From Alistipes sp. (lineage in GTDB: Bacteria > Bacteroidota > Bacteroidia > Bacteroidales > Rikenellaceae): DNA of 64,000 nt. Positions 1 through 64,000 of this stretch are shown piece by piece; the first letter of the stretch is position 1, and each line of letters opens with the position of its first letter. Location: contig JAFXFM010000002.1 in assembly GCA_017520545.1 (NCBI GenBank), positions 62,001-126,000 on the forward strand. Reading direction: 5' to 3'. The translations under genes and the position numbers were made by a program. The notes below the pieces were generated by a model, which was given only the letters and a program-made list of their open reading frames with translations, searched no databases and was not told where the DNA came from.

Positions 1-3000
1 AAATCGACGTCATCTACCCCGACACAGCTCGTGAGGTGGGTTACAAGATGATGTACTACGCCCGCGCCGTGCAGCCGACTATCGACTTCGGCTATCGCCA
101 CGGCCCGATGAAGATTCCGTTTGTCATTCACCCCGAGAACTTCTCGTCGAACGGTATGGTGATGTGGCTGCCAAAGCGTGTGGAGATACTCTCTTCGCCT
201 GCGGTACGCGGCTACTCGATGCCGTGGTTGAAGCAACTCGCTGCGCACGAATATCGCCACGCCGTACAGTACAACAACATCAACCGCGGTTTTGTGCGTG
301 TATTCAGTTATCTGCTCGGCCAGCAGAGTTCGACTATCGGACTCCTCTTTATGCCATTGTGGGGGTTGGAAGGCGACGCTACGCTCTCCGAAACGCAGAT
401 GTCGTCGTACGGTCGAGCCCTGCAACCTTCCTTCACAATGCACTACCGCGCCGTGGGCAACTTCGCCTTAACCGAGAATCTCAACAAGTGGTTCTGTGGC
501 TCCTATCGCGAGTATATACCCGACCACTATCACCTCGGCTACCAAATCACCGCATACGCCAACACCAAGTATGACGAGAACATTTGGGACAAAATCGTGC
601 GCTTTGCGGTGCGCAACCCCTACACCATAGCGGCCACCGCGGTCGGAATGAGAAAGTTTTACAAAACCTCGACCACCAAACTTACACGCGAAACATTCGC
701 CGATTTGAACGACTATTGGAATTCGTTGCCATATCAGCCAAACACCTCAACCCGTATTTCGGAGGAGGTCAAAAAGGGCTACACAATCTATCGCTATCCA
801 CAATATATCGACCAGAATACGGTGCTGTCGTTGTACGAAACGCTCGACAATCCCGACGCCTTTGTACTGACCGACCGAAAGAGCGGCAAGCGCAAACACA
901 TCGCCTATACGGGTTCGCTCTCTACACGTCCAAGCGAGGTCGTAGGCGGTAGAGTGTGGTGGACAGAGTATCGGCGCAGCCTGCTATTTGCCGAGCGCAT
1001 AAATTCCAAGTTGTGCTATATGGATTTGGAGCGAGGTCGCACCCGCACACTTCATCGTATGGATAAGGTCCTATACCCTACGCCTATCAGCAAACACGAG
1101 TTGGCGTGGGTGGAGTACTTCCCAAATGGTGTATACAACATTGTGCGTGGAAATCCGACACCTCGCAACGAGGAGGAGTATCTGCGTGTAGAGATTCCGT
1201 CCGACATCGAAATTCACGGCTTGGCGTACGACAACTACACTCACGCACTCTACTTTATCGCTACCGACGACAGCGGTATGTGGCTCGGACGCGTGGGCAG
1301 AAATCGCGAGATTGAGCACATCACCAAGGGGGCGTATATCACCATTAGCGACCTACGCGCCAAAGATGGACTATTGTATTTTGGCTCTATTCAGTCGGGT
1401 AAGGACGAGGTGCATTGCTACGACCTGCGCACCTCGACCGAATATCGCATCTCGGCTTCGACCTACGGCTCGTTTGCACCGATGCCGAACGATAAGGAGG
1501 GGGTATTGATGACCACCTACGACCGCTACGGCTACCATCTCGCCGAGCAGAAGATTGTGCGCGACACACTTCCGAAGGTGGAGTACTCGCAGTTACCGAT
1601 AAATTTGGTAAATCCACAACGCAAAAAGTGGAACACGATAAACCTCGACACGGTGCGATTTATCGGCATCGACTCGATGCTCCTACTCGCAAAGTCCGAC
1701 ACAAAGACTAAACAGAAGAGGACGAAACCTCTGCGCGACAAGCGATATTCGGGGGCTACGCACCTCTTCAATATCCACTCGTGGGCGCCAGTGTCGTACG
1801 ACCCGTTTGCATTGAGCGAGGAGGGAGAGCTGGACTTCAACCTTGGAGCAACCATAATGTCGCAGAACATTCTCTCCACCGCCAGCGGCTTTCTGACGTG
1901 GGGCTGGAATGCAAAGGAGGGCAATATATTCAAAGGGTCGTTCCGCTACTACGGCTTGGGGGTAAATTTGAGCATAAATGCTACCTACGGAGGTACACAA
2001 CAACTATATTCGGCATACTCCTATCTCTACAACCCTATATCGAATCGCTACGAGGCGGTGCTTCCGGGTGGCAAGGAGGAGTATGTAACAAACCCCATTA
2101 CGGGTAAGGAGGAGCTGGTCTTAAATGAGGTGCCGGAACTTGGCAAGTATTACAACGTTGGCGTTATGGCATCGTTGCCTCTCTACTTTCAAGCGGGCTA
2201 CCACACTCGCTTTGTGCAGGTGTCGGCTGGCTACAACTACTCGAACGGCTTGGTGGCAAAGGTCGATAAATTGTCGGTGGCGATAGGAAAGGGCACAGTA
2301 AGCAACATTGCAAAGATAGGCTACAAGGAGGGAGTTCATCTGTTGCAGTTTGGTGCGGGATATCAGGATATGGTGCGCTTGGCTCACAAAGATTTCTTGC
2401 CTCGCTGGGGACAGGTCTTATCGGTAAATTATGCTCTTAACCCCGCAGACGACAATTTCAGCCACCTCATATCGGTCTATGGCAAGGGCTACTTCCCGGG
2501 CGTTGCAAAGCACCACTCGCTCTCTTTGGCGGCGGTGTATCAAACCTCACTCAGAGGTTTCGACCACGAGAAGGCTCTCTCGAACCTCGCCTTTCACTCG
2601 GGACGACTCATACCACGCGGCTTCTACACCACCGATATCGAGAACCGCAACTACGTCGCTACATCGCTCAACTATGCGTTGCCGATTTGGTATCCCGACG
2701 GAGGATTTGGACCTTTTATCCACTTCAAACGTCTGCGCCTGAATCTGGGATTCGACTTCGCATCGTTCTCGCACAAGAAGATGTACGTCGATAATAGTGG
2801 TCAGAACCTCTTCTCGAAGATGGAACGTCATCGCATAATCTCCTATGGAGGCGACCTGTCGATAGATTTCAACCTATTCCGTATGCCGGCAGCAGCGACA
2901 ACCTCGCTAACGCTCTCGGTATACCAACCGACCATATTGACTAAACACAGCAACGATACAAATAGAAGAAAACCATTTATAAAGGTGGGCCTTGGCCTGC

Positions 3001-3008
3001 CGTTCTAA
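1..3008 (+). CDS. Gluzincin-like metallopeptidase / beta-propeller outer-membrane protein (5' partial)
   Basis: The frame is open from base 3, so the true start lies before the window and the GTG at 36 is not the start. HEYRH (bases 246-260) matches the HExxH zinc motif, and WGLEGDA about 40 residues later matches the second part of a gluzincin site, in which the glutamate is the third zinc ligand. The middle part (about residues 250-530) has repeated aromatic strand patterns that suggest a TolB-like propeller. The last 350 residues are rich in alternating aromatic strands and end in phenylalanine, as outer-membrane barrels do. The three-part layout is inferred from sequence pattern. A PBP gene starts 14 bp downstream, so the two may be co-transcribed. 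Substrate unknown. Confidence 0.6.
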   Translation, partial: IDVIYPDTAREVGYKMMYYARAVQPTIDFGYRHGPMKIPFVIHPENFSSNGMVMWLPKRVEILSSPAVRGYSMPWLKQLAAHEYRHAVQYNNINRGFVRVFSYLLGQQSSTIGLLFMPLWGLEGDATLSETQMSSYGRALQPSFTMHYRAVGNFALTENLNKWFCGSYREYIPDHYHLGYQITAYANTKYDENIWDKIVRFAVRNPYTIAATAVGMRKFYKTSTTKLTRETFADLNDYWNSLPYQPNTSTRISEEVKKGYTIYRYPQYIDQNTVLSLYETLDNPDAFVLTDRKSGKRKHIAYTGSLSTRPSEVVGGRVWWTEYRRSLLFAERINSKLCYMDLERGRTRTLHRMDKVLYPTPISKHELAWVEYFPNGVYNIVRGNPTPRNEEEYLRVEIPSDIEIHGLAYDNYTHALYFIATDDSGMWLGRVGRNREIEHITKGAYITISDLRAKDGLLYFGSIQSGKDEVHCYDLRTSTEYRISASTYGSFAPMPNDKEGVLMTTYDRYGYHLAEQKIVRDTLPKVEYSQLPINLVNPQRKKWNTINLDTVRFIGIDSMLLLAKSDTKTKQKRTKPLRDKRYSGATHLFNIHSWAPVSYDPFALSEEGELDFNLGATIMSQNILSTASGFLTWGWNAKEGNIFKGSFRYYGLGVNLSINATYGGTQQLYSAYSYLYNPISNRYEAVLPGGKEEYVTNPITGKEELVLNEVPELGKYYNVGVMASLPLYFQAGYHTRFVQVSAGYNYSNGLVAKVDKLSVAIGKGTVSNIAKIGYKEGVHLLQFGAGYQDMVRLAHKDFLPRWGQVLSVNYALNPADDNFSHLISVYGKGYFPGVAKHHSLSLAAVYQTSLRGFDHEKALSNLAFHSGRLIPRGFYTTDIENRNYVATSLNYALPIWYPDGGFGPFIHFKRLRLNLGFDFASFSHKKMYVDNSGQNLFSKMERHRIISYGGDLSIDFNLFRMPAAATTSLTLSVYQPTILTKHSNDTNRRKPFIKVGLGLPF

Positions 3009-3022
3009 CACGAACAAGCTTT

Positions 3023-5470
3023 ATGACGAAGAAAAAGGAAGCAACAAAAAGCAAGGCCACGTCGAGGCGTGGCGCAACAGGCGCAAAAAAAACGAGCACA
3101 AAGGAAAATAGGCTGATAACCTGCCTTTGGACACTTATTGTGGCTCCGATAGCATTGTTGGCACTTATGCTCATACTTACCGCACTTGGCGCGTTTGGAC
3201 GTATGCCGACATTTGAGGAGTTGGAGAACCCGAAGAGCAATCTCGCGACCAAAATCTATGCAGACGACGGCAAGGAGATTGGTGGTTTCTTTGTACAGAA
3301 TCGCTCGTACAAACTCTACTCCGACCTCTTCCCGTCGGACTCGACAAAGTTAATAACCATTGATGATCGCCATATGCCGGCTATCGCTGCGGCACTTGTA
3401 GCGACCGAAGATGTGCGATTCTTCTCCCACTCGGGTATCGACCTCGTATCGTTGGCACGTGTGGGTGTAAAGACTATCGCTATGCGACACTCGTCGCAGG
3501 GTGGAGGTAGTACCATTACGCAGCAGTTGGCGAAGAACCTATTCCCGCGCGAAAAGAGCGACAGTGGAAAGATTGTTCGCTTCATAAAACTTGTTATCTC
3601 GAAGTTCAAGGAGTGGATTACTGCCATAAAACTCGAATCGAACTATACGAAGGAGGAGATTATTGCGATGTATCTCAACGTAGTAGAGTATGGCTCGAAC
3701 TCCTTCGGCATCGAATCGGCAGCAAAGACCTTCTTCGGCAAGGCTCCACACGAGCTGAACATTCAGGAGGCGGCAATGTTGGTGGGCGTGGTGAATGCTC
3801 CGACACGCTACTCACCGGTACTCAACCCGAAGAATGCAGTAAATCGCCGTAACCTTGTTTTGCAACGTATTCAGGCAGCCGGAGGTCTTACTCAGGAGGA
3901 GTGCGACTCTATATCGGCATTGCCAATCACGCTCTCGTATAAACCCGTATCGCACAACTTGGGCCGTGCAACCTACTTCCGCGAGATGTTGCGAACCACA
4001 ATGAATGCCAAGCGTCCTGAGCGCAAACAGTTTGGCAACGATTGGGACTACGAACAGGCTTGCAAGGAGTACGACACCAATCCTATTGTCGGCTGGTGCC
4101 ACAAAAACCGCAAGGCTGATGGTTCGCCATACGACATCTATCGCGACGGTTTGAGAATCTACACCACCCTCAACCCTGCAATGCAGGAGTATGCCGAGGA
4201 GGCGATGCAAAAGCAGATGAAGAACACTATTCAACCTGCAATGAATAGACAGATTCGTGCAACGGGCCGCTTGTTCCATCGAATAAGCAAGAAGAAGGAG
4301 GAGCAGATTATCAAGCAGGCAATGCGCACCTCCGAGCGTTTCCACAATATGAGAGCGGCCGGATATAGCGACGACGATATCTATGCAAGTTTCGAGAAGA
4401 AAGTCAGAACAAACATTTTCACCTTCAATGGTGAAAGGGATACTCTTATCACCCCTCGCGACTCTATCCTCCACCACAAGGGTATTATGCGTGCAACACT
4501 CGTTGCGATTGAGCCGAAGACGGGACACGTCAAGGCCTATATCGGTGGTCCGGAGTTCAAATACTTCAAGTACGACAACGCAAAGCAGGGTAAACGACAG
4601 GTGGGCTCTACTGTAAAGCCGTTTGTCTACTGCTTCGCTATCGACCACCTCGGACTCTCACCTTGTACAATGGTTCCAAACCTCCCTGTAACTATCGAGT
4701 ATGGTCGTGGCAGAAAATGGTCGCCAAAGGAGGCCGGTGGCGGTGGATACGATGGTGTTCTTCACCCATTACGCTGGGGTTTGACTCGTTCGCGAAACAA
4801 CTACTCGGCGTGGATTATGAAGCAGGCAAGACAGCCTCAGGCGGTTGCCAACTTCATTCACGATATGGGAGTCAAGAGCTACATCGACCCCGTATATCCA
4901 CTATGTACGGGTTCGTGGGAGTCTAACGTATATGAGATGGTTGGAGCCTATACAACCTTTGCAAACGAGGGAGTATATAACAATCCACTCTTCGTAACCC
5001 GCATCGAGGACCGTCAAGGCAACGTTATCTCCTCGTTTGCGACCTCGTCGCAGGACGCCATAAGCAAGGAGTCGGCATACACAATGCTCCAAATGATGAA
5101 GCGCGTTATCAACCAAGGTACGGGTAGCCGATTGGTGCGTCTTTACGGTATGGGCGGCGTGGATATCGCCGGTAAGACCGGTACAACCAATGCCAATCGT
5201 GATGCGTGGTTTATCTGCGTTACTCCGAACTTGGCCGTTGGCTCGTGGGTAGGTGCCGAGGACCAGACCGTATCGCTTTATCGCGGTGGTGAGGGTTCAG
5301 TGATGGCACTGCCTATCGTAGGAGAGTTCTTGCAGAAGGTACACGCCGACCCGAATATCAACGTTAATCGCAGCGACAAGTTTGTTCGACCACGAAATTG
5401 GAGGGGTGCAAATTGTAGCGACTCGGAGATTCAGGAGCAAGATAACGAAGAGGTAGAGTTTTTCGAATAG
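3023..5470 (+). CDS. mrcA: Class A penicillin-binding protein 1A (glycosyltransferase-transpeptidase)
   Basis: Bifunctional peptidoglycan synthase that polymerises lipid II and cross-links stem peptides in the periplasm. A lysine-rich cytoplasmic start is followed by one membrane segment at about residues 31-58. The GT51 domain shows the catalytic motif EDVRFFSHSG (glutamate near residue 129) and GGSTITQQLAKN. The transpeptidase domain shows STVK (serine near 530), SRN (near 589) and KTG (near 717), so all active-site motifs are intact. At 815 residues it has a normal family length. It follows the partial metallopeptidase-like gene by 14 bp. PBP1A is the closest label; the symbol comes from family resemblance. 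Confidence 0.93.
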   Translation: MTKKKEATKSKATSRRGATGAKKTSTKENRLITCLWTLIVAPIALLALMLILTALGAFGRMPTFEELENPKSNLATKIYADDGKEIGGFFVQNRSYKLYSDLFPSDSTKLITIDDRHMPAIAAALVATEDVRFFSHSGIDLVSLARVGVKTIAMRHSSQGGGSTITQQLAKNLFPREKSDSGKIVRFIKLVISKFKEWITAIKLESNYTKEEIIAMYLNVVEYGSNSFGIESAAKTFFGKAPHELNIQEAAMLVGVVNAPTRYSPVLNPKNAVNRRNLVLQRIQAAGGLTQEECDSISALPITLSYKPVSHNLGRATYFREMLRTTMNAKRPERKQFGNDWDYEQACKEYDTNPIVGWCHKNRKADGSPYDIYRDGLRIYTTLNPAMQEYAEEAMQKQMKNTIQPAMNRQIRATGRLFHRISKKKEEQIIKQAMRTSERFHNMRAAGYSDDDIYASFEKKVRTNIFTFNGERDTLITPRDSILHHKGIMRATLVAIEPKTGHVKAYIGGPEFKYFKYDNAKQGKRQVGSTVKPFVYCFAIDHLGLSPCTMVPNLPVTIEYGRGRKWSPKEAGGGGYDGVLHPLRWGLTRSRNNYSAWIMKQARQPQAVANFIHDMGVKSYIDPVYPLCTGSWESNVYEMVGAYTTFANEGVYNNPLFVTRIEDRQGNVISSFATSSQDAISKESAYTMLQMMKRVINQGTGSRLVRLYGMGGVDIAGKTGTTNANRDAWFICVTPNLAVGSWVGAEDQTVSLYRGGEGSVMALPIVGEFLQKVHADPNINVNRSDKFVRPRNWRGANCSDSEIQEQDNEEVEFFE

Positions 5471-5538
5471 CAATCGGAGGGGGGGGGCAGATACCCCCGA
5501 ACAAAAGAGTATAAAAATTTTAAACACAATAGAAGAGT

Positions 5539-6549
5539 ATGAAAGTAGCAATCGTTGGCGCAAGTGGCGCCGTAGGACAAGAGTTTCTCAAAATTTTAGA
5601 TGAGCACAATTTCCCACTCGACGAATTGGTATTGTTTGGCTCGTCGCGCAGTGCGGGACAGACACGTGTATTCCGTGGAAAGGAGATTGTAATCAAGGAG
5701 TTGCAGCACAACGACGATTTCAAAGATATAGACCTTGCATTGGTGTCGGCAGGTGGTGCCATTTCGCGCGACTACGCCGAAACCATCACCAAATATGGCT
5801 GTTTGATGATTGACAATTCGAGTTGCTACCGTATGGATGCAGATGTACCGTTGGTTGTACCCGAGGTGAATGCCGAAGATGCACTCAACGCCCCACGTCG
5901 CATCATCGCCAACCCTAACTGCACGACTATTCAGATGGTTGTGGTATTGAACGCAATCGAGAAGCTCTCGCACATAAAGCGAGTGCACGTTTCGACCTAT
6001 CAGTCGGCAAGTGGCGCAGGTGCGCAGGCTATGGCGGAGTTGGAGGAGCAGCACGCATCGCTTGCAAAGGGCGAGGAGGCGAAGGTCGAGAAGTTTGCTT
6101 ATCAGTTGGCTTTCAACGTTATACCGCACATCGACGTATTCACCGAGAACGACTACACAAAGGAGGAGATGAAGATGTATAACGAAACTCGCAAAATTAT
6201 GCACTCTGATGTTGCTGTGTCGGCGACCTGCGTGCGCGTACCCGTTATGCGTGCTCACTCGGAGAGCATTTGGGTTGAGACCGAGCGACCAATCTCGCCG
6301 GAGGAGGCTCGCAAGGCTTTTGCCGAAGCGGAGGGCGTTGTTGTGGTTGATAACCCAGCCGAGAAGGAGTACCCTATGCCGTTGTTTATCGCCGGCAAGG
6401 AGCCTGTCTATGTGGGCCGTATCCGCAAGGACATCACCTGCGAGAATGGTCTAACATTCTGGTGCGTAGCCGACCAAATCAAGAAGGGTGCAGCATTGAA
6501 TGCTGTACAGATTGCCGAGTGGCTTATTGCCAAAGGCGTTTTACGCTAA
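5539..6549 (+). CDS. asd: Aspartate-semialdehyde dehydrogenase
   Basis: Reduces aspartyl phosphate to aspartate semialdehyde with NADPH, the branch point to lysine/diaminopimelate, threonine and methionine. The N-terminal nucleotide-binding motif is [11 protein letters not shown]. The catalytic cysteine lies in NPNCTT (near residue 128), and the substrate-binding region QSASGAGAQ follows. The 336-residue length is typical. The ATG at 5539 directly precedes the Rossmann strand MKVAIVGA, so the start is secure. It supplies diaminopimelate for the wall made by the neighbouring PBP, although the 68-bp gap does not prove an operon. Confidence 0.96.
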
Positions 6550-6583
6550 ACGTCGGAAATTGGACGGAAATCATCGTATAAAT

Positions 6584-6614
6584 TTTGCGGTTTAATATAT
6601 TTGGTATAACTTTG
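6584..6614 (+). promoter_or_regulatory. Bacteroidetes-type promoter for bamD operon
   Basis: TTTG at 6584-6587 and TAACTTTG at 6607-6614, 19 bp apart, match the -33/-7 consensus of the Bacteroidetes primary sigma factor. It lies about 45 bp upstream of the bamD start. Confidence 0.75.
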
Positions 6615-6658
6615 CACGATTTATCGCGTGTATGCGCGTGTGAGAAGAGGGAGTTTTT

Positions 6659-7534
6659 ATGTTGAAGGTGAGTATTAAAAACACGTTTGTACTGTTGTGT
6701 GCGATTCTTTTTGTCGGCACGGCTTCGGCGCGTAAGGAGCAACTTACCGTGCGCGAGAAGGTGGAGCTTGGCAAAAGGGTTAGTGTTCACCGCGTCATAA
6801 AGAGCGAAGACCCTGAACTCATCTACTCGGAGGCGATGAAGTACTACGGCAAGGAGAAGTGGAAGCAGGCGGGCGATCTGTTCGAGGCTTGTCGAGCCTA
6901 CTTCGTGGGCGATATGCGTGAGGACTCGATAGCCTTTATGTCGGCTCGAAGCAAATTCAAGGATCGCGACTACCTCGATGCCACCGTACGCCTTGACGAG
7001 TTTCGTCGCAAGTTCGGACGCAGCATATTTATCGAGGATGCCGAGGCGATGTTGGCGATGTGCCACTACTACCTCGCTCCCGACCCTACGCGCGACCAGA
7101 CCATTACCGCCGAGGCTATTGTAGCCTTCTCGGAGTTTATCGAGCGATATCCGAATTCGAAGCGAGCGGAGGCATTCTCGAACCTCATCACCGAATTGAC
7201 CGAGCGTTTGAAGGAGAAGGCCTATCTCAACGCCTACACATACTACAAAATTCAGCGATACAAGTCGGCGGTGATAGCACTGCGCAACGCGTTGAAGCAA
7301 TATCCCGACACTCCGCATCGCGAAGATATACTCTATCTGATTGCTGTATCGAACTACCGCTTGGCACACAACTCCATCGAGGAGAAACAGGGCGAACGAT
7401 ACCTCAACGTACTCGACTCCTACTACTCGTTCATCAATGAGTTCCCCGAGTCGAAACATCGCAAGGAGTTGGAGCGATACACCAAGGAGGCAAAAGATTA
7501 TTTAGACAAAAACAACATAGAAAAACAAAAATAG
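6659..7534 (+). CDS. bamD: Outer membrane protein assembly factor BamD-like TPR protein
   Basis: BamD is the TPR component of the BAM machine that inserts barrels into the outer membrane. The 291-residue product follows the Bacteroidetes BamD pattern: tandem TPR helices from about residue 45, YLAPDPTRDQ near residue 140, and the closing FINEFPESKHRKE repeat. The order bamD-rpoZ-coaBC-recN is a familiar Bacteroidetes arrangement. Oddity: BamD proteins are normally lipoproteins, but the N-terminus (KNTFVLLCAILFVGTASA) looks like a signal peptidase I substrate and has no lipobox cysteine at the expected place. The promoter sits just upstream, which leaves no room for a much earlier start. rpoZ begins 2 bp after the stop. 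Confidence 0.85.
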   Translation: MLKVSIKNTFVLLCAILFVGTASARKEQLTVREKVELGKRVSVHRVIKSEDPELIYSEAMKYYGKEKWKQAGDLFEACRAYFVGDMREDSIAFMSARSKFKDRDYLDATVRLDEFRRKFGRSIFIEDAEAMLAMCHYYLAPDPTRDQTITAEAIVAFSEFIERYPNSKRAEAFSNLITELTERLKEKAYLNAYTYYKIQRYKSAVIALRNALKQYPDTPHREDILYLIAVSNYRLAHNSIEEKQGERYLNVLDSYYSFINEFPESKHRKELERYTKEAKDYLDKNNIEKQK

Positions 7535-7536
7535 AG

Positions 7537-7851
7537 ATGGAAATTAAGAAGAACATTCCGAACAACACCGTAACTCGCAAGCTCGTGGATTTCGACCACG
7601 AGACCGGCAACGTTTACAAGAGCATCAACGTTATTGCTCGCCGTGCAAATCAGATTGCATCGGAGTTGAAGAGCGAGTTAAATCGTAAACTCGCAGATTT
7701 CTCCTCGCCTACCGACACTATGGAGGAGACTTTCGAGAATCGTGAGCAGATCGAGATTTCGCGCTACTACGAGCGTCTTCCAAAGCCGGCTATTATCGCT
7801 ACCGAGGAGTTCCTCGATGACGAGATCTACTTCCGCGACGGAAAGGAGTAA
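7537..7851 (+). CDS. rpoZ: DNA-directed RNA polymerase subunit omega (Bacteroidetes type)
   Basis: A 104-residue protein with the hallmark stretches NVIARRANQIA and FENREQIEISRFYERLPKP-like (here EISRYYERLPKPAI), which identify the divergent omega subunit of Bacteroidetes. Omega aids assembly and stability of RNA polymerase. The gene starts 2 bp after bamD and is followed after 52 bp by coaBC, which indicates one transcription unit. Confidence 0.88.
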   Translation: MEIKKNIPNNTVTRKLVDFDHETGNVYKSINVIARRANQIASELKSELNRKLADFSSPTDTMEETFENREQIEISRYYERLPKPAIIATEEFLDDEIYFRDGKE

Positions 7852-7877
7852 AAACTTTAAGGACTGTTGGCAAATAG

Positions 7878-7891
7878 CCATTAGTCATTAG
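7878..7891. repeat. Short 7-bp repeats (NNATTAG)
   Basis: Two units, CCATTAG and TCATTAG, lie head to tail in the rpoZ-coaBC spacer. This is a small member of the heptamer tracts found in several spacers of this window. Confidence 0.6.
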
Positions 7892-7903
7892 CTTTATCAG
7901 AAG

Positions 7904-9094
7904 ATGTTGAAGGGTAAACACATCCTGCTCGGTATAACAGGCAGCATAGCGGCATACAAGGCTGCTATGCTTTGTCGTCTTTTGCGCGTGGCAGGAGCCG
8001 AAGTCAAAGTGGTGATGACTCCGACAGCCAAGGAGTTTATCACACCCGTTACAATGGCAACATTGTCAAAGAATCCTATCGCCGTGGAGTTCTACAACCC
8101 CGAGAATGGCGATTGGCATTCACATATCGCGATGGGTGAGTGGGCAGATTGCTACCTTATAGCACCCGCTACGGCAAACACCATAGCCAAGATGGCATAC
8201 GGCATTGCCGACAACCTCTTGCTTACAACCTACCTCTCGGCTCGTTGCCAAACAGTGGTTGCACCGGCTATGGATTGCGATATGTTCTGCCACGAGGCTA
8301 CACAGGAGAATCTTGCGAAGTTGCGTGAGCGCGGTGTCGTAATTCTCGAATCGCCCGAGGGAGAGTTGGCAAGCGGACTTATGGGTAAGGGCCGTATGAT
8401 GGAGCCCGAGCAGATTGTCGAGGCTATCGACTCGCTCTTCAAGGCAGAGCAGACTTTGGCCGGCAAACGCATAATGGTTACTGCGGGAGCGACAATCGAG
8501 GCGATAGACCCCGTACGCTACATCTCGAACCACTCGACCGGCAAGATGGGCTACGCCATAGCCGATGCTCTCGCCAAGCGAGGTGCCGAGGTGGTACTCG
8601 TAAGCGGCAAAACGGCGTTGCCAACACCACAAGGCGTGCGTCGCGTAGATGTTCTCTCGGCAGAGGAGATGTACGAAGCGGCCGTTTCGGAGTTCGAGCA
8701 GTCGGACTGCGCGGTTATGTGCGCCGCGGTGGCAGACTACACCCCAAAAGAGGTTAGCGAGAAAAAAATAAAGAAGAGCGACGACACCTTCTCGCTCGAA
8801 CTGCGCAAGACGAAGGATATAGCCTTCGAGCTGGGCAAGGTGAAGGGCAATCGCAAACTTGTGGGCTTTGCGCTCGAAACCGATAACGAGCAGGCAAATG
8901 CCGAGAAAAAACTCGCATCGAAGAAGCTCGATATGATCGTGTTGAACTCATTGAAGGACAAGGGTGCGGGCTTCGGTTGCGACACCAACAAAGTCGCCTT
9001 CATCGACGCCTCATCACGCGAGGAGTTGCCTCTGCTCTCGAAGTCGGAGGTTGCTGAGCGCATCGCAGATAAAATAGAGAAACTTTTAAAATAG
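7904..9094 (+). CDS. coaBC: Bifunctional phosphopantothenoylcysteine decarboxylase / phosphopantothenate-cysteine ligase
   Basis: Catalyses two consecutive steps of coenzyme A synthesis: joining cysteine to 4'-phosphopantothenate (CoaB) and decarboxylating the product (CoaC). The CoaC half (about residues 1-185) has the flavin-binding start GITGSIAAYKAA, the active-site region HIAMGEWAD, and APAMDCDMF, a variant of the usual PAMNxxMW. The CoaB half has the nucleotide-binding SNHSTGKMGYAIADAL near residue 205. The 396-residue length is standard. recN starts 8 bp after the stop, so the two are probably co-transcribed. Confidence 0.96.
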   Translation: MLKGKHILLGITGSIAAYKAAMLCRLLRVAGAEVKVVMTPTAKEFITPVTMATLSKNPIAVEFYNPENGDWHSHIAMGEWADCYLIAPATANTIAKMAYGIADNLLLTTYLSARCQTVVAPAMDCDMFCHEATQENLAKLRERGVVILESPEGELASGLMGKGRMMEPEQIVEAIDSLFKAEQTLAGKRIMVTAGATIEAIDPVRYISNHSTGKMGYAIADALAKRGAEVVLVSGKTALPTPQGVRRVDVLSAEEMYEAAVSEFEQSDCAVMCAAVADYTPKEVSEKKIKKSDDTFSLELRKTKDIAFELGKVKGNRKLVGFALETDNEQANAEKKLASKKLDMIVLNSLKDKGAGFGCDTNKVAFIDASSREELPLLSKSEVAERIADKIEKLLK

Positions 9095-9101
9095 ACAGGC
9101 T

Positions 9102-10742
9102 GTGCTACGACGATTGGTTGTTGAGAACTACGCTCTTATCGAGCACCTCGAAATCGAGTTCGACTCCTCGCTCAACATTATTACGGGCGAAACGGGAGCC
9201 GGAAAGTCGATTTTGATGGGTGCTTTGGCGCTGTTGCTCGGAGCAAAGAACGACAGTACAACAATCAAAGATAATTCGCGTGCTTGCATTGTCGAGGGAG
9301 AGTTCGACATCGCCCAACTCGGCTTGGAGAGGGCTTTTGAGGAGTTGGACATCGAGTACGACAACGAAACAATCATTCGCCGTACCATCTCGCCAAGCGG
9401 CAAGAGTCGTGCATTTGTGAACGACCAACCTGTACAACTCTCCGATTTGAAACAACTCGGAGCCTACCTTATCGATATCCACTCGCAGCACCAAAACCTC
9501 ATTCTCTCGTCGCCACAATTCCGTATTCGTGCTATTGACACCATCGCCGGCAACGAGAAGTTATTGGCGGAGTATGCAAATGCTTTTGAGTCGTTGCAGG
9601 TGGCTCGCAAGGTGCTGACAAATTTGCAGGATAGCGCGAAACGCAATGCCGACGAGGAGGATTGGTTACGTCATCAGGCAGAGGAGCTGCGCAATGCGGC
9701 ACTTCGCGTGGGCGAGACGGAGGAGTTGGAGGCAGAGTTGCGCACACTCGAAAATGCCGACACCATAAGCGAGGCTCTGCAACGAGTAACGCAGTCGTTG
9801 GACGAGGAGGTAACGGGCGTATTGACTACGTTGCGCGATAGCGAGAATGCGTTGCGTCGCGTATCGGAGAACTATACCGCAGCAACCGAACTCATCGAGC
9901 GTATTCACTCTGCGGCTGTAGAGTTGAAAGATATTTCGGCTACGGCAACGTCGGATTTGGAGCGCATAGAGGCAAATCCCGAGCGACTCGACGCGGTAAA
10001 TGCTCGACTCGACCTCATCTACACACTACAACGCAAACATCGCTGCGAGGGCATCGAAGAGTTGATCGCCCTGCGCGAAAAATATACCGAACAACTCTCA
10101 GCCATTGAGCATAGCGACGAGTTGCTTGCCGAGGCGGAGGCAAAAGTCGCCGAGGCGGAGGGTGCAGCGACCGCTCTCGCCATAAAGTTGCACGATGCAC
10201 GTGTCAAGGCTTCGCCTGCCTTCGCAAAGGCGGTGGTGGAGATCTTGCGCAACGTAGCAATGGCAGATGCAGAGTTCAAAATTGCCGTAACACCTTGCAC
10301 TCCGACACTTTCGGGCGCCGACACGGTCGATTTCCTCTTCTCGGCAAATGCTGCGGTCGAGGCTCGACCTATCGAGAAAATCGCCTCGGGCGGCGAGCTT
10401 TCGCGTGTGATGTTGGCACTAAAAACCATTCTGGCACAGCACCTTGCACTCCCTACCATCATCTTTGACGAGATTGATACAGGTATCTCTGGTCGCACCG
10501 CAAACGACGTTGGCGACATTATCAGCCGACTTGCCAAGTCAATGCAGGTTATAGACATTACCCACTCACCACAAGTGGCATCGAAGGGCTCGCGCCACTT
10601 CCAAGTCTATAAAGAGCAGAGTCGCACCCACATTCGACCACTCTCGACAGAAGAGCGTGTAGAGGAGATTGCAAAGATGCTCTCGGGCGACACCATTACC
10701 GATGCGGCATTAGCGCAGGCGAAACACCTTCTCTCGTTATAA
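9102..10742 (+). CDS. recN: DNA repair protein RecN
   Basis: SMC-like ATPase that acts early in double-strand break repair. Walker A is GETGAGKS at about residues 29-36, the ABC signature SGGELSRVML is near residue 430, and Walker B IIFDEIDTGISG is near 452. A long glutamate-rich coiled coil lies between the head halves. The 546-residue length is normal. The start is a GTG at 9102, chosen because LRRLVVENYALIEHLEIEF is the conserved N-terminal strand. It follows coaBC by 8 bp, and the BtuF-like gene begins 11 bp after it. Confidence 0.95.
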   Translation: MLRRLVVENYALIEHLEIEFDSSLNIITGETGAGKSILMGALALLLGAKNDSTTIKDNSRACIVEGEFDIAQLGLERAFEELDIEYDNETIIRRTISPSGKSRAFVNDQPVQLSDLKQLGAYLIDIHSQHQNLILSSPQFRIRAIDTIAGNEKLLAEYANAFESLQVARKVLTNLQDSAKRNADEEDWLRHQAEELRNAALRVGETEELEAELRTLENADTISEALQRVTQSLDEEVTGVLTTLRDSENALRRVSENYTAATELIERIHSAAVELKDISATATSDLERIEANPERLDAVNARLDLIYTLQRKHRCEGIEELIALREKYTEQLSAIEHSDELLAEAEAKVAEAEGAATALAIKLHDARVKASPAFAKAVVEILRNVAMADAEFKIAVTPCTPTLSGADTVDFLFSANAAVEARPIEKIASGGELSRVMLALKTILAQHLALPTIIFDEIDTGISGRTANDVGDIISRLAKSMQVIDITHSPQVASKGSRHFQVYKEQSRTHIRPLSTEERVEEIAKMLSGDTITDAALAQAKHLLSL

Positions 10743-10752
10743 TATACACCAG

Positions 10753-11879
10753 ATGAAACGATTGGCTCAAATAGTGGCACTCGTTGTGGTTACACCCTTT
10801 CTCTCGTGTAGCAACAAGGATATTGCGCCCCGGACCGAGCCGATATATACCCCTCGCTACGCCAAGGGTTTTACGATTGAGCGCGACAAGACGAGCGGAG
10901 CGAAGTTTCTCGTTGTCAAAAATCCGTGGCAGGGGGCAGAAGGGGCTATTTTCTGCACAAAAATCGACACTCTCGCACCTCCGAAGCGCATTGTGGCGAT
11001 GTCGTCGAGCCACGCGGCGATGCTCGATGCCGTAGGCTGCACCGACCGTATTGTGGGACTGTCGGGCTGTCGTTACATCTATACGCCCACTATCCGTCAG
11101 GCTATTGCAGAGGGCAAAATTAGCGAGATTGGCTACGACTCCGCCTTCGACTTCGAAAAAATCAGCCTGCTCAACACCGACATTGTACTGCTGTATGGCG
11201 TTGCCGGTGAAGCAAAACAGATTACGAGCAAACTCGAAGAGCTCGCCATACCTTATATATATATAGGAGATTACATCGAATCGGAGCCATTAGGCAAGGC
11301 GGAGTGGTTAGTTGCCATCGCATCGCTTTGTGGCGAGGAGGAGCAGGGCAAAAAGCTCTTTGCTGAGATTGAGGCACGATACAACGCTCTGCGAGAGATG
11401 GTGAAAGGCTCGATCAAACGCCCTCGCGTAATGCTCAATCTGCCATATCGCGACACTTGGTTTATGCCTCCATACAACAGTTATATGGTGCGCCTTATCG
11501 AGGATGCGGGTGGAGAGTATATTTTAACGGAAAACGGAAAACGGAAAACGGAAAACGAAAAACGAAAAACGAAAATTCCTCAACAGCTATTTCGTTAGAG
11601 GAGGCGTTGGAGATGGCGTTGCAGTGCGACTACTGGATAAATCTCGGGCAGATAGCTTCGATGCGAGAGCTACAAGCCGTAGTACCCCATTTTGCCAAGG
11701 TAGATGCAGTGCGCAAGGGTCGCATATACAACAATACAAAACGTACAAACGAGAGTCGAGGTAGCGACTTTTGGGAGTCGGGAGCGGTACGTCCCGATAT
11801 TATCCTTGCAGATCTTGTGAAGATTCTGCACCACGACTACCCTACCGACTCGCTCTACTACTATAAAAAGATGGAGTAA
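10753..11879 (+). pseudogene. BtuF/FepB-like substrate-binding lipoprotein, frameshifted by a 7-bp repeat array
   Basis: Periplasmic-facing binding protein for a BtuCD/FecCD-class importer (cobalamin, heme or siderophore). A signal peptide ends in the lipobox FLSC. The fold region begins at IVAMSSSHAAMLDAVGC and GLSGCRYIY. The first frame runs from 10753 and ends at a stop at 11598 after a tail of ENGKRKT-type residues. The rest of the protein (NSSTAISLEEALEMALQ... to SLYYYKKME) continues in another frame and ends at 11879, where the TAA overlaps the ATG of the permease by 1 nt. The shift occurs in a 49-bp array of seven 7-bp units at 11526-11574. Five or eight units would restore one frame of about 375 codons. 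It may be a true pseudogene, a phase-variable gene or an assembly error. Confidence 0.8.
11526..11574. repeat. Intragenic heptamer array: 4 x AACGGAA + 3 x AACGAAA
   Basis: Seven exact head-to-tail 7-bp units inside the binding-protein gene. Because 7 is not a multiple of 3, gain or loss of units changes the frame. Read as protein, the array gives a seven-residue cycle TENGKRK without stop codons. Confidence 0.92.
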
Positions 11880-12871
11880 TGAAAGGACGCTCAACAATAC
11901 TCTTCACGCTACTCACTGCGCTCTGCGTGGTGCTATTTGTCGTAGATTTGGCGGTTGGCTCGGTGGCAATACCACCTTCGAAAGTCGTAGCAGCCCTCTT
12001 CGGTAAGGGCTCGGAGGTTATGCAGACCATAGTTTTCGATATCCGCCTTGTGCGTGCTATTGTAGCAGTCTTGGCAGGTGCAGCACTCTCTATCAGCGGC
12101 TTGCAGATGCAGGTGTTGTTCCGCAACCCATTGGCGGGACCCTACGTGTTGGGCGTATCGGCGGGAGCAAGTTTTGGTGTTGCGCTCTTCCTGCTTGGCG
12201 CACCGATGCTCGGCATTGCCCTCTCGCCCGAACTCCAAAGCCTCGGTACCGCAGGTGCTGCGTGGATAGGCTCGGCCGTAGTCTTGATTGCAGTAGTGGC
12301 TCTGGCGCGTCGCATTAAGGATATTATGGTGATGCTTATCCTCGGCATTATGCTCTCGTCGGGCGTCGGTGCTGTGGTCGAGATTATGCAGTATTTCAGT
12401 AGCGAAATGGCGCTCAAATCGTACGTAGTATGGACTATGGGCTCGCTGGGCGACGTTACAGCCACGCAACTTATGGTTCTCGCGCCTGTAATTGTTGCGG
12501 GAGTGGCAATGGCAATAGCGGCAATAAAACCGATGAATATGCTGCTTGCAGGCGAACGCTACGCAGCCTCGATGGGACTCAATATCTCGCGTTCGCGCAA
12601 CCTTATTCTCATCTCAACAACACTTCTCGCGGGTACGGTAACAGCCTTCTGCGGACCTATCGGTTTCGTGGGCATTGCCGTTCCACACATTGCACGAATG
12701 TTGTTCCGCTCGGCAGATCACCGCATACTCCTGCCGGCGACAATTCTATCCGGCATTACAATGTTGCTTGTAGGAGATATTCTGGCGAAATACTTTGTTT
12801 TGCCGATAAACACCATCACTGCGTTGATGGGAATACCGATTGTAATCTATATTGTTACCCGCCGCCGATGA
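11879..12871 (+). CDS. FecCD/BtuC-family ABC transporter permease
   Basis: Inner-membrane subunit of an importer for cobalamin or an iron chelate. The 330-residue protein has about nine or ten hydrophobic helices. Family signatures include the early ALSISGLQMQVLFRNPLAGPYVLGVSAGA region and the late FCGPIGFVGIAVPHIARMLF, which couples to the ATPase. It overlaps the binding-protein gene by 1 nt and the ATPase gene by 4 nt, so the three are translationally coupled. The substrate cannot be told from sequence, and no cobalamin riboswitch is evident upstream. Confidence 0.92.
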   Translation: MKGRSTILFTLLTALCVVLFVVDLAVGSVAIPPSKVVAALFGKGSEVMQTIVFDIRLVRAIVAVLAGAALSISGLQMQVLFRNPLAGPYVLGVSAGASFGVALFLLGAPMLGIALSPELQSLGTAGAAWIGSAVVLIAVVALARRIKDIMVMLILGIMLSSGVGAVVEIMQYFSSEMALKSYVVWTMGSLGDVTATQLMVLAPVIVAGVAMAIAAIKPMNMLLAGERYAASMGLNISRSRNLILISTTLLAGTVTAFCGPIGFVGIAVPHIARMLFRSADHRILLPATILSGITMLLVGDILAKYFVLPINTITALMGIPIVIYIVTRRR

Positions 12872-13557
12872 TACAGCTCGAAAACATAACACTCTCGTAC
12901 GATACACGCACAATTTTGCGCGATGTATCACTACATCTGCACGCCGGGGAATTTTGTGCCCTTGTGGGTCGCAATGGAGCCGGCAAAAGCACCCTTCTGC
13001 ACGCGATGACCTCGCACCGCGACACCCGCATCAACGGAACCGCACTTGGCGAGATGTCGGCAGAGAGGCTTGCGCAAAGCGTAGCCATTGTTACTACCGA
13101 GCGTATCCGCATCGAAAACCTCTTGGTCGAAGATTTGGTAGCTATGGGACGTGCACCCTACACCAATTGGATGGGGCATCTCCAAGATATTGACCGCGAA
13201 ATTGTCGGCAAGGCCATCGAGGCGGTTGGAATGGGCGATTTCGTGGGTCGCGATAGTTCATCGCTCTCGGACGGAGAGTTGCAGAGGGTGATGATTGCTC
13301 GCGCCATAGCACAACAAACACCAATTATTCTGCTCGACGAGCCTACGGCATTTCTCGATATCCCGACACGCTTCGAGGTTTGTCGTCTGCTTGCCGATTT
13401 GGCGCACAACGAGGGCAAATGTATCCTCTTCTCTACTCACGATGTCGATGCAGCACTACCCGTATGCGACTCGTTTGCCATTATCGAAAACGAAAGCATA
13501 CAAAAATTACCTACCAAACAGGCAACCTTTGAAATCGAACGCATTTTTAAGCGGTAG
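12868..13557 (+). CDS. BtuD/FepC-family ABC transporter ATP-binding protein
   Basis: ATPase that powers the adjacent permease. The ATG at 12868 overlaps the permease stop (ATGA) and starts MIQLENITLSYDTR, the usual first strand; a longer frame back to 12430 only reads through the permease gene. Walker A is GRNGAGKST near residue 37, the signature is SLSDGELQRVMIARA near 135, Walker B is ILLDEPTAFLD, and the switch histidine lies in FSTHDVD. The 229-residue length is slightly short but contains all motifs. Confidence 0.93.
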   Translation: MIQLENITLSYDTRTILRDVSLHLHAGEFCALVGRNGAGKSTLLHAMTSHRDTRINGTALGEMSAERLAQSVAIVTTERIRIENLLVEDLVAMGRAPYTNWMGHLQDIDREIVGKAIEAVGMGDFVGRDSSSLSDGELQRVMIARAIAQQTPIILLDEPTAFLDIPTRFEVCRLLADLAHNEGKCILFSTHDVDAALPVCDSFAIIENESIQKLPTKQATFEIERIFKR

Positions 13558-13572
13558 TACCAAATTTTTTGC

Positions 13573-13580
13573 TATCTTTG
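13573..13580 (+). promoter_or_regulatory. -7 element (TATCTTTG) upstream of the GH2 gene
   Basis: TATCTTTG fits TAnnTTTG and lies 31 bp before the start codon at 13611. No clear TTTG sits at the -33 distance, so the promoter is only partly supported. Confidence 0.5.
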
Positions 13581-13610
13581 TACTCAAACAAACACTAATA
13601 CTTACTAATT

Positions 13611-15494
13611 ATGAAGAAAATTTTCACTATTGCAATTATGCTGGTTGCCTTCGTAACCGCATTTGCAGCACAGCCACGTGCCGAGTATCCTCGTCCACAA
13701 TTTGAGCGCAGCGAGTGGGTAAACCTCAATGGAGAGTGGACCTACGAGCTCGACCTCGTAAACACAGGCTTCGATCGCAAATTGTTCAACAGCAATGGCT
13801 TTGGCGACAAAATCATCGTGCCTTTCTGCCCCGAGAGTAAACTTTCGGGCGTTGAGCACAAGGATATCATCACCGGCATCTGGTACCATCGCACCATTCA
13901 GGCTCCGGCAGCTTGGTCAAACCGAAAAATTATGTTGCACTTCGGTGCCGTATATTATGAGGCAGAGGTCTATGTAGATGGCAACTTCGTAGGTCGTCAT
14001 TTCGGAGGCTCATCGCCATTTGCTCTCGACGTAACAGCGTATCTCGCCGATGGTAAGGCTCACAACCTCGTTGTTCGCGCATTGAGCGACCTCCGCGCCC
14101 GCACTCAGGGCTCTGGCAAGCAATCGTTGCGCAACTATTCGTATGGTTGCGTTTACACCCGCACAACAGGTATCTGGCAGACCGTTTGGATGGAGGCAAC
14201 CGATAACTACTCGCTCGACCACGTTCAGGTTATCACCGATATCGACAATCATCAGGTTATCGTAACTCCGCGCTACTACAACACCACCGCATCGAACACC
14301 CTTACTATCAACATCAAGGACGGAGCAAAGGTTGTAGCAAAGAAGCAGGTGGCTCAGGTCGAGGGCTTACCAATTGTTATCCCAATGAAGAAGTATCAGA
14401 CTTGGTCGCCGGAAAATCCGAAGCTCTACGACGTTGAGTACATCATCAGCGACAAGAATGGTAATGTTTTGGACCGCATCTCGTCGTACCTCGGTATGCG
14501 CAAAGTACACACTGACGGCAACAAGGTGTACCTCAACAACAAACCTTACTACCAGCGTTTGGTTCTCGACCAAGGCTTCTACCCTGACGGTATTTGGACC
14601 GCACCAAGCGATGCTGCGTTGAAGCTCGATATCGAGATGTCGATGGAGGTAGGTTTCAATGGCGCACGTTTGCACCAGAAGGTGTTCGAGGAGCGTTTCC
14701 TCTATTGGGCCGATGTGCTCGGCTACCTCGTATGGGGCGAGTACGCAAGCTGGGGCGTAGATGTTAGCCTGCCTGAGACGGCTCGAAACTATATCTCGGA
14801 GTGGCAGAGCATCATCGTTCGCGACCGCAACCACCCTTCAATCGTAACTTGGACTCCGCTCAACGAGGCGTGGTATCCGGACAATGTTCAGTATCCTCGT
14901 CTTGTAGAGGACCTCTACACTGTTACCCATATTACCGACCCTACTCGACCTGTAAATACCGTAAGTGGAGGTATCATCACCAAAGATTACGATATCTGCG
15001 CTATGCACAACTACGAGCAGGATGGAGAAAAACTCAAAGCGAAGGTTTATAACCCTGAGACCGGCAAGTTCTACCATTATAGCGCTAAATACATCCCGAA
15101 ATCGAAGGATTCGAGCGGTATGCCAACTGTCGGAGATATCTCGACCAAGGCGCCATTCAAGCAGGCGGAATACGATGGCAAGAAGCCATATTTCCTCGAT
15201 GAGTTCGGAGGTATCAAGTGCCTCGAAGCAAATCCTAAGGAGGACACCGACCGCAAAGCATCGTGGGGCTATGGTAAGTCGGCTCGCACAAAGGAGGAGT
15301 TCTACAAGCGTTTGGAGGCACAGGTTGATGCACTGCTCTCGATTAGCGACAAGGTTTGGGGCTACTGCTACACCCAGCTTACCGACGTTGAGCAGGAGGA
15401 GAATGGTATTTATCTCTACGACCGCACACCAAAGTACGATCCGGCTCGTTTGAAGGCTATCTTTGGCAAAAACCCTAAGGAGATGACCGAGTAG
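13611..15494 (+). CDS. Secreted glycoside hydrolase family 2 enzyme (beta-galactosidase/glucuronidase-like)
   Basis: Exported GH2 enzyme. An N-terminal signal peptide (to about residue 20, FAAQPRA) is followed by the jelly-roll sugar-binding domain (WVNLNGEWTYELD, HFGAVYYEAEVYVDG, GGSSPFALDVT), an immunoglobulin-like domain and a TIM barrel. The acid/base glutamate is in WTPLNEAW (near residue 418), and the likely nucleophile is the glutamate of FLDEFGG (near 533). At 627 residues it is a compact GH2 protein. The exact sugar cannot be assigned. It appears monocistronic, with a strong hairpin after the stop. Confidence 0.9.
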   Translation: MKKIFTIAIMLVAFVTAFAAQPRAEYPRPQFERSEWVNLNGEWTYELDLVNTGFDRKLFNSNGFGDKIIVPFCPESKLSGVEHKDIITGIWYHRTIQAPAAWSNRKIMLHFGAVYYEAEVYVDGNFVGRHFGGSSPFALDVTAYLADGKAHNLVVRALSDLRARTQGSGKQSLRNYSYGCVYTRTTGIWQTVWMEATDNYSLDHVQVITDIDNHQVIVTPRYYNTTASNTLTINIKDGAKVVAKKQVAQVEGLPIVIPMKKYQTWSPENPKLYDVEYIISDKNGNVLDRISSYLGMRKVHTDGNKVYLNNKPYYQRLVLDQGFYPDGIWTAPSDAALKLDIEMSMEVGFNGARLHQKVFEERFLYWADVLGYLVWGEYASWGVDVSLPETARNYISEWQSIIVRDRNHPSIVTWTPLNEAWYPDNVQYPRLVEDLYTVTHITDPTRPVNTVSGGIITKDYDICAMHNYEQDGEKLKAKVYNPETGKFYHYSAKYIPKSKDSSGMPTVGDISTKAPFKQAEYDGKKPYFLDEFGGIKCLEANPKEDTDRKASWGYGKSARTKEEFYKRLEAQVDALLSISDKVWGYCYTQLTDVEQEENGIYLYDRTPKYDPARLKAIFGKNPKEMTE

Positions 15495-15520
15495 TCGCAA
15501 CCTGCGCTATCAAACAGAAC

Positions 15521-15546
15521 GAGTGCCCCAAACATTTGGGGCACTC
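15521..15546 (+). terminator. Terminator after the GH2 gene
   Basis: Near-perfect inverted repeat GAGTGCCCCAAA / TTTGGGGCACTC followed by TTGTTTT, 27 bp after the stop codon. Confidence 0.8.
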
Positions 15547-15562
15547 TTGTTTTGGGGTAATG

Positions 15563-15592
15563 AAAAACGGACTACCCTGTGGGATAGTCCGT
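15563..15592 (-). terminator. Terminator of rpsT (minus strand)
   Basis: Stem ACGGACTA...TAGTCCGT extended by CCC/GGG around a TGT loop. On the minus strand it is followed by TTTTT, 25 bp past the rpsT stop. Confidence 0.8.
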
Positions 15593-15616
15593 TGTCCTTC
15601 CATTGATGCTACTCGA

Positions 15617-15868
15617 TTAGAGCGCGTTTACGTGCAACTGTGCTGCGCTCTTGAGGTTACCTGCCTTGTTCTTGTGAATAATGTTGGTCTTTGCCAACTT
15701 ATCGAGCATAGCGGTTACCTTTGGAAGCAATGCCTCAGCAGCGCTCTTCTCTGTTGTGTTGCGGAGAGCCTTGATAGCGTTGCGGGTAGTCTTGTGATAA
15801 AGACGGTTGTGCGCACGCTTGGTTGCTGTCTGGCGGATTCTCTTCTCAGATGACTTGTGATTTGCCAT
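15617..15868 (-). CDS. rpsT: 30S ribosomal protein S20
   Basis: An 83-residue, very basic, helical protein beginning [13 protein letters not shown], the classic S20 start. S20 binds 16S rRNA early in small-subunit assembly. It stands alone between the convergent GH2 gene and tRNA-Glu and has its own terminator. The minus-strand leader (15869-16040) has no ORF; whether it carries autoregulation cannot be seen. Confidence 0.95.
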
Positions 15869-16041
15869 AATTGTTTTAGTTTTTTATTCGTTTTTTGTCT
15901 CTTTCTTAATTTTTTCCGATGCTTCTCGACAACTCCTCTCGACGGTTGCCACAGTGCATCACCCTGTAATATCTGACGGCCGTAGCCGCTTGCGGATAGG
16001 CCTAAAGCCCGCTCCTAAAATGTTGGTTGAACCACTCCGTG

Positions 16042-16113
16042 TAGCCCATAGGAGAGTCGAACTCCTCTTTCAAGAATGAAAATCTTGCGTCCTAACCGAT
16101 AGACGAATGGGCC
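16042..16113 (-). tRNA. tRNA-Glu (anticodon TTC)
   Basis: The reverse strand folds as a full cloverleaf: 7-bp acceptor GGCCCAT/ATGGGCT, anticodon stem CAAGA/TCTTG with loop TTTTCAT (anticodon TTC), and T-arm GAGGA/TCTCC around GTTCGACTC. The discriminator is A, and CCA is not encoded. Confidence 0.93.
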
Positions 16114-16148
16114 TTACCGCTATAACCCTATGGGGGTATTTAGCGGTG

Positions 16149-16178
16149 CAAAGGTACGAATAAAATTTATAATTCAAA
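16149..16178 (-). promoter_or_regulatory. Promoter of tRNA-Glu
   Basis: On the minus strand TTTG is followed 18 bp later by TACCTTTG (forward CAAAGGTA at 16149-16156, CAAA at 16175-16178), about 35 bp before the tRNA 5' end. Confidence 0.75.
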
Positions 16179-16343
16179 ATTAAATAGTGAAAATTCGAAA
16201 AAAATCGAGCCTTTTGCCACTACCTCCCCCAAATCTCCCCTTTTTATTGATAATCTGAACGGTGTAAATGTGATTTATCGACAAAAAATGGATATTTGGT
16301 GTGTTTTTATGAGAATTAATGCTGTGTTATTAAAAAATTTTCA

Positions 16344-16525
16344 TAACTTTGTGTTCGAGGATTTCGGTTAATGAGCTACAGACACCCAAATTTTACAACA
16401 AATACTACCTTTTAAACTACATCTCGCGGCAATGGCGAGTGTTTTTGATTTAACGAGCAAGGCATCAAATAGATAAAGCATATAAAGATAATTATATATC
16501 ACCGATATAAAATAGTAGAATAGTT
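16344..16525 (+). promoter_or_regulatory. -7 element and long 5' leader of the surface-lipoprotein operon
   Basis: TAACTTTG at 16344-16351 is a good -7 element. The following leader of roughly 170 nt has no ORF. It contains a small hairpin (CTCGC 16423-16427 / GCGAG 16435-16439) with a short T run after it, which could act as a weak attenuator; this is an inference. The rest of the 16114-16343 spacer is AT-rich, with no other feature apart from the tRNA promoter. Confidence 0.45.
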
Positions 16526-19165
16526 ATGAAGATAAAAAATTTACTCGTACTGATTCTAATGATTTTTGCCGTTGGTGCGTGCGAAAACCCAGACATTGGC
16601 AACGACGACAATAAAGGCGAACCTGTGGTGCCGTCCGAACCGGAAAAGCCGACAAAGCCTGCGTATGTCGAACTTGGCAAGTCGCAACTCTTTGCGGACT
16701 ACAATGGCGCGACACAAAGTATAAGCGTGGACACCTATACAGATTTGGAGTGGGAGATTACATCCACAGCAGAGTGGCTCACGGCAGAACGCGACAACAA
16801 CAAATTGGTCGTAACAATCGACGAGAGCAGCGACAAGTTGGAGCGCAAAGCGTCGATTACCGTAAAGGTTGGCGATGGCGAGAACGTTGCCGAGGATGCT
16901 ATTTCGGTTTGGCAGATTGGCTCGGATACCGATGAACTTATCTACGAGGTCGAAACTACCGAGCCGATGCAAAGAGTTATTGCAGCACCTATTTTGACCT
17001 ACCAGAATGGTGGCAAGATGACCGTAGATTTTGGCGACGGAAGTGCGCCATCGTCGTACGAGAGTCAGCGAGTGTATAAGGAGTATGCCGAGCCGGGCGT
17101 CTACACCATCATCATCTCGGGCGAGGATATCCACAACCTCGAATTTAGCGATGGCAGCCACGTCTGCCCGGAGTTGAAAAACATCTATTCGTGGGGCAAG
17201 ATGGGTTACAAGAATGCAGCAAATATGTGTAAGGGTTGTGTGAATTTGGAGACAATTCCTGCAGACTATGCCGGTTCGTTCGAGGATGTAGGCTCATTTA
17301 TTGCGGCATTCCTCGGTTGCGAGAAGTTGAAGGCTATCCCCGAGGGGTTGTTTCAACACGCAAAGGAGGCAAAGAAGTTCTCGAACTGCTTCCGCTATGC
17401 AACCTCAATTAGCGAAATCCCAGAGAATTTGTTTGCCAACAACCCTCTTGCCGAGGAGTTCTACCACACATTCTACGGCACAGGTACCGACTTTGTCATT
17501 AACGACGAGGCGTTGGTGATAAATGCGGGCAACTACCTCAACAGCTACCCTGCCGAGTTGGAGAAGTCGATTTCGAGTGGCAATCTTCGCTCTATTCCGG
17601 AGGGGTTGTTCAAGAAGTGTTCGAACGCGACACGTTTTGAGTATATCTTTGCCGCAACAGCCATCGAGTCTATCCCAGAGAAGATTTTCGCCGAAAATAG
17701 CGCAGCAACCAACTACGAAGGTGTTTGTTACGCTTGTACCAATTTGCAGGAGATTCCTGCGAAGTTGATGGAGAAGGCGACCTCTGCTCTCAACATCAAG
17801 TATATGTTTGCAGGCTGTATCAACCTTACCGAGGTGCCTGCGGCGATGTTCGAGAATTGCACCGAGGTAACAAACTTGGAGGCTCTATTCTATATGTCGT
17901 CGGGCATCAAGAGTGTCAAGAAGGACACCTTCAAAGGCTTGTCGAAGGTCAAGACCATAGGCTCGGTATTCCAGGGTTGCACCTCGCTTACCGATGTTGA
18001 GGAGGGTGTTTTCGACGGCTTAACATCGGCAAAGTCGTTCCCATACTGCTTTGCCGACTGCACATCGTTGCGCACCATTCCTGCGGGATTGTTGAGAGGT
18101 ATGACCACCGCCTACGAGTTCGAGTCGATGTTTGCAAGAACTGCTTTGGAGAGCGTTCCAGCCGAGTTGTTCGACGAGGTACGCGACTACGACTTGGCGA
18201 ACTACTCCTACCTGTTCTCGGAGTGTCCAAACTTGAAAACCGTACCTGCTACCCTATTCGACCACGTTACCGAGGCTTCGTCGGGCGGTTTCAACAACGT
18301 ATTCTACAAATCGGGCATAGAGACCATTCCTGCGGGATTGTTTGCCACCTGTACAAAGGTTGATGCAACGAGTTTCGAGGCGGTATTTATGGGTTGCCCC
18401 GAGTTGCACACCATCGAGGGTTCGGTATTCCCCGAATCGACAACCATAACCTCGATGAAGGGGCTCTTCTTCGGCTGTCCGAAGTTGGAGAGCATACCTG
18501 CCGATTTGTTCAAGCCATTCGGTACGGCAAAGTTGAAGTTCTCGCAGACATTCCAAGATTGCACATCGTTGAAGACTCTCCCTGCGGAGTTGTTCGCACA
18601 CAACACCGCAGCAACCCACTTTGCCGGCACATTTATCGGCTGCACGGCATTGGAGAGCGTACCCGAGAATCTCTTGGCTTCGTGCGCAAATCTCGCCTAC
18701 GTAAACAAGATGTTCTACGGTTGCACCGCACTCAAAACCGTTCCAGAGGGTCTCTTTGCGGGTAACCCTAAAATTCAGACCTTCGAGGAGACATTCTCGG
18801 GCTGTACTGCGCTCGAAACTATACCCGAGAAGTTGTTCTCGGCTATCGGCACAACCACTACGAGTGTAACATTCGCAAAGTGTTTCTACGGCTGCTCGGC
18901 ATTGAAGAGCCTCCCTGCGGGACTGTTCGACACGGTGCGTCGTATCTCTTATATCAACAGTTGTTTCGAGGGTTGCACATCGCTTACGGGCGAGAGCCCT
19001 TACACCGTGATTGGCGAGGAGAAGATCCACCTCTACGAGCGTGTTCAGGGCGAGGACTTCCCACGAGTGCCAAGCAACAAAACTGCTCACGCAGGCTGTT
19101 TCAGTGGTTGCATCGGCTTGTCCGACTACGCCAATATGCCTGACGAGTGGAAAACAATACAATAG
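16526..19165 (+). CDS. BACON-domain lipoprotein with BspA-type leucine-rich repeats
   Basis: Likely cell-surface lipoprotein of 879 residues. The signal peptide ends in the lipobox VGAC. Residues about 45-135 match a BACON domain (DLEWEITSTAEWLTAE...), usually linked to carbohydrate or mucin contact. A short region with FGDGSAPSSYESQRVYKEYAEPG resembles a PKD-type fold. From about residue 215 to 840 run some 20 imperfect repeats of 23-31 residues with the pattern C..L..IP..LF......F...F.GC, the BspA/LRR_5 type. It is the first gene of a four-gene operon. Ligand unknown; adhesion is an inference from the family. Confidence 0.8.
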   Translation: MKIKNLLVLILMIFAVGACENPDIGNDDNKGEPVVPSEPEKPTKPAYVELGKSQLFADYNGATQSISVDTYTDLEWEITSTAEWLTAERDNNKLVVTIDESSDKLERKASITVKVGDGENVAEDAISVWQIGSDTDELIYEVETTEPMQRVIAAPILTYQNGGKMTVDFGDGSAPSSYESQRVYKEYAEPGVYTIIISGEDIHNLEFSDGSHVCPELKNIYSWGKMGYKNAANMCKGCVNLETIPADYAGSFEDVGSFIAAFLGCEKLKAIPEGLFQHAKEAKKFSNCFRYATSISEIPENLFANNPLAEEFYHTFYGTGTDFVINDEALVINAGNYLNSYPAELEKSISSGNLRSIPEGLFKKCSNATRFEYIFAATAIESIPEKIFAENSAATNYEGVCYACTNLQEIPAKLMEKATSALNIKYMFAGCINLTEVPAAMFENCTEVTNLEALFYMSSGIKSVKKDTFKGLSKVKTIGSVFQGCTSLTDVEEGVFDGLTSAKSFPYCFADCTSLRTIPAGLLRGMTTAYEFESMFARTALESVPAELFDEVRDYDLANYSYLFSECPNLKTVPATLFDHVTEASSGGFNNVFYKSGIETIPAGLFATCTKVDATSFEAVFMGCPELHTIEGSVFPESTTITSMKGLFFGCPKLESIPADLFKPFGTAKLKFSQTFQDCTSLKTLPAELFAHNTAATHFAGTFIGCTALESVPENLLASCANLAYVNKMFYGCTALKTVPEGLFAGNPKIQTFEETFSGCTALETIPEKLFSAIGTTTTSVTFAKCFYGCSALKSLPAGLFDTVRRISYINSCFEGCTSLTGESPYTVIGEEKIHLYERVQGEDFPRVPSNKTAHAGCFSGCIGLSDYANMPDEWKTIQ

Positions 19166-19207
19166 CAAAACATACAAGAAAAACTTATGCAATAATTTAG
19201 GTTGGTT

Positions 19208-19360
19208 ATGAAGAAATCTATTAAAAAGGAGTATTCAGCACCTCAATTCGCCGTTGAGGAGTTGCAAGCCGAAAGGGGCTTTACTCTAAGCAGTAACTAT
19301 GGTGATTATGGCGAGGCGGGCCAGCAGTCGGGCTATCTCGATAGCGATTTCGAACTCTAA
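19208..19360 (+). CDS. Small 50-residue protein of unknown function
   Basis: ATG at 19208 gives 50 residues, starting MKKSIKKEYSAPQF and ending QQSGYLDSDFEL. It has a basic start, a middle AVEELQAERGFTLSS, and an acidic, glycine-rich C-terminal third with no hydrophobic segment or cysteine. It sits 42 bp after the LRR lipoprotein and 15 bp before the next lipoprotein, so it is clearly within the operon. Small proteins of this general type (MKK..Y..P....E....GF..S) occur beside surface lipoproteins in Bacteroidales, as far as I recall. The function is unknown; a precursor or secreted peptide is only a possibility. Confidence 0.7.
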   Translation: MKKSIKKEYSAPQFAVEELQAERGFTLSSNYGDYGEAGQQSGYLDSDFEL

Positions 19361-19375
19361 AAAACGATTGGGACT

Positions 19376-22177
19376 ATGAAGAAGATGATTAAACTTTTGA
19401 CCATCGTTGCAGCAGCTGCAATGGGTCTTACATCGTGCCAAAATGGTTTTGATGAGAACAATGTAAATGGCGTTGTCAAGGGCAGCGTTACAATCAATTT
19501 CGTATCGGAGGAGGCTCGTACCTCGGTCGATACATCGGGCGACACTCCACTCTTTGCGTGGGGCGAGGAGGAGAGTTTCGAGGTTTTGGAGCAGACCGAC
19601 GCTCTTGTGAAGGCTCTTTCGGTGGCATACACCAATGTTGGTGGCAAGGCAAATATCGATGCCGAATTTGCGCTCAACACAGGTAAAGATTGGTATAAAT
19701 ATGTTGCCGTATATCCAAAGACTGGCTTTGTTTCGGCAGAGAATATCAACGAGGCAGTTCTCGCTTTGCCATCGGAGCAGAGCGCAGTAGAGGGCTCATA
19801 CGATCCAAATGCCGACCTTATGGTGTCTATGCCTGTAACAACTGCCGAGCAGCCTACCGAGTCGCAGCCGTTGCGCTTTACTCGCGTGGCAGCCGTTGTT
19901 GAGATGTCTATCAACAACCTCACTCTCGCAGCTGGCGAGGTGGTTGAGAAGGTTGATTTTACAGCCAATGGCAAGACTCTCGCAGGAACTATCAACACCG
20001 ACCTCGCAAACCCACACGAGTTCAGCGTAAATAGTGGCATCAGCACCGTATCGGTTGCTACCACTTCGGCTAACAAGGTATATTTCACCGTATTGCCTAC
20101 ATCTCTCGCTGCGGGCGAAAAATACAGCGTGGCTGTTCTCACCAACAAGCAGGTTTACATCAAGCAGGGCGCCATTCCTGAGGGCAAGTCGCTTGTATTC
20201 GAGGCGGGTAAGGTTTCGCGCTTCGGCGTAAATATGACCGATGCTCTTTCGGGTGCTAAGTGGAAGCTTGTTCGTGATGCTTCGACACTCAAAGAGGGCG
20301 ATGTTGTAACGATTGTATCCAACAAATACGACTATGTAGTCGGAGCAAATACAACCTCAAACTACCCATACGCTTCGAAGACCACTATTACAAAAATTGG
20401 CGACTACTTTATCCACCCAACTCCGGCAAATGCCACAAAGGATAATATGGTACAGCAATATACGCTTGTTAAGCGCGATGCTAACCGCAATGCATTCGAC
20501 TTCTACAATGGAACAGATGATTACAGTGGCGACGCGAATAGTGGCTTCCTCTGCATTGCTGGTAGCAAGTATCTCAAACTCCTCCCTTATTATAGTGTAG
20601 ATACACAGTTTGATATCACCATTGAGAATGGTATTGCTTCCATAATTGCAACAAATGGTACTACTACCAACAAGACGATGATTTACAATCATTCTTCATA
20701 CAGCACACCATATTTCTGCTGTTATAGTTCGACCGATGAGGCAAAAGCAATCTGCCTCTATCGTCTCGAAGGTGCCGAGGGTGAGATTCCTACTGTTGAT
20801 GCAAATATCGAGGTTCCTAATAGCGATATCGTAATTACCGAGGATGGTGTAGCCGATCCTACCGTTATCGAGGAGGTTGTATTCAACTACGTAGGCAACT
20901 GGAATATCACGGTTGAGGTTGAGGTTGAGGACAATAAGGAGTGGCTCGATGTGGTTTACGATGCAGAGAACAACTGCCTCAAATACACCGCAGAGAAAAA
21001 TGCCGATCCAAAGCGTACGGCTGTGGTTACAATCACCGCAACTCTCGGCGATAAGACTTTGGAGCCTTGGACATTCAATATGCTTCAGAAGGGCGCACCT
21101 GTGGATTACACTATTGAAGAGTTTATAAAGTTGTCAAAAGACGAGAACTCGTCATACAGACTCACCGGTAAGGTTACTACAGTGGCTGAAAATAATAGTA
21201 CGAAAGGCTATGTTTTGTCTGACGAGAATGACAATACAGTAACTATCAACTACTTGAAAGACGAGAAGGGCAATGCTATCTTTGGACACGACGACATTAT
21301 AATTCAACTTGGTGATGTTATGACCGTTGTTACCGTTCCTGCGGGCAGCCAAAAGGGTGGTATTAGTAGCACCTACCCATCTATCTACAAGGGCCACTAC
21401 CGACTCACTGCAACGGCAGGAGTTGCAGCAGACTATACCGGTGGCGCAGTTGCTATCGAGGTTGCAACAAGCCACAACGGCTCGATTGAGTTGCCAACTA
21501 CGCCGGTAACTGGAACAATGGATCCTTGCGACTATGCAACATTTGCCTACACCGATGGTGCAGCGAGTGCAACCGTAACCTTTACGACTCAAAACGATAC
21601 TGCCTACGCTCGTGAGGCTACTGCAACCTTTACTTATGGTTTGACCTCCGCAGAGGTAACCGTTCAGCAGGGCATCAATCCTGCCAACAAACTTGGTTGG
21701 GAACTTGTTACTGATGCTTCGACCCTCGCAGTAGGCGACGAGGTAATTATCGTTGCCAAGAATGCTGATAAGGCTCTTGCAAAACCTACAAGCACATCGC
21801 AATCGAACTTCCCTGTTGCAGAGATTTCGAAAACGGGTAGTGTTATTTACGATATTGAGGAGACCAAAACGCAGACATTTGTTCTTGGAGCAGGTCTTAC
21901 CGATGGTACTTTCTCGTTCGACTTTACTTATAACGATACCGGTTATCGCTTGTATTATAGCACAAACCTCAAAATGAGGGCTACAAGCAATGCCATTAAC
22001 GCTGCTACATCGTGGGCTATCACTATCAACGAGGCAGATGGCGATGCAAGCATTCTGTCAACAAAACTAATTAAATATAATAGTAAAGTGGGAACGACAT
22101 TTGGTGTGCAATCGACAACCAGTACAAATGCGACAGACCCGACGTTTGCCGTCTGCATCTACAGAAAGCAAAAGTAG
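19376..22177 (+). CDS. Multidomain surface lipoprotein with BACON-like and duplicated beta domains
   Basis: A 933-residue lipoprotein (lipobox LTSC). The N-terminal 300 residues resemble a fimbrillin-type domain (TRTS-like ARTSVD, FAWGEEESFEVLEQ). Two similar domains begin WKLVRDASTLKEGDVVTIV (near residue 297) and WELVTDASTLAVGDEVIIV (near 775), which shows an internal duplication. Between them lie BACON-like strands (EWLDVVYDAENNCLKYTAEKN, and a second near residue 690) and an OB-fold-like segment (YRLTGKVTTVAENNSTKGYVL). Third gene of the operon. The function is unknown but surface exposure is likely. Confidence 0.75.
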   Translation: MKKMIKLLTIVAAAAMGLTSCQNGFDENNVNGVVKGSVTINFVSEEARTSVDTSGDTPLFAWGEEESFEVLEQTDALVKALSVAYTNVGGKANIDAEFALNTGKDWYKYVAVYPKTGFVSAENINEAVLALPSEQSAVEGSYDPNADLMVSMPVTTAEQPTESQPLRFTRVAAVVEMSINNLTLAAGEVVEKVDFTANGKTLAGTINTDLANPHEFSVNSGISTVSVATTSANKVYFTVLPTSLAAGEKYSVAVLTNKQVYIKQGAIPEGKSLVFEAGKVSRFGVNMTDALSGAKWKLVRDASTLKEGDVVTIVSNKYDYVVGANTTSNYPYASKTTITKIGDYFIHPTPANATKDNMVQQYTLVKRDANRNAFDFYNGTDDYSGDANSGFLCIAGSKYLKLLPYYSVDTQFDITIENGIASIIATNGTTTNKTMIYNHSSYSTPYFCCYSSTDEAKAICLYRLEGAEGEIPTVDANIEVPNSDIVITEDGVADPTVIEEVVFNYVGNWNITVEVEVEDNKEWLDVVYDAENNCLKYTAEKNADPKRTAVVTITATLGDKTLEPWTFNMLQKGAPVDYTIEEFIKLSKDENSSYRLTGKVTTVAENNSTKGYVLSDENDNTVTINYLKDEKGNAIFGHDDIIIQLGDVMTVVTVPAGSQKGGISSTYPSIYKGHYRLTATAGVAADYTGGAVAIEVATSHNGSIELPTTPVTGTMDPCDYATFAYTDGAASATVTFTTQNDTAYAREATATFTYGLTSAEVTVQQGINPANKLGWELVTDASTLAVGDEVIIVAKNADKALAKPTSTSQSNFPVAEISKTGSVIYDIEETKTQTFVLGAGLTDGTFSFDFTYNDTGYRLYYSTNLKMRATSNAINAATSWAITINEADGDASILSTKLIKYNSKVGTTFGVQSTTSTNATDPTFAVCIYRKQK

Positions 22178-22196
22178 CACTACAATTAGTTAGACT

Positions 22197-23276
22197 ATGA
22201 ACTTCCTGAAAAATATCTTCCGAATGGCTATGGTGGCGGTGGCTGCCATAGCCATCTCGGCGTGCGAAAAAGGCGGGGGCAACTCGGGCGACGATAACGG
22301 CACAATGAAGTCTAACCCTGCGTGGAGCGTATCCTATGCAGGTGCGGCAGAGATTAACGGCGTAAGCCACAAACACACCGTTGCCGTAATCAGCAGCGAC
22401 GAGAATACCTACACCGTAGTTGTGGTGCGTGCTGCCGAGTTCGAAGCATCGAAATTGGAGGCTTTGGGCAAGGTACTTATCGAGGATATGTACGCCTACA
22501 TCAACTACTTCAATGCCGTAAATGGCACGTCGTATGTACTTGCCGACCTGCTCGATAAGGGCAGCACAATGACCGCTTTGGAGGACCTCTTACCGGGCAA
22601 ATATATCGCTGTCGCTATCGGCATCACCGCCGAGGGCAAATTGAGCGGTTTGTATGCCGCATCGAAGGCGTTCGAGGTTAAGGAGGAGGAGCCTACTGCA
22701 CTCTACTCGGAGTGGTTGGGCGACTGGGTATTCAAGGGCGACAACGCTGTGTCGAACAATGTTGTAATATCGCACAAGATTGCCAACCGCGAACTCTATA
22801 TGTCGGGGCTTATGGGTATGAACTTCAACATCGTAGGCGAATACTCCGCAGAGCGCAACGACATCATTTTCTCGTCGCAGATTGTGGCTGAAAACTACGA
22901 TTTCGGCGGCGGTAAGGTGGGCGAAGTTCATCTGCTTGGCGTGGATAGAGATGGCGTGTTCTACGGACTCGACAAGAACGGCAGTTACGGCATCGCCATT
23001 GCGGGAGTTATCGACTACACGCGAGGTATTGTACGCTACGGAGTGAACCAGTCTGGTTATCCGAAATTTGCGGCTATGATGTTTGCTGCATATATCGATG
23101 GCAAATACTACTCGTTGAAGGGAGATATTCCGGCATTTAACGGCTTTGCCGAACTCGCACCGACATCATCGACCGCAAGCGCAGCACCTATGCGCTACAC
23201 ATTCAGCAAGGGTCGCCTCGCCACAAAGGCGCCGCACCTCACGCTCGGCAACAAAATCGACTCCTCGCGTCTCTAA
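22197..23276 (+). CDS. Hypothetical lipoprotein, last gene of the surface operon
   Basis: A 359-residue lipoprotein with signal peptide and lipobox ISAC. Residues about 30-170 look like an immunoglobulin-type strand domain ending in ..GLYAASKAFEVKEEE. The second half starts YSEWLGDWVFKGDN, a pattern seen in C-terminal domains of Bacteroidales lipoproteins, here with an unusual tail APMRYTFSKGRLATKAPH. It begins 19 bp after the previous gene and is followed by a strong terminator. No precise family recognised. Confidence 0.65.
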   Translation: MNFLKNIFRMAMVAVAAIAISACEKGGGNSGDDNGTMKSNPAWSVSYAGAAEINGVSHKHTVAVISSDENTYTVVVVRAAEFEASKLEALGKVLIEDMYAYINYFNAVNGTSYVLADLLDKGSTMTALEDLLPGKYIAVAIGITAEGKLSGLYAASKAFEVKEEEPTALYSEWLGDWVFKGDNAVSNNVVISHKIANRELYMSGLMGMNFNIVGEYSAERNDIIFSSQIVAENYDFGGGKVGEVHLLGVDRDGVFYGLDKNGSYGIAIAGVIDYTRGIVRYGVNQSGYPKFAAMMFAAYIDGKYYSLKGDIPAFNGFAELAPTSSTASAAPMRYTFSKGRLATKAPHLTLGNKIDSSRL

Positions 23277-23300
23277 TCCGGCAGGGAGAATAAAGCAAAA

Positions 23301-23336
23301 GAAGGGCACCAGATTATCTTTGGTGCCCTTCTTTTT
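23301..23336. terminator. Bidirectional terminator between convergent genes
   Basis: Stem GAAGGGCACCA (23301-23311) / TGGTGCCCTTC (23321-23331) with TTTTT on the right and AAAAG on the left. It can serve the lipoprotein operon and the convergent MORN-like gene. Confidence 0.85.
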
Positions 23337-23347
23337 AAACTTATAAA

Positions 23348-24790
23348 CTACCAATCTCGCTCTACCTCCCAGTCGCTAAGGAATGTGCCTGATCGCGAAC
23401 TCATAAAGAACAAATTCCACGTATAGCCTGAATTTGGATCGGTTAAATCATAGACCAACATACGGATACCACCCAGACTGCCACATTTGCTATAATCTAT
23501 AACAAGGGCATTCTTACCATAAAACTCTTCAATAAGTTTATATGGCATATCCTCCATAAAGCGTCCTTCTGCCAAGGCATTAACAAACTTCGCCGGGTAC
23601 CTCTGCTTCAATCGGGCAACCTTCTGGTTGAGAAGTTTCTTCTGTCGAGCCTCCTCGGCTTTGCGTGCCGCCTCCTCTTTTGCTACGCGCTCTGACTCTT
23701 CTTTCGCCAAACGCTCCGCCTCTTCGCGAGCCTTGCGCTCGGCCTCCTCTCTTGCCAAACGTTCTGCCTCCTCGCGAGCCTTGCGTTCCGCCTCTATCTT
23801 TGCAATTTCGGCATTAGTATACCCGTCTGTAATCTTCTCCACAGTGCCATTGGTAAGGGTAAGGATACCGTCATCTGCGTACTTCTTGAAGTCTGCCCAA
23901 GCCCACGTCAAATTCTTGAAAGATAGTAGTTGGTTAAAGGTCGTAATCTTGGTATAATCTTCAATGTCGCCGCCTTTCAGCGTACCATAGTATTTGTATC
24001 CATTCTCGAACGTGTAAGAAACTCTACCCTTCTCTATAATACCGTTACCGGCAGAGACTTTATAATTGCTGACCATCTGTCCTTTATCTGTCAGCGTTAT
24101 AAAATCACCATTGCTACGCTCTATCGAGATTATTCCGTCGCTTATGTTGAATGTTGCAGTTGCACCATTCAAGAATTTGTACTCAACGTTAGTTGGTCGT
24201 TGCAGAATTGTGCGCTTCACTTTATCATTAACAATGGTGCGTCTTGCTCTACCGTCAGAAGTTCGTCTCCACGATGTACTGCCGACAAAAGATTTAATGT
24301 TTTCCATCAAGGTCTCATCGACTTTCGGATAAACACGAGTGTGGTACACCAATTTATAGTCGCTTGCGCAATAGACAAAATCAGCCTTACCTACGATAGA
24401 AGTCCTGCCGACTTTTCCTCTATTGATGGTCAGATGGAGGGTCTTTGTCGGCTTAAAAGATTTTACCAGATCGATAATAGGCTTACCGGTATCTTCTATC
24501 GGAGAACTCTCCGATTCTATCTGCATTGTGAAATTGCCGGTAATAACATATTTGAGATTGTCGAATGTTATTTTACCATTGGTAATCTCGTTGCCGTTAA
24601 ATGTACCCGATATCTTGCCACAATTGAGCATAGTGATTGTACCTTCACCCATTGGGGTCTTTTTCACGGCAAAACCGTAGTACACCGCATCATTCGCGAT
24701 TTTAATTTTTTTCTCTTTTGGTTTTGGTGCTGCCGCTATTGTGCCGATAGCAACAACCACCGCCAACATTGCTAATAATAGTTTTTTCAT
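23348..24790 (-). CDS. Secreted MORN-like protein with a long charged coiled coil
   Basis: A 480-residue exported protein of unknown function. The signal peptide MKKLLLAMLAVVVAIG is nearly the same as that of the next gene upstream. Residues about 30-320 contain MORN-like strand repeats (GTFNGNEITNGKITF, YTFENGYKYYGTLKGGD). Residues about 333-395 form a highly repetitive helix of ERKAREEAERLA units, most likely a single long coiled coil. A small C-terminal domain ends SDWEVERDW. The regular unit makes the DNA at about 23640-23800 repetitive, so it may vary in length. Confidence 0.65.
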   Translation of the reverse strand: MKKLLLAMLAVVVAIGTIAAAPKPKEKKIKIANDAVYYGFAVKKTPMGEGTITMLNCGKISGTFNGNEITNGKITFDNLKYVITGNFTMQIESESSPIEDTGKPIIDLVKSFKPTKTLHLTINRGKVGRTSIVGKADFVYCASDYKLVYHTRVYPKVDETLMENIKSFVGSTSWRRTSDGRARRTIVNDKVKRTILQRPTNVEYKFLNGATATFNISDGIISIERSNGDFITLTDKGQMVSNYKVSAGNGIIEKGRVSYTFENGYKYYGTLKGGDIEDYTKITTFNQLLSFKNLTWAWADFKKYADDGILTLTNGTVEKITDGYTNAEIAKIEAERKAREEAERLAREEAERKAREEAERLAKEESERVAKEEAARKAEEARQKKLLNQKVARLKQRYPAKFVNALAEGRFMEDMPYKLIEEFYGKNALVIDYSKCGSLGGIRMLVYDLTDPNSGYTWNLFFMSSRSGTFLSDWEVERDW

Positions 24791-24833
24791 AATGATTTAT
24801 GCTTGTTAAATGATTACTCTTCTTTTGCTGTCG

Positions 24834-24841
24834 CAAATATA
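24834..24841 (-). promoter_or_regulatory. -7 element (TATATTTG) of the 480-residue gene
   Basis: On the minus strand TATATTTG lies 43 bp before the start codon. The 40 bp around it resemble the region upstream of the paralogous gene (27866-27905), so the promoter seems to have been duplicated with the gene start. Confidence 0.6.
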
Positions 24842-24933
24842 TGCATTTTGGGTTATTTTCCCCAACTTTCTTATTGTGTGTGTTAGTCTGTGGTAATGTT
24901 AGAACGAAAGTCCGACTTAATAGTAGTAAGGGG

Positions 24934-27717
24934 TTAGTTATGAGGCTTTTTCTCAGCCTTTACCTCCGCATCCGCTTTAATTACAAATTCGGCGTTGGGC
25001 TCTCCAACATTTACCGCTTCGCCGTTGAAGTAAGCCTTGATAATTTCGTCGATATCGGTGAGTTTCAACTTCTTAACACGTTTGTTGTCTGCCTTCAAGG
25101 TTGGACGTGCCGAAATTTTTACTAACAACTGCTGAATTGTCCAAATTTTGGTGATTCTCTCTACTGCGCCCTCTGCCTTCCAAGTGAAGTCGAGCCCCTT
25201 GTAGTAGGTCTTGTAAGCCTTGGCTGCACACTTCACTGGTTTGATGGTGTCAGGAAGAGTCGTGTTGGTAGCAATTACCTCTTTGTAAATAGCGATATAT
25301 TTGGTTGCACTCTGCTGGGTAGCAATGATGTTGTTGTAGGATTCAACACCGTTCTCCAACGAAGAGATACCCTTTACGGTGGTGTCATACAATGCGGTAT
25401 ATTCGCCCATTATAGGCATATTTGCTGCGCATATTGCATTGTGGGTTTGAGTTGCCTTGGTTCGCAATGCACTGAACTCCTCCCACAACTTTATAGTTTT
25501 ATCCTGCACAATGATAAAATTGTTATATGCAGCGATACCACTCTCCAATGAGCCCTTGGTCTTTGCGGCAACCTCGTATTCGGAGTGGTACTTCGCCAAA
25601 ATTGGGTCGTTAGCCGCTACCAATACACTGTGAGCCTTCTCTGCCTTGGCCTTCAATGCTTTATACTCGTTCCACAGTGCAAGAGCCTTTTCTTGTACAG
25701 GGATAAAGTTGGTGTAACGTTTGATACGCTCTTCCAAGGTAACCCTCTGCGATACGGTCGAATAAGACGTTTTGTAATCCGACAAGATAGCATCGCTCGA
25801 CTCAGCAAATATGAGGTGGGTCTTATCTACCTTCTCTTTCAGAGGACGGAGCGTCTCCCACAACTTGAGAATCTGCTTCTGCTTCTCAATGATTTTGTCG
25901 ATACTCTCGGCTTTGGTCGTGTTGTTCCAAGTTGCAGGTTTTGGCATCGCTGTGGAGGTGTGTTTTGCTACTCCTTGCTCAACGATTTGTTCGTTCAACT
26001 TGCTCGCCTCTGCATATTTAGGCAACAACTCACCGAAGTTCTTAATTGCCTGTATTTCGCCTTTGAGGTCGGCTATTGTTGCGTTCAAGTTATCGTGATC
26101 TATTTTTACATTTTCAACATTGTTGTTGTAGTGTTTCTTAAATGCCGAAACCTGTTGCCATAAAATAGTGCCACCAGACATTGCACCCGTGGCCTCCAAC
26201 GCCGATATGTTATCAAACACACCCTTTGCCTCCTCCTGTGCCGCCTTCTTCGCATCGGCAATATCGTCATATTTGTTGCGAATAGGTACTAAATTCTGGA
26301 ATTTTGTGCCATCGTATTCGGCCTTATGAGTAACGAGGATGTAGTTATTACCTGCATATCGCTTATACTCGCGCGAATCAATCTCCACCAACACATTTCC
26401 GGTCTTGCGATCAATACTTTCCATTCTCACAGCAACTACATCGTGCTGCTTGTTGTCAATGGTAATCTCGTTTCGTGCGCCATTAAGATAACCTTCCTTT
26501 ATTTTAGGGAGATAGGAATCCATCTGTTTCTTCTCAACCTCCAAATTGTGTTTCTCCACCAAATCTTTTACGCGCTTTAATTGGTCATCTGTCAGGATGT
26601 ATCTCCACCACTGTCTCTGATATTCATCTCTCTTGATCATCCAACCGCTAATGGTACATTCGTATGGAGGTTCGTTCCAATTTGGGAACTCCATACAATA
26701 TAAATCGGTGTCTTTATACCTCGTTAACACTGCGTCGATGGATTGATAAGCATCTTTTTTATCCTCCAACTCCCTTTGAATTCTTCCCCAAACAGATTCA
26801 AAACCCGCATCAGTAAAATACGGTATTTCAACCACCTCCAAATAAGTAGATAACGAAACTTTTCTCTCTTTTACGTCCTTCTCATCAACAAAAGGTAGTA
26901 AAGAAAAAACGGATCCATATAAATCTACTCCACAATCCACACCGTATTCTCTCCAAAGCGGGATTGCCACTTCTCTAACCATCAAATTGTTAGCCTTCAA
27001 CTCTTTTTGTGTTATTTGACCATTCGCATATTTGGTAGCTAATGCTGCATTCTTCGCATTGAGCGGTTGCGGACCTCCGCCCACCAATATACCATTTCGG
27101 AATTGATAATCATACTCTTTACCTGTAATGAAATGCCACTTGCCCTCCATCTTTCCTGATTTGGAGAATGTTCCCGAAACTTCCACAGAATAACCATCAC
27201 AAACTTCAATGTATTTAAAGGCTCCGGTGAAAACACCCATATTATATGTTGCACTAACATAGCCGGTCGTAGTAACAACATCATCTTTATTCTTTTTACC
27301 CTCAAATAAGAAGCGACCATTTGGCACGCCATTCACATAGTTACCAGAAAAAGTAGCATTATAAACCTCTTCAGAACGATCATATCCTCGTACCGCTCTG
27401 GTAATTATTCTTTCCCACTCTGTTACCTTAACAGCTCCATTCAAAAGTCCCTTATTATAATTTGAGGTAATAGATAGATTACTATCGGTATAAATATCGT
27501 AATAGCTACCATATACACCTATTCTGTCGCTGTCTTCTCGCTTTGTTTTTATCGTCCTTGGACCATCGTAAACTCGCTCTCCATTTTGAAGAATGTAGCC
27601 ATAGGTCGTGGTACCATCTCCATCATAATAAATTGCTTCGGTTACAGTGCGTCGTTGGGCTAGTGTTGTACCTACACACAAAACCACCGCCAACATTGCC
27701 AATAATAGTTTTTTCAT
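24934..27717 (-). CDS. Secreted MORN-like protein with tandem helical repeats
   Basis: A 927-residue exported protein. The start at 27717 is preferred because it gives the signal peptide MKKLLLAMLAVVLCVGTTLAQ, shared with the neighbouring 480-residue protein; a start 10 codons earlier would mask it. Residues about 20-230 have MORN-like repeats (NKGLLNGAVKV, YVNGVPNGRFLFEG, NMGVFTGAFKYIE). The C-terminal third carries at least three clear repeats of about 62 residues that begin LWETLRPLKEK, LWNEYKALKAK and LWEEFSALRTK and end near IxxQ, predicted to be helical. Function unknown. Confidence 0.65.
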   Translation of the reverse strand: MKKLLLAMLAVVLCVGTTLAQRRTVTEAIYYDGDGTTTYGYILQNGERVYDGPRTIKTKREDSDRIGVYGSYYDIYTDSNLSITSNYNKGLLNGAVKVTEWERIITRAVRGYDRSEEVYNATFSGNYVNGVPNGRFLFEGKKNKDDVVTTTGYVSATYNMGVFTGAFKYIEVCDGYSVEVSGTFSKSGKMEGKWHFITGKEYDYQFRNGILVGGGPQPLNAKNAALATKYANGQITQKELKANNLMVREVAIPLWREYGVDCGVDLYGSVFSLLPFVDEKDVKERKVSLSTYLEVVEIPYFTDAGFESVWGRIQRELEDKKDAYQSIDAVLTRYKDTDLYCMEFPNWNEPPYECTISGWMIKRDEYQRQWWRYILTDDQLKRVKDLVEKHNLEVEKKQMDSYLPKIKEGYLNGARNEITIDNKQHDVVAVRMESIDRKTGNVLVEIDSREYKRYAGNNYILVTHKAEYDGTKFQNLVPIRNKYDDIADAKKAAQEEAKGVFDNISALEATGAMSGGTILWQQVSAFKKHYNNNVENVKIDHDNLNATIADLKGEIQAIKNFGELLPKYAEASKLNEQIVEQGVAKHTSTAMPKPATWNNTTKAESIDKIIEKQKQILKLWETLRPLKEKVDKTHLIFAESSDAILSDYKTSYSTVSQRVTLEERIKRYTNFIPVQEKALALWNEYKALKAKAEKAHSVLVAANDPILAKYHSEYEVAAKTKGSLESGIAAYNNFIIVQDKTIKLWEEFSALRTKATQTHNAICAANMPIMGEYTALYDTTVKGISSLENGVESYNNIIATQQSATKYIAIYKEVIATNTTLPDTIKPVKCAAKAYKTYYKGLDFTWKAEGAVERITKIWTIQQLLVKISARPTLKADNKRVKKLKLTDIDEIIKAYFNGEAVNVGEPNAEFVIKADAEVKAEKKPHN

Positions 27718-27865
27718 AATGGGAAAATTTGAGTTATATAAAATCATTTATAATATCCTAATAATCAGATAAATACCCCCCCCCAGCAAAACCAGAAAGG
27801 GGCATTTTACACCTTTATTCTAAAATATGTTCCAACTTTTCTTACGTAAATACAAATACCTATTA

Positions 27866-27873
27866 CAAATATA
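27866..27873 (-). promoter_or_regulatory. -7 element (TATATTTG) of the 927-residue gene
   Basis: Minus-strand TATATTTG about 150 bp before the start, with flanking sequence similar to that at 24834-24873. The space to the start codon is AT-rich and includes a run of nine or ten C residues near 27776. Confidence 0.5.
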
Positions 27874-27958
27874 GATATTTTGGTTGTACTTCCCAACTTT
27901 TTCAGCTCCTTTTTGTTTTTTGTTTTTTTCGTGGACCCACAAAAATGGAGGGGCACAG

Positions 27959-28045
27959 GCTTGCACACATACAGGCACAAAAAACAAAAACAGACGACTT
28001 GTACAAGTCGTCTGCTCTGCAAATTTTGGAGGTCTGAAGCGGATT
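27959..28045. repeat. Extra copy of the tRNA-Cys 3' end and its terminator
   Basis: This 87-bp stretch repeats 28207-28294 with few differences. It contains the last 18 nt or so of tRNA-Cys (AGGTCTGAAGCGGATT in forward sense), the hairpin AGACGACTTG/CAAGTCGTCT and the flank CTTGCACACATACAGG. Homology to the tRNA stops inside the T-arm, after which a GC-rich piece (GGGCTTCGCCCGCGCTCGCG) follows. The whole 27718-28278 spacer holds only this and the gene promoter. The two copies are 248 bp apart. Confidence 0.85.
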
Positions 28046-28231
28046 TGAAGCAAGGGCTTCGCCCGCGCTCGCGGGGATACCATAACAGCGCAGCACAAAG
28101 TGCGAGCAATATACTCAAATATCCACGCAACCGCACTCAAAAGGTGAGCAATTTATTTGCAGAGCAACGCCGTAAGGCGGGAGTTGTTTTTTTGGCGCAT
28201 ATGGGTGCTTGCACACATACAGGTAAAAAAA

Positions 28232-28262
28232 CAAAAAACAGACGACTTGTAACAAGTCGTCT
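28232..28262 (-). terminator. Terminator of tRNA-Cys
   Basis: Stem AGACGACTTGT / ACAAGTCGTCT downstream of the tRNA on the minus strand, followed there by TTTTTTGTTTTTTT. Confidence 0.8.
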
Positions 28263-28278
28263 GCTCTGCAAATTTTGG

Positions 28279-28349
28279 AGGTCTGAAGCGGATTCGAACC
28301 GCTGTACGAGGTTTTGCAGACCTCTGCCTAGCCACTCGGCCATCAGACC
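28279..28349 (-). tRNA. tRNA-Cys (anticodon GCA)
   Basis: Cloverleaf on the reverse strand: acceptor GGTCTGA/TCAGACC, anticodon stem GAGGT/ACCTC with loop CTGCAAA (anticodon GCA), T-arm AGCGG/CCGCT around TTCGAAT, and discriminator T as expected for cysteine. CCA is not encoded. Confidence 0.93.
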
Positions 28350-28369
28350 ATTTTCGCCTTTTCGGTCTG

Positions 28370-28400
28370 CAAATATACAAACTTTTCTACAATCTGCAAA
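28370..28400 (-). promoter_or_regulatory. Promoter of tRNA-Cys
   Basis: Minus-strand TTTG (CAAA at 28397-28400) and TATATTTG (CAAATATA at 28370-28377) are 19 bp apart, a full match to the consensus, 20 bp before the tRNA 5' end. Confidence 0.8.
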
Positions 28401-28455
28401 ATTTCAGCAAAAATTCTACCAAAAAGGATGAAGCTTCCGATATATAGGCGTAAAA

Positions 28456-28487
28456 TGGGGTGTCCTACTCGCAAGTGGAGCACCCCA
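28456..28487 (-). terminator. Terminator of deoC
   Basis: TGGGGTG (28456-28462) pairs with CACCCCA (28481-28487); on the minus strand it is followed by TTTTAC. It lies 17 bp beyond the deoC stop. Confidence 0.65.
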
Positions 28488-28504
28488 ATTCCATTCAGAA
28501 ACTA

Positions 28505-29383
28505 TTAGAAGTGCGAAACCTTCTCGCCGAGAACTGCCGAGAGAAGGTTGTTCGCCGCCGACGATGCTCCGATACGGAACAGATCGGTAGTGAGCCACTC
28601 CTCGCCCAAAATCTCCTCGACGATAGTGTAGTACAACGCTGCATCCTCAGGTGTACGAACACCTCCCGCAGCCTTGAAGCCCACCTTCACGCCCGTCTTC
28701 TCGTGGAAGAGCTTAATGGCACGACACATCACAACTGCCGCCTCCGGCGTCGCCGCAACATCAATCTTGCCCGTCGAAGTCTTAATGAAGTCGGTGCCCG
28801 CCAGCATCGAAATCAACGACGCATCGTGAATCAGCTGCGATGTCTTCAATGCTCCCGTCTCGAGAATAACTTTCAAAACGGTATCCTCGCCCATCTCCGA
28901 GCGAATAACCTCAACTTCGTTGGCCGCCTCATCGTAGTTGCCCTCCAACACCTTGCCTACGTTCATCACTATATCGACCTCGTCAGCTCCGTTTTCGATA
29001 GCCATAGCCACCTCCAACATCTTCACTTCGAGGAAGGTCTGCGATGCCGGAAAGCCTGCCGCAACGCTCGTAATACGCATAGGCGAGCCATCAACAGCCA
29101 AGCCTACGGTCTCGACAAACGACGGATAGACGCAAATCGAAGCCACATTTGCCAAATCGGGATACTTGGTATAAAACTCCACCGCACGCTTGGCAAAAGC
29201 CGATACCGACTCCACCGAGTCGTTGCAGGTCAGCGTAGTCAAATCGACTGCCGACAGCGCAAAGGCATAAACCTCCTTGCGACAGTTGCGTGCCGAAAGT
29301 GCCTTGATGCGGGCAACCTCGGCTGCTACCTCCGCCTCTGTCAATGCGGGTGCAAAATCTATTAGTCTATTTTTGTACTCCAT
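28505..29383 (-). CDS. deoC: Deoxyribose-phosphate aldolase
   Basis: Cleaves 2-deoxyribose 5-phosphate to glyceraldehyde 3-phosphate and acetaldehyde during deoxynucleoside breakdown. The TIM-barrel protein (292 residues) has the active-site lysine context LKVILETGAL, the Schiff-base lysine in FIKTSTGK, and the closing KAAGGVRTPEDA. Barrel strands AVDLTTLT, SICVYPSF and DIVMNVG are in order. It belongs to the longer DeoC type. galE lies upstream in the same direction, separated by a heptamer tract. Confidence 0.95.
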   Translation of the reverse strand: MEYKNRLIDFAPALTEAEVAAEVARIKALSARNCRKEVYAFALSAVDLTTLTCNDSVESVSAFAKRAVEFYTKYPDLANVASICVYPSFVETVGLAVDGSPMRITSVAAGFPASQTFLEVKMLEVAMAIENGADEVDIVMNVGKVLEGNYDEAANEVEVIRSEMGEDTVLKVILETGALKTSQLIHDASLISMLAGTDFIKTSTGKIDVAATPEAAVVMCRAIKLFHEKTGVKVGFKAAGGVRTPEDAALYYTIVEEILGEEWLTTDLFRIGASSAANNLLSAVLGEKVSHF

Positions 29384-29413
29384 AACTCCATATTTTGCGA
29401 AAGGAAAACTTTT

Positions 29414-29441
29414 TTCCGTTTTTCGCTTTCGGTTTACCGTT
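29414..29441. repeat. Heptamer tract (minus-strand AACGGAA family)
   Basis: Four 7-bp units in forward sense TTCCGTT, TTTCGCT, TTCGGTT, TACCGTT; the first is the exact complement of AACGGAA. It fills the galE-deoC spacer up to the galE stop and adjoins GGAAAACTTTTTTCC, the same motif that follows the heptamers in elements A and B. Confidence 0.75.
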
Positions 29442-30469
29442 TATTTTATTCCGCGAACGTTCTTCTCCCAAGCCCAAGCCGAGCGCAAAGTGTCGTCCAA
29501 CGAACGCTCTGCCTTCCAGCCGAGCTCCTCGTTTGCGTGAGCGGTATCTGCCCAGATAGCTACAACGTCGCCCGGACGACGTGGTGCAACCTTATAGTTG
29601 AGCTTCAACTCGTTTACACGCTCGAAGGTGTTCACCAACTCCAACACCGATACTGCACGACCCGTGCCAACATTGAAGATTTCGTAACGCTCCTTGTTCT
29701 TATCGTCGATCATTCGCTTGATAGCCACAACGTGAGCCTTCGCCAAATCCACGATGTCGATGTAGTCGCGCAAGCACGAGCCATCAGGAGTATCGTAGTC
29801 ATCACCGAACACCGACAAGCACTCGCGAACGCCCGCAGCGGTCTGGGTGATAAATGGAACGAGGTTCTGAGGTACACCACGTGGCAACTCACCAATCAAA
29901 GCCGACGGGTGCGCACCGATTGGGTTAAAGTAGCGCAAAGCGATACCCTTCAAACCACCATAAGCAGCCACCGAGTCGCGCAGGATATCCTCGCACATCT
30001 GCTTGGTATTGCCATACGACGATGTTGCAGGCTTGCGTGGGGTCTGCTCTGTTACAGGGAGCTCATCGGCCTCGCCATATACGGTAGCCGACGACGAGAA
30101 TACGATATTGTGGCGGTCGAACTCACGCATCAAGTCGATGATGTTCATAAACGAGAGGAGGTTGTTGCGGTAGTACTTCATAGGGTCTGCCACTGACTCT
30201 CCCACCGCCTTAAACGCTGCAAAGTGAATTACCGAGTCGAATTCATACTGCTCGAAAACCTTGCGGAAAGCCTCCTTGTCGCAGCAATCGACATTGATGA
30301 AAGGCACATCTACACCTGTAATTTTGCGAACACCCTCAACACCCGACATATCCGAGTTTGAGAGGTTGTCTGCTACAACCACGTTCAATCCTGCGTTGAT
30401 CAACTCAACTGCGGTGTGCGAGCCGATATATCCGGCTCCACCCGATACCAAAACTGTTTTCTGTTTCAT
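29441..30469 (-). CDS. galE: UDP-glucose 4-epimerase
   Basis: Interconverts UDP-glucose and UDP-galactose for galactose use and surface glycan synthesis. The NAD-binding motif GGAGYIGSH is at the start, and the catalytic YxxxK is in SYGNTKQ, with the upstream serine cluster FSSSATVYG. The 342-residue length is usual. It is transcribed away from the ABC exporter gene, and the two promoters overlap in the shared spacer. Confidence 0.95.
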   Translation of the reverse strand: MKQKTVLVSGGAGYIGSHTAVELINAGLNVVVADNLSNSDMSGVEGVRKITGVDVPFINVDCCDKEAFRKVFEQYEFDSVIHFAAFKAVGESVADPMKYYRNNLLSFMNIIDLMREFDRHNIVFSSSATVYGEADELPVTEQTPRKPATSSYGNTKQMCEDILRDSVAAYGGLKGIALRYFNPIGAHPSALIGELPRGVPQNLVPFITQTAAGVRECLSVFGDDYDTPDGSCLRDYIDIVDLAKAHVVAIKRMIDDKNKERYEIFNVGTGRAVSVLELVNTFERVNELKLNYKVAPRRPGDVVAIWADTAHANEELGWKAERSLDDTLRSAWAWEKNVRGIK

Positions 30470-30548
30470 CTTGTAGTTATTTTGTATGTTTTGCGTCTAA
30501 TTGGTAAAAAGTGAGTAAAAGTTGAAAACTCCACTTCGCTATTCTACG

Positions 30549-30576
30549 CAAAGTTAATAGAATTTTTATATATTTG
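30549..30576. promoter_or_regulatory. Overlapping divergent -7 elements of galE and the ABC exporter
   Basis: Minus-strand TAACTTTG (forward CAAAGTTA at 30549-30556) points to galE. Plus-strand TATATTTG at 30569-30576 points to the ATPase gene at 30603. Only 12 bp separate them, so the two promoters should compete or be co-regulated. Confidence 0.65.
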
Positions 30577-30602
30577 CACTATATTTTTCAAAAATTTAGG
30601 GT

Positions 30603-31526
30603 ATGAGCAACATTATTACCGCCGAACACATCACAAAAAGATTTTCGGCTCACACTGCGCTCGACGATGTATCGGTCGAAATACCACGCGGCTCGGTCTA
30701 CGGACTACTCGGTCCGAATGGTGCCGGCAAGACCACACTTATCCGCACCATAAACCGCATAACGCTGCCCGATGAGGGTCGTATTCTATTCAACGGTAAC
30801 CCCATAACACAGCAGGATATCTTCCGTATCGGATACCTCCCCGAGGAGCGTGGTCTGTACCGCAAAATGAAGGTTGGCGAGCAGGCTCTCTTTCTCGCAC
30901 AACTCAAAGGTTTGAAGCGTTACGATGCACTTGTGCGTTTGAAGGAGTGGTTTTCGCGCTTCGGCATCGAGGAGTGGTGGAACAAGAAGGTGGAGGACCT
31001 CTCGAAAGGTATGGCGCAGAAGGTGCAATTTATGGTTACGGTTATCCATCGCCCCGAACTCCTCATCTTCGATGAGCCTTTCTCGGGATTTGACCCAATC
31101 AATGCCAACCTGCTCAAAGAGGAGATTCTGCGACTTCGCGACGAGGGCGCTACGGTGATTTTTTCGACACACAATATGTCCTCCGTGGAGGAGATTTGCG
31201 ACCATATAACCCTTATCAACAAGTCGAAAAATATCCTTTCGGGCAAGGTCGATGATATTCGCCGTACGCACGGTGGAAACACATTCTCTGTGCAGTACAA
31301 GGGCGAAGGCAAGGCTCTCACCGAGAAGTTGCAACATTCGTGCGAAATTCTCGAAAGCGAAGAGAGCGCAATAGGCTTCTCGTCGCTCAAAATTCACATC
31401 GAGCGCGACGAAGATATCCGCTCGGTGGTGGCACAGATAAACGACACGGTCGAGATGCGCCAGTTCACCGAGATTGTGCCAAGTATGAACGATATCTTTA
31501 TTCGTGCCGTAAACGGAGTGTTGTAG
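30603..31526 (+). CDS. ABC-2 type exporter, ATP-binding protein (NatA-like)
   Basis: ATPase subunit of a two-gene exporter. Walker A is GPNGAGKTT near residue 41, the signature is a divergent LSKGMAQKVQF near 137, Walker B is LLIFDEPFSGFDP near 157, and the H-loop is FSTHNMSS. The last 80 residues form the extra DUF4162-type tail common in this group. The 307-residue length is normal. The permease follows after 144 bp that include a heptamer array. Substrate unknown (sodium, drug or lipid exporters share this family). Confidence 0.9.
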   Translation: MSNIITAEHITKRFSAHTALDDVSVEIPRGSVYGLLGPNGAGKTTLIRTINRITLPDEGRILFNGNPITQQDIFRIGYLPEERGLYRKMKVGEQALFLAQLKGLKRYDALVRLKEWFSRFGIEEWWNKKVEDLSKGMAQKVQFMVTVIHRPELLIFDEPFSGFDPINANLLKEEILRLRDEGATVIFSTHNMSSVEEICDHITLINKSKNILSGKVDDIRRTHGGNTFSVQYKGEGKALTEKLQHSCEILESEESAIGFSSLKIHIERDEDIRSVVAQINDTVEMRQFTEIVPSMNDIFIRAVNGVL

Positions 31527-31541
31527 GCTTAGACGAAAGAA

Positions 31542-31590
31542 AACGGAAAACGGAAAGCGGAAAACGGAAAACGGAAAACAGAGAACAGAG
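31542..31590. repeat. Heptamer array between exporter genes
   Basis: Seven 7-bp units: AACGGAA, AACGGAA, AGCGGAA, AACGGAA, AACGGAA, AACAGAG, AACAGAG. Like the array in the binding-protein gene it totals 49 bp, but it is intergenic. A run of eight C then six A residues lies at 31637-31650. Confidence 0.88.
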
Positions 31591-31670
31591 AAACGGGAAA
31601 TTAAGAATTACTTTCATAAACTCTCTGTATTCATTACCCCCCCCAAAAAACATAATTGAATTTTAATTTT

Positions 31671-32984
31671 ATGAGAAATATAGGACTGATTGTTGGTCGC
31701 GAATATCGCGAACGAGTATATAAAAAGTCGTTTATCATTACGACTATCCTGATGCCGTTGTTGATGTTGCTTTTGAGTGCGGCACCAACGCTGATTATGG
31801 AGTTTGTCGATACCGACACACACCGCATCACGGTGGTTGATGAGAGTGGTTTGGTGGCTCCGAGCCTCAAATCGGACAAAGAGGTGGAGTTTGTAATCTC
31901 CGATAAGAGCATAGCCGATGCCCTCACCGCCACGGCAGATGACGAGTCGAGCTTCGGCGTGTTGCACGTAGGCAAGGAGATTGTTGCAAACCCCAACGAT
32001 GCACGTCTATACACCACATCTTCGTCTTCGATGATGCTCGAAGAGAATATCGCTTCACAGATTGAGAAGGTTATCGAGAGCGAAAGACTCAAAGCCTATA
32101 ACATCGAAAATCTCGACGAGATTCTCGACAAGGTGGAGGCCACCGTACATCTCACAACCATAGACAAGAACGAAGGAATCTCCTCGACAATGGCGTCGTC
32201 GTTGGTGGGTATGTTGCTCGGTTTTGTGCTCTACTTTATCCTCGCCATCTATGGCAGTATGGTGATGCAGAGCGTTATTGAGGAGAAAAATTCGCGCATC
32301 TTGGAGGTTATGGTTTCGACCGTGCGACCTTTTGAGATGTTGATGGGCAAAATTCTCGGTATAGCCGCCGTTGCTGCGACACAGATTGTTGTTTGGGGTG
32401 TTCTGCTGATGGTTTTCAGCGCAGTTATTATGCCGGCATTGATGCCTGACAACATTATCGAGAGCGTTCAGCAGGTACAGGCGGGCGCCGATGTTGCTGC
32501 ACTTGCAACACAGCAGGACGTTGCACCAGAGATGCTCACCGCCTTGGCATCTATACTCGACACAGGACACATCTCGATGGTGCTGGTTTCGATGTTGCTC
32601 TTCACCGTGGGAGGCTTCTTGCTCTACGCTTCACTCTATGCCGCAGTTGGTGCCAGCGTCGATCAGGCACAGGATGCACAGCAATTGACAATGGTTATAA
32701 CAATGCCTATCATCTTCTCGTTCATTATAATGATGATGGTGATGAAGGATCCGAACTCTCCTATCGTCTTTTGGTGCTCGATGATTCCATTCTCGTCGCC
32801 GATAGTTATGATGGCACGCATTCCAAGCGGGGTGCCTATGTGGGAGGTTGCAACATCTCTACTGCTCCTCTATGCAACCTTTGTGGTCTGCGTATGGGGT
32901 GCTGCAAAGATCTACAAGGTGGGAATCTTTATGCACGGAGCAAAACCAAAACTCCGCGACCTGTGGCGTTGGTTGCGCTACTAA
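31671..32984 (+). CDS. ABC-2 type exporter, permease protein (NatB-like)
   Basis: Membrane subunit of 437 residues. The ATG at 31671 (MRNIGLIVGREYRERVYKKSF) is chosen over a TTG five codons earlier. One membrane helix near residues 22-45 is followed by a large extracytoplasmic domain (to about 170) and then about five helices, the usual NatB/ABC-2 layout. The stretch EEKNSRILEVMVSTVRPFEMLMGKILG between helices is a typical signature. It pairs with the ATPase just upstream. Confidence 0.9.
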   Translation: MRNIGLIVGREYRERVYKKSFIITTILMPLLMLLLSAAPTLIMEFVDTDTHRITVVDESGLVAPSLKSDKEVEFVISDKSIADALTATADDESSFGVLHVGKEIVANPNDARLYTTSSSSMMLEENIASQIEKVIESERLKAYNIENLDEILDKVEATVHLTTIDKNEGISSTMASSLVGMLLGFVLYFILAIYGSMVMQSVIEEKNSRILEVMVSTVRPFEMLMGKILGIAAVAATQIVVWGVLLMVFSAVIMPALMPDNIIESVQQVQAGADVAALATQQDVAPEMLTALASILDTGHISMVLVSMLLFTVGGFLLYASLYAAVGASVDQAQDAQQLTMVITMPIIFSFIIMMMVMKDPNSPIVFWCSMIPFSSPIVMMARIPSGVPMWEVATSLLLLYATFVVCVWGAAKIYKVGIFMHGAKPKLRDLWRWLRY

Positions 32985-33018
32985 ACGGCCCATTCGAAAA
33001 TAAACAGACACCATAGCT

Positions 33019-34431
33019 ATGCTCAAACGACTATTTGGACTGGACCGCTCGGTAACAAATGTTAAGACCGAGATTATCGCAGGCATCACCACCTTCCTGA
33101 CAATGGCGTATATCCTCGCCGTGAACCCAAACATACTCTCCGCAGCGGGAATGGATAAGGGGGCATTGTTTACCACCACCGTATTGGCTTCGTTTATTCC
33201 GACCTTGATGATGGGACTATACGCCAAGTTACCATTTGCACAGGCTCCGTGTATGGGACTTAACGCATTCTTTGTCTATACCGTATGTCTGACTATGGGT
33301 TACTCGTGGCAATTCGCTTTGACAGCAGTGCTTATCGAGGGCTTGGTATTTATCCTGCTCACCATAACCAACCTGCGCGAGAAGATCGTGCACGCAATAC
33401 CGAAATGCCTACACGAATCTACCTCGGTGGGTATCGGACTCTTCATCGCCTTTATCGGCTTGCAGAATGCAGGTTTAATCGTCGGGAATAAGGATATTTT
33501 GGTATCGCTTGGCGATATCGGTGCACCCGATACACTCTTGGCAATTATCGGCCTTATCGTAACCTCGATACTTCTGGTACGAAAGGTTAAGGGTGCACTG
33601 CTCATTGGCATCATTCTCACCGCCATTATCGGCGTACCTATGGGGGTAACCAAGTTCGAAGGCTTCGTTAGCACACCGCCGAGTATCAAACCTTTGTTTT
33701 GCCAATTCGAATGGTCGCATATCCTCTCGAAAGATATGTTTATCGTGGTCTTTACCCTTCTATTCATCGATTTGTTCGACACTATCGGCACTCTTATCGG
33801 AGTGTCGGCAAAGGCAAATATGCTCGATAAGGAGGGCAACCCTATTCGTATGCGTCAAGCATTTATGTGCGATGCTATCGGCACTACCCTGGGCGCGTGC
33901 CTCGGCACAAGCACCGTAGGCACATACGTCGAGAGCGCTGCGGGAGTATCGGAGGGTGGTCGCAGCGGTTTGACCGCAACAACGACGGCAGTCTGCTTCC
34001 TGCTTTGCCTCTTCTTCTCTCCGTTCTTCCTCTCATTGCCAAGTGCAGCGACGGCGCCTGTGCTTATCCTCGTGGGCGTAATGATGGTTACAAATATATC
34101 AAAAATCGACTTCGAGAACTACTTGGAGGCTATTCCGGCGTTTATCTGTATGATAATGATGCCTCTGGCATACAGCATCTCCGATGGTATCATCTTTGGC
34201 GTGTTGAGCTATGTGCTTATCCACGTCGGTAGCGGACACTTCCGCAAGGTGAAAATCTCAACCTATGTACTTGCAGTGCTATTTCTATTGAAGTTCGTCT
34301 CGGCAGATTTCAGTTCAGGCAACAATAAGCAAGAGGCGACAACACCTCAATCCGGGGTTCAAACGGAAGTTGTTGGCATCGATACAGCTGCCGGCAACGA
34401 TGCGACAAGCGAAGTAGAGATATTGCCGTAA
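33019..34431 (+). CDS. NCS2-family purine permease (guanine/hypoxanthine type)
   Basis: Proton-coupled nucleobase importer of the AzgA-like NCS2 branch. The 470-residue protein has about 12-14 hydrophobic segments. Signatures are MAYILAVNPNILSAAGM near residue 32, APCMGLNAFFVYTV near 77, and the late LGTSTVGTYVESAAGVSEGGRSG. The C-terminal 40 residues are a soluble serine/threonine/glutamate-rich tail. It follows the exporter by 34 bp but belongs to a different process. The exact base transported is unknown. Confidence 0.9.
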   Translation: MLKRLFGLDRSVTNVKTEIIAGITTFLTMAYILAVNPNILSAAGMDKGALFTTTVLASFIPTLMMGLYAKLPFAQAPCMGLNAFFVYTVCLTMGYSWQFALTAVLIEGLVFILLTITNLREKIVHAIPKCLHESTSVGIGLFIAFIGLQNAGLIVGNKDILVSLGDIGAPDTLLAIIGLIVTSILLVRKVKGALLIGIILTAIIGVPMGVTKFEGFVSTPPSIKPLFCQFEWSHILSKDMFIVVFTLLFIDLFDTIGTLIGVSAKANMLDKEGNPIRMRQAFMCDAIGTTLGACLGTSTVGTYVESAAGVSEGGRSGLTATTTAVCFLLCLFFSPFFLSLPSAATAPVLILVGVMMVTNISKIDFENYLEAIPAFICMIMMPLAYSISDGIIFGVLSYVLIHVGSGHFRKVKISTYVLAVLFLLKFVSADFSSGNNKQEATTPQSGVQTEVVGIDTAAGNDATSEVEILP

Positions 34432-34485
34432 AGGCTCTGTTTTGATGGAAATAGGGGGTATTGAATCACATTTTTCGCGAAAAAT

Positions 34486-34516
34486 TTGGACATTCTGAAA
34501 AAGTGTATTACATTTG
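34486..34516 (+). promoter_or_regulatory. Promoter of tRNA-His
   Basis: TTTG at 34486-34489 and TACATTTG at 34509-34516, 19 bp apart, match the consensus; the tRNA begins 28 bp later. Confidence 0.78.
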
Positions 34517-34543
34517 CACCCGATTCCGAGAGGGATTTAGATG

Positions 34544-34617
34544 GTGGATGTAGCTCAGCTGGTTAGAGTTGCGGATTGTGGTTCCGAAGGTCGTGGGTTC
34601 GAATCCCATCTTCCACC
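34544..34617 (+). tRNA. tRNA-His (anticodon GTG)
   Basis: 74-nt cloverleaf with anticodon loop TTGTGGT (GTG), a G at the -1 position (34543) and discriminator C, the histidine identity pair. The acceptor has one T-T mismatch (positions 6-67) and the anticodon stem one G-A mismatch at its base. It has a strong promoter and terminator, so it is probably functional. Confidence 0.88.
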
Positions 34618-34640
34618 CGAACAGAACAAACGAAGCAAGG

Positions 34641-34666
34641 AGATGTCGCAAAGCGGCATCTTTTTG
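34641..34666 (+). terminator. Terminator of tRNA-His
   Basis: AGATGTCGC / GCGGCATCT around AAA, followed by TTTTGTTTTT. The same hairpin occurs inverted at 35052-35078. Confidence 0.85.
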
Positions 34667-34819
34667 TTTTTATACCTTTGGCGCAAACTTGTTTGCGGAC
34701 AAGAAGGTGTAAAGACAAAAGAGGTTGCATAGCAACTCCTTGCGGAGTGCAGTAAAGTTCGGAAGTGCCCCCGCGGCGAGCGGAGGGGAAAGACGAGCAG
34801 CACATCGCGCTACGAAGTC

Positions 34820-34870
34820 AATCCCATCTTCCACCCGAAGTTTGAAAGCCTTGCATCGCAAGGCTTTTTT
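34820..34870 (+). repeat. Second tRNA-His 3' end with its own terminator
   Basis: 20 bp (34820-34839) repeat the last 16 nt of tRNA-His plus CGAA. A different terminator hairpin follows, AAAGCCTTGC/GCAAGGCTTT with T run (34845-34870). Upstream the segment GTGCCC..GCGGCGAGC is shared with the unit before copy three. Confidence 0.85.
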
Positions 34871-35016
34871 ATTTGCATAGCCGCGGGAACTTGTTCACGA
34901 AAGGCTAGGCATAATAAAAAGTAGTGGCGCAGACACTTTCAAACTTCGAAAGTGCCCCTGCGGCGAGCAGAGGGGAAAGGCGTTAAGCGAAGCGAGCGTA
35001 AGCGAGCGGAGTAGCC

Positions 35017-35085
35017 AATCCCATCTTCCACCCGAACAAAACAAACGAAACAAAAGATGCCGCTTTGCGACATCTTTTGTTTTTT
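35017..35085 (+). repeat. Third tRNA-His 3' end with inverted terminator hairpin
   Basis: 35017-35038 repeat 34602-34623 and continue with ACAAACGAA as behind the true tRNA. The terminator AAAAGATGCCGC/GCGACATCTTTT (35052-35078) is the reverse complement of the first hairpin core. It also serves the SH3 lipoprotein gene that converges from the right. Confidence 0.85.
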
Positions 35086-35119
35086 TACCTCATTACCCGA
35101 TTTATCAACTTTCTGCTTA

Positions 35120-35896
35120 CTATTTTACGCGCTGTCGCACTCGGCTTCTGACCGAGTAGTACTCCTCGCGGCTGATACTTCTATGTGAGCCCTCCGCTAA
35201 CGAAGATTCGGTGCTCGCCCCCTTCGACACCAAAGGCCACTCCCTATTGCGCTCCAAAAGTTCGGCATACACAACCACTCCCGACTCCACAAATTCAAAA
35301 TAGTCCTCGTTGAGTATCACCGTCGGAATAAAGATAATATCCGCGCCCTCTGCCTTGTACTTGCCGTAGCAGATAGGCCCCTCCGTTTCGTGGAGGTCGG
35401 CGTATGTTCCATTGTCGAAAATGAGTTTGCAGAAACTGCCCGAGCCGTCCCAATATGCGCCCTGCATCTTGGACGTATCAATCTCTACCGATACGGCTCT
35501 TGTCGGAGTCTTCGACATCATCGAGGCAGCAACATATCCCGTGCTGTCGGCATAGCTGACTGCTATCCACTTACCCTCGGTACCCACCTGCAACAGATAA
35601 TCGGAGCCATTTTTCAACTTGCCTATAATCGGCGACTTCGATGAAGGCTCTCGATGGATACTCACCACACCATCGTACGAATCAGCGTATATACGCACCT
35701 CCGGGAGTGGCTCGCTCGGCTCGGCGACAGCAAGGCTGTCGGCTACGGGCGTAGCAACGGTGAGGCTATCAACCATAAGGCTATCGGTTGTGGTGCTTTT
35801 CTGCTCTGCGGCTTTGCTGTTGTTTGCGCCTCCGCCACACGAAATCGCGAAGCACGACACGGCGCCGAGGGCAAGTATAAAGAAAACTTTCTTCAT
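35120..35896 (-). CDS. SH3-domain lipoprotein (paralogue 1)
   Basis: A 258-residue lipoprotein. The start at 35896 gives MKKVFFILALGAVSCFAISC with a lipobox; the longer frame to 36043 adds 49 non-signal residues. After a serine/threonine-rich linker, residues about 75-145 form a bacterial SH3 domain (EVRIYADSYDGVVSIHREPSSKSPIIGKL...), which usually binds peptidoglycan or peptides. A C-terminal beta domain (GTYADLHETEGPICYGKYKAEGADIIF) is shared with the tandem genes at 44873-46381. The exact role is unknown. Confidence 0.75.
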   Translation of the reverse strand: MKKVFFILALGAVSCFAISCGGGANNSKAAEQKSTTTDSLMVDSLTVATPVADSLAVAEPSEPLPEVRIYADSYDGVVSIHREPSSKSPIIGKLKNGSDYLLQVGTEGKWIAVSYADSTGYVAASMMSKTPTRAVSVEIDTSKMQGAYWDGSGSFCKLIFDNGTYADLHETEGPICYGKYKAEGADIIFIPTVILNEDYFEFVESGVVVYAELLERNREWPLVSKGASTESSLAEGSHRSISREEYYSVRSRVRQRVK

Positions 35897-36077
35897 AATC
35901 GTTGGGGTTCTTGTTCTGATAGCAAAGATAGTAAAAATTTCACTATTTTCATAAATTATTGTTTGTATTGCGAGTAGGTGTTCTACCAAGTAAACGCAAA
36001 ACCGTCCCAACAAAAAGAGTGTGTCTAAAAGTTTGTTAGACACACTCCTATTCTTATATATTGCAATGCAGGGGAAT

Positions 36078-36665
36078 CTATTTCAGTAGTTGCAGCATAG
36101 TAAGACCATTATGATTACCTATCGTGCAGGTGTAGGAGGTTTCGGGGTTGTTCTTGCGGCAGAAGTTGCTCAGAGTTGCCCGTTTGCCTAAAATGAATTG
36201 TGGGCAAACAAAGGTGTCGCCAACCTGCATCTTGGAGTTGTGGCACTCGTCTGCAACAAAACAACCATCTCCCAGATAGCGCACAATGCACATACGGTCC
36301 GGCAACCAGCCGATTTGCAGACGATCACCAACTTCAAGACCTGTCGCCAAAATCGACTCTACGCTAAATAGTTCCGACTCGCTCTCAGAATCCCTCTGCA
36401 ACTCCCCACAAAACTGTTTCCAATAGCACCCTGCGCCATAGATTGACAACACATCGAGCGTACGCAACGAAACAGTGTCGTAGCCTCGTGTGGAATAACC
36501 CCACACTCGCTCCAACGTGCTTTCGGAGATGTGTTGGCGCTGAGATACCTCTATCTCGGCAACCAAAGCCAAAAAGTCGGCGTGTGTAACAAGAGGCTTA
36601 CCAAACTTCGTTTCTACTCTATCGCGAAGAGCTGTAATTTGCGGTATATTTCTTTTAATTCCCAT
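36078..36665 (-). CDS. Hypothetical protein with HTH-like N-terminus
   Basis: A 195-residue soluble protein. The start at 36665 (MGIKRNIPQITALRDRVE) is preferred over one 12 codons earlier that would lie in the promoter. The N-terminal 85 residues contain HISESTLERVWGYSTRGYDTVSLRTLDVLSIYG, a helical segment of a type met in Bacteroidetes hypothetical proteins; a DNA-binding role is an inference. The C-terminal part (LEVGDRLQIGWLPDRMCIVRYLG) looks like a small beta barrel. It diverges from a membrane kinase gene with overlapping promoters. Confidence 0.65.
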   Translation of the reverse strand: MGIKRNIPQITALRDRVETKFGKPLVTHADFLALVAEIEVSQRQHISESTLERVWGYSTRGYDTVSLRTLDVLSIYGAGCYWKQFCGELQRDSESESELFSVESILATGLEVGDRLQIGWLPDRMCIVRYLGDGCFVADECHNSKMQVGDTFVCPQFILGKRATLSNFCRKNNPETSYTCTIGNHNGLTMLQLLK

Positions 36666-36672
36666 TGCGTTA

Positions 36673-36702
36673 CAAAAATAATGATTATCTTTGACAAACA
36701 AA
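36673..36702. promoter_or_regulatory. Overlapping divergent promoters, regulator-like gene and kinase
   Basis: Plus strand: TATCTTTG at 36686-36693, only about 10 nt before the kinase ATG at 36704 (a second ATG is at 36713), so its transcript would be almost leaderless. Minus strand: TATTTTTG (forward 36673-36680) with TTTG (forward CAAA 36699-36702) 18 bp away. Confidence 0.65.
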
Positions 36703-36703
36703 A

Positions 36704-37957
36704 ATGACTAAAATGCAGGAGGAGAGCATTATATCCGAGTCGGAGTTGTTTGTGAATGTGGGAAATAGGGGCTTTCACGACTTTAAGTTGCTGAAAACCA
36801 CCGCTAATGCTCGATTGTATCGCGCATCCAAGCAAGGCAAGCTCTTCCTAATAAAGACAACAAAAGACAATTCGGAGCGTCAATTGCAGATGCTGAAACG
36901 AGAGCACGAACTCTCGATATGTTGCTCCCACCACCACATTGTCAGTGTATATACCTACGAGGAGAATTTGGAGGTAGGTGAAGGTATTGTAATGGAGTAT
37001 ATCGAGGGTTGCACGCTCACCGGATATCTCGCCAAAAAGAGGTCGAGAAGGGAGCGCATACGACTTTTCGAAGAGTTACTCTCGGCGGTTGGATACCTCC
37101 ACAAACAGGGCATAATTCACAACGACCTGAAACCCGACAATATCCTTATCTCGCACACGGACGACTCGCTGAAACTCATTGACCTCGGATTGGCGGACAA
37201 CGACGCCTACTACGTCCTGAAAACGCTTGGTTGCACACCTCGCTACGCCTCGCCCGAACTTCGCGAGCAGAGGGGCGCGTTAGATGCCCGTAGCGACATC
37301 TATTCGGTCGGTGTCATTATGCGAATGTTGCTGGGCAACTCGGCTATTGCAAGACGCTGCACAAGGAGCAATCCCGACCGCCGATACTCCAATGTCGAAG
37401 CCCTGCAAAAGGCTTGGCGCAATCGATATCTGCCGCTTTATATCCTCTTATTCACGCTATTTCTATTTTTGATAGGTGGCCTGATTTATGCCTATGTCGG
37501 AGTGGTCGATCGAAATCGCCAATTGCAAACCCAGCAGGCACAACAAGAGCAACAGATTCAAGAGATGCAGCAGGAGCAGCAAACGCAAGTCCGACAACTG
37601 AAAGAGATGCAACAAGAGCAGCAGTTGCGAGAGCAACAACTGCAAGCGTTGGAAGAAGAGAGCAAAAAGCAACAGCAACAAAAGCAACGACAGCAACAGA
37701 TGGCCGCCAAAATAAAGCGAGATCTTGCAACGATATACGAGAAGCGAATGGCTTTGGCGAAAAAATGCACCTCCTTCGACGATGCCGGCAAGCAAATGGT
37801 GCTTATGGAGCAGGAGTTTAGTGCCTATATCAAACAACTTCTCGGCTCGATTAACGAGGTGGAGATGAGGGATTTTGCCCACGCCCACTACACTCGTATC
37901 GTTACCAAATATGGAATGGATTGCCAAGCCTTTATGGTATCCTATATAGGCAAATAG
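36704..37957 (+). CDS. Membrane-anchored Hanks-type Ser/Thr protein kinase
   Basis: A 417-residue kinase. Residues about 22-240 form the catalytic domain: the lysine in KLFLIKTT, the catalytic loop HNDLKPDN (HRD with N for R), DLG in place of DFG, SPELREQ for the APE motif and DARSDIYSVGVIM. One membrane helix lies at about residues 247-270. Outside follows a glutamine-rich coiled coil (about 280-340) and a short helical end. PASTA or sensor domains are absent. Kinases of this size with a coiled-coil exterior suggest signal sensing at the envelope; partners are unknown. Divergent from the HTH-like gene. Confidence 0.85.
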   Translation: MTKMQEESIISESELFVNVGNRGFHDFKLLKTTANARLYRASKQGKLFLIKTTKDNSERQLQMLKREHELSICCSHHHIVSVYTYEENLEVGEGIVMEYIEGCTLTGYLAKKRSRRERIRLFEELLSAVGYLHKQGIIHNDLKPDNILISHTDDSLKLIDLGLADNDAYYVLKTLGCTPRYASPELREQRGALDARSDIYSVGVIMRMLLGNSAIARRCTRSNPDRRYSNVEALQKAWRNRYLPLYILLFTLFLFLIGGLIYAYVGVVDRNRQLQTQQAQQEQQIQEMQQEQQTQVRQLKEMQQEQQLREQQLQALEEESKKQQQQKQRQQQMAAKIKRDLATIYEKRMALAKKCTSFDDAGKQMVLMEQEFSAYIKQLLGSINEVEMRDFAHAHYTRIVTKYGMDCQAFMVSYIGK

Positions 37958-38047
37958 CCTTTTGGGGGCATCAATCCACCCGTCGAACAACGCCGCCACA
38001 CGCCCATATCGAGCGGTGTTTTCCAAAAGACAATAAAAGACAACCTG

Positions 38048-38074
38048 TACCTATTCTTTTTTTAGGTACTTTTG
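38048..38074 (+). promoter_or_regulatory. Palindrome overlapping a -7 element
   Basis: GTACCTA (38048-38054) and TAGGTAC (38063-38069) form an inverted repeat that runs into TACTTTTG (38067-38074), a good -7 element for the small gene at 38176. The palindrome could be an operator or a terminator of the kinase gene. Confidence 0.45.
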
Positions 38075-38175
38075 TATTGTATATTTTCGACACAAGCGTT
38101 CGATATTTACAATACAGGGGCATTTTTTACATTTATTAAATCTATAAAACTTTCAAATACTACAACAGAAATTGG

Positions 38176-38325
38176 ATGGTAATATATCAAGTAAATAGTC
38201 CCGATGCCCCAAATAGGTATGTGGACAAGTCGTCTGTCAATGAGGTCTTGGCAATTATCGATAATCTCCAAAAGAAAATTGATAGTCTTACCGAACAGGC
38301 AAAGGCTGCAACTCCTCAAATGTAA
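38176..38325 (+). CDS. Small 49-residue protein
   Basis: ATG at 38176 gives 49 residues: MVIYQVNSPDAPNRYV, then a predicted helix VNEVLAIIDNLQKKIDSLTEQAK with heptad-like leucine/isoleucine spacing, ending TPQM. It lies about 100 bp after a -7 element and 77 bp before the PH-like gene, so it is probably the first gene of that unit. No family recognised. Confidence 0.5.
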   Translation: MVIYQVNSPDAPNRYVDKSSVNEVLAIIDNLQKKIDSLTEQAKAATPQM

Positions 38326-38402
38326 ATGTAGGTATATAATTACCGCAAAAACAGAACGCAACACCAGCACATTGCGAAACTACACTTTAAACTTTAAATA
38401 AT

Positions 38403-39953
38403 ATGGAAAAAGAACAAAAATTTGGTAAGTTATTGGTCGATAACGGCGCAATTATTAAGCCTGCTTATAAATGGTGGGGGTTATTCCGCGACAAGGAAAA
38501 CGATGTAAGCATCGCTATCAACGACATTGATTACATCGACAAGGTTGAATTATCTTCACTCTTTGGCGCGAAGTGGGGCGTAGCCGTTATTGCCGGACAA
38601 CACAAAAACATCTATCAACCCAAGTTGTCTGCCGCTAATGCCGATAGGCTGGTCAATCTCCTTCTCGAAAATGGTGCGACGCAGGGCGAGCGCGAGTATA
38701 ACTATGCAGCAAAATCGAGCGGATTATTCAGCAAGGAGTGTGTAACTCTTTGCGAGGAGTATGGCAGAATGACAAAAAAGACATTTACACAAGAGGAGTA
38801 TAGAGCAGAGAGCGTTGATCTGTCGAAAGTTATCTTTGTTGATAAGGTGAAGAGCAAAGGCAAGCAGGGTCTTATCTTTGGCTCGGTGGCAGGTGGCGGT
38901 AGTGCCAATACCATCGAGATATTTGGTTTTTCGAAGGAGCTGAACGATAAGGTGTATAAGATGATTATAGACCAAAATCCTCAGTTGGAGGCAAAGCCCA
39001 TCAAAAGCTTCGAGTCGAATTTCCCGCTGTTCAACCCTTCGCGTTGGTTTAAGAGCCGCGAGAGTATCTCAATCGCAGATATTGGTCTGATACACAAGCA
39101 ATATGGCGTTAAAATCGAGGGCAAGAAGTACTCGGTGCGCACCTCGATTGTTCCATTCCATACCATAAAGAGTTATTGGGCAGAGGGATTTATCAGCAAA
39201 CGTATCGACATTCTCGGCAGCACCTCTATCAAATCTGCCGAAAATTACGGTCCGTGGGACACAAAGGAGATTTGGAACGAACTTAAACGTCGCAACATCA
39301 TCAATGAATATGGCGAGCGATTCAGGGCTCGACTATTCAGCCGCAGGGGACAGGGTGTGTTCTACGTCAATAAAGACGGTGTTACGTTCAAAAAGAAGAA
39401 GGAGTTGCTTATGCTCCCATTCTACTCCATTTACTCGGCTACATTCGAGAAGCCTTGGTATAAACTCTTCGGTACTGCGACTGTTAAAGGACGCCGTGTA
39501 GATGCCCGTGCAGGCGAGGGTGGCGATATCGAAATGGTTGTGGAGAAGATGTGGCGCAAGAGTGGTAAGCGTTTGATGGCGATGATTGAGAGCGGACGTG
39601 CTACGGCAAAGAGACCCGATTTCGATTACCCACAACACCAAACAACAACACCAAACAAGAGTGCAGACGTTAAGGAGCCAACTCCGAAGGTTGAAGCAAA
39701 GAGCGATGCCGAACCAAAGAAGAGCAATCCATTTGCTACAGAGTTGAAGTCAAAAATCGGGGGCGAAATGAGGTCAAAACTCGGTGGTGAGATGAAATCC
39801 GAGATTGACAACACACTTAAATCCGAGATTGGCGACGAAATGAAATCTGAGGTTAAGGGTATATTTGGCAAAACGCTTGGTGGTGTGCTGGGCGGTGCGT
39901 TGGGCGACAAGAGTTCTGGTCTTAAAGATCTTGGCTCAAAGTTCAAGAAATAG
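38403..39953 (+). CDS. Protein with repeated PH-like domains and an amphipathic C-terminal repeat
   Basis: A 516-residue protein without signal peptide or membrane helix. Three similar stretches look like bacterial PH-type domains: near residues 25-110 (WWGLFRDKENDVSIAINDIDYI), 140-210 and 215-400 (KKYSVRTSIVPFHTIKSYWAE; GVTFKKKKELLMLPFYSIYSATF). A low-complexity linker is followed by repeats of about 11 residues (ELKSKIGGEMR, KLGGEMKSEID, TLKSEIGDEMK) that would form an amphipathic helix, as in membrane-surface binding proteins. Function unknown; the domain call is an inference from strand pattern. Confidence 0.6.
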   Translation: MEKEQKFGKLLVDNGAIIKPAYKWWGLFRDKENDVSIAINDIDYIDKVELSSLFGAKWGVAVIAGQHKNIYQPKLSAANADRLVNLLLENGATQGEREYNYAAKSSGLFSKECVTLCEEYGRMTKKTFTQEEYRAESVDLSKVIFVDKVKSKGKQGLIFGSVAGGGSANTIEIFGFSKELNDKVYKMIIDQNPQLEAKPIKSFESNFPLFNPSRWFKSRESISIADIGLIHKQYGVKIEGKKYSVRTSIVPFHTIKSYWAEGFISKRIDILGSTSIKSAENYGPWDTKEIWNELKRRNIINEYGERFRARLFSRRGQGVFYVNKDGVTFKKKKELLMLPFYSIYSATFEKPWYKLFGTATVKGRRVDARAGEGGDIEMVVEKMWRKSGKRLMAMIESGRATAKRPDFDYPQHQTTTPNKSADVKEPTPKVEAKSDAEPKKSNPFATELKSKIGGEMRSKLGGEMKSEIDNTLKSEIGDEMKSEVKGIFGKTLGGVLGGALGDKSSGLKDLGSKFKK

Positions 39954-39979
39954 TAGAAATCGAGGTTAAAACACACAGA

Positions 39980-40014
39980 ATAGGGTGTCCAATAGTGTTG
40001 GACACCCTATTTCA
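39980..40014. terminator. Strong terminator after the PH-like gene
   Basis: 13-bp perfect stem ATAGGGTGTCCAA / TTGGACACCCTAT with a 5-nt loop and a TTTC tail. Confidence 0.82.
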
Positions 40015-40026
40015 GGACCGAACAAT

Positions 40027-40060
40027 ATAGACAAAAAATAAGAGGGCGTTTCACAACGCC
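40027..40060 (-). terminator. Terminator of the hydrolase gene, built from a piece of the element A/B module
   Basis: GGCGTT-TCAC-AACGCC with TCTTATTTTTTG behind it on the minus strand. Bases 40027-40058 are identical to 41542-41573 in element A over 32 bp, so this is a truncated copy of the repeat used as a terminator. Confidence 0.75.
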
Positions 40061-40072
40061 TTTATTGTGATT

Positions 40073-41032
40073 CTAATCCTCTACGACATACTTGACAAAT
40101 ACGGGGTCGGCATAAGCCTTTGTTGCCTCGTGACCGATATTGGAAAAGGTGTGGAATACCACCGAAGCGCTCCACTCGCTATCTTCATTAACTGCGTGAC
40201 GGAAATTCTCGAAACGCACAAGGCGATTTGTTCCCTGTTTCATTGCTGTAGCTGTCCTATCAAGGCTCTCCTCGAGAGTATCCAACTCTCCGCAGCCGTG
40301 AAAGCAACGACGGCTACGTAAATTTGCCAAAATCTGCTCCTCACTCATATCGCGACAATAGCGTGGGCGGTTGGCAAGTCCATAGTGCCACGTGTCGGCT
40401 GGCTCAAGACGGAGGAATGTCGAAGGAGCCATAGCTGCATATTCAACCTTGATGCCATCACCTACTTTGCCTTTGCCTACAGCGACATAGCGACCTACAA
40501 ATTGACCTCCTGCCGAGAAGCCTACAAGTGCAATCTTCTTCAAATTAGGGAATAGTTTTCTATTTGACAACCTCGTGAAGAGAGTATCGATAACATCGAA
40601 CGAACTCAATTCGGTGCCGGCAGCATCGCCTCCACCGCGCCAATCATCATCGGGCGTACCGGGAACGGTAAGATCCAAAGGCCACGATTCGTTCCATATT
40701 GCTCTGCCATCAGCTGCGATATTGTACCGTTCCATCATCTCTGTACGCGGATACATCGGCGATAGGACATAGGCACTCGGAATGGATCGCAATAACGACA
40801 GTTGCTCCTCGAGCACCTGCACTCCTCCGTGCCAACCTTGAATCATTATAACTGCAAGTTCGCCATTGTACCCCTCGCACATAGGTGTTGGTGCGGTGTA
40901 GTAAACGGGGATTTCCATCCCCTCCAACGGATAGATTGCAGCAGAGATATCTGCTTTCGAAGTGCAACCAATGGTTAGCGTGAATATTATGGCAATAATG
41001 CTCAATCGAAAAGATGAAACGAAGGTCTGCAT
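40073..41032 (-). CDS. Alpha/beta-hydrolase lipoprotein
   Basis: A 319-residue secreted lipoprotein (lipobox TIGC). The nucleophile elbow is GFSAGG near residue 177. The late SNIGHEATKAY supplies a candidate catalytic histidine, and MIQGWHGG near residue 64 resembles the oxyanion-hole strand. Four cysteines in the second half may form disulfides. Substrate not identifiable; esterase or peptidase roles are possible. No partner genes alongside. Confidence 0.75.
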   Translation of the reverse strand: MQTFVSSFRLSIIAIIFTLTIGCTSKADISAAIYPLEGMEIPVYYTAPTPMCEGYNGELAVIMIQGWHGGVQVLEEQLSLLRSIPSAYVLSPMYPRTEMMERYNIAADGRAIWNESWPLDLTVPGTPDDDWRGGGDAAGTELSSFDVIDTLFTRLSNRKLFPNLKKIALVGFSAGGQFVGRYVAVGKGKVGDGIKVEYAAMAPSTFLRLEPADTWHYGLANRPRYCRDMSEEQILANLRSRRCFHGCGELDTLEESLDRTATAMKQGTNRLVRFENFRHAVNEDSEWSASVVFHTFSNIGHEATKAYADPVFVKYVVED

Positions 41033-41133
41033 AGTCTAAATACTTTTTATGTGATAATTTTCACCATAAAGGTACAAATATTTTTGGTATAAATATCTAT
41101 GTGTTGTAAAAAAATCACTCCGGAGGGAGTACG

Positions 41134-41210
41134 ATATAAGCGAAATTTATGCCTGCATAAGAAAATAGAATTTGCACGAGATTGAAAAAATATCTGTATT
41201 CGCAGTAGCA
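41134..41210. repeat. Displaced copy of the rubrerythrin upstream region
   Basis: Matches 46487-46563, the promoter region of rubrerythrin, at about 67 of 77 positions by hand alignment. TTTG is kept (41171-41174), but the -7 element TATCTTCG has become TGTATTCG. No rubrerythrin coding sequence follows; the heptamers of element A start 6 bp later. Confidence 0.75.
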
Positions 41211-41215
41211 GTACC

Positions 41216-41619
41216 AACGGAAAACGGAAAGCGGAACCGACGCACGAAGCAAGAGCAGAGGGTGCTTGCACACTATGCCTTGCAAGAAGGAGGAAAAGCC
41301 TGCGCAGCAGGGTTAAAGCGGAAAACTTTTCCAACAACAACTTCTACTAACGACCTCCGCAGGTTTGAGCAGACCGAGAGAGGCTGTTGCAATCGCAGAT
41401 TGTTGGGTTTGGCAGATGGCGACTGAAAATTTATTTTCAAAGTCGCTTATCTGCCAAAAACAACTATTTGCGACAGCAAACAACAGCCGAAAGCAGACAA
41501 GTCTGCCACACCGCCACAGGTTGAAAGGAAAGGGGCTTGTCATAGACAAAAAATAAGAGGGCGTTTCACAACGACCTCTTACCTCGGGGCTAAAAGACAA
41601 GCCCCTTTACTAACCCAAA
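41216..41619. repeat. Element A: structured intergenic repeat
   Basis: Non-coding element of about 400 bp. In order: heptamers (AACGGAA, AACGGAA, AGCGGAA), GGAAAACTTTTCCAAC, TCTACTAACG, GAGCAGACCGAGAG, a long hairpin 41382-41488, the palindrome GCAGACAAGTCTGC (41493-41506), and a 98-bp module 41522-41619. The hairpin pairs GGCTGTTG with CAACAGCC, GGCAGAT with ATCTGCC, GCGACT with AGTCGC and GAAAAT with ATTTTC. The module pairs AAGGGGCTTGTC with GACAAGCCCCTT outside and TAAGAGG with CCTCTTA inside. No ORF of note. Confidence 0.82.
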
Positions 41620-41666
41620 GGTTGTAAACAATTAAAGATACACTACTTAAAAATTGCAAGATAACA

Positions 41667-41698
41667 TTTGTTATTTAGTGAATAAATTGCTATATTTG
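41667..41698 (+). promoter_or_regulatory. Strong promoter of the ncRNA candidate
   Basis: TTTG at 41667-41670 and TATATTTG at 41691-41698, 20 bp apart; no start codon with a sensible ORF follows. Confidence 0.72.
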
Positions 41699-41702
41699 TA
41701 CT

Positions 41703-42000
41703 ACCATTGCGGAATACGCAGTGTTTTAGATGGTATTTAGGGCTGTCGTGGATTTTGTTAATCAGTTAATAATTTTGCCTATGAAGCATAGCGTATAGTT
41801 GATACGCACATTTTAGACATATTGGAAAAGCGTTTTAGCTTTATTCTATCACTTCGGAAGTTTGGCGACTAAAAAAGGTAGATGGGAATAATAGTTGAAA
41901 TGCTCGCACTATTCGATGCGGGCTTTTAGTTATTCATCTACCTGGGTTACGCCAAACACCTCGAAGTGGGAATATAACTAATTGTCCCGCGCTTTTTTTG
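41703..42000 (+). ncRNA. Candidate structured non-coding RNA, about 300 nt
   Basis: Between a consensus promoter and a terminator-like end lies a stretch without ORFs and with many hairpins. First: TACCAT/ATGGTA enclosing TGCG/CGCA (41702-41735). Middle: GCGTAT/ATACGC. Main arm: TATTC/GAATA, CACTTCG (41850-41856)/CGAAGTG (41962-41968), GTTTGGCG (41860-41867)/CGCCAAAC (41950-41957), GGTAGATG (41877-41884)/CATCTACC (41935-41942), AATAA/TTATT, and apical GCTCGCA (41902-41908)/TGCGGGC (41917-41923). An alternative 3' hairpin GTGGGA/TCCCGC is followed by GCTTTTTTTG. The long interrupted rod recalls 6S RNA, but I cannot name the family. Bases 42001-42287 are AT-rich spacer before the next gene. Confidence 0.62.
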
Positions 42001-42287
42001 TGCGTATCTAAAAGTATTAATTGGACAACGGAGTAACCGAAAATCCGTAAGAGAGTAGGATTTTTTTTAGTGAGAAGTTAGTAAAATGAAGAAGGTTTTA
42101 ATTATCTACATTGTTAAATTCAGTATTTCAGCAGATTATAACGAATAACTATAAAAAAACGATTTGTAAATGCTTGTAATTCAAACGTCTGCAAATCGGT
42201 TCTTTGGCAGAATTGTGTTGAAAATAATTAGTCCAAACTTGCTTTAATTTAAACTTTTTACTATTTCTTTGCAAAAAACATACGCGT

Positions 42288-43820
42288 ATGAAAAAGATTA
42301 TTCTGGCCGTACTGGCTCTTTCAGCAGTACTTGTATCTTCCTGCTACAAAGACGGTGAAAGCGGATCCAATGCCTCCGTCAAATTCCGCAAAGCAAACAT
42401 TTCAGGAGCTCGAATGCTGGCTCTTGCCTCCAGTACCGGTGCCGCTACCAGGGCTGAAGGCGACATTACCGTCGGCCCCAAAGCCCTTTACACCGTGTCT
42501 GAAGATGGCTCCATGGTTGAAGTTAGCTATAATGTAGATGTAGAGGGAGCCGATGGAGAAGTAGCCGAAACCATCCGGGCGAACCTCATCATTTCTCCGG
42601 GCTTTGTGTTTCCTGTGGACGATGGATGGCTGTGGCTTGCCAACTGCCATTATGATGTTAAAGGCGGATGGAACAATTATCCTACGGACGGCAACAAGTC
42701 CGCGCGTAACGCCTTGTCCAAAATAATAAATGAATTCAGCGCCAAGTACCACGACCGTCACGGCGCCCATTACCTCATCCGCAAGAGCGACGGCGCCCTC
42801 TTCGAATGGACGCTGGAGGCCGGAGCTCCGGACGGGATGGACGACGGCTTCAAGCAGCCCACCTTCCTTAACGGCTGGTTCCACCAGCTGGGAAAGGACC
42901 TGTTTGTGAGGACCGGCGGCTGGAATTATGAAGGCATAAACGGAGGCCTTCCGTCACTTATCCGTCTGCAGGACAATGGCAACACGCTGGATGCGGTAAA
43001 CGTGCTGGGGGACAATATCTCCTGCTGGAAACTCTATCCTGCCGGAGGCTCTTGCCTGGGTGGGACTTTCGGTTATCCCGGAGCAATGGGAGGAATGCAT
43101 GGAATCATCGCCCCTCCTTCCTTCGAACCCGTGCTTCTCCAGGTGGAAGGGAGCAAAGAGTCTTTCCTCCTTTCCGTAGGCGGAAAGCTGTATTATGCAA
43201 ACACTTATCAGAAAGAAATCCAGGAGGGAGACGGCAAGGAGGGGTCTTGGACAAGGACCGAAGACTACACGGACTTCTACAATCTCACCGTTTCCGGAAG
43301 TTCAGTCTCACTTGGAAACCTCATCTGCACATTTAACGAGAGAATGGACCCGGGACAGGTTTATATCTCCACGACAGAAAAACTGACCTGGTGGGGAGGC
43401 AATGGATATGACGGGGCTATAATCCATATTTTCGATCCCAAGGCCGGAACCATTTCTTCAAGGGCGCTGCCGGAGCACTATCCCGGCAATGAGGGCGAAT
43501 ATGTAAATGGAGTTGCTTATGCCATCGACGGCACAGCCGGCTACTGGGAGTGCGACCTTTCCAAGGATGCGGCCGAATACGTGACGCTCGACTGGAGCAG
43601 CGCGGCGGAATATCAAAGCAAGATCGTGCCCGGGACCCTCCGTATGGAACGTTTCGAGGCGGCATCACTTACCCTTCAGTTCGTGGCCTATATGACCAAC
43701 GGCACGGAACTGAATTTCTATACCTCCGTGGTGGGCGCCGACCGCGGCAGGATCAAGACCTACGTCGGCAGCGACGGCAATGCAGGCATGGTGGTCACTA
43801 CTATGGTAAGACTGAACTAA
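42288..43820 (+). CDS. Lipoprotein of unknown function with foreign codon use
   Basis: A 510-residue lipoprotein (signal peptide to VSSC). The body has repeated W/Y/G-rich strands (DGWLWLANCHYDVKG, FVRTGGWNYEG, YYANTYQKEIQ, TTEKLTWWGG) about 50-60 residues apart, which suggests a beta propeller of the quinoprotein-like kind; this is an inference. Codon choice differs from all neighbours: GAA is used freely where neighbours use GAG, with many TCC, CCG, AGG and GGA codons and a higher GC content. It is flanked by AT-rich spacers inside the element A-element B interval. Signs of horizontal origin are strong; the function is unknown. Confidence 0.7.
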   Translation: MKKIILAVLALSAVLVSSCYKDGESGSNASVKFRKANISGARMLALASSTGAATRAEGDITVGPKALYTVSEDGSMVEVSYNVDVEGADGEVAETIRANLIISPGFVFPVDDGWLWLANCHYDVKGGWNNYPTDGNKSARNALSKIINEFSAKYHDRHGAHYLIRKSDGALFEWTLEAGAPDGMDDGFKQPTFLNGWFHQLGKDLFVRTGGWNYEGINGGLPSLIRLQDNGNTLDAVNVLGDNISCWKLYPAGGSCLGGTFGYPGAMGGMHGIIAPPSFEPVLLQVEGSKESFLLSVGGKLYYANTYQKEIQEGDGKEGSWTRTEDYTDFYNLTVSGSSVSLGNLICTFNERMDPGQVYISTTEKLTWWGGNGYDGAIIHIFDPKAGTISSRALPEHYPGNEGEYVNGVAYAIDGTAGYWECDLSKDAAEYVTLDWSSAAEYQSKIVPGTLRMERFEAASLTLQFVAYMTNGTELNFYTSVVGADRGRIKTYVGSDGNAGMVVTTMVRLN

Positions 43821-44216
43821 AGCAATCTTCATAGCACTTTCGCATATGAAAAAACGATTAATATATCACAGGTGTGCAATAAAATCACTTACCATAATAT
43901 AATAGCGTGTACAAAGTTAAATAATTTAACTAAATTCTCAAAGAGTTCTAAATAAATTCTCATTGTGCGAATAATTGTTTTGAAAATTCATATAAATTAT
44001 TGTGAGTTAATAACTGAGATTTAAAAACTCTGAATTTTAGTGTATAGCTGTGATATATTAATCAATTTTTCTCTTATGGAAAAAGGGCATATAACGCATA
44101 ATTAGCTAGCTTTATATATTCAATTAGTATTTTCCAGTTAATTAGGCGGCAGTCTCACGACTGTCGCCTACCTCAGGACTCATTGCAAGCAATAAATAAG
44201 AATGAACACCTATTTC
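43821..44216. other. AT-rich spacer after the foreign lipoprotein
   Basis: No ORF, tRNA or promoter that I can support. One hairpin, AGGCGGCAGTC/GACTGTCGCCT with loop TCAC (44144-44169), lacks a T run. The same TCAC loop recurs in the 40045-40060 terminator and in element A. Confidence 0.5.
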
Positions 44217-44580
44217 CTTTACTAACGACCGCAGGAGCGAGACCAACGGAAAACGGAAAGCGGAAAACGGAAAACTTTCCCAACCACCCCTCTACTAACG
44301 GCGGCAGAAGCCGAGAGCAGACCAAGAGGAGGGGCGGTGGTGCAAGACCGAAGGTCTGATGTGAAGAGATGATGCTGACGAGGAAATTTATTTACTTGGC
44401 AGTATCGGCTCTTTGCATCGTAATTGCAAAGCAATGCACCACCGACACACCACGCAGACAAGTCTGCCGAGGCGCAACAAGCTGAAAGGAAAGGGGCTTG
44501 TCATAGACAAAAAATAAGAGGGCGTTTCCCAACGACCTCTTACCTCGGGGCTAAAAGACAAGCCCCTTTACTAACCCAAA
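44217..44580. repeat. Element B: structured intergenic repeat, sister of element A
   Basis: Same order as element A: four heptamers (44245-44272), GGAAAACTTTCCCAAC, TCTACTAACG, GAGCAGACCAAGAG, long hairpin 44335-44444, GCAGACAAGTCTGC (44454-44467), then the 98-bp module 44483-44580, which differs from A at one base. The hairpin has a different sequence: CGGTGGTGC/GCACCACCG, GATGTGAAGAG/CTCTTTGCATC, GATGCTG/CAGTATC and CGAG/CTTG, with an AT-rich apex (AAATTTATTT) as in A. It begins with CTTTACTAACGACC, which resembles the end of the module. Confidence 0.82.
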
Positions 44581-44872
44581 CTTAAATAAATGAAGAAACC
44601 TCACTGCGGCGTGCAGTTTTCACCGCAGCTGTTAGATTGTTGTGCAATCTTTGTACCACAAACGCAGGTGGCAGTGTGGAAATTGTGCGAAAAGACCAAA
44701 ATTTTGACCTTCGCACCCAAATTGAACATCTCGTGCGAGATTTTTGCCAATTGTGTGCCAAACCGAACGAACTGCGACTGTCAGACAAGTCGGATACATT
44801 GGGCGTAAATGCAATGCAACCCCGAAAACGTAGTGTTTCCGAGGTCGCAGATTGTCGACTATACCGATAAGA
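44581..44872. other. Hairpin-rich non-coding stretch
   Basis: Between element B and the end of the SH3 gene. Short ORFs here look accidental. Visible hairpins are AGATTG/CAATCT (near 44635-44651), GTGCGAA/TTCGCAC (44686-44717) with an AAAATTTT apex, and ATCTCG/CGAGAT (near 44731). It may be a decayed relative of elements A and B, but the 98-bp module is missing. Confidence 0.4.
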
Positions 44873-45643
44873 TTATTTAAGTTTTACAAGCTTGTTAACC
44901 TTCTTCTTCTCCGCAGCAAAATATGCTTCGGACAAACTGAGATGGTCGTCTGGGATGTAGTATTTAACACCGTCCCATTCTTGAAGCTCCTGTTTCTCGT
45001 AATTGCCAATCATCTTACTCTTTACAGGAAGTCGCACTTCGGCTCCTACGTGCGATCCCACAAAACGGTTATCCCGCTCTATCACATACTTAGTGGTGAA
45101 GATAATGTCCATACCCTCGAATCTCCATGTACCATAGTAAAGATCAATCTCGGTGTCACTGCTACCCATAGGCATACGCCATTTTGCAAACTTACCATTG
45201 CTAAATACGAGATATATCCCCCACGGACAGTCTTTACCAAGATAAACGCCTTGAATACCATTGCCGTCAATACCGAGATATACCGGTTTCCAAGGGGTGT
45301 AGCCCACAACAGAGTTGTTAACATAGCCTATGCCGTTCTGCCACTTAACCTTTGTCCAATTACCCTGAACGCCCAACTGAACGAGGTAATCCGGACCATT
45401 CTTAAGCTTGCCAAGAATTGCCGACTTTGCGCTAGGCTGTGCGCGAACATTCACAAAGCCATCGTAGGCGTTAGCGTAGATACGCACCTCCTTTGGTGCG
45501 GGTGCTGGGGTCTCAGCTACCTCTTGCTGCTCCTTCGGGGTGCTGTCGCTGATAAACTTCTCTTTCAATCCGCCCAACAAGTCGCACGACGAGAGCGACA
45601 ACGCGAGCGTAAAAATAGACAATGCAAGAACTAATTTCTTCAT
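44873..45643 (-). CDS. SH3-domain lipoprotein (paralogue 2)
   Basis: A 256-residue lipoprotein with lipobox LSSC. Residues about 52-118 form the SH3 domain (EVRIYANAYDGFVNVRAQPSAKSAILGKLKNG), which begins with the same phrase as its two paralogues. A C-terminal beta domain contains YYGTWRFEGMDIIFTTKYV, also shared. It lies directly downstream of paralogue 3 with a 9-bp gap, so the two form a tandem duplicated operon. The domain suggests contact with peptidoglycan; no catalytic residues are evident. Confidence 0.78.
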   Translation of the reverse strand: MKKLVLALSIFTLALSLSSCDLLGGLKEKFISDSTPKEQQEVAETPAPAPKEVRIYANAYDGFVNVRAQPSAKSAILGKLKNGPDYLVQLGVQGNWTKVKWQNGIGYVNNSVVGYTPWKPVYLGIDGNGIQGVYLGKDCPWGIYLVFSNGKFAKWRMPMGSSDTEIDLYYGTWRFEGMDIIFTTKYVIERDNRFVGSHVGAEVRLPVKSKMIGNYEKQELQEWDGVKYYIPDDHLSLSEAYFAAEKKKVNKLVKLK

Positions 45644-45652
45644 ATTCTGGTA

Positions 45653-46381
45653 TTATTTAAGTTTTACGTACTTGTTTGCCTCCTTCTTAAACATACGATA
45701 ATACTCCTTATAGGTCGAGCCACAAACAAGAACCTCATTAAGATTCCAAATACGCGTACCTACACCAATAGACTTCCACTTGGTATTAACGCCATATCGC
45801 ACCTCTTTACCAACGCGATAGCTGCCCCAGCTTCTTCCGCTTTCGGTTACATACTTTGTCTTGAGAACAATCTCTGTACCCTCAAACTTCCAAGTACCGT
45901 ACTCCAAATCAATATAACCGTACTCACTACCGCTGACAGTAGCATACTTACCATTATTGAAAATGAGGAGCGTAGTACAATCGCCATCGAAGAAGTAGCA
46001 ACCCGCTATTTCATCGGCAGATACATCAATATATACCGGTTTCCAAGGGTTTTTGCCAACCACACTCTTATTTACAAATCCGGTCATTCCGTGCCACTTA
46101 ACTGCAATCCAATTGCCCTCGGCACCCACCTGCACAAGATAGTCTTCGCCGTTGCGGAGTTTGCCGAGAACTGTCGATTTTGTAGTTGGGGCATCGCGCA
46201 CATTTACAAAGCCATCATAGGCATTCGAGTAGATGCGTACCTCGTGTGGTTTGTAAGCAGGCTGCTCCTCACGGTGCGACTTTTTGCCGAAGAACCAATC
46301 GCTCAAATCCTCCAACATTGTACACGATGTTACCGACAACGACACGGCAACAAGCAACAAAATAGTTGAGAATTTCTTCAT
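45653..46381 (-). CDS. SH3-domain lipoprotein (paralogue 3)
   Basis: A 242-residue lipoprotein with lipobox VTSC. SH3 domain at about residues 46-112 (EVRIYSNAYDGFVNVRDAPTTKSTVLGKLRNG), followed by the shared beta domain YGTWKFEGTEIVLKTKYVT and a short C-terminal helix. It shares its last residues (NKYVKLK versus NKLVKLK) with paralogue 2, so the duplication covers the whole gene. It is the first gene of the pair. Confidence 0.78.
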   Translation of the reverse strand: MKKFSTILLLVAVSLSVTSCTMLEDLSDWFFGKKSHREEQPAYKPHEVRIYSNAYDGFVNVRDAPTTKSTVLGKLRNGEDYLVQVGAEGNWIAVKWHGMTGFVNKSVVGKNPWKPVYIDVSADEIAGCYFFDGDCTTLLIFNNGKYATVSGSEYGYIDLEYGTWKFEGTEIVLKTKYVTESGRSWGSYRVGKEVRYGVNTKWKSIGVGTRIWNLNEVLVCGSTYKEYYRMFKKEANKYVKLK

Positions 46382-46523
46382 ACTTATAAATTTTTAATGA
46401 GTTTTAGTTATTTACCGATTGCAAATATCTGTTTTTTTTGAAATACCCTCACCTAAAAACAGATAAATTTTATAGCAAGGCCCGTCATATCAGCGAAATT
46501 TATGCGGTTATAAGCAAATAGTA

Positions 46524-46555
46524 TTTGCACGATATTGAAAAAATATCTATCTTCG
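46524..46555 (+). promoter_or_regulatory. Promoter of rubrerythrin
   Basis: TTTG at 46524-46527 and TATCTTCG at 46548-46555, 20 bp apart, with a 43-nt leader to the start codon. The 77 bp around it recur at 41134-41210. Confidence 0.65.
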
Positions 46556-46598
46556 CAGTAGCAAACAGAAAACTAACAATTAAAATACAACACAGACT

Positions 46599-47135
46599 AT
46601 GAAAAATTTGAAGGGCTCGAAGACCGAGCAGAATTTGTGGACAGCATTTGCAGGTGAGTCGCAGGCTCGCAACAAGTACACCTACTTTGCATCGAAGGCA
46701 AAGAAGGATGGTTATGTGCAGATTGCGAAGTTGTTTGAGGAGACCGCAAACAACGAGAAGGAGCACGCGAAGATTTGGTTTAAGTTGCTCGGTGGCATCG
46801 GCGATACAGCAGAGAACTTGAAGCACGCAGCAGAGGGCGAGAACTACGAGTGGACCAATATGTATGCAACCTTTGCGAAGGAGGCTCGCGAGGAGGGCTT
46901 CGACCACATCGCAAACCTCTTTGAGGGCGTAGCAAAGATCGAGAAGGAGCACGAGGAGCGTTACCTCAAATTGTTGGAGAACGTTGAGGGCGGCTTGGTA
47001 TTCTCGCGCGAGGGCGATATGATTTGGCAGTGCTCGAACTGCGGCCACATCGTTATTGGCAAGCAGGCGCCTGAGGTTTGCCCTGTATGTGCTCACCCAC
47101 AGGCTTACTTCGAAATCAAGGCCGAGAACTATTAA
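46599..47135 (+). CDS. rbr: Rubrerythrin
   Basis: Cytoplasmic NADH-linked peroxidase that protects anaerobes from hydrogen peroxide. The 178-residue protein has the ferritin-like four-helix part with di-iron ligands in [18 protein letters not shown] and EKEHEERY, and a C-terminal rubredoxin-type domain with CSNC and CPVC. Codon use is strongly biased, as in highly expressed genes. It is monocistronic with its own promoter and terminator. Confidence 0.96.
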
Positions 47136-47176
47136 TAGTTACTCACCGAGGACAATCGAGGGTTGCTCGACAACAG

Positions 47177-47211
47177 ACCACCGCCAAGTCGCTTGCGCGG
47201 TGGTTTTATTT
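47177..47211 (+). terminator. Terminator of rubrerythrin
   Basis: ACCACCGC (47177-47184) / GCGGTGGT (47197-47204) followed by TTTATTTT. Confidence 0.85.
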
Positions 47212-47303
47212 TCCCTTTTTGTCGCTTTGTAAAATGAATTTTACAAAATCACCTCTATTGGGTATTGGTATATAGAAAAATTTGTAGTTACTTTGCACGT
47301 GCA

Positions 47304-49601
47304 ATGAACATTCGTGCGAGGAAATATCTGCTTTTGTGGCTTTTGGTTGCGTTTTCGGGGGTGGCATACGCCTTCGGAAATGAGAACGAACACACCCTCG
47401 ACACCCTCATTGCGGTGGACAAGGTGCAGATAACCGCCATAAAGCAGGGCTCGGAGCTGCGTCGCGAGGCGGTTTCGGCGTCGATACTCACAGGTCGCAC
47501 CCTTACGATGCGGGGCGTGTCGGCGGTGAAGGATGTGATGACCGATATTCCAAACCTCTTTATGCCCGACTATGGCTCACGTACCACCTCGTCAATCTAT
47601 GTGCGAGGAATGGGCACACGCATAGACCAACCCGTAGTGGGAATGACCGTCGATAATGTGCCATTGGCGGATAAAAATCTCTACGATACCGAGTTGCAAG
47701 ATATCGAACGCATTGAGTTTCTGCGAGGTCCGCAGGCTACGCTTTATGGTCGCAATACAATGGCGGGCGTGATAAATGTCTATACACTTTCGCCCCTGAC
47801 CTATCAGGGGGTGCGCCTTCGCGCCGACTATGGCTCGCGCAACTCTTTTCGAGTGTCGGCATCGTCGTACAACCGCTTTAAGGAGAAGTTTGGCTTCTCG
47901 GTGTCGGCGCAGTATGCCCGCCACGACGGATATTGGCGCAACTCCTACGACAACTCTCTCTGCGACAAGGAGAATAGCGGAAATTTCCGTACAAAGTTTC
48001 AATATCGTAGTGGAGCGTTGAGCATCGACAACACCCTCGCCTTTTCGATAGTTGAGCAGGGTGGTTACCCCTACGAATATATCGGCAGCCCCAACCCAGC
48101 GAAGCATCGTGAAGAGTTAGTGGGCAAAATCTGCTACAACGAGCCTTGCACCTACGGTCGTGTGGCGGCAAGTGATGGTTTGAGCGTGCGTTACGACTTC
48201 GAGAAGTTCACGTTGGCGAGCGTTACTTCGTATCAATATATGAACGATAAGATGCACATCGACAACGACTTCCTGCCCGAGTACTACTTCACACTCGAAC
48301 AGCGCAAGCAGCAGCACCACGTAGCCGAAGACTTTATTTTGCGCTCGAAGTCGGAGGGTAAATATCGCTGGTTAGCGGGTGTATATGGTTTCTTCGAGAG
48401 CGAGAATATGCAGGCTCCGGTAGCATTCGGACCTACGGGCATCGAGAAGATGATTCTCGACAACATTAACGCCTACACCCCATACGACGGCATATATCGC
48501 TGGGGTGATGCCGATGGTAATGGTGCGGACGAACTCCTGCTCGACAGCCGTTTCACTACCCACAACAGTGGCATTGCGGCATACCATCGCAGCGACCTTC
48601 ACTTGGGACGTTGGCACCTCTCGTTGGGGTTGCGATTGGATTACGAGAGGATTAAAATGCTCTACAACACTTCGACACAAACCCACTACACCGCAATTCC
48701 GAGCGACCCAACCAAGCAGCCGACAACCGTTGCAGTGGATATCAATGATAGCGACCTCCTCGCTCGCGGATTTTTCGAGTTTCTACCATCGTTTTCTGCC
48801 TCGGTAAACCTCGATTCGGCTGGACGAAATATGCTCTACCTCTCCGCCTCGAAGGGCTACAAGGCGGGTGGTTTCAATACGCAGATGTTCTCCGAGGTGC
48901 TGCAACGCCGCCTAAAAAAGCAGATGGGTCTATCGCAGGAGATTGATGTGGACAAGTTGTGCGCCTACGACCCCGAACATAGTTACAACTTGGAGTTGGG
49001 CGGACACTTCGGCACAAAAAACGGAGTTTTTACGGCAGATGCTTCGGTGTTCTATATCGAGTGTGTAAATCAACAACTTACAATTTTCCCGGACGAAAAC
49101 AGCACGGGGCGAATGATGACAAATGCGGGACGCACACGCTCCTTCGGTGCCGAGATTTCGGCTACGGCACGCTTGGCAAAAACCTTGGTTTTGAGTGGTT
49201 CGTATGGTTATACAAATGCCAAATTCAAGAAATTTGTATCGGGTGGCGTGAATTATGCAGGCAATTTTATACCATATGCTCCAAAAAATTCGTTATCTTT
49301 GCGCTTGCAGCAGACCGTTCCGTTTCGTTCGAATTGGATAGACCGTATGGTTTTGGGCGTGGGAGTTACGGGCGCAGGACGCATCTATTGGAACGAGGCG
49401 AACGACCTATCGCAACCATTCTACGCTCTGTTGGAGGCGTCGGTGCGCTTCGAGGGCGAGAAGTGGGCGGTTGATTTCTGGTGCAAGAATGCTACAAATA
49501 CGAAGTATGATGTATTCTACTTCGAGTCGATGGGAAACCGCTTTTTGCAGCGTGGACGACCCTTGACAGGAGGATTGAGAGTGATGATAAATATACTATA
49601 A
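47304..49601 (+). CDS. TonB-dependent outer-membrane receptor
   Basis: Outer-membrane importer of 765 residues. The ATG at 47304 gives a signal peptide (MNIRARKYLLLWLLVAFSG); the longer frame from 47265 would run through the promoter (TTACTTTG at 47289-47296). The plug domain is clear: IPNLFMPDYGSRTTSSIYVRG, RIEFLRGPQATLYGRNTMAGVIN. The barrel ends RGRPLTGGLRVMINIL. It lacks the N-terminal CarboxypepD_reg domain of SusC proteins, so it is a classical siderophore/vitamin-type receptor. A small lipoprotein gene follows after 6 bp. Substrate unknown. Confidence 0.92.
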   Translation: MNIRARKYLLLWLLVAFSGVAYAFGNENEHTLDTLIAVDKVQITAIKQGSELRREAVSASILTGRTLTMRGVSAVKDVMTDIPNLFMPDYGSRTTSSIYVRGMGTRIDQPVVGMTVDNVPLADKNLYDTELQDIERIEFLRGPQATLYGRNTMAGVINVYTLSPLTYQGVRLRADYGSRNSFRVSASSYNRFKEKFGFSVSAQYARHDGYWRNSYDNSLCDKENSGNFRTKFQYRSGALSIDNTLAFSIVEQGGYPYEYIGSPNPAKHREELVGKICYNEPCTYGRVAASDGLSVRYDFEKFTLASVTSYQYMNDKMHIDNDFLPEYYFTLEQRKQQHHVAEDFILRSKSEGKYRWLAGVYGFFESENMQAPVAFGPTGIEKMILDNINAYTPYDGIYRWGDADGNGADELLLDSRFTTHNSGIAAYHRSDLHLGRWHLSLGLRLDYERIKMLYNTSTQTHYTAIPSDPTKQPTTVAVDINDSDLLARGFFEFLPSFSASVNLDSAGRNMLYLSASKGYKAGGFNTQMFSEVLQRRLKKQMGLSQEIDVDKLCAYDPEHSYNLELGGHFGTKNGVFTADASVFYIECVNQQLTIFPDENSTGRMMTNAGRTRSFGAEISATARLAKTLVLSGSYGYTNAKFKKFVSGGVNYAGNFIPYAPKNSLSLRLQQTVPFRSNWIDRMVLGVGVTGAGRIYWNEANDLSQPFYALLEASVRFEGEKWAVDFWCKNATNTKYDVFYFESMGNRFLQRGRPLTGGLRVMINIL

Positions 49602-49607
49602 AAGATT

Positions 49608-50090
49608 ATGAAGAAGTTTTTTGTTTTGGCGTGTAGTGCGCTGATCTTAACGACATCGTGTTTGAAGAATAGTGGCTCACCGGGCTCATCGGAAGCGACC
49701 TATCCGGGCAAAGTTGTCGTTAAGAACATCTCTACCGAGGAGGTAACATATTCCGAAAATGATGCTTCGATAACGGTGCAGATACCGAATATGTTGGAGC
49801 CGAAGTTCGACGTTATTTTCAACGATATAAAGTTTGCCACGATGATGCCGAAGTTGAATATCGAGTTCGAGGGGTTACCGTTTGTAGCCACAGTTTCGGA
49901 GGACGAAACAACACTCAACCACATTTTCAACGTAAAGAATGTGGTACCTACAATCGGCGGTGTTCCATACGACAAATACAAGGTAGACAGCATCAAGGGC
50001 TGCATAGGTCGTCCTGTAACTATCGACTTCTGGATGTCGTCGAAGGATCAGATGGTTCACTTTACCACCGCAACAAGTAATGAAAACTAA
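49608..50090 (+). CDS. Small lipoprotein paired with the TonB receptor
   Basis: A 160-residue lipoprotein (lipobox TTSC). It has regular beta strands (GKVVVKNISTEEVTYSENDASITVQIP, FDVIFNDIKFATMMPKLNIEF) that resemble the calycin-like lipoprotein domain of Bacteroidales; this is an inference. It starts 6 bp after the receptor stop, so it is probably an accessory surface factor for the same ligand. nadC follows after 20 bp. Confidence 0.65.
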   Translation: MKKFFVLACSALILTTSCLKNSGSPGSSEATYPGKVVVKNISTEEVTYSENDASITVQIPNMLEPKFDVIFNDIKFATMMPKLNIEFEGLPFVATVSEDETTLNHIFNVKNVVPTIGGVPYDKYKVDSIKGCIGRPVTIDFWMSSKDQMVHFTTATSNEN

Positions 50091-50110
50091 AATCTAAAAC
50101 CCAAAGTAAT

Positions 50111-50962
50111 ATGAAACCTGAATACAAGCCATATGTTGAGGAGTTGATAGAACTCGCAATTAAGGAGGATATTGGCGATGGCGACCACACTTCGTTGTGT
50201 TGTATACCTGCCGAGGAGCGCGGACGTATGCGCCTTTTGTGCAAGCAGGAGGGCATAATCGCCGGTATCGAGGTCGCAAAGATGGTTACCGAGCGATTGG
50301 ATCCGGAGGTTAAATTCGAGCAGATTCTTAATGATGGCGACCGCGTGAAGGTGGGCGATGTGGCGTTCTATGTCGAAGGCAACTTACAGTCGTTGTTGCG
50401 TGCCGAGCGAATCCTGCTCAACATTATGCAGCGTATGAGCGGTGTGGCTACGCAGACCGCCGTTTATGCCGACCGCATAGTCGATCTGCACACCAAGGTT
50501 CTCGACACCCGCAAGACCACACCGGGTATGCGCGTGTTGGAGAAGATGGCGGTAAAGATGGGTGGTGGCGAGAATCACCGCATCGGTCTTTTCGATATGA
50601 TTCTCTTGAAGGACAACCATATCGACTTTGCCGGAGGCGTTGCCAAGGCAGTAACGGGCGCAAAGGAGTATCTTAAAGCAAAGGGCAAGAATATCCCTAT
50701 CGAGTGCGAGGTGCGCTCGTTGGAGGATATAAAAGAGGTTTTCGCTGCGGGAGGTGTCGATAGAATTATGTTCGATAACTTCTCTGTCGAGCAGACCCGC
50801 GAGGCAGTGGCCCTCGTGGCAGGACGCTGCGAAACCGAATCGAGTGGCGGTATTACACTCGAAACCCTGCGCGACTACGCCGAAACAGGCGTTGATTTTA
50901 TCTCGGTAGGTGCTTTGACTCACCAGATTAAGTCGCTCGATATGTCGTTAAAAGCGTGCTAA
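50111..50962 (+). CDS. nadC: Nicotinate-nucleotide pyrophosphorylase (carboxylating)
   Basis: Converts quinolinate and PRPP to nicotinate mononucleotide in de novo NAD synthesis. The 283-residue protein shows LDTRKTTPGMRVLEKMAV, GGGENHRIGLFDMILLKDNHI and the barrel ends IECEVRSLEDI and DRIMFDN, all diagnostic. Length and start are standard. The next gene follows after 13 bp. Confidence 0.96.
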   Translation: MKPEYKPYVEELIELAIKEDIGDGDHTSLCCIPAEERGRMRLLCKQEGIIAGIEVAKMVTERLDPEVKFEQILNDGDRVKVGDVAFYVEGNLQSLLRAERILLNIMQRMSGVATQTAVYADRIVDLHTKVLDTRKTTPGMRVLEKMAVKMGGGENHRIGLFDMILLKDNHIDFAGGVAKAVTGAKEYLKAKGKNIPIECEVRSLEDIKEVFAAGGVDRIMFDNFSVEQTREAVALVAGRCETESSGGITLETLRDYAETGVDFISVGALTHQIKSLDMSLKAC

Positions 50963-50975
50963 ACAGCACAAATAA

Positions 50976-52322
50976 ATGGACGAGAAGAACAACATAATCT
51001 TTCACCCCGTAACAGTGGCCGACAAGCCACTGTTCGAGTATTATATCCTCTCGTCCGAGGAGCAAAACTGCGATCTTAACTTTGCAAACATCTTCTGTTG
51101 GAGCGACACCTACCATAGCGAGGTTGCCGAGGCACAGGGTTTTCTCGTTATCCGCTTCGAAAATGGCGGTACAAAGTCATATATGCAACCCGTGGGCAAT
51201 GGCGATAAGCGGCTGATATTGGAGCTATTACGCAAGGACGCCTTTGCTGTGCGTGCACCACTGCGACTCTACGGACTCTCGCCCGAGTGGCGTCGTTTTT
51301 TGGAGGAGAATTATCCCTCGGAGTTCGCATTCGACGCTCCACGAGCCCTCTGCGATTACATCTACCGCACCGAGGATTTGGCTCGGTTGCAGGGACGTAA
51401 ATATCAACCCAAACGCAACCACCTAAATCGCTTTGTAGCGCAACACGATTGGCGTGTTGAAAGGCTGTCGCGACAAAATATCAAAGAGTGTATAACCCTG
51501 AACAACAAATGGTTGAGCAGACGTGAAGTGGGCGAAACCGAGCGTGCCGAGCAACGTGCGCTGATGCGTGCATTCGACAATTTCGAGTTGCTTGACCTGC
51601 GAGGTCTATTGCTCTATGCTGACGATATACCCGTCGCGTTTTCGTATGGTACACCTATAACGCACCGCACCTTCTGCACTCACATTGAGAAGTATGACAG
51701 CGGTGTCGAGGGGGCGGCGACAATGATAAATCGCCTTGTGGCGCAGTCGCTCGAAGAGGAGTTCGAGTTTATAAATCGCGAGGACGATCTCGGCTTAGAG
51801 GGGCTTCGATTTGCGAAAATGTCGTATCATCCGACCATTTTGCTCGAAAAAATTTCGGCTCTGCACCTCTCACCCGAACAGCGCGAGATGCGAAAGATGT
51901 GGCACGAGATTTTTGGCGACGATATTGCTGAAATTGATTCGTTCTTTGTGCGCCACGACGACGCTATATCGTTGATACACACCGAGGCGGGCAAGGTTGT
52001 GTCGATGCTCTTTGTGGTACCGTTGCGGATGTGGGGACAGCGCGTAGCATACATCTATGCCGTAGCGACAAGACCGGAATATCGTGGTCGCGGAATCGCA
52101 TCGAGACTACTCAAAGAGGCATTGAAAATGGTAGAGTCGAGTGGAGAGTTTGACATTGCCGCCCTAATCCCGAGCAGCACCGAGTCGAAACGCTTATACG
52201 AGCGATTAGGCTTCGAGGATAGCCAAAGACCTATGTTATTTCCAAACAGCGACTATCTTGGCACCGGCTCCACGCTGCACGACCTTGCGATGACACGAAA
52301 CACAAAACAGACCAAAGCATAA
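50976..52322 (+). CDS. DUF2156-domain protein fused to a GNAT acetyltransferase
   Basis: A 448-residue soluble protein. Residues about 1-285 match the DUF2156 pattern seen in Bacteroidetes (NLNFANIFCWSDTY-like start, YLYRTEDLARLQGRKYQPKRNHLNRF-type centre, REDDLGLEGLRFAKMSYHP). Residues about 295-440 form a GNAT domain with the acetyl-CoA loop RPEYRGRGIASRLL. The N-terminal part resembles the transferase domain of lysyl-phosphatidylglycerol synthases, but the acceptor is unknown. It may be co-transcribed with nadC. The stop codon lies inside the terminator hairpin. Confidence 0.8.
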   Translation: MDEKNNIIFHPVTVADKPLFEYYILSSEEQNCDLNFANIFCWSDTYHSEVAEAQGFLVIRFENGGTKSYMQPVGNGDKRLILELLRKDAFAVRAPLRLYGLSPEWRRFLEENYPSEFAFDAPRALCDYIYRTEDLARLQGRKYQPKRNHLNRFVAQHDWRVERLSRQNIKECITLNNKWLSRREVGETERAEQRALMRAFDNFELLDLRGLLLYADDIPVAFSYGTPITHRTFCTHIEKYDSGVEGAATMINRLVAQSLEEEFEFINREDDLGLEGLRFAKMSYHPTILLEKISALHLSPEQREMRKMWHEIFGDDIAEIDSFFVRHDDAISLIHTEAGKVVSMLFVVPLRMWGQRVAYIYAVATRPEYRGRGIASRLLKEALKMVESSGEFDIAALIPSSTESKRLYERLGFEDSQRPMLFPNSDYLGTGSTLHDLAMTRNTKQTKA

Positions 52323-52338
52323 CGCCTTGGTCTGTTTT
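52308..52338 (+). terminator. Terminator overlapping the end of the DUF2156-GNAT gene
   Basis: CAGACCAA / TTGGTCTG followed by TTTTTC. The left arm is within the last codons. Confidence 0.8.
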
Positions 52339-52356
52339 TCTTACCTACGCAGTGCG

Positions 52357-54060
52357 CTATTTCACCAACTCCTTTGAAAGTTGCTCAGCACGAGCCAACG
52401 CAAGGTCGATATGATCAAGCACATTCTCCTTGCCCACCTTACGGAGTAAGCCGGCACGGTCGATAGATGCATAAACCTTCTTGTTTACGCCCGAAAGAAT
52501 AACCGTTTGACCCGCATTCAATGCCGCTTCAACAAAAATTTCGAGGTTGTGTATACCGGTAGAGTCGATAAACGACACCTTGCGCATACGCACAATACGG
52601 ATAGGTTCCGACTTGTGATTTGCGGTCAGCTCCTCGAACTTTGTCGCTACACCAAAGAAGAATGGACCCTCTATTTCGAACACCTCGACACCTTTTGGGA
52701 TTGCTAACTGAACATCGCCCTCCTCGCCGTCGTGGTGCAGCTCCATCTCATCGCGCAAAACCGAAATTTTAGAGGTCTCCATAATACGACGGACAAAGAG
52801 TACAACGGCCAAAATCAAGCCCACCTCAATAGCGATTGTGAGGTCGAAGATGATAGTCAGAAACATCGTGGTAAAGAGAATTGCGATATCCGAACGCGAC
52901 TGTCGGCACATCGAACGGATAGTGCGCCAACCACTCATATTGTACGATACCATAATCAATACACCCGCCAAACAAGGCATCGGTATAATACCCACCAAAC
53001 CACCCAAAAAGAGCAGCACAAGTAGCAATACCACCGTATGCACGATACCTGCAACAGGGGTGCGACCGCCATTGTTGATATTAGCCATTGTGCGTGCAAT
53101 TGCTCCCGTAGCAGGGATACCACCAAAGAATGGCACTACGATATTGGCCAAGCCCTGCGCTATAAGCTCGGTGTTGGAGTTGTGTCGCGAGCCTATAACA
53201 CCATCCGAAACCATCGCCGAAAGCAAAGACTCGATAGCGCCCAACATTGCAATTGTAAAGGCGGTAGGCAAAAGAGCCTGTACCGTAGTCCATAGCGGCT
53301 GATCGCCGAGAGAAGGAAGGGTAAATTTAGGTAAGCCCGAAGGCAACTTGTACAAGTCGCCAATAGTCTTTACCGAGTCCTCCGCCATAATACCAAAGTG
53401 TTTCAACGCCCAGCAGAGTGCAGTCATCACGACAATAGCGAGCAATGAGCCAGGAATCTTCTTCGAGATGCGAGGTGTAAACACAATTATCAAAATTGAG
53501 GCGAGGCCGATGCCCAGCGACCACCAATTGGTATTGCCGATATTCTCGAAGTAGCAAGCCCACTTCTCGATAAAGTTTGCCGGAACATCTTTGATGCCGA
53601 GACCGAGAAGGTCGTTCATCTGTGTTGAGAAGATTGTTACTGCGATACCCGCGGTGAAGCCCACGATGATTGGATAGGGCATAAACTTGATAATTGAGCC
53701 GAGTTTGAATACACCCATCAGCACAAGCATTATACCCGCCATAACGGTTGCTATCGCCAAACCTCCGACACCAAACTGCTGAATAATACCGTAGATGATG
53801 ACAATAAATGCACCCGTCGGACCGCCAATCTGTACGCGCGAACCGCCGAAAAACGAGACAATAAATCCGGCAATGATAGCCGTAACCAAACCCTCGGTAG
53901 GACCAACTCCCGAAGCGATACCGAAGGCGATGGCCAACGGAATAGCCACAATACCGACGATAATACCCGCTAAAATATCCTTCATCAATTTAGCACGATC
54001 GTAGTGACGAATTGTGTAGAACAATTTTGGGCTGAAATCGATAGAAAAACGAGATTTCAT
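52357..54060 (-). CDS. SulP-family anion transporter with STAS domain
   Basis: Inner-membrane carrier (sulfate, bicarbonate or related anions) of 567 residues. Signatures: LMKDILAGIIVGIVAIPLAIAFGIASG near residue 25, GGSRVQIGGPTGAFIVII near 75 and ATGAIARTMANINNGGRTPVAGI near 320. Residues about 450-550 are a C-terminal STAS domain with FIDSTGIHNLE. Length is standard. A minus-strand TACCTTTG at 54121-54128 lies 60 bp upstream and may be its -7 element. The ion cannot be assigned. Confidence 0.92.
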   Translation of the reverse strand: MKSRFSIDFSPKLFYTIRHYDRAKLMKDILAGIIVGIVAIPLAIAFGIASGVGPTEGLVTAIIAGFIVSFFGGSRVQIGGPTGAFIVIIYGIIQQFGVGGLAIATVMAGIMLVLMGVFKLGSIIKFMPYPIIVGFTAGIAVTIFSTQMNDLLGLGIKDVPANFIEKWACYFENIGNTNWWSLGIGLASILIIVFTPRISKKIPGSLLAIVVMTALCWALKHFGIMAEDSVKTIGDLYKLPSGLPKFTLPSLGDQPLWTTVQALLPTAFTIAMLGAIESLLSAMVSDGVIGSRHNSNTELIAQGLANIVVPFFGGIPATGAIARTMANINNGGRTPVAGIVHTVVLLLVLLFLGGLVGIIPMPCLAGVLIMVSYNMSGWRTIRSMCRQSRSDIAILFTTMFLTIIFDLTIAIEVGLILAVVLFVRRIMETSKISVLRDEMELHHDGEEGDVQLAIPKGVEVFEIEGPFFFGVATKFEELTANHKSEPIRIVRMRKVSFIDSTGIHNLEIFVEAALNAGQTVILSGVNKKVYASIDRAGLLRKVGKENVLDHIDLALARAEQLSKELVK

Positions 54061-54289
54061 AACTTCATTATAAAACTAAATTGAGTGCCATTCAGGCACA
54101 ATATAACCTAACTGCGGGTGCAAAGGTATTGCAAAAAAGGATATGTTGTTCTTTTTGTGGCACTTTTTATCGGAATTATCTGCTTTTGGGCTAAAAAGCA
54201 GCACGCAAATTTCGCCTAAAATTGAGATTTTTCAGTTCTTTTTGTGTTGTGTTTGGGCTGGCAAAGGTGTTTTGCCAAGGAATCGTACA

Positions 54290-54297
54290 TATATTTG
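54290..54297 (+). promoter_or_regulatory. -7 element (TATATTTG) of the alpha-oxoamine synthase gene
   Basis: TATATTTG lies 27 bp before the ATG at 54324. The nearest TTTG (54271-54274) is only 15 bp upstream, so the -33 part is doubtful. Confidence 0.55.
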
Positions 54298-54323
54298 TCG
54301 AAAACTATTAAATAGATTGATAT

Positions 54324-55595
54324 ATGGTGGATATTTTCGAGAGATTGGAGGAGAGTACCGGTGGGCCTATCGGGCAGTATATGAGTCGTGTACACGGCTA
54401 TTTCGCATTTCCTAAATTGGAGGGAGAAATCGGACCGCATATGCGTTTTCGGGGGCGCGAGGTGCTAAATTGGAGCCTCAACAACTACCTTGGACTCGCC
54501 AACAACCCCGAGGTGCGACGTGCAGATGCAAAGGGGGCGGCAGAGTTTGGTCTGGCAGCACCTATGGGGGCACGAATGATGAGTGGCCAGACCAAGTATC
54601 ACGAGCAGTTGGAGCGCGAACTTGCCGAGTTTGTGGGTAAGGAGGACGCCTTTCTGCTCAACTTCGGCTATCAGGGTATGATTTCGATAATCGACGCCCT
54701 GCTCACACCTCGCGATGTGGTGGTTTATGATGCGGAGGCGCACGCCTGCATTATGGACGGGCTGCGAATACACCGAGGACACCGCTTTCTCTTCGCCCAC
54801 AACAACGAGGAGTCGCTACGCAAACAACTCCTTCACGCCACCGATCTCGCCGAGAAGCAGAACGGCGGTGTACTCGTCATCACGGAGGGGGTCTTCGGAA
54901 TGAAGGGCGACCTCGGAATGCTCGACAAGATTGTGCGGTTAAAGAGCGAGTTCCAATTCCGCCTCCTTGTAGATGATGCACACGGCTTTGGCACGATGGG
55001 CGAGGGCGGACGAGGCACAGCCAGCCACTTTGGTGTAACCGAGTGCGTGGACGTTCTGTTTAGCACCTTCGCCAAGTCGATGGCCGGCTTCGGGGCTTTT
55101 GTGGCGGGCGAAAGATGGCTCATAAATATCCTGCGCTACAATATGCGTTCGCAACTCTACGCCAAGTCGCTACCCCTACCTATGGTTGTGGGGGCATTGA
55201 AGCGCTTAGACCTCATTCGCCACCACCCCGAGTACCGTATGCGATTGTGGGAGATTACCCGAGCACTGCAAGATGGATTGCGCGAAAATGGTTTCGATAT
55301 TGGTGTTACGCAGTCGCCCGTAACACCTGTATATATGAAAGGTGGCAACGAGGAGGGCACAAATCTGATTGTCGATTTGCGGGAAAACTATGGAGTGTTC
55401 TGCTCGATAGTCATCTACCCCGTAATTCCAAAGGGAGAGATAATTTTGCGTCTGATACCTACGGCGGCACACACGCTCGAAGATGTGGCGCACACGATAG
55501 AGGCGTTCAAAGCGGTACGCGACAAGTTCGAGTCGGGACACTACCGCTCAATGCCGATACCGCAGATGGCAGAGGCGGATTTTAGGGTGCGATAA
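54324..55595 (+). CDS. PLP-dependent alpha-oxoamine synthase (serine palmitoyltransferase/KBL/BioF group)
   Basis: Fold-type I PLP enzyme of 423 residues that joins an amino acid with an acyl-CoA. Motifs: NNYLGLANNPEV, GARMMSGQTKYHEQLE, the PLP-binding VDDAHGFGTMG (aspartate near residue 220) and the Schiff-base lysine in TFAKSMAGFGAF (near 250). Bacteroidales have several members; those for sphingolipid synthesis (serine palmitoyltransferase) and threonine breakdown (2-amino-3-ketobutyrate ligase) look alike. The extended N-terminal 45 residues match a Bacteroidetes subgroup. The exact substrate is not decidable here. Confidence 0.85.
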   Translation: MVDIFERLEESTGGPIGQYMSRVHGYFAFPKLEGEIGPHMRFRGREVLNWSLNNYLGLANNPEVRRADAKGAAEFGLAAPMGARMMSGQTKYHEQLERELAEFVGKEDAFLLNFGYQGMISIIDALLTPRDVVVYDAEAHACIMDGLRIHRGHRFLFAHNNEESLRKQLLHATDLAEKQNGGVLVITEGVFGMKGDLGMLDKIVRLKSEFQFRLLVDDAHGFGTMGEGGRGTASHFGVTECVDVLFSTFAKSMAGFGAFVAGERWLINILRYNMRSQLYAKSLPLPMVVGALKRLDLIRHHPEYRMRLWEITRALQDGLRENGFDIGVTQSPVTPVYMKGGNEEGTNLIVDLRENYGVFCSIVIYPVIPKGEIILRLIPTAAHTLEDVAHTIEAFKAVRDKFESGHYRSMPIPQMAEADFRVR

Positions 55596-55600
55596 AAGAA

Positions 55601-55630
55601 GGGGCGAGTGTCTTCCACTCGCCCCACATT
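55601..55630. terminator. Bidirectional terminator between the synthase gene and frr
   Basis: GGGGCGAGTG / CACTCGCCCC, 10-bp stem with TCTTC loop. The left flank AAAAGAA gives a T run on the minus strand for frr. Confidence 0.8.
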
Positions 55631-55648
55631 GTTCACAGGACCAGCCTC

Positions 55649-56206
55649 TTACACTGTCATAATCTCCTTCTCCTTCTTCTCAAACGCAGCATCAATAGCT
55701 TTCGAGAACTTTTCGAGAAGTTTCTGAGCCTGTGTTTCGCCATCTTTGCTCTCGTCCTCAGGCATACCCTCTTTAACAGCCTTCTTGAACGCCTCGACAG
55801 CATCACGACGTGCGTTGCGCAACGAGATACGGGCATTCTCTGCCTCGGCCTTCGACTGCTTAACCAACTCCTTACGACGCTCCTCGGTAAGTGGCGGCAT
55901 CGAAAGACGAATGCTCTCGCCATTATTCGATGGAGTAAGACCGATGTTAGAGTCGATAATTGCCTTCTCGATCATACGAATCATATTCTTATCCCACGGC
56001 TGAATAAGAATGGTCTTTGCATCGGGTACAGTAACGCTTGCTACGCCCGAAACAGGGGTCTGCGAACCGTAGTAATCTACAAATACGCCATTGAGAACAT
56101 TTACCGAAGCTTTGCCGGCACGAATGTTCGCCAACGACTCCTCCAAAAAATCTACCGCCTTCTGCATACGAACGGTTGCGTCATTAAGAATTGTTTTTGT
56201 ATCCAT
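55649..56206 (-). CDS. frr: Ribosome recycling factor
   Basis: Splits post-termination ribosomes together with EF-G. The 185-residue, two-domain protein has LANIRAGKASVNVLNGVFVDYYGSQTP, IQPWDKNMIRMIEKAI and PPLTEERRKELVKQSK, all diagnostic. It is the last gene of a pyrH-tlpA-frr series; in many genomes pyrH and frr are direct neighbours. Confidence 0.97.
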   Translation of the reverse strand: MDTKTILNDATVRMQKAVDFLEESLANIRAGKASVNVLNGVFVDYYGSQTPVSGVASVTVPDAKTILIQPWDKNMIRMIEKAIIDSNIGLTPSNNGESIRLSMPPLTEERRKELVKQSKAEAENARISLRNARRDAVEAFKKAVKEGMPEDESKDGETQAQKLLEKFSKAIDAAFEKKEKEIMTV

Positions 56207-56211
56207 ATCGT

Positions 56212-56835
56212 CTATTTTTTAATTGTTTCCTCAATCTGTTTGATCAACTCGGCAAACTCCGCCTCGTCGTAACCTACGCTCGCTTTTACAACCTTACCCT
56301 CCTTGTTGATAAGGAAGTTGCGAGGAATATATGTCTCAGCATACTTCTTGTAGATGCTGCTGTCGGTGTCGAGTCCCATAGGGAAAGTGTAGCCCATCTT
56401 CTCGCGGAACTCAGCCACTGTCTTGCGCTCCTCGCCACGCGACACAGGCAGAAATACGAATGGCTTACCCTCGAAGCGCTTGATGATATCCTTCTCCACG
56501 CGTGCCAACTCCGCACGACAAGGAGGACACCACGTAGCCCAGAAGTTCAACAACACGACCTTGCCCTTCAAATCTGCAAGGCGCACCTTCTCTCCATCGA
56601 ACATTGTAACCTCGAAGTCGGGAGCAACGGCTCCCTCCTTGATGATTGTTGCCTGCTCGGGTGTTGGGCGCTCCTTCTCGGCGGCAGGTGCAGGTTGTGC
56701 CTGCTCGGTTGCAGGCTGCTGTGGCTCTTCGCTCGCCGGCGTTGGCCACCATATCATAAATGCTACTATCGCAAGGGCGAGGACAAGCATTGCAAGTAGT
56801 CCCCAGTTACTCTTTTTTTGAAGTCTTTGTGCCAT
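56212..56835 (-). CDS. Membrane-anchored TlpA-like thiol-disulfide reductase
   Basis: A 207-residue protein with one N-terminal membrane anchor (LLAMLVLALAIVAFMIWW), a proline/glutamine/glutamate-rich linker (about residues 32-60) and a thioredoxin fold from about 66. The active site is WCPPC in FWATWCPPCRAEL, and the cis-proline region is YIPRNFLI. It faces the periplasm and probably reduces cytochrome or exported protein disulfides. Its place between pyrH and frr, 5 bp from frr, is unusual and not explained by function. Confidence 0.88.
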   Translation of the reverse strand: MAQRLQKKSNWGLLAMLVLALAIVAFMIWWPTPASEEPQQPATEQAQPAPAAEKERPTPEQATIIKEGAVAPDFEVTMFDGEKVRLADLKGKVVLLNFWATWCPPCRAELARVEKDIIKRFEGKPFVFLPVSRGEERKTVAEFREKMGYTFPMGLDTDSSIYKKYAETYIPRNFLINKEGKVVKASVGYDEAEFAELIKQIEETIKK

Positions 56836-56843
56836 AATTTTAA

Positions 56844-56913
56844 CTATTAGCTATTAGTAATTAGCCATTGGATTTTTTTAATTTTTAATTTTTAATTTAC
56901 TATTTGCTATTTG
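56844..56913. repeat. Spacer made wholly of 7-bp units
   Basis: CTATTAG, CTATTAG, TAATTAG, CCATTGG (56844-56871), then TTAATTT repeats with A pairs exactly 7 bp apart (56880-56898), then CTATTTG, CTATTTG (56900-56913), the last overlapping the pyrH stop codon. Confidence 0.85.
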
Positions 56914-57614
56914 TGTACCAATGTACCGATATTCTCACCCGTCAAAACCTTCATAAGGTTGCCCGGGGTATCCATATCGAATACGATGATATTCAAGCCG
57001 TTCTCCTTGCAGAGTGTGAAGGCCGTCATATCCATAATTTTCAAATTTCGTGCATAAATCTCGTCGAACGAAATCTCGTCGAACTTCGTAGCAGTAGGGT
57101 CTTTTTCGGGGTCGGCAGTATATACGCCATCAACGCGAGTACCCTTGAAGAAGCCGTCTGCCTCAATCTCGATACCACGCAATGCCGAAGCCGAGTCGGT
57201 CGAGAAGTAAGGGTTTGATGTGCCGCCGCCGATAATCACAACGTAACCATCACGCAAGTATTCGAGAGCCTTATCCTTCGAGTAGTATTCGCCGATAGGC
57301 TCCATACGGATAGAGGTCAAAACCTTGCACTTCACACCCTCATCAACCAATACGGCCTGCAAAGCCAAAGAGTTGATAATGGTAGCCAGCATACCCATCT
57401 GGTCGCCCTTTACGCGGTCGAACCCGCGCTTTGCGCCCTGCAAACCACGAAAGATGTTGCCGCCACCGATGACGATACCTATTTCGGTGCCGAGAGCCTG
57501 CGCCTCTTTAATCTGCTGTGCGTATACGCGAGCCTGTTCCATCGAGATACCATACTTTTGTTCTCCCTGCAACGACTCTCCACTCAATTTTAGAAGGATT
57601 CTTTTGTATTTCAT
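56907..57614 (-). CDS. pyrH: UMP kinase
   Basis: Phosphorylates UMP to UDP. The start at 57614 (MKYKRILLKLSGESL) is preferred over one three codons earlier. The amino acid kinase fold shows LKLSGESLQGE, GIVIGGGNIFRG, and the late KMDMTAFTLC-like segment (IMDMTAFTLCKENGL) plus VFDMDTPGNL. 235 residues is standard for the hexameric bacterial enzyme. Minus-strand TATATTTG (forward 57640-57647) is its likely -7 element. Confidence 0.96.
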   Translation of the reverse strand: MKYKRILLKLSGESLQGEQKYGISMEQARVYAQQIKEAQALGTEIGIVIGGGNIFRGLQGAKRGFDRVKGDQMGMLATIINSLALQAVLVDEGVKCKVLTSIRMEPIGEYYSKDKALEYLRDGYVVIIGGGTSNPYFSTDSASALRGIEIEADGFFKGTRVDGVYTADPEKDPTATKFDEISFDEIYARNLKIMDMTAFTLCKENGLNIIVFDMDTPGNLMKVLTGENIGTLVHK

Positions 57615-57639
57615 AACCTGCAATTTTTCATTCGTACTA

Positions 57640-57647
57640 CAAATATA
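57640..57647 (-). promoter_or_regulatory. -7 element of pyrH
   Basis: Minus-strand TATATTTG, 26 bp before the pyrH start codon. Confidence 0.6.
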
Positions 57648-57660
57648 TGAAATATAAATG

Positions 57661-57688
57661 AAAAATTAAAAATTAGGAGATAAAAATT
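57661..57688. repeat. Heptamer tract (AAAAATT)
   Basis: Units AAAAATT, AAAAATT, AGGAGAT, AAAAATT in exact 7-bp register, abutting the terminator at 57689. Confidence 0.8.
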
Positions 57689-57725
57689 AAAAGGATCGTC
57701 TCTTCACAGACAATCCTTTTATTGA
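57689..57725. terminator. Terminator of the NlpC/P60-like gene
   Basis: AAAAGGAT-C-GTCT / AGAC-A-ATCCTTTT with loop CTTCAC; A-rich left flank and TTTTATTG right flank allow use in both directions. Confidence 0.82.
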
Positions 57726-57727
57726 CA

Positions 57728-58279
57728 CTACAACGCCCTTAGCAAATCGCACGGTGCAACGGCGTATTGCTCGGGCGAGATGCCTCGTTCCCTTAACGCA
57801 TCCTGCATCATCGGGAGTCGCACCATAAAGTGCTCGTTTATTTTGATTGGAGGGCACAGCTCAATACCCTGCTCCTTGTATATCAGCCACACCAACTCCG
57901 AACAATAGACCTCGTCGTTGTCGAAGCTGAATTTAAGGTCATACCACTTACCAAGCCACTTATCCTTATCGATTGGTTGGGTAAGCTGCTGCTCGGGACG
58001 TTTGATAATATACTTTTTGCCCACCGACTTATCCACAAACTTCTCTATCGGCAAGATACGCACCGTGGTATCTGCCTCCATAATCTGCACACCCTCTGGC
58101 GTGTTTACGGCGATACCGCAATGACTCCAAATCGACATCATTCCCAACTTCACAAACTTCGATTGAAACGATGTTGTCTCGATAAAGAGGATATCACCCT
58201 CGCGCAGCGTTGTCAAATCGCCACCCCGACGGCACGAACTACACAACAACACCAACAAGACAATAACTACCTTTTTCAT
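57728..58279 (-). CDS. YiiX/NlpC-P60-like cysteine hydrolase lipoprotein
   Basis: A 183-residue lipoprotein (lipobox CSSC). The permuted papain-like core shows EGDILFIET, MSIWSHCGIAV with the candidate catalytic histidine (SHCG), and VYCSELVWLIYKEQG with the candidate nucleophile cysteine. This pattern fits the YiiX/YebB group, whose members act on amide or ester bonds at the envelope or on lipids. The spacer to ubiX is a heptamer tract. Confidence 0.85.
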   Translation of the reverse strand: MKKVVIVLLVLLCSSCRRGGDLTTLREGDILFIETTSFQSKFVKLGMMSIWSHCGIAVNTPEGVQIMEADTTVRILPIEKFVDKSVGKKYIIKRPEQQLTQPIDKDKWLGKWYDLKFSFDNDEVYCSELVWLIYKEQGIELCPPIKINEHFMVRLPMMQDALRERGISPEQYAVAPCDLLRAL

Positions 58280-58280
58280 C

Positions 58281-58308
58281 TCCTAACCCCTAACTTTTAA
58301 CTCCTAAC
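58281..58308. repeat. Heptamer tract (NNCTAAC / TTTTAAC)
   Basis: TCCTAAC, CCCTAAC, TTTTAAC, TCCTAAC: four exact 7-bp units that fill the gap between the hydrolase start and the ubiX stop. Confidence 0.85.
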
Positions 58309-58858
58309 TCTCTGCACCCCATTCGTATCTTTCACACTCTATGCCGAGCATTGCCGTAACACGCTCGGTAACGGTTTGGCATACCGCCTCGATAGTTTCG
58401 GGACGCGAATAGAACGATGGTGTAGCGGGTAAAATTACAGCTCCCGCTTCGGTGAGTGCGGTCATATTGCGAAGGTGTATCAACGAATATGGTGTTTCGC
58501 GCACCACAAAAATAAGCCGTCTGCGCTCCTTCAACATAACATCTGCCGCGCGCTCAATCAGCGTTTGCGACACACCCGAAGCCACTCTGCCGATAGTACC
58601 GACGCTCGAAGGTACAACCACCATTGCATCCCAACGTGCCGAGCCACTTGCCGGCGAAGCGAAGAGGTTGTCGTTTTCGAACTCCTCAATCTTTTCCGAC
58701 CGAGGTATTGTTTCGCCTTCGTGCGAAACCACCGCACGGGCGTTCGCGCTGTAAATAACCGCTATACGCTCTACCTCGTTACTCTCGACAAGTGTCGCAA
58801 GGAGTTGTCGTGCATAAATCGCACCGCTTGCTGCCGTTATCGCCACCACCACCTTCAT
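58304..58858 (-). CDS. ubiX: Flavin prenyltransferase UbiX
   Basis: Makes prenylated FMN, the cofactor of UbiD-type decarboxylases. The 184-residue flavoprotein has the start VVAITAASGAIYARQLL, VVPSSVGTIGRVASGVSQTLIERAADV and the end motif RETPYSLIHLRNM, all typical. Its ATG overlaps the stop of the deacetylase gene by 1 nt. No ubiD is in the window. Confidence 0.93.
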   Translation of the reverse strand: MKVVVAITAASGAIYARQLLATLVESNEVERIAVIYSANARAVVSHEGETIPRSEKIEEFENDNLFASPASGSARWDAMVVVPSSVGTIGRVASGVSQTLIERAADVMLKERRRLIFVVRETPYSLIHLRNMTALTEAGAVILPATPSFYSRPETIEAVCQTVTERVTAMLGIECERYEWGAES

Positions 58859-59466
58859 TATAACTCAATTGCTTTACATTTTAGACCAAGTTGCTCAATT
58901 CGTTCCAGCGTCTTCGGAAGGACGTAACTCATATTTGCGAACGCCTTCTCACTGTCGTGGAAGAGAATTATCGACCCACCTTTAATATGCGGTAACACCC
59001 CTTTCAGGCACCTTTCGCGCGGAAGTTTGCGATTGTAGTCGCGAGAAACAATGCTCCACATCACAACCCTATAACGTTGTGCCACGGCTCGCAATTGCGA
59101 CGATGTGATACGGGCATAGGGTGGGCGAAAAAGGTTGCTCTGCACCGAGTAGGAGGCAAAATCGACATCCTCCAAATATCCCTCCAACGACATTCCGATA
59201 CCCTTTTGGTGCGAATATGTATGGTTGCCTACGACGTGTCCGTCGGCAAGAATCTTCTCGTAGAGGTCGGGGTATCGCTCCACGTTTTTGCCAAGCACAA
59301 AGAATGTCGCCTTGGCATCGTATCTCTTCAAAGTCTTTAATATCCACTCCGTAACTCCCGGGGTAGGACCGTCGTCGAAGGTTATATATACGCCTCGTTC
59401 GTCCTCGATTTGCCAGATCAAATCGGGAAACATATTACGTATAAACTTTGGGGGCGAAATTTTCAT
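58858..59466 (-). CDS. Polysaccharide deacetylase (NodB-homology domain)
   Basis: A 202-residue enzyme without an evident signal peptide. The ATG at 59466 (MKISPPKFIRNMF) is preferred over a TTG three codons earlier. NodB motifs: TFDDGPTPG (metal-binding and catalytic aspartates near residues 33-34), HTYSH (metal histidines near 85-89), RPPY (near 117) and IILFHDS (catalytic histidine near 172). Such enzymes remove acetyl groups from peptidoglycan or other glycans. Translation is coupled to ubiX, a pairing I cannot explain by function. Confidence 0.88.
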   Translation of the reverse strand: MKISPPKFIRNMFPDLIWQIEDERGVYITFDDGPTPGVTEWILKTLKRYDAKATFFVLGKNVERYPDLYEKILADGHVVGNHTYSHQKGIGMSLEGYLEDVDFASYSVQSNLFRPPYARITSSQLRAVAQRYRVVMWSIVSRDYNRKLPRERCLKGVLPHIKGGSIILFHDSEKAFANMSYVLPKTLERIEQLGLKCKAIEL

Positions 59467-59515
59467 CACTTCCAACCTTTAACCACTGCAAATATAGGGA
59501 TTTTTCGGCAAAAAA

Positions 59516-59545
59516 TTTGTGAATAAAAAAAATTGCCTAACTTTG
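59516..59545 (+). promoter_or_regulatory. Promoter of the DUF4837 gene
   Basis: TTTG at 59516-59519 and TAACTTTG at 59538-59545 with an 18-bp spacer. It decides against the longer frame that starts at 59533. Confidence 0.75.
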
Positions 59546-59604
59546 TTAGACGAAAAATATGGCACTGCGAGTGCAAAGTTGTAAATTTCCAAAAAGATAC
59601 CCCT

Positions 59605-60639
59605 ATGAAATGGTTATTCAAGATTGTTTTTGTTGTTGCAGCGCTGCTTTCGGCTGTTGGTTGCGATAGTTCCACAATATCAGGTACGAAGAAGACCGCA
59701 CAAGGTGCCCCGTACGAGGTACTTGTGGTCTGCAACGGCCCGGAGTGGGAGAGCGAACTCGGCAAAGAGTTGCGCAAGGTGCTTCAAAAGCCCGTAGAGA
59801 TGTTGAATCAGGTGGAGCCGATGTTCGATGTTGTGCGCATCACTCAGCGCGACTTCAAACATCTCCTACCTTCATATCGCAACATCATCAAGGTCATCTG
59901 CTCGCCGAGCGTATCGCAGACTGCAATCCTTGCAAAATATGACGAGGTGGCATCGCCACAGATAGTTTTAACTCTCCAAGGTCCTACTACTGAAGCGATG
60001 GTCGAATACCTCGAAAAGAATGGTGAAAGCCTGCGTCAGGTGCTCGAAATGGCGGAGCGCGAGCGCACGATTTCCATCGCCAAGAAGCGCGGAGCCAAGG
60101 AGGTCGAGCGACTTATCAGCGAAAAATTCGGCGTAAACATCCCTCTGTCGAGTGGCTACCTCTTCCGTGCCGAGAGCGAAGACTTCCTTTGGATATCGAA
60201 CGAATATCCGGCTGCAAGTCAGGGACTCTTCATCTACACGCACCCATTTACAGGTGCATCGAGCGTTACGACCAAGGCTCTTGTCGCTGCCCGCAACAAC
60301 TTTGCAAAGCGTATTCCGGGCCCGTCGAAGGGTTCGTATATGACCACCGTTAAGCGTATTCCAAACCTCGAAGATAACGGCTATGTCGATTTTACGCCGT
60401 CGCGCAAAACACTCAATATCAACGGTCGTGATTGGGTTGAGTTGCGCGGTTTTTGGGACGTCGAGGGCGACTTTATGGGTGGTCCGTTCGTAAGTTACAC
60501 CACTCTCGACGAGAATAGCGGCAAGTTGCTCACTATCGACTGCTACGTCTATTCGCCAAAAGAGGATAAGCGAAACTTCCTCCGCCCGCTCGAACATATA
60601 GTTTACGGAGTAACATTCCCTGAAAAAACCGAGAAATAA
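59605..60639 (+). CDS. DUF4837-family lipoprotein
   Basis: A 344-residue lipoprotein; the start at 59605 gives MKWLFKIVFVVAALLSAVGC with a lipobox, while the longer frame starts inside the promoter. Characteristic stretches of the Bacteroidetes-restricted DUF4837 family: YEVLVVCNGPEWES, EPMFDVVRITQRDFKHLL, YPAASQGLFIYTHPF and RGFWDVEGDFMGGPFVSY. The function of the family is unknown. The glycerophosphodiesterase gene follows after 7 bp. Confidence 0.88.
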   Translation: MKWLFKIVFVVAALLSAVGCDSSTISGTKKTAQGAPYEVLVVCNGPEWESELGKELRKVLQKPVEMLNQVEPMFDVVRITQRDFKHLLPSYRNIIKVICSPSVSQTAILAKYDEVASPQIVLTLQGPTTEAMVEYLEKNGESLRQVLEMAERERTISIAKKRGAKEVERLISEKFGVNIPLSSGYLFRAESEDFLWISNEYPAASQGLFIYTHPFTGASSVTTKALVAARNNFAKRIPGPSKGSYMTTVKRIPNLEDNGYVDFTPSRKTLNINGRDWVELRGFWDVEGDFMGGPFVSYTTLDENSGKLLTIDCYVYSPKEDKRNFLRPLEHIVYGVTFPEKTEK

Positions 60640-60646
60640 TAGAACT

Positions 60647-61711
60647 ATGAAACGACAACTAACCCTCTGTACCCTACTTTTTGCTGCCGTAATCGTAGTA
60701 GCACAACCTCTGCCCAAGATGTTTGCGCATCGTGGTTGTTGGAGCAAAATTGTTCCCGAAAACTCCATTCCTGCCGTAGGTCGTGCTGCACAGCACGGAT
60801 ATATGGGTATCGAATTGGACGTCCGCCTTACAAGCGACGGCAAGATGGTTATTATGCACGATAAGTGGCTCAACCGCACCTGCCGTAACGCCTCGGACTA
60901 CTCGAAACTCTCCGAGAAGGTAGCGGTGAAAGATATCACCTTCAAGGAGTTGCGCGAAAACTACGTTTTGGCGTCGCCAAACCCCGAATATCGCACCCAA
61001 GTTCCAACTTTGGAGGAGATTTTAAAAGAGTGCAAAAAGCATAGAATTATCCCTATGCTCCATAGCAAGTATGTGGAGTCGTACCGCTTGGCGCAGAGGA
61101 TTATGGGTAACGATTGGGTGTGTTTCGATAGCCACGTGGAGAGTTTGATGGAGTGCCGAAAGTTTTCGAAGTGCCTGATTCTATACGCCATAAGGAAAAA
61201 CACTGCCGAGGGAGCCTTCGATGTGCTGGCGCAGTTGGGCGGCAAGGTGGGCGTATCGTCTATGGAGCGTGAGGCTCTCACCCGCGAGCGCATTAAGCGT
61301 TTCCGCGACCTCGGCTACGAGGTGCAGGCGTCGATTTATCGTTGCCCACGCGAGGCGTATGCCGTGCGCGACGGCGTTTCGATACTCCTCTCCGACTACG
61401 CTCTTATGCCCGACCCAAGCAACAACCCCGTAAAGGTTGTAACACTCGAGACGCAGGAGTTGGCGCAGGGACAAACCATCACCATTTCGGCAGACAAGAA
61501 GGTTGCAAATGGCGGTTGCGCTATCGAAATTGAGGCGGAGGGCACTATCGAGATTGCTCTCGACAAGGATAAACTCTATACACTACATAACAACGGCTCG
61601 CACTGCGACCGCGTAGGTATGCGCTTTATCAACCGCAAGGGCTATGTTAAGTTACACGGTGTTGAGCCAAGCAAAATCAAGTCGGCGAAGATCTATTTCT
61701 ACGAGTTTTAG
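60647..61711 (+). CDS. Secreted glycerophosphodiester phosphodiesterase
   Basis: Hydrolyses glycerophosphodiesters from lipid turnover. A signal peptide (to about residue 20) precedes the GDPD barrel: FAHRGCWSKIVPENS (catalytic histidine-arginine and metal glutamate-asparagine), ELDVRLTSDGKMVIMHD and the IPMLHSK strand. Residues about 265-354 form an additional C-terminal beta domain (VVTLETQELAQGQTITIS...). Co-transcription with the DUF4837 gene is likely (7-bp gap). Confidence 0.9.
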   Translation: MKRQLTLCTLLFAAVIVVAQPLPKMFAHRGCWSKIVPENSIPAVGRAAQHGYMGIELDVRLTSDGKMVIMHDKWLNRTCRNASDYSKLSEKVAVKDITFKELRENYVLASPNPEYRTQVPTLEEILKECKKHRIIPMLHSKYVESYRLAQRIMGNDWVCFDSHVESLMECRKFSKCLILYAIRKNTAEGAFDVLAQLGGKVGVSSMEREALTRERIKRFRDLGYEVQASIYRCPREAYAVRDGVSILLSDYALMPDPSNNPVKVVTLETQELAQGQTITISADKKVANGGCAIEIEAEGTIEIALDKDKLYTLHNNGSHCDRVGMRFINRKGYVKLHGVEPSKIKSAKIYFYEF

Positions 61712-61764
61712 AACAATCGCTCCGCATCGCACCTCATCGCACCACCTCTCATTTGCCACATCGC

Positions 61765-64000
61765 CTATTCAGAGAAAGCCATTTGTGCCTTCATTCGAAT
61801 AGTAAGCGGTAGCGGACCATCGCCATATTTCGAGCCTGAGGTTTGGAACTGTACTCCCGTATAACTTTCGGGTTTAACCTCAGCCGAATTTGTGCTTACA
61901 AGGTAGTAGCCGCTCGTACCATAGAAGCCCACGCCAACGGGGATATCCACCACTACGCCATTCGAGAATGCCTGAACATCCTCGATTGTAATACTCACTT
62001 TGGTGGCGCTGCTCGTGAAAGTATCGTTCGAGATGTAGAAGCCCTGACTCTTGGCGGTAAAGGTAACCTCTACATAATTTGGCATTCCTGCCACATCCTT
62101 GACCGTAGCACCTTTCTTCTTCGGGTTCTCTATAAAGTTCGATGCAGAGATATAGTAATTTGGTCGGGAAGTGGTGCTTGCATTAACCATATATGGGGTG
62201 GTATCGAGGCGATAGGTTGCAATCGGCAGATACTTACCGCTCACAAAGTCAATTCCGCGAATTTCGATATAGTCCTCATAGACATTGATAATTGCACCCT
62301 CCGAGCCCGCAGTATTATCCACGCGTGTAGAGCCATTCGAGGTTATAGGTGCTCCGCACGACGGCACGTGAACACACCAACCCGAGGTGGGTTGTAAGGC
62401 GGCATTGTAAGTACGATAGATATTGGCCCTATCCTGAAACTTTTGCAACCACCACTCCCAATGCGAGTGCCCGCTAAACCAAATGCTATTAACATAGCGG
62501 TCGCAGAGTGCTTCGAGTCGTTCCAACTGCGCACCTTTCAACCAATTACCCGACGGATATATGCCATTGAGATTACCCGCACGGTCGGGGAAGAAGAGGT
62601 GTGTGATAATGAAGCAACGTTCATTTCTGTACTCCTCCAATTTGCTCTCCAACCACGTCAGATGGTAGTCGAGGTAAGCCGCCGAGAAGTTCCAGCGCTC
62701 CATACCGAGGAAGAGGTAGTGGTCGGTCCTGTCGCCACACTCCACCGAGCGCTCAAACACAAGTGGCAAGCCTGTATATTGAGTCCAAAGCTCAGGGTTA
62801 ATACCGCTTGTTGTGGCGTCGTGATTGCCCGAAGTTGTATATATAGGTGCATTCGACAAGGCCGCAACCGCTGCCCAACTCTGATACTCCGCCTCTTTGC
62901 CGTTTTGGGTAATATCGCCGCAAATGCAGGTATGAGCAACACCCTTGGCGTTGAAAAATTTCAGCGCCCTCTCAAAATCCGTATCGGGATTAATCTCTGC
63001 ACGACCTATGTGAACGTCCGACAACAAACCAAAGCTATACAACAACCTCTGCTCGGGAACATCAGGTCGAATAGGTTGCTCGGCAATAGCAATCGAGCCT
63101 TGACGCTCACCCGACGAGTTGTAGATGCCGATATTTTTCGCTTCGCGAGGTGGTCTGTTCTCGGCTATAAAATCCTCATAATAAGCAATTTCGTTCGCCG
63201 TAAGAGTGCAAATTTCGGCATAGTCCGCCAACGGCTGTCCGTCCTCACCCTCGTAGAACAATGTATATATGCCCGCCTCAACAGGCTCAACCTTGATGCG
63301 ATTATCCTCGGTAATCTCACCGGTAGCTCTTTTCTCCTCTCGAAGATTGATGCGAACAGTGTAGGATTTTCCACTCACCCAATTGTAGCAGTTGCTGCCA
63401 TTCAGCTCCGCCAACTTCGACGCCTCCAATTGGAAAACAACCTGCTCCGCATCGTCGCTTTTTACGCTGAAATTCAACGTTTTACCTTTTAACGCATCAC
63501 TCTCCGACAACGGCATCGCCAAGGCGTAGGCGATGTAGTTTTCGCCGGCAGCAATAGTACCGTTTTTGATATTTACCGCCACCTTACTGTGTCCGCCCTT
63601 GCCAAAGAATACCCCTGCTTCACTGCTGCTCCAATCGAACGCCACGCCTGCCGATTTCGATGCAATCGCCTCCTCGGAATCGGCACTTATCGACACTCCC
63701 TGCAACACAATGTCGTGCGAAGTGGAGTTGGTAACCACAAAGCGGAATGTTACGGGTATATGCTTGAAATTCAACGTTGTGCGCTCGCCATTATAGGCTG
63801 CGATGGCATACATATACATATTCGGACGAAGGAACGCTGGCTCTTGATTTGCGGTCTGTTCGAATGTTGCAGGCATCTCGATATGGCAAAGGTGTTGCCC
63901 ATTGTCAGCCCTCTCTTCGACCTGAACATTGCCCGCTACGGCATAGCAATACTTTGCCTTCTGCAAATCCTCGCTATTGTAGTAAAGTACCGTTTGGAGG
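61765..64000 (-). CDS. Surface metallophosphoesterase with fimbrillin-like N-terminus (5' partial)
   Basis: The frame is open to the right edge, so the start lies outside; the apparent TTG start at 63966 is internal. The N-terminal 200 residues resemble fimbrillin/Mfa-like domains (FLRPNMYMYAIAAYN, VTFRFVVTNSTSHDIVLQGVSI, SGKSYTVRINL). The calcineurin-like domain begins near residue 320 of the seen part with DVHIG, then GDITQNG, SGNHDAT, FIITHLF and GHSHWEW, a full set of metal ligands. About 180 residues of beta domain follow. It is probably a surface phosphodiesterase or phosphatase; the substrate is unknown. Confidence 0.8.
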   Translation of the reverse strand, partial: LQTVLYYNSEDLQKAKYCYAVAGNVQVEERADNGQHLCHIEMPATFEQTANQEPAFLRPNMYMYAIAAYNGERTTLNFKHIPVTFRFVVTNSTSHDIVLQGVSISADSEEAIASKSAGVAFDWSSSEAGVFFGKGGHSKVAVNIKNGTIAAGENYIAYALAMPLSESDALKGKTLNFSVKSDDAEQVVFQLEASKLAELNGSNCYNWVSGKSYTVRINLREEKRATGEITEDNRIKVEPVEAGIYTLFYEGEDGQPLADYAEICTLTANEIAYYEDFIAENRPPREAKNIGIYNSSGERQGSIAIAEQPIRPDVPEQRLLYSFGLLSDVHIGRAEINPDTDFERALKFFNAKGVAHTCICGDITQNGKEAEYQSWAAVAALSNAPIYTTSGNHDATTSGINPELWTQYTGLPLVFERSVECGDRTDHYLFLGMERWNFSAAYLDYHLTWLESKLEEYRNERCFIITHLFFPDRAGNLNGIYPSGNWLKGAQLERLEALCDRYVNSIWFSGHSHWEWWLQKFQDRANIYRTYNAALQPTSGWCVHVPSCGAPITSNGSTRVDNTAGSEGAIINVYEDYIEIRGIDFVSGKYLPIATYRLDTTPYMVNASTTSRPNYYISASNFIENPKKKGATVKDVAGMPNYVEVTFTAKSQGFYISNDTFTSSATKVSITIEDVQAFSNGVVVDIPVGVGFYGTSGYYLVSTNSAEVKPESYTGVQFQTSGSKYGDGPLPLTIRMKAQMAFSE

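Follow-up and report, generated by a model that had tools for sequence, protein, structure and literature searches.

To our knowledge, few DNA sites are conserved as a shape rather than as a sequence, and the attC sites of integrons are the main bacterial example. Their R-box core has the consensus GTTRRRY / RYYYAAC, and integron arrays can hold toxin-antitoxin genes. The 3' ends of tRNA and tmRNA genes are classic integration targets: ICE, IME, and tycheposons use them as targets, produce direct core copies, and can stack in tandem. REP/BIME elements (with RAYT) and MITEs are short, dispersed, palindromic, and extragenic, and the msr-msd of retrons sets a variable long hairpin beside a constant sequence. 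In one account, attC sites are described as imperfect hairpins of considerable length whose sequence is poorly conserved and which are recognized by their structure; they have extrahelical bases and, at the foot of the hairpin, short conserved core boxes (PMC2727003). Heptamer intergenic repeats have been reported in Beggiatoaceae, Cyanobacteria, and some Bacteroidetes (PMC4679880).

The window that we analyzed is a 64,000-nucleotide stretch of an Alistipes genome (contig JAFXFM010000002.1, positions 62,001 to 126,000). An initial annotation had described two repeats in it, A and B, as a single kind of element in which a variable hairpin is joined to a constant 3' module. Several parts of this description hold. 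The module is nearly identical in the two repeats, with a single mismatch over 98 nt (41522-41619 in A and 44483-44580 in B, neither assigned to a strand). The long hairpins, 41382-41488 in A and 44335-44444 in B (also given without strand), do pair over most of their length (86/107 nt and 84/110 nt in the fold). Each of these regions consists of a mini hairpin, a long arm, and another mini hairpin: CAATC..GATTG, an apex of GAAAATTTATTTTC, and TTTGC..GCAAA in A, where the inverted repeat is 41387-41417/41449-41479, and GACCGAAGGTC, an apex of AAATTTATTT, and ATTGCAAAGCAAT in B. The repeats fold strongly, with z scores of −9.05 for A (41210-41640) and −7.46 for B (44144-44590), and 0/100 dinucleotide shuffles were as good in either case. 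Also as described, neither reverse transcriptase nor integrase was found in a Pfam scan of 10 ORFs from this part of the window.

Other parts need amending. The hairpin arms were said to have little sequence in common; they are strongly diverged, yet slightly more alike than expected by chance (72/110 identical positions, whereas 200 shuffles averaged 62 and never exceeded 69). A and B were said to share their order of motifs, which is correct from TACTAACG on, but the upstream parts differ: A has a heptamer array and a separate dispersed repeat, M1 (41229-41330, plus strand), and B has a terminator remnant (44141-44194). (M1 is joined to the 5' side of the folded element in A and lies outside it; 42 of the 47 matches to A in its own genome, from 40 of 138 candidates scored, fall within positions 1-115 of the query.) Finally, hairpin and module do not make up a single element: a distinct, predicted small-RNA gene, which we will term X, lies on the opposite strand, and the constant part is its terminator end. 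The two repeats are copies of one family, M2, which is an apparently undescribed folded DNA element that does not include X.

X lies at 44505-44660 on the minus strand (160 bits and E = 1.5e-38 with our model R2, which includes this copy), so that the constant stretch of B overlaps its 3' part and terminator. X comprises a 5' sigma54-like GG-N10-GC motif (around 44642-44660, recognized by alignment), a hairpin, GTTTCTTCATTTATTTAAGTTTGGGTTAG, and a terminator. A repeat search found inverted arms that are 94% complementary around this terminator (44487-44502 / 44557-44572, spanning 44487-44572) and, again at 94%, around the X-type terminator in A (41526-41541 / 41596-41611, spanning 41526-41611). 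The latter belongs to a degenerate second copy of X (41544-41705, minus strand; R2 70.6 bits, E = 5.1e-16) whose terminator is intact and whose 5' half has diverged. The terminator remnant upstream of B is also of the X type (44141-44194, minus strand; partial R2 match of 26.3 bits, E = 8.1e-5), and we read it as an older array unit. Among 12 copies of X, two-sided changes occur at 16/21 pairs, and the helices contain 37 G-U cells and 1 non-standard cell, a count that is biased toward G-U because the structure was derived on X's own strand. The promoter motif, the conserved RNA structure, and the terminator are all on one strand, as in bacterial small RNAs. X is matched in 51/55 genomes of the genus and follows the sigma54-like motif; this predicted small RNA is a candidate for a new regulator, separate from M2.

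We considered two other ideas about X. Some copies have a peptide-like reading on the minus strand (..SNSCGENCTPQ), but in one copy (L032) the frame shifts where the hairpin covaries, and we therefore treat X as an RNA. Also, complementarity between the invariant region of X and AAACTTAAATAAATGAAGAAAC suggested an antisense role at MKK-type gene starts, but a search of 918 kb of partly overlapping DNA, allowing up to 3 mismatches, gave no second site. As this site stands alone, we do not claim a target for X. A 29-mer from X is present in one viral contig.

M2 itself is about 180-200 nt long and folds into an outer stem, a second stem, and a variable stem around a four-way junction. The M2 copy in element A (41344-41527, plus strand) shows all of these parts and scores 182.3 bits (E = 3e-48) with the covariance model R1, although A itself is in the training alignment (A2) of that model. 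The M2 copy in element B (44292-44488, plus strand) is outside the model and scores 93.3 bits (E = 7.9e-24). A diverged M2-like insert at 34597-34782 (plus strand; 51.5 bits, E = 2.4e-12) is in the sense orientation; it overlaps the end of a tRNA-His and runs 3' of the tRNA. The earlier suggestion that pairing is kept while the sequence changes is borne out by very strong covariation: across 23 copies, both partners have changed at 45/71 pairs without loss of pairing, as compared to 18-27 pairs in slid controls. There are 201 cells with two-sided changes, versus 69 in shuffles, and 0/500 shuffles reach the observed value. Copies throughout the genus retain the constant frame and both side hairpins, even when their bodies are very different. 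The helices contain 56 G-T and 53 A-C cells, a balance that leans weakly to DNA. (Among well-formed pairs, the G-T:A-C ratio is 26:20 in M2 and 49:19 in a tRNA control, which is not a significant difference, Fisher P = 0.11.)

The covariance model found M2 in 29/55 genomes of the genus, which consists of uncultured gut bacteria, and in 0/36 genomes of other families; these counts are lower bounds because only 29 candidates were scored per genome and because the filters were strict. The 17 M2-bearing records that are named are all MAGs, and several copies of M2 are at contig ends. Neither M2 nor X has a match in Rfam at the gathering score, in the window or at 14 and 16 further loci. (At E values up to 10, only DUF805b matched nearby, outside the elements.) A phage or plasmid origin was considered and set aside: element A had no match in a plasmid search, element B had no match in a phage search, and the exact end pattern of M2 was not present in viral contigs.

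M2 lies antisense to stable-RNA genes (tRNA, tmRNA, or X) and directly 3' of them, within a narrow range of distances. In the window's own genome, all 12 distinct copies are behind a stable RNA (8 at tRNAs, 2 at tmRNA, and 2, namely A and B, at X). We also classified 84 distinct copies with flanks by hand from match tables. In 54 of these, an antisense tRNA or tmRNA is 44-351 bp 3' of M2 (at 44-68 bp for 45 of the 54); 9 are at X, 4 are near a contig end, and 17 were classified as "other." One of the 17 has a tRNA-Gly 57 bp away (L095). By reading, 12 of the other 16 have a tRNA- or tmRNA-like 3' sequence with a terminator or array arm, 2 are second units at X, and 2 are neither (L307 and L319). 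Viewed from X, the 200 bp around each of the best 55 of 73 matches contain an antisense M2 in 22 cases (from 20 genomes) and no antisense match to M2 in 33; a sense M2 is present in 1 case. This goes against a single element made up of hairpin and constant module.

By reading, the near flank of M2 is an inverted copy of the 3' end of the target and the far flank is a direct copy of the target's core (GTTCGA in tRNA and tmRNA, GTTAGTAG at X), and copies form tandem arrays. The target genes stay intact, with the core duplicated at the tRNA or tmRNA 3' end, as with integrative elements. Tandem units are mostly 220-290 bp apart (459 bp in one case) with no gene inside, and most of the arrays that we read have no gene between units. 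The one array with clear intervening genes that we examined in detail encodes a HigB-like toxin, an HTH protein, and a BspA-type LRR protein between its M2 units, and an array in another genome (G068) has two proteins of no known family between units. The presence or absence of M2 differs between near relatives (G000 and G005). Also, M2 bodies do not track the locus: ignoring the kinship of the genomes, their mean identity is 0.671 for the same locus in different genomes and 0.669 for different loci in one genome (0.645 if both differ, 0.783 if neither does).

We propose, with confidence just short of even, that M2 is mobile and non-coding and that it serves as a structure-recognized site of recombination or insertion at stable-RNA 3' ends. 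In this model, M2 would be moved by a recombinase that is supplied in trans and acts at the core on folded or cruciform DNA. Each event would add a unit (a new RNA 3' end, a terminator, an inverted arm, and M2) behind the gene, leaving the gene intact, and units would pile up as arrays, in some cases with genes in between. At X loci, A and B would represent two units, with A carrying a decayed copy of X. We found no recombinase linked to M2 in the genomes that we compared: there are 2-9 tyrosine-recombinase matches in nine M2-bearing genomes and 4-19 in eight M2-negative genomes, and their number has no relation to M2. (G072 has 12 M2 matches and 2 tyrosine-recombinase matches, one of them XerD-like; the window's own genome has 8 and G001 has 9.) We also considered the host's Xer recombinases as possible movers of M2. 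In one case (L334), an element that adjoins an M2 pair contains serine recombinases, but nothing ties them to M2. We saw no excised form, circle, or active insertion of M2.

The most serious alternative, which we consider unlikely, is that M2 is the end of elements of the ICE, IME, or prophage type with integration sites at tRNA and tmRNA 3' ends, and that the arrays are stacked and decayed attachment sites. Such genes are the usual targets of these elements, M2 has direct copies of the T-loop core, and DUF6291 occurs next to M2 in two genomes: in G006 together with two serine recombinases, in an element that directly adjoins an M2 pair, and in G028 as a gene beside M2. However, we saw no element or integrase beside M2 that is common to the loci that we read, and the tyrosine-recombinase counts, the absence of the exact end pattern from viral contigs, and the failure of A to match plasmids or of B to match phages also argue against it. 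Furthermore, X is not a tRNA, the use of many tRNAs by one family, each with its own 3' end, would be unusual for a single integrase, and decayed ends would not be expected to keep such a strongly conserved fold.

The remaining explanations account for the fold or the flanks in other ways. M2 could be a transcribed structured RNA with a regulatory or processing-related role, convergent to the stable-RNA genes and sharing their terminators. The four-way junction and conserved internal loops have RNA-like complexity and the covariation is strong, but this is improbable because no common promoter was noticed by eye in the flanks that we read, neither strand of M2 has a clear G-U excess (unlike X, with its 37 to 1), M2 lies beyond the tRNA terminators, and its bodies swap between loci. 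More doubtful still is RNA-templated insertion, in which a terminator-ended RNA primes itself and is reverse transcribed, yielding the target 3' end in inverted form, before the enzyme switches to M2 RNA. This would explain the inverted copy and its T-loop end, the copies that are truncated on the far side (the inverted arm is near-perfect in L172 and L160 and more diverged in L159), and the inverted arms without M2 at tRNAs or X (L104 and L285). But no reverse transcriptase is conserved (14/37 genomes, none in G005), and, because truncated copies were sought only behind tRNAs, sampling accounts in part for the one-sided truncation. The least probable reading, which we regard as very remote, is that these are functionless palindromes kept complementary by template switching. 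Several tRNA terminators in the window's own genome do have extended palindromes even without M2, and the pairs change by direct Watson-Crick swaps with few G-T intermediates; the frame and side hairpins, though, are constant across the genus despite the very different bodies.

If M2 is indeed a mobile, structure-recognized site, then it would be a second, independent shape-conserved system, anchored on tRNA, tmRNA, and small-RNA genes; one small element would use many tRNA genes as landing sites without killing them; and it would be a clear test case for the recognition of a DNA fold. A broader proposal, which we make only tentatively and think unlikely to be correct as a whole, is that M2 represents a new class of structure-recognized DNA cassette, with four-way-junction sites behind stable-RNA genes, landing at the tRNA T-loop or its small-RNA equivalent, arrays able to hold toxin-antitoxin or other genes, bodies exchanged between loci, and a recombinase unlike IntI. 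This would be an integron-like system that uses the cell's own tRNA genes as its platform.

How does M2 compare to the known systems? The 7-bp tandem arrays beside these elements resemble the published heptamer repeats, but they are of the AACGGAA class instead of TAACTGA (PMC4679880), and they are outside M2. The annotation compared the repeats to retron msd or attC. A and B do have a variable long hairpin beside a constant sequence, as in retrons, but we identified no msr-like part and the constant sequence is another gene. We rejected a retron because reverse transcriptase is not consistently present: of the 37 genus genomes searched, 14 have one, the M2-bearing near relative G005 has none, the window's own genome has a single match that is interrupted by a stop, and the 10 neighboring ORFs in the window have none. 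Like REP/BIME and MITEs, M2 is short, dispersed, palindromic, and extragenic, but its fold is much larger and the copies examined are almost always behind stable-RNA genes. We rejected REP/RAYT as the Y1 transposase was found in 0/23 genus genomes searched (the window's own and 22 congeners), versus 12/14 genomes from other families.

M2 shares tRNA and tmRNA 3' end targets, direct core copies, and tandem stacking with ICE, IME, and tycheposons. It differs in that its units are a few hundred bases long and mostly gene-free, in that one family uses many tRNAs and a non-tRNA small-RNA gene, and in that inverted target copies flank a conserved fold. Also, the tandem units that we read contain no integrase gene, and none is consistent across genomes. 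The analogy to attC is apt, with differences: M2 is about 180-200 nt, versus 57-142 nt for attC, it has a four-way junction and is at tRNA, tmRNA, and small-RNA 3' ends, and its cores (GTTCGA.. and GTTAGTAG) depart from the R-box consensus at the 4th or 6th base. Among 10 recombinases scanned for the integron integrase IntI (all 8 PF00589 matches from the window's own genome and one each from G072 and G005), the best TIGR02249 score was 166.3, below the cut-off of 265. What M2 has in common with attC is a folded site whose structure is conserved and whose sequence varies, and one of its arrays includes a HigB-like toxin gene, which may recall the toxin-antitoxin genes that integron arrays can hold; most of the M2 arrays that we read have no gene between units.

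The hairpins of elements A (41382-41488) and B (44335-44444) are both paired over most of their length, and each whole element folds far better than shuffled sequence. The initial annotation held that their arms differ in sequence yet stay paired. The pairing stands, and the hairpins are identical at 72 of 110 aligned positions, slightly above the maximum for shuffles (69, mean 62). Other genomes of the genus also carry the hairpin part, which we term M2, and its fold is repeated there. It has an outer stem, a second stem in which one base is unpaired, a variable stem, and a four-way junction; the junction is formed by a pair of short side hairpins together with a long arm whose apex is AT-rich. 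Two-sided changes were present in 25 of 42 pairs when 12 copies were first aligned; with 23 copies, these rose to 45 of 71 pairs (18–27 in slid-alignment controls), or 201 two-sided cells as against 69 expected from shuffles. A covariance model trained on 23 copies, including A and excluding B, gave E = 3e-48 for A and E = 7.9e-24 for B. The hairpin of B is thus a genuine, if distant, relative. Given the two-sided changes and the match to B, there is good support for selection acting on shape, or for some other process that preserves it. The covariation test that had been suggested supports the proposal that pairing is kept while sequence changes.

The annotation also joined this variable hairpin to a constant 98-bp module in a single element. 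The two modules (41522-41619 and 44483-44580) do differ at just one base. However, the module is the terminator end of a candidate small-RNA gene on the opposite strand, X, and not part of the hairpin element, because a conserved X unit lies next to B (44505-44660, minus strand) and a decayed X copy lies behind A (41544-41705). The X model also matched a terminator remnant (44141-44194). X comprises a sigma54-like motif (GG-N10-GC), a hairpin that covaries, roughly 29 nt of conserved sequence, and a terminator. Across 12 copies, 99.6% of cells are paired, 16 of 21 pairs have two-sided changes, and G-U pairing is frequent (the structure itself was derived on this strand). A sigma54 gene is present in the source genome of the window and in all five congeners searched. 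The X model hit 51 of 55 genus genomes, one of them (G068) weakly at E = 8.3e-4; of 36 genomes outside the genus, one was hit (E = 1.7e-4). X can stand alone: among 20 fetched X loci with no nearby M2 in the first model search, a second look found weak M2 in just two. Part of the terminator module recurs as a 32-nt exact copy at 40027-40058, directly behind a gene ending at 39953. The viral contig IMGVR_UViG_3300032167_000198 (L264) carries the exact 29-nt conserved stretch, with by eye no clear sigma54-like motif ahead of it.

The 5' part of A is different again. Searching the source genome with A (40 of 138 candidates scored) gave at least 47 matches, 42 of these 47 within its first 115 bases, which are a separate dispersed repeat (M1) flanked by heptamer arrays. 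Arrays of the AACGGAA class lie at 11526-11575, 31539-31600, 41216-41236, and 44245-44275; by reading, other classes (AATGCAA, GTAGTTA, CTAATGG) lie beside M1 elsewhere in this genome. A DUF805b RNA match above the gathering score lies at 42028-42061 (plus strand), between A and the gene at 42288. In the near relative G005 (C9), a single site is matched both by the sequence upstream of A (41135-41210) and by that preceding the rubrerythrin gene (from 46488), which suggests that a promoter region was duplicated at a rearrangement. At 43892-43902, stretches that are contiguous in the window are separated by about 6.2 kb in G005 (C68), with an 11-base overlap at the joint.

M2 was matched in at least 29 of 55 genus genomes and in none of 36 from other families of the order (29 candidates scored per genome with strict filters, so that counts are lower bounds). 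Among them, G030 gave at least 14 rows, the source genome at least 13 (one being the reverse strand of A), and G072 at least 12. An exact pattern from one M2 end gave 17 named stretches, all from MAGs: 10 labelled Alistipes sp., whose titles name a ruminant gut sample, and 7 labelled Rikenellaceae bacterium, whose titles give no host.

M2 lies behind stable-RNA genes. All 12 distinct copies in the source genome are antisense to such a gene: eight behind tRNAs (seven at 50–58 bp, one at 297 bp), two behind tmRNA, and two (A and B) behind X. Among 84 distinct copies with context, assigned by hand from matches, 54 have an antisense tRNA or tmRNA 44–351 bp away (45 of these at 44–68 bp), 9 neighbor X, 4 are near a contig end, and 17 are "other." One of the 17 is a tRNA case on re-reading; by reading, we take 12 of the remaining 16 to be flanked by tRNA- or tmRNA-like 3' sequence plus a terminator or array arm, with no intact gene, 2 to be second units at X, and 2 to be neither. 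Conversely, 22 of the best 55 X matches (20 genomes) have antisense M2 within 200 bp, and one has sense M2. At 34596-35040, further copies of the tRNA-His 3' end (AATCCCATCTTCCACCCGAA) lie downstream, and every copy has a terminator-like hairpin of its own. Among the inserts is a diverged, sense-oriented M2; comparable inserts lie behind tRNA-Pro, Ser-cga and, in G005, Glu. At several tRNAs of the source genome that lack M2 (L104, L115, L117, L120), terminators are extended to long palindromes with inverted tRNA 3'-end copies.

By reading along the tRNA strand, a unit runs from the intact tRNA through a terminator hairpin to an inverted copy of the tRNA 3' end that stops at the T-loop, followed by the reverse complement of M2 and the T-loop core again. 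The order at X is the same, with GTTAGTAG instead of GTTCGA. Units stand in tandem at several loci, mostly spaced 220–290 bp (459 in one), and neighboring copies can be almost the same (L215, L216) or share a locus-specific frame around bodies that are quite unlike (L214, L220). Some pairs enclose genes: between two copies of a tRNA-Leu array in G062 lie genes for a HigB-like toxin, an HTH protein in antitoxin position, and a BspA-type LRR protein, and in G068 two copies flank two small proteins without a known family. In G006, an element starting beside an M2 pair (L334, 8557-14272) encodes two serine recombinases as well as DUF6291 and a DarT-like protein; in G028 (L324), M2 is likewise followed by a DUF6291 gene. 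At L041, L063, L219, and L313, related gene ends (such as ..YRTFIEDYLKIVEFIEWLKDFYPEKAAF) start at a TCGAAC core beside M2 units.

M2 would be mobile, a site or cassette recognized by its structure and placed at the 3' ends of stable-RNA genes; the main ordinary rival to this reading is that the units are decayed ends of tRNA-targeting integrative elements. The inverted target copies vary from almost perfect to heavily decayed. Three M2 copies in G005 are truncated at the end distal to the tRNA, and in two of them the inverted arm is almost perfect. Which tRNAs carry full or partial M2 differs between the close relatives G000 and G005; those that differ include Glu, Leu-gag, Met, and Ser-cga. 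Bodies at one locus across genomes are no more alike (mean identity 0.671, 115 pairs) than bodies from separate loci within a genome (0.669, 145 pairs); the means were 0.645 for different locus and genome (955 pairs) and 0.783 for one locus in one genome (10 pairs), all with hand-assigned locus labels and uncorrected for relatedness. No mover enzyme stands out among the candidates searched. Y1 transposases were absent from the 23 genus genomes searched, none of 10 recombinases scanned passed the integron-integrase cut-off, and tyrosine-recombinase counts are unrelated to M2 (2–9 in nine genomes with it, 4–19 in eight negative for it). Reverse transcriptases are patchy among the genus genomes searched (14 of 37), and the likeness to retrons that had been drawn is not supported. 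As to whether M2 acts as DNA or RNA, G-T (56, 16 from one pair) and A-C (53) mismatches are about equally common in its helices. In well-formed pairs the counts are 26 and 20, as against 49 and 19 in a tRNA control, and as this difference is not significant (P = 0.11), we lean at most towards a role as DNA.

The anatomy of M2 is solid. For the mechanism, a mobile site or cassette recognized by its structure is our best reading, with about an even chance of being right. We found no description of such a system in the open-licence literature, judging by titles and abstract openings. On this reading, M2 would work like the attC sites of integrons, without being attC.
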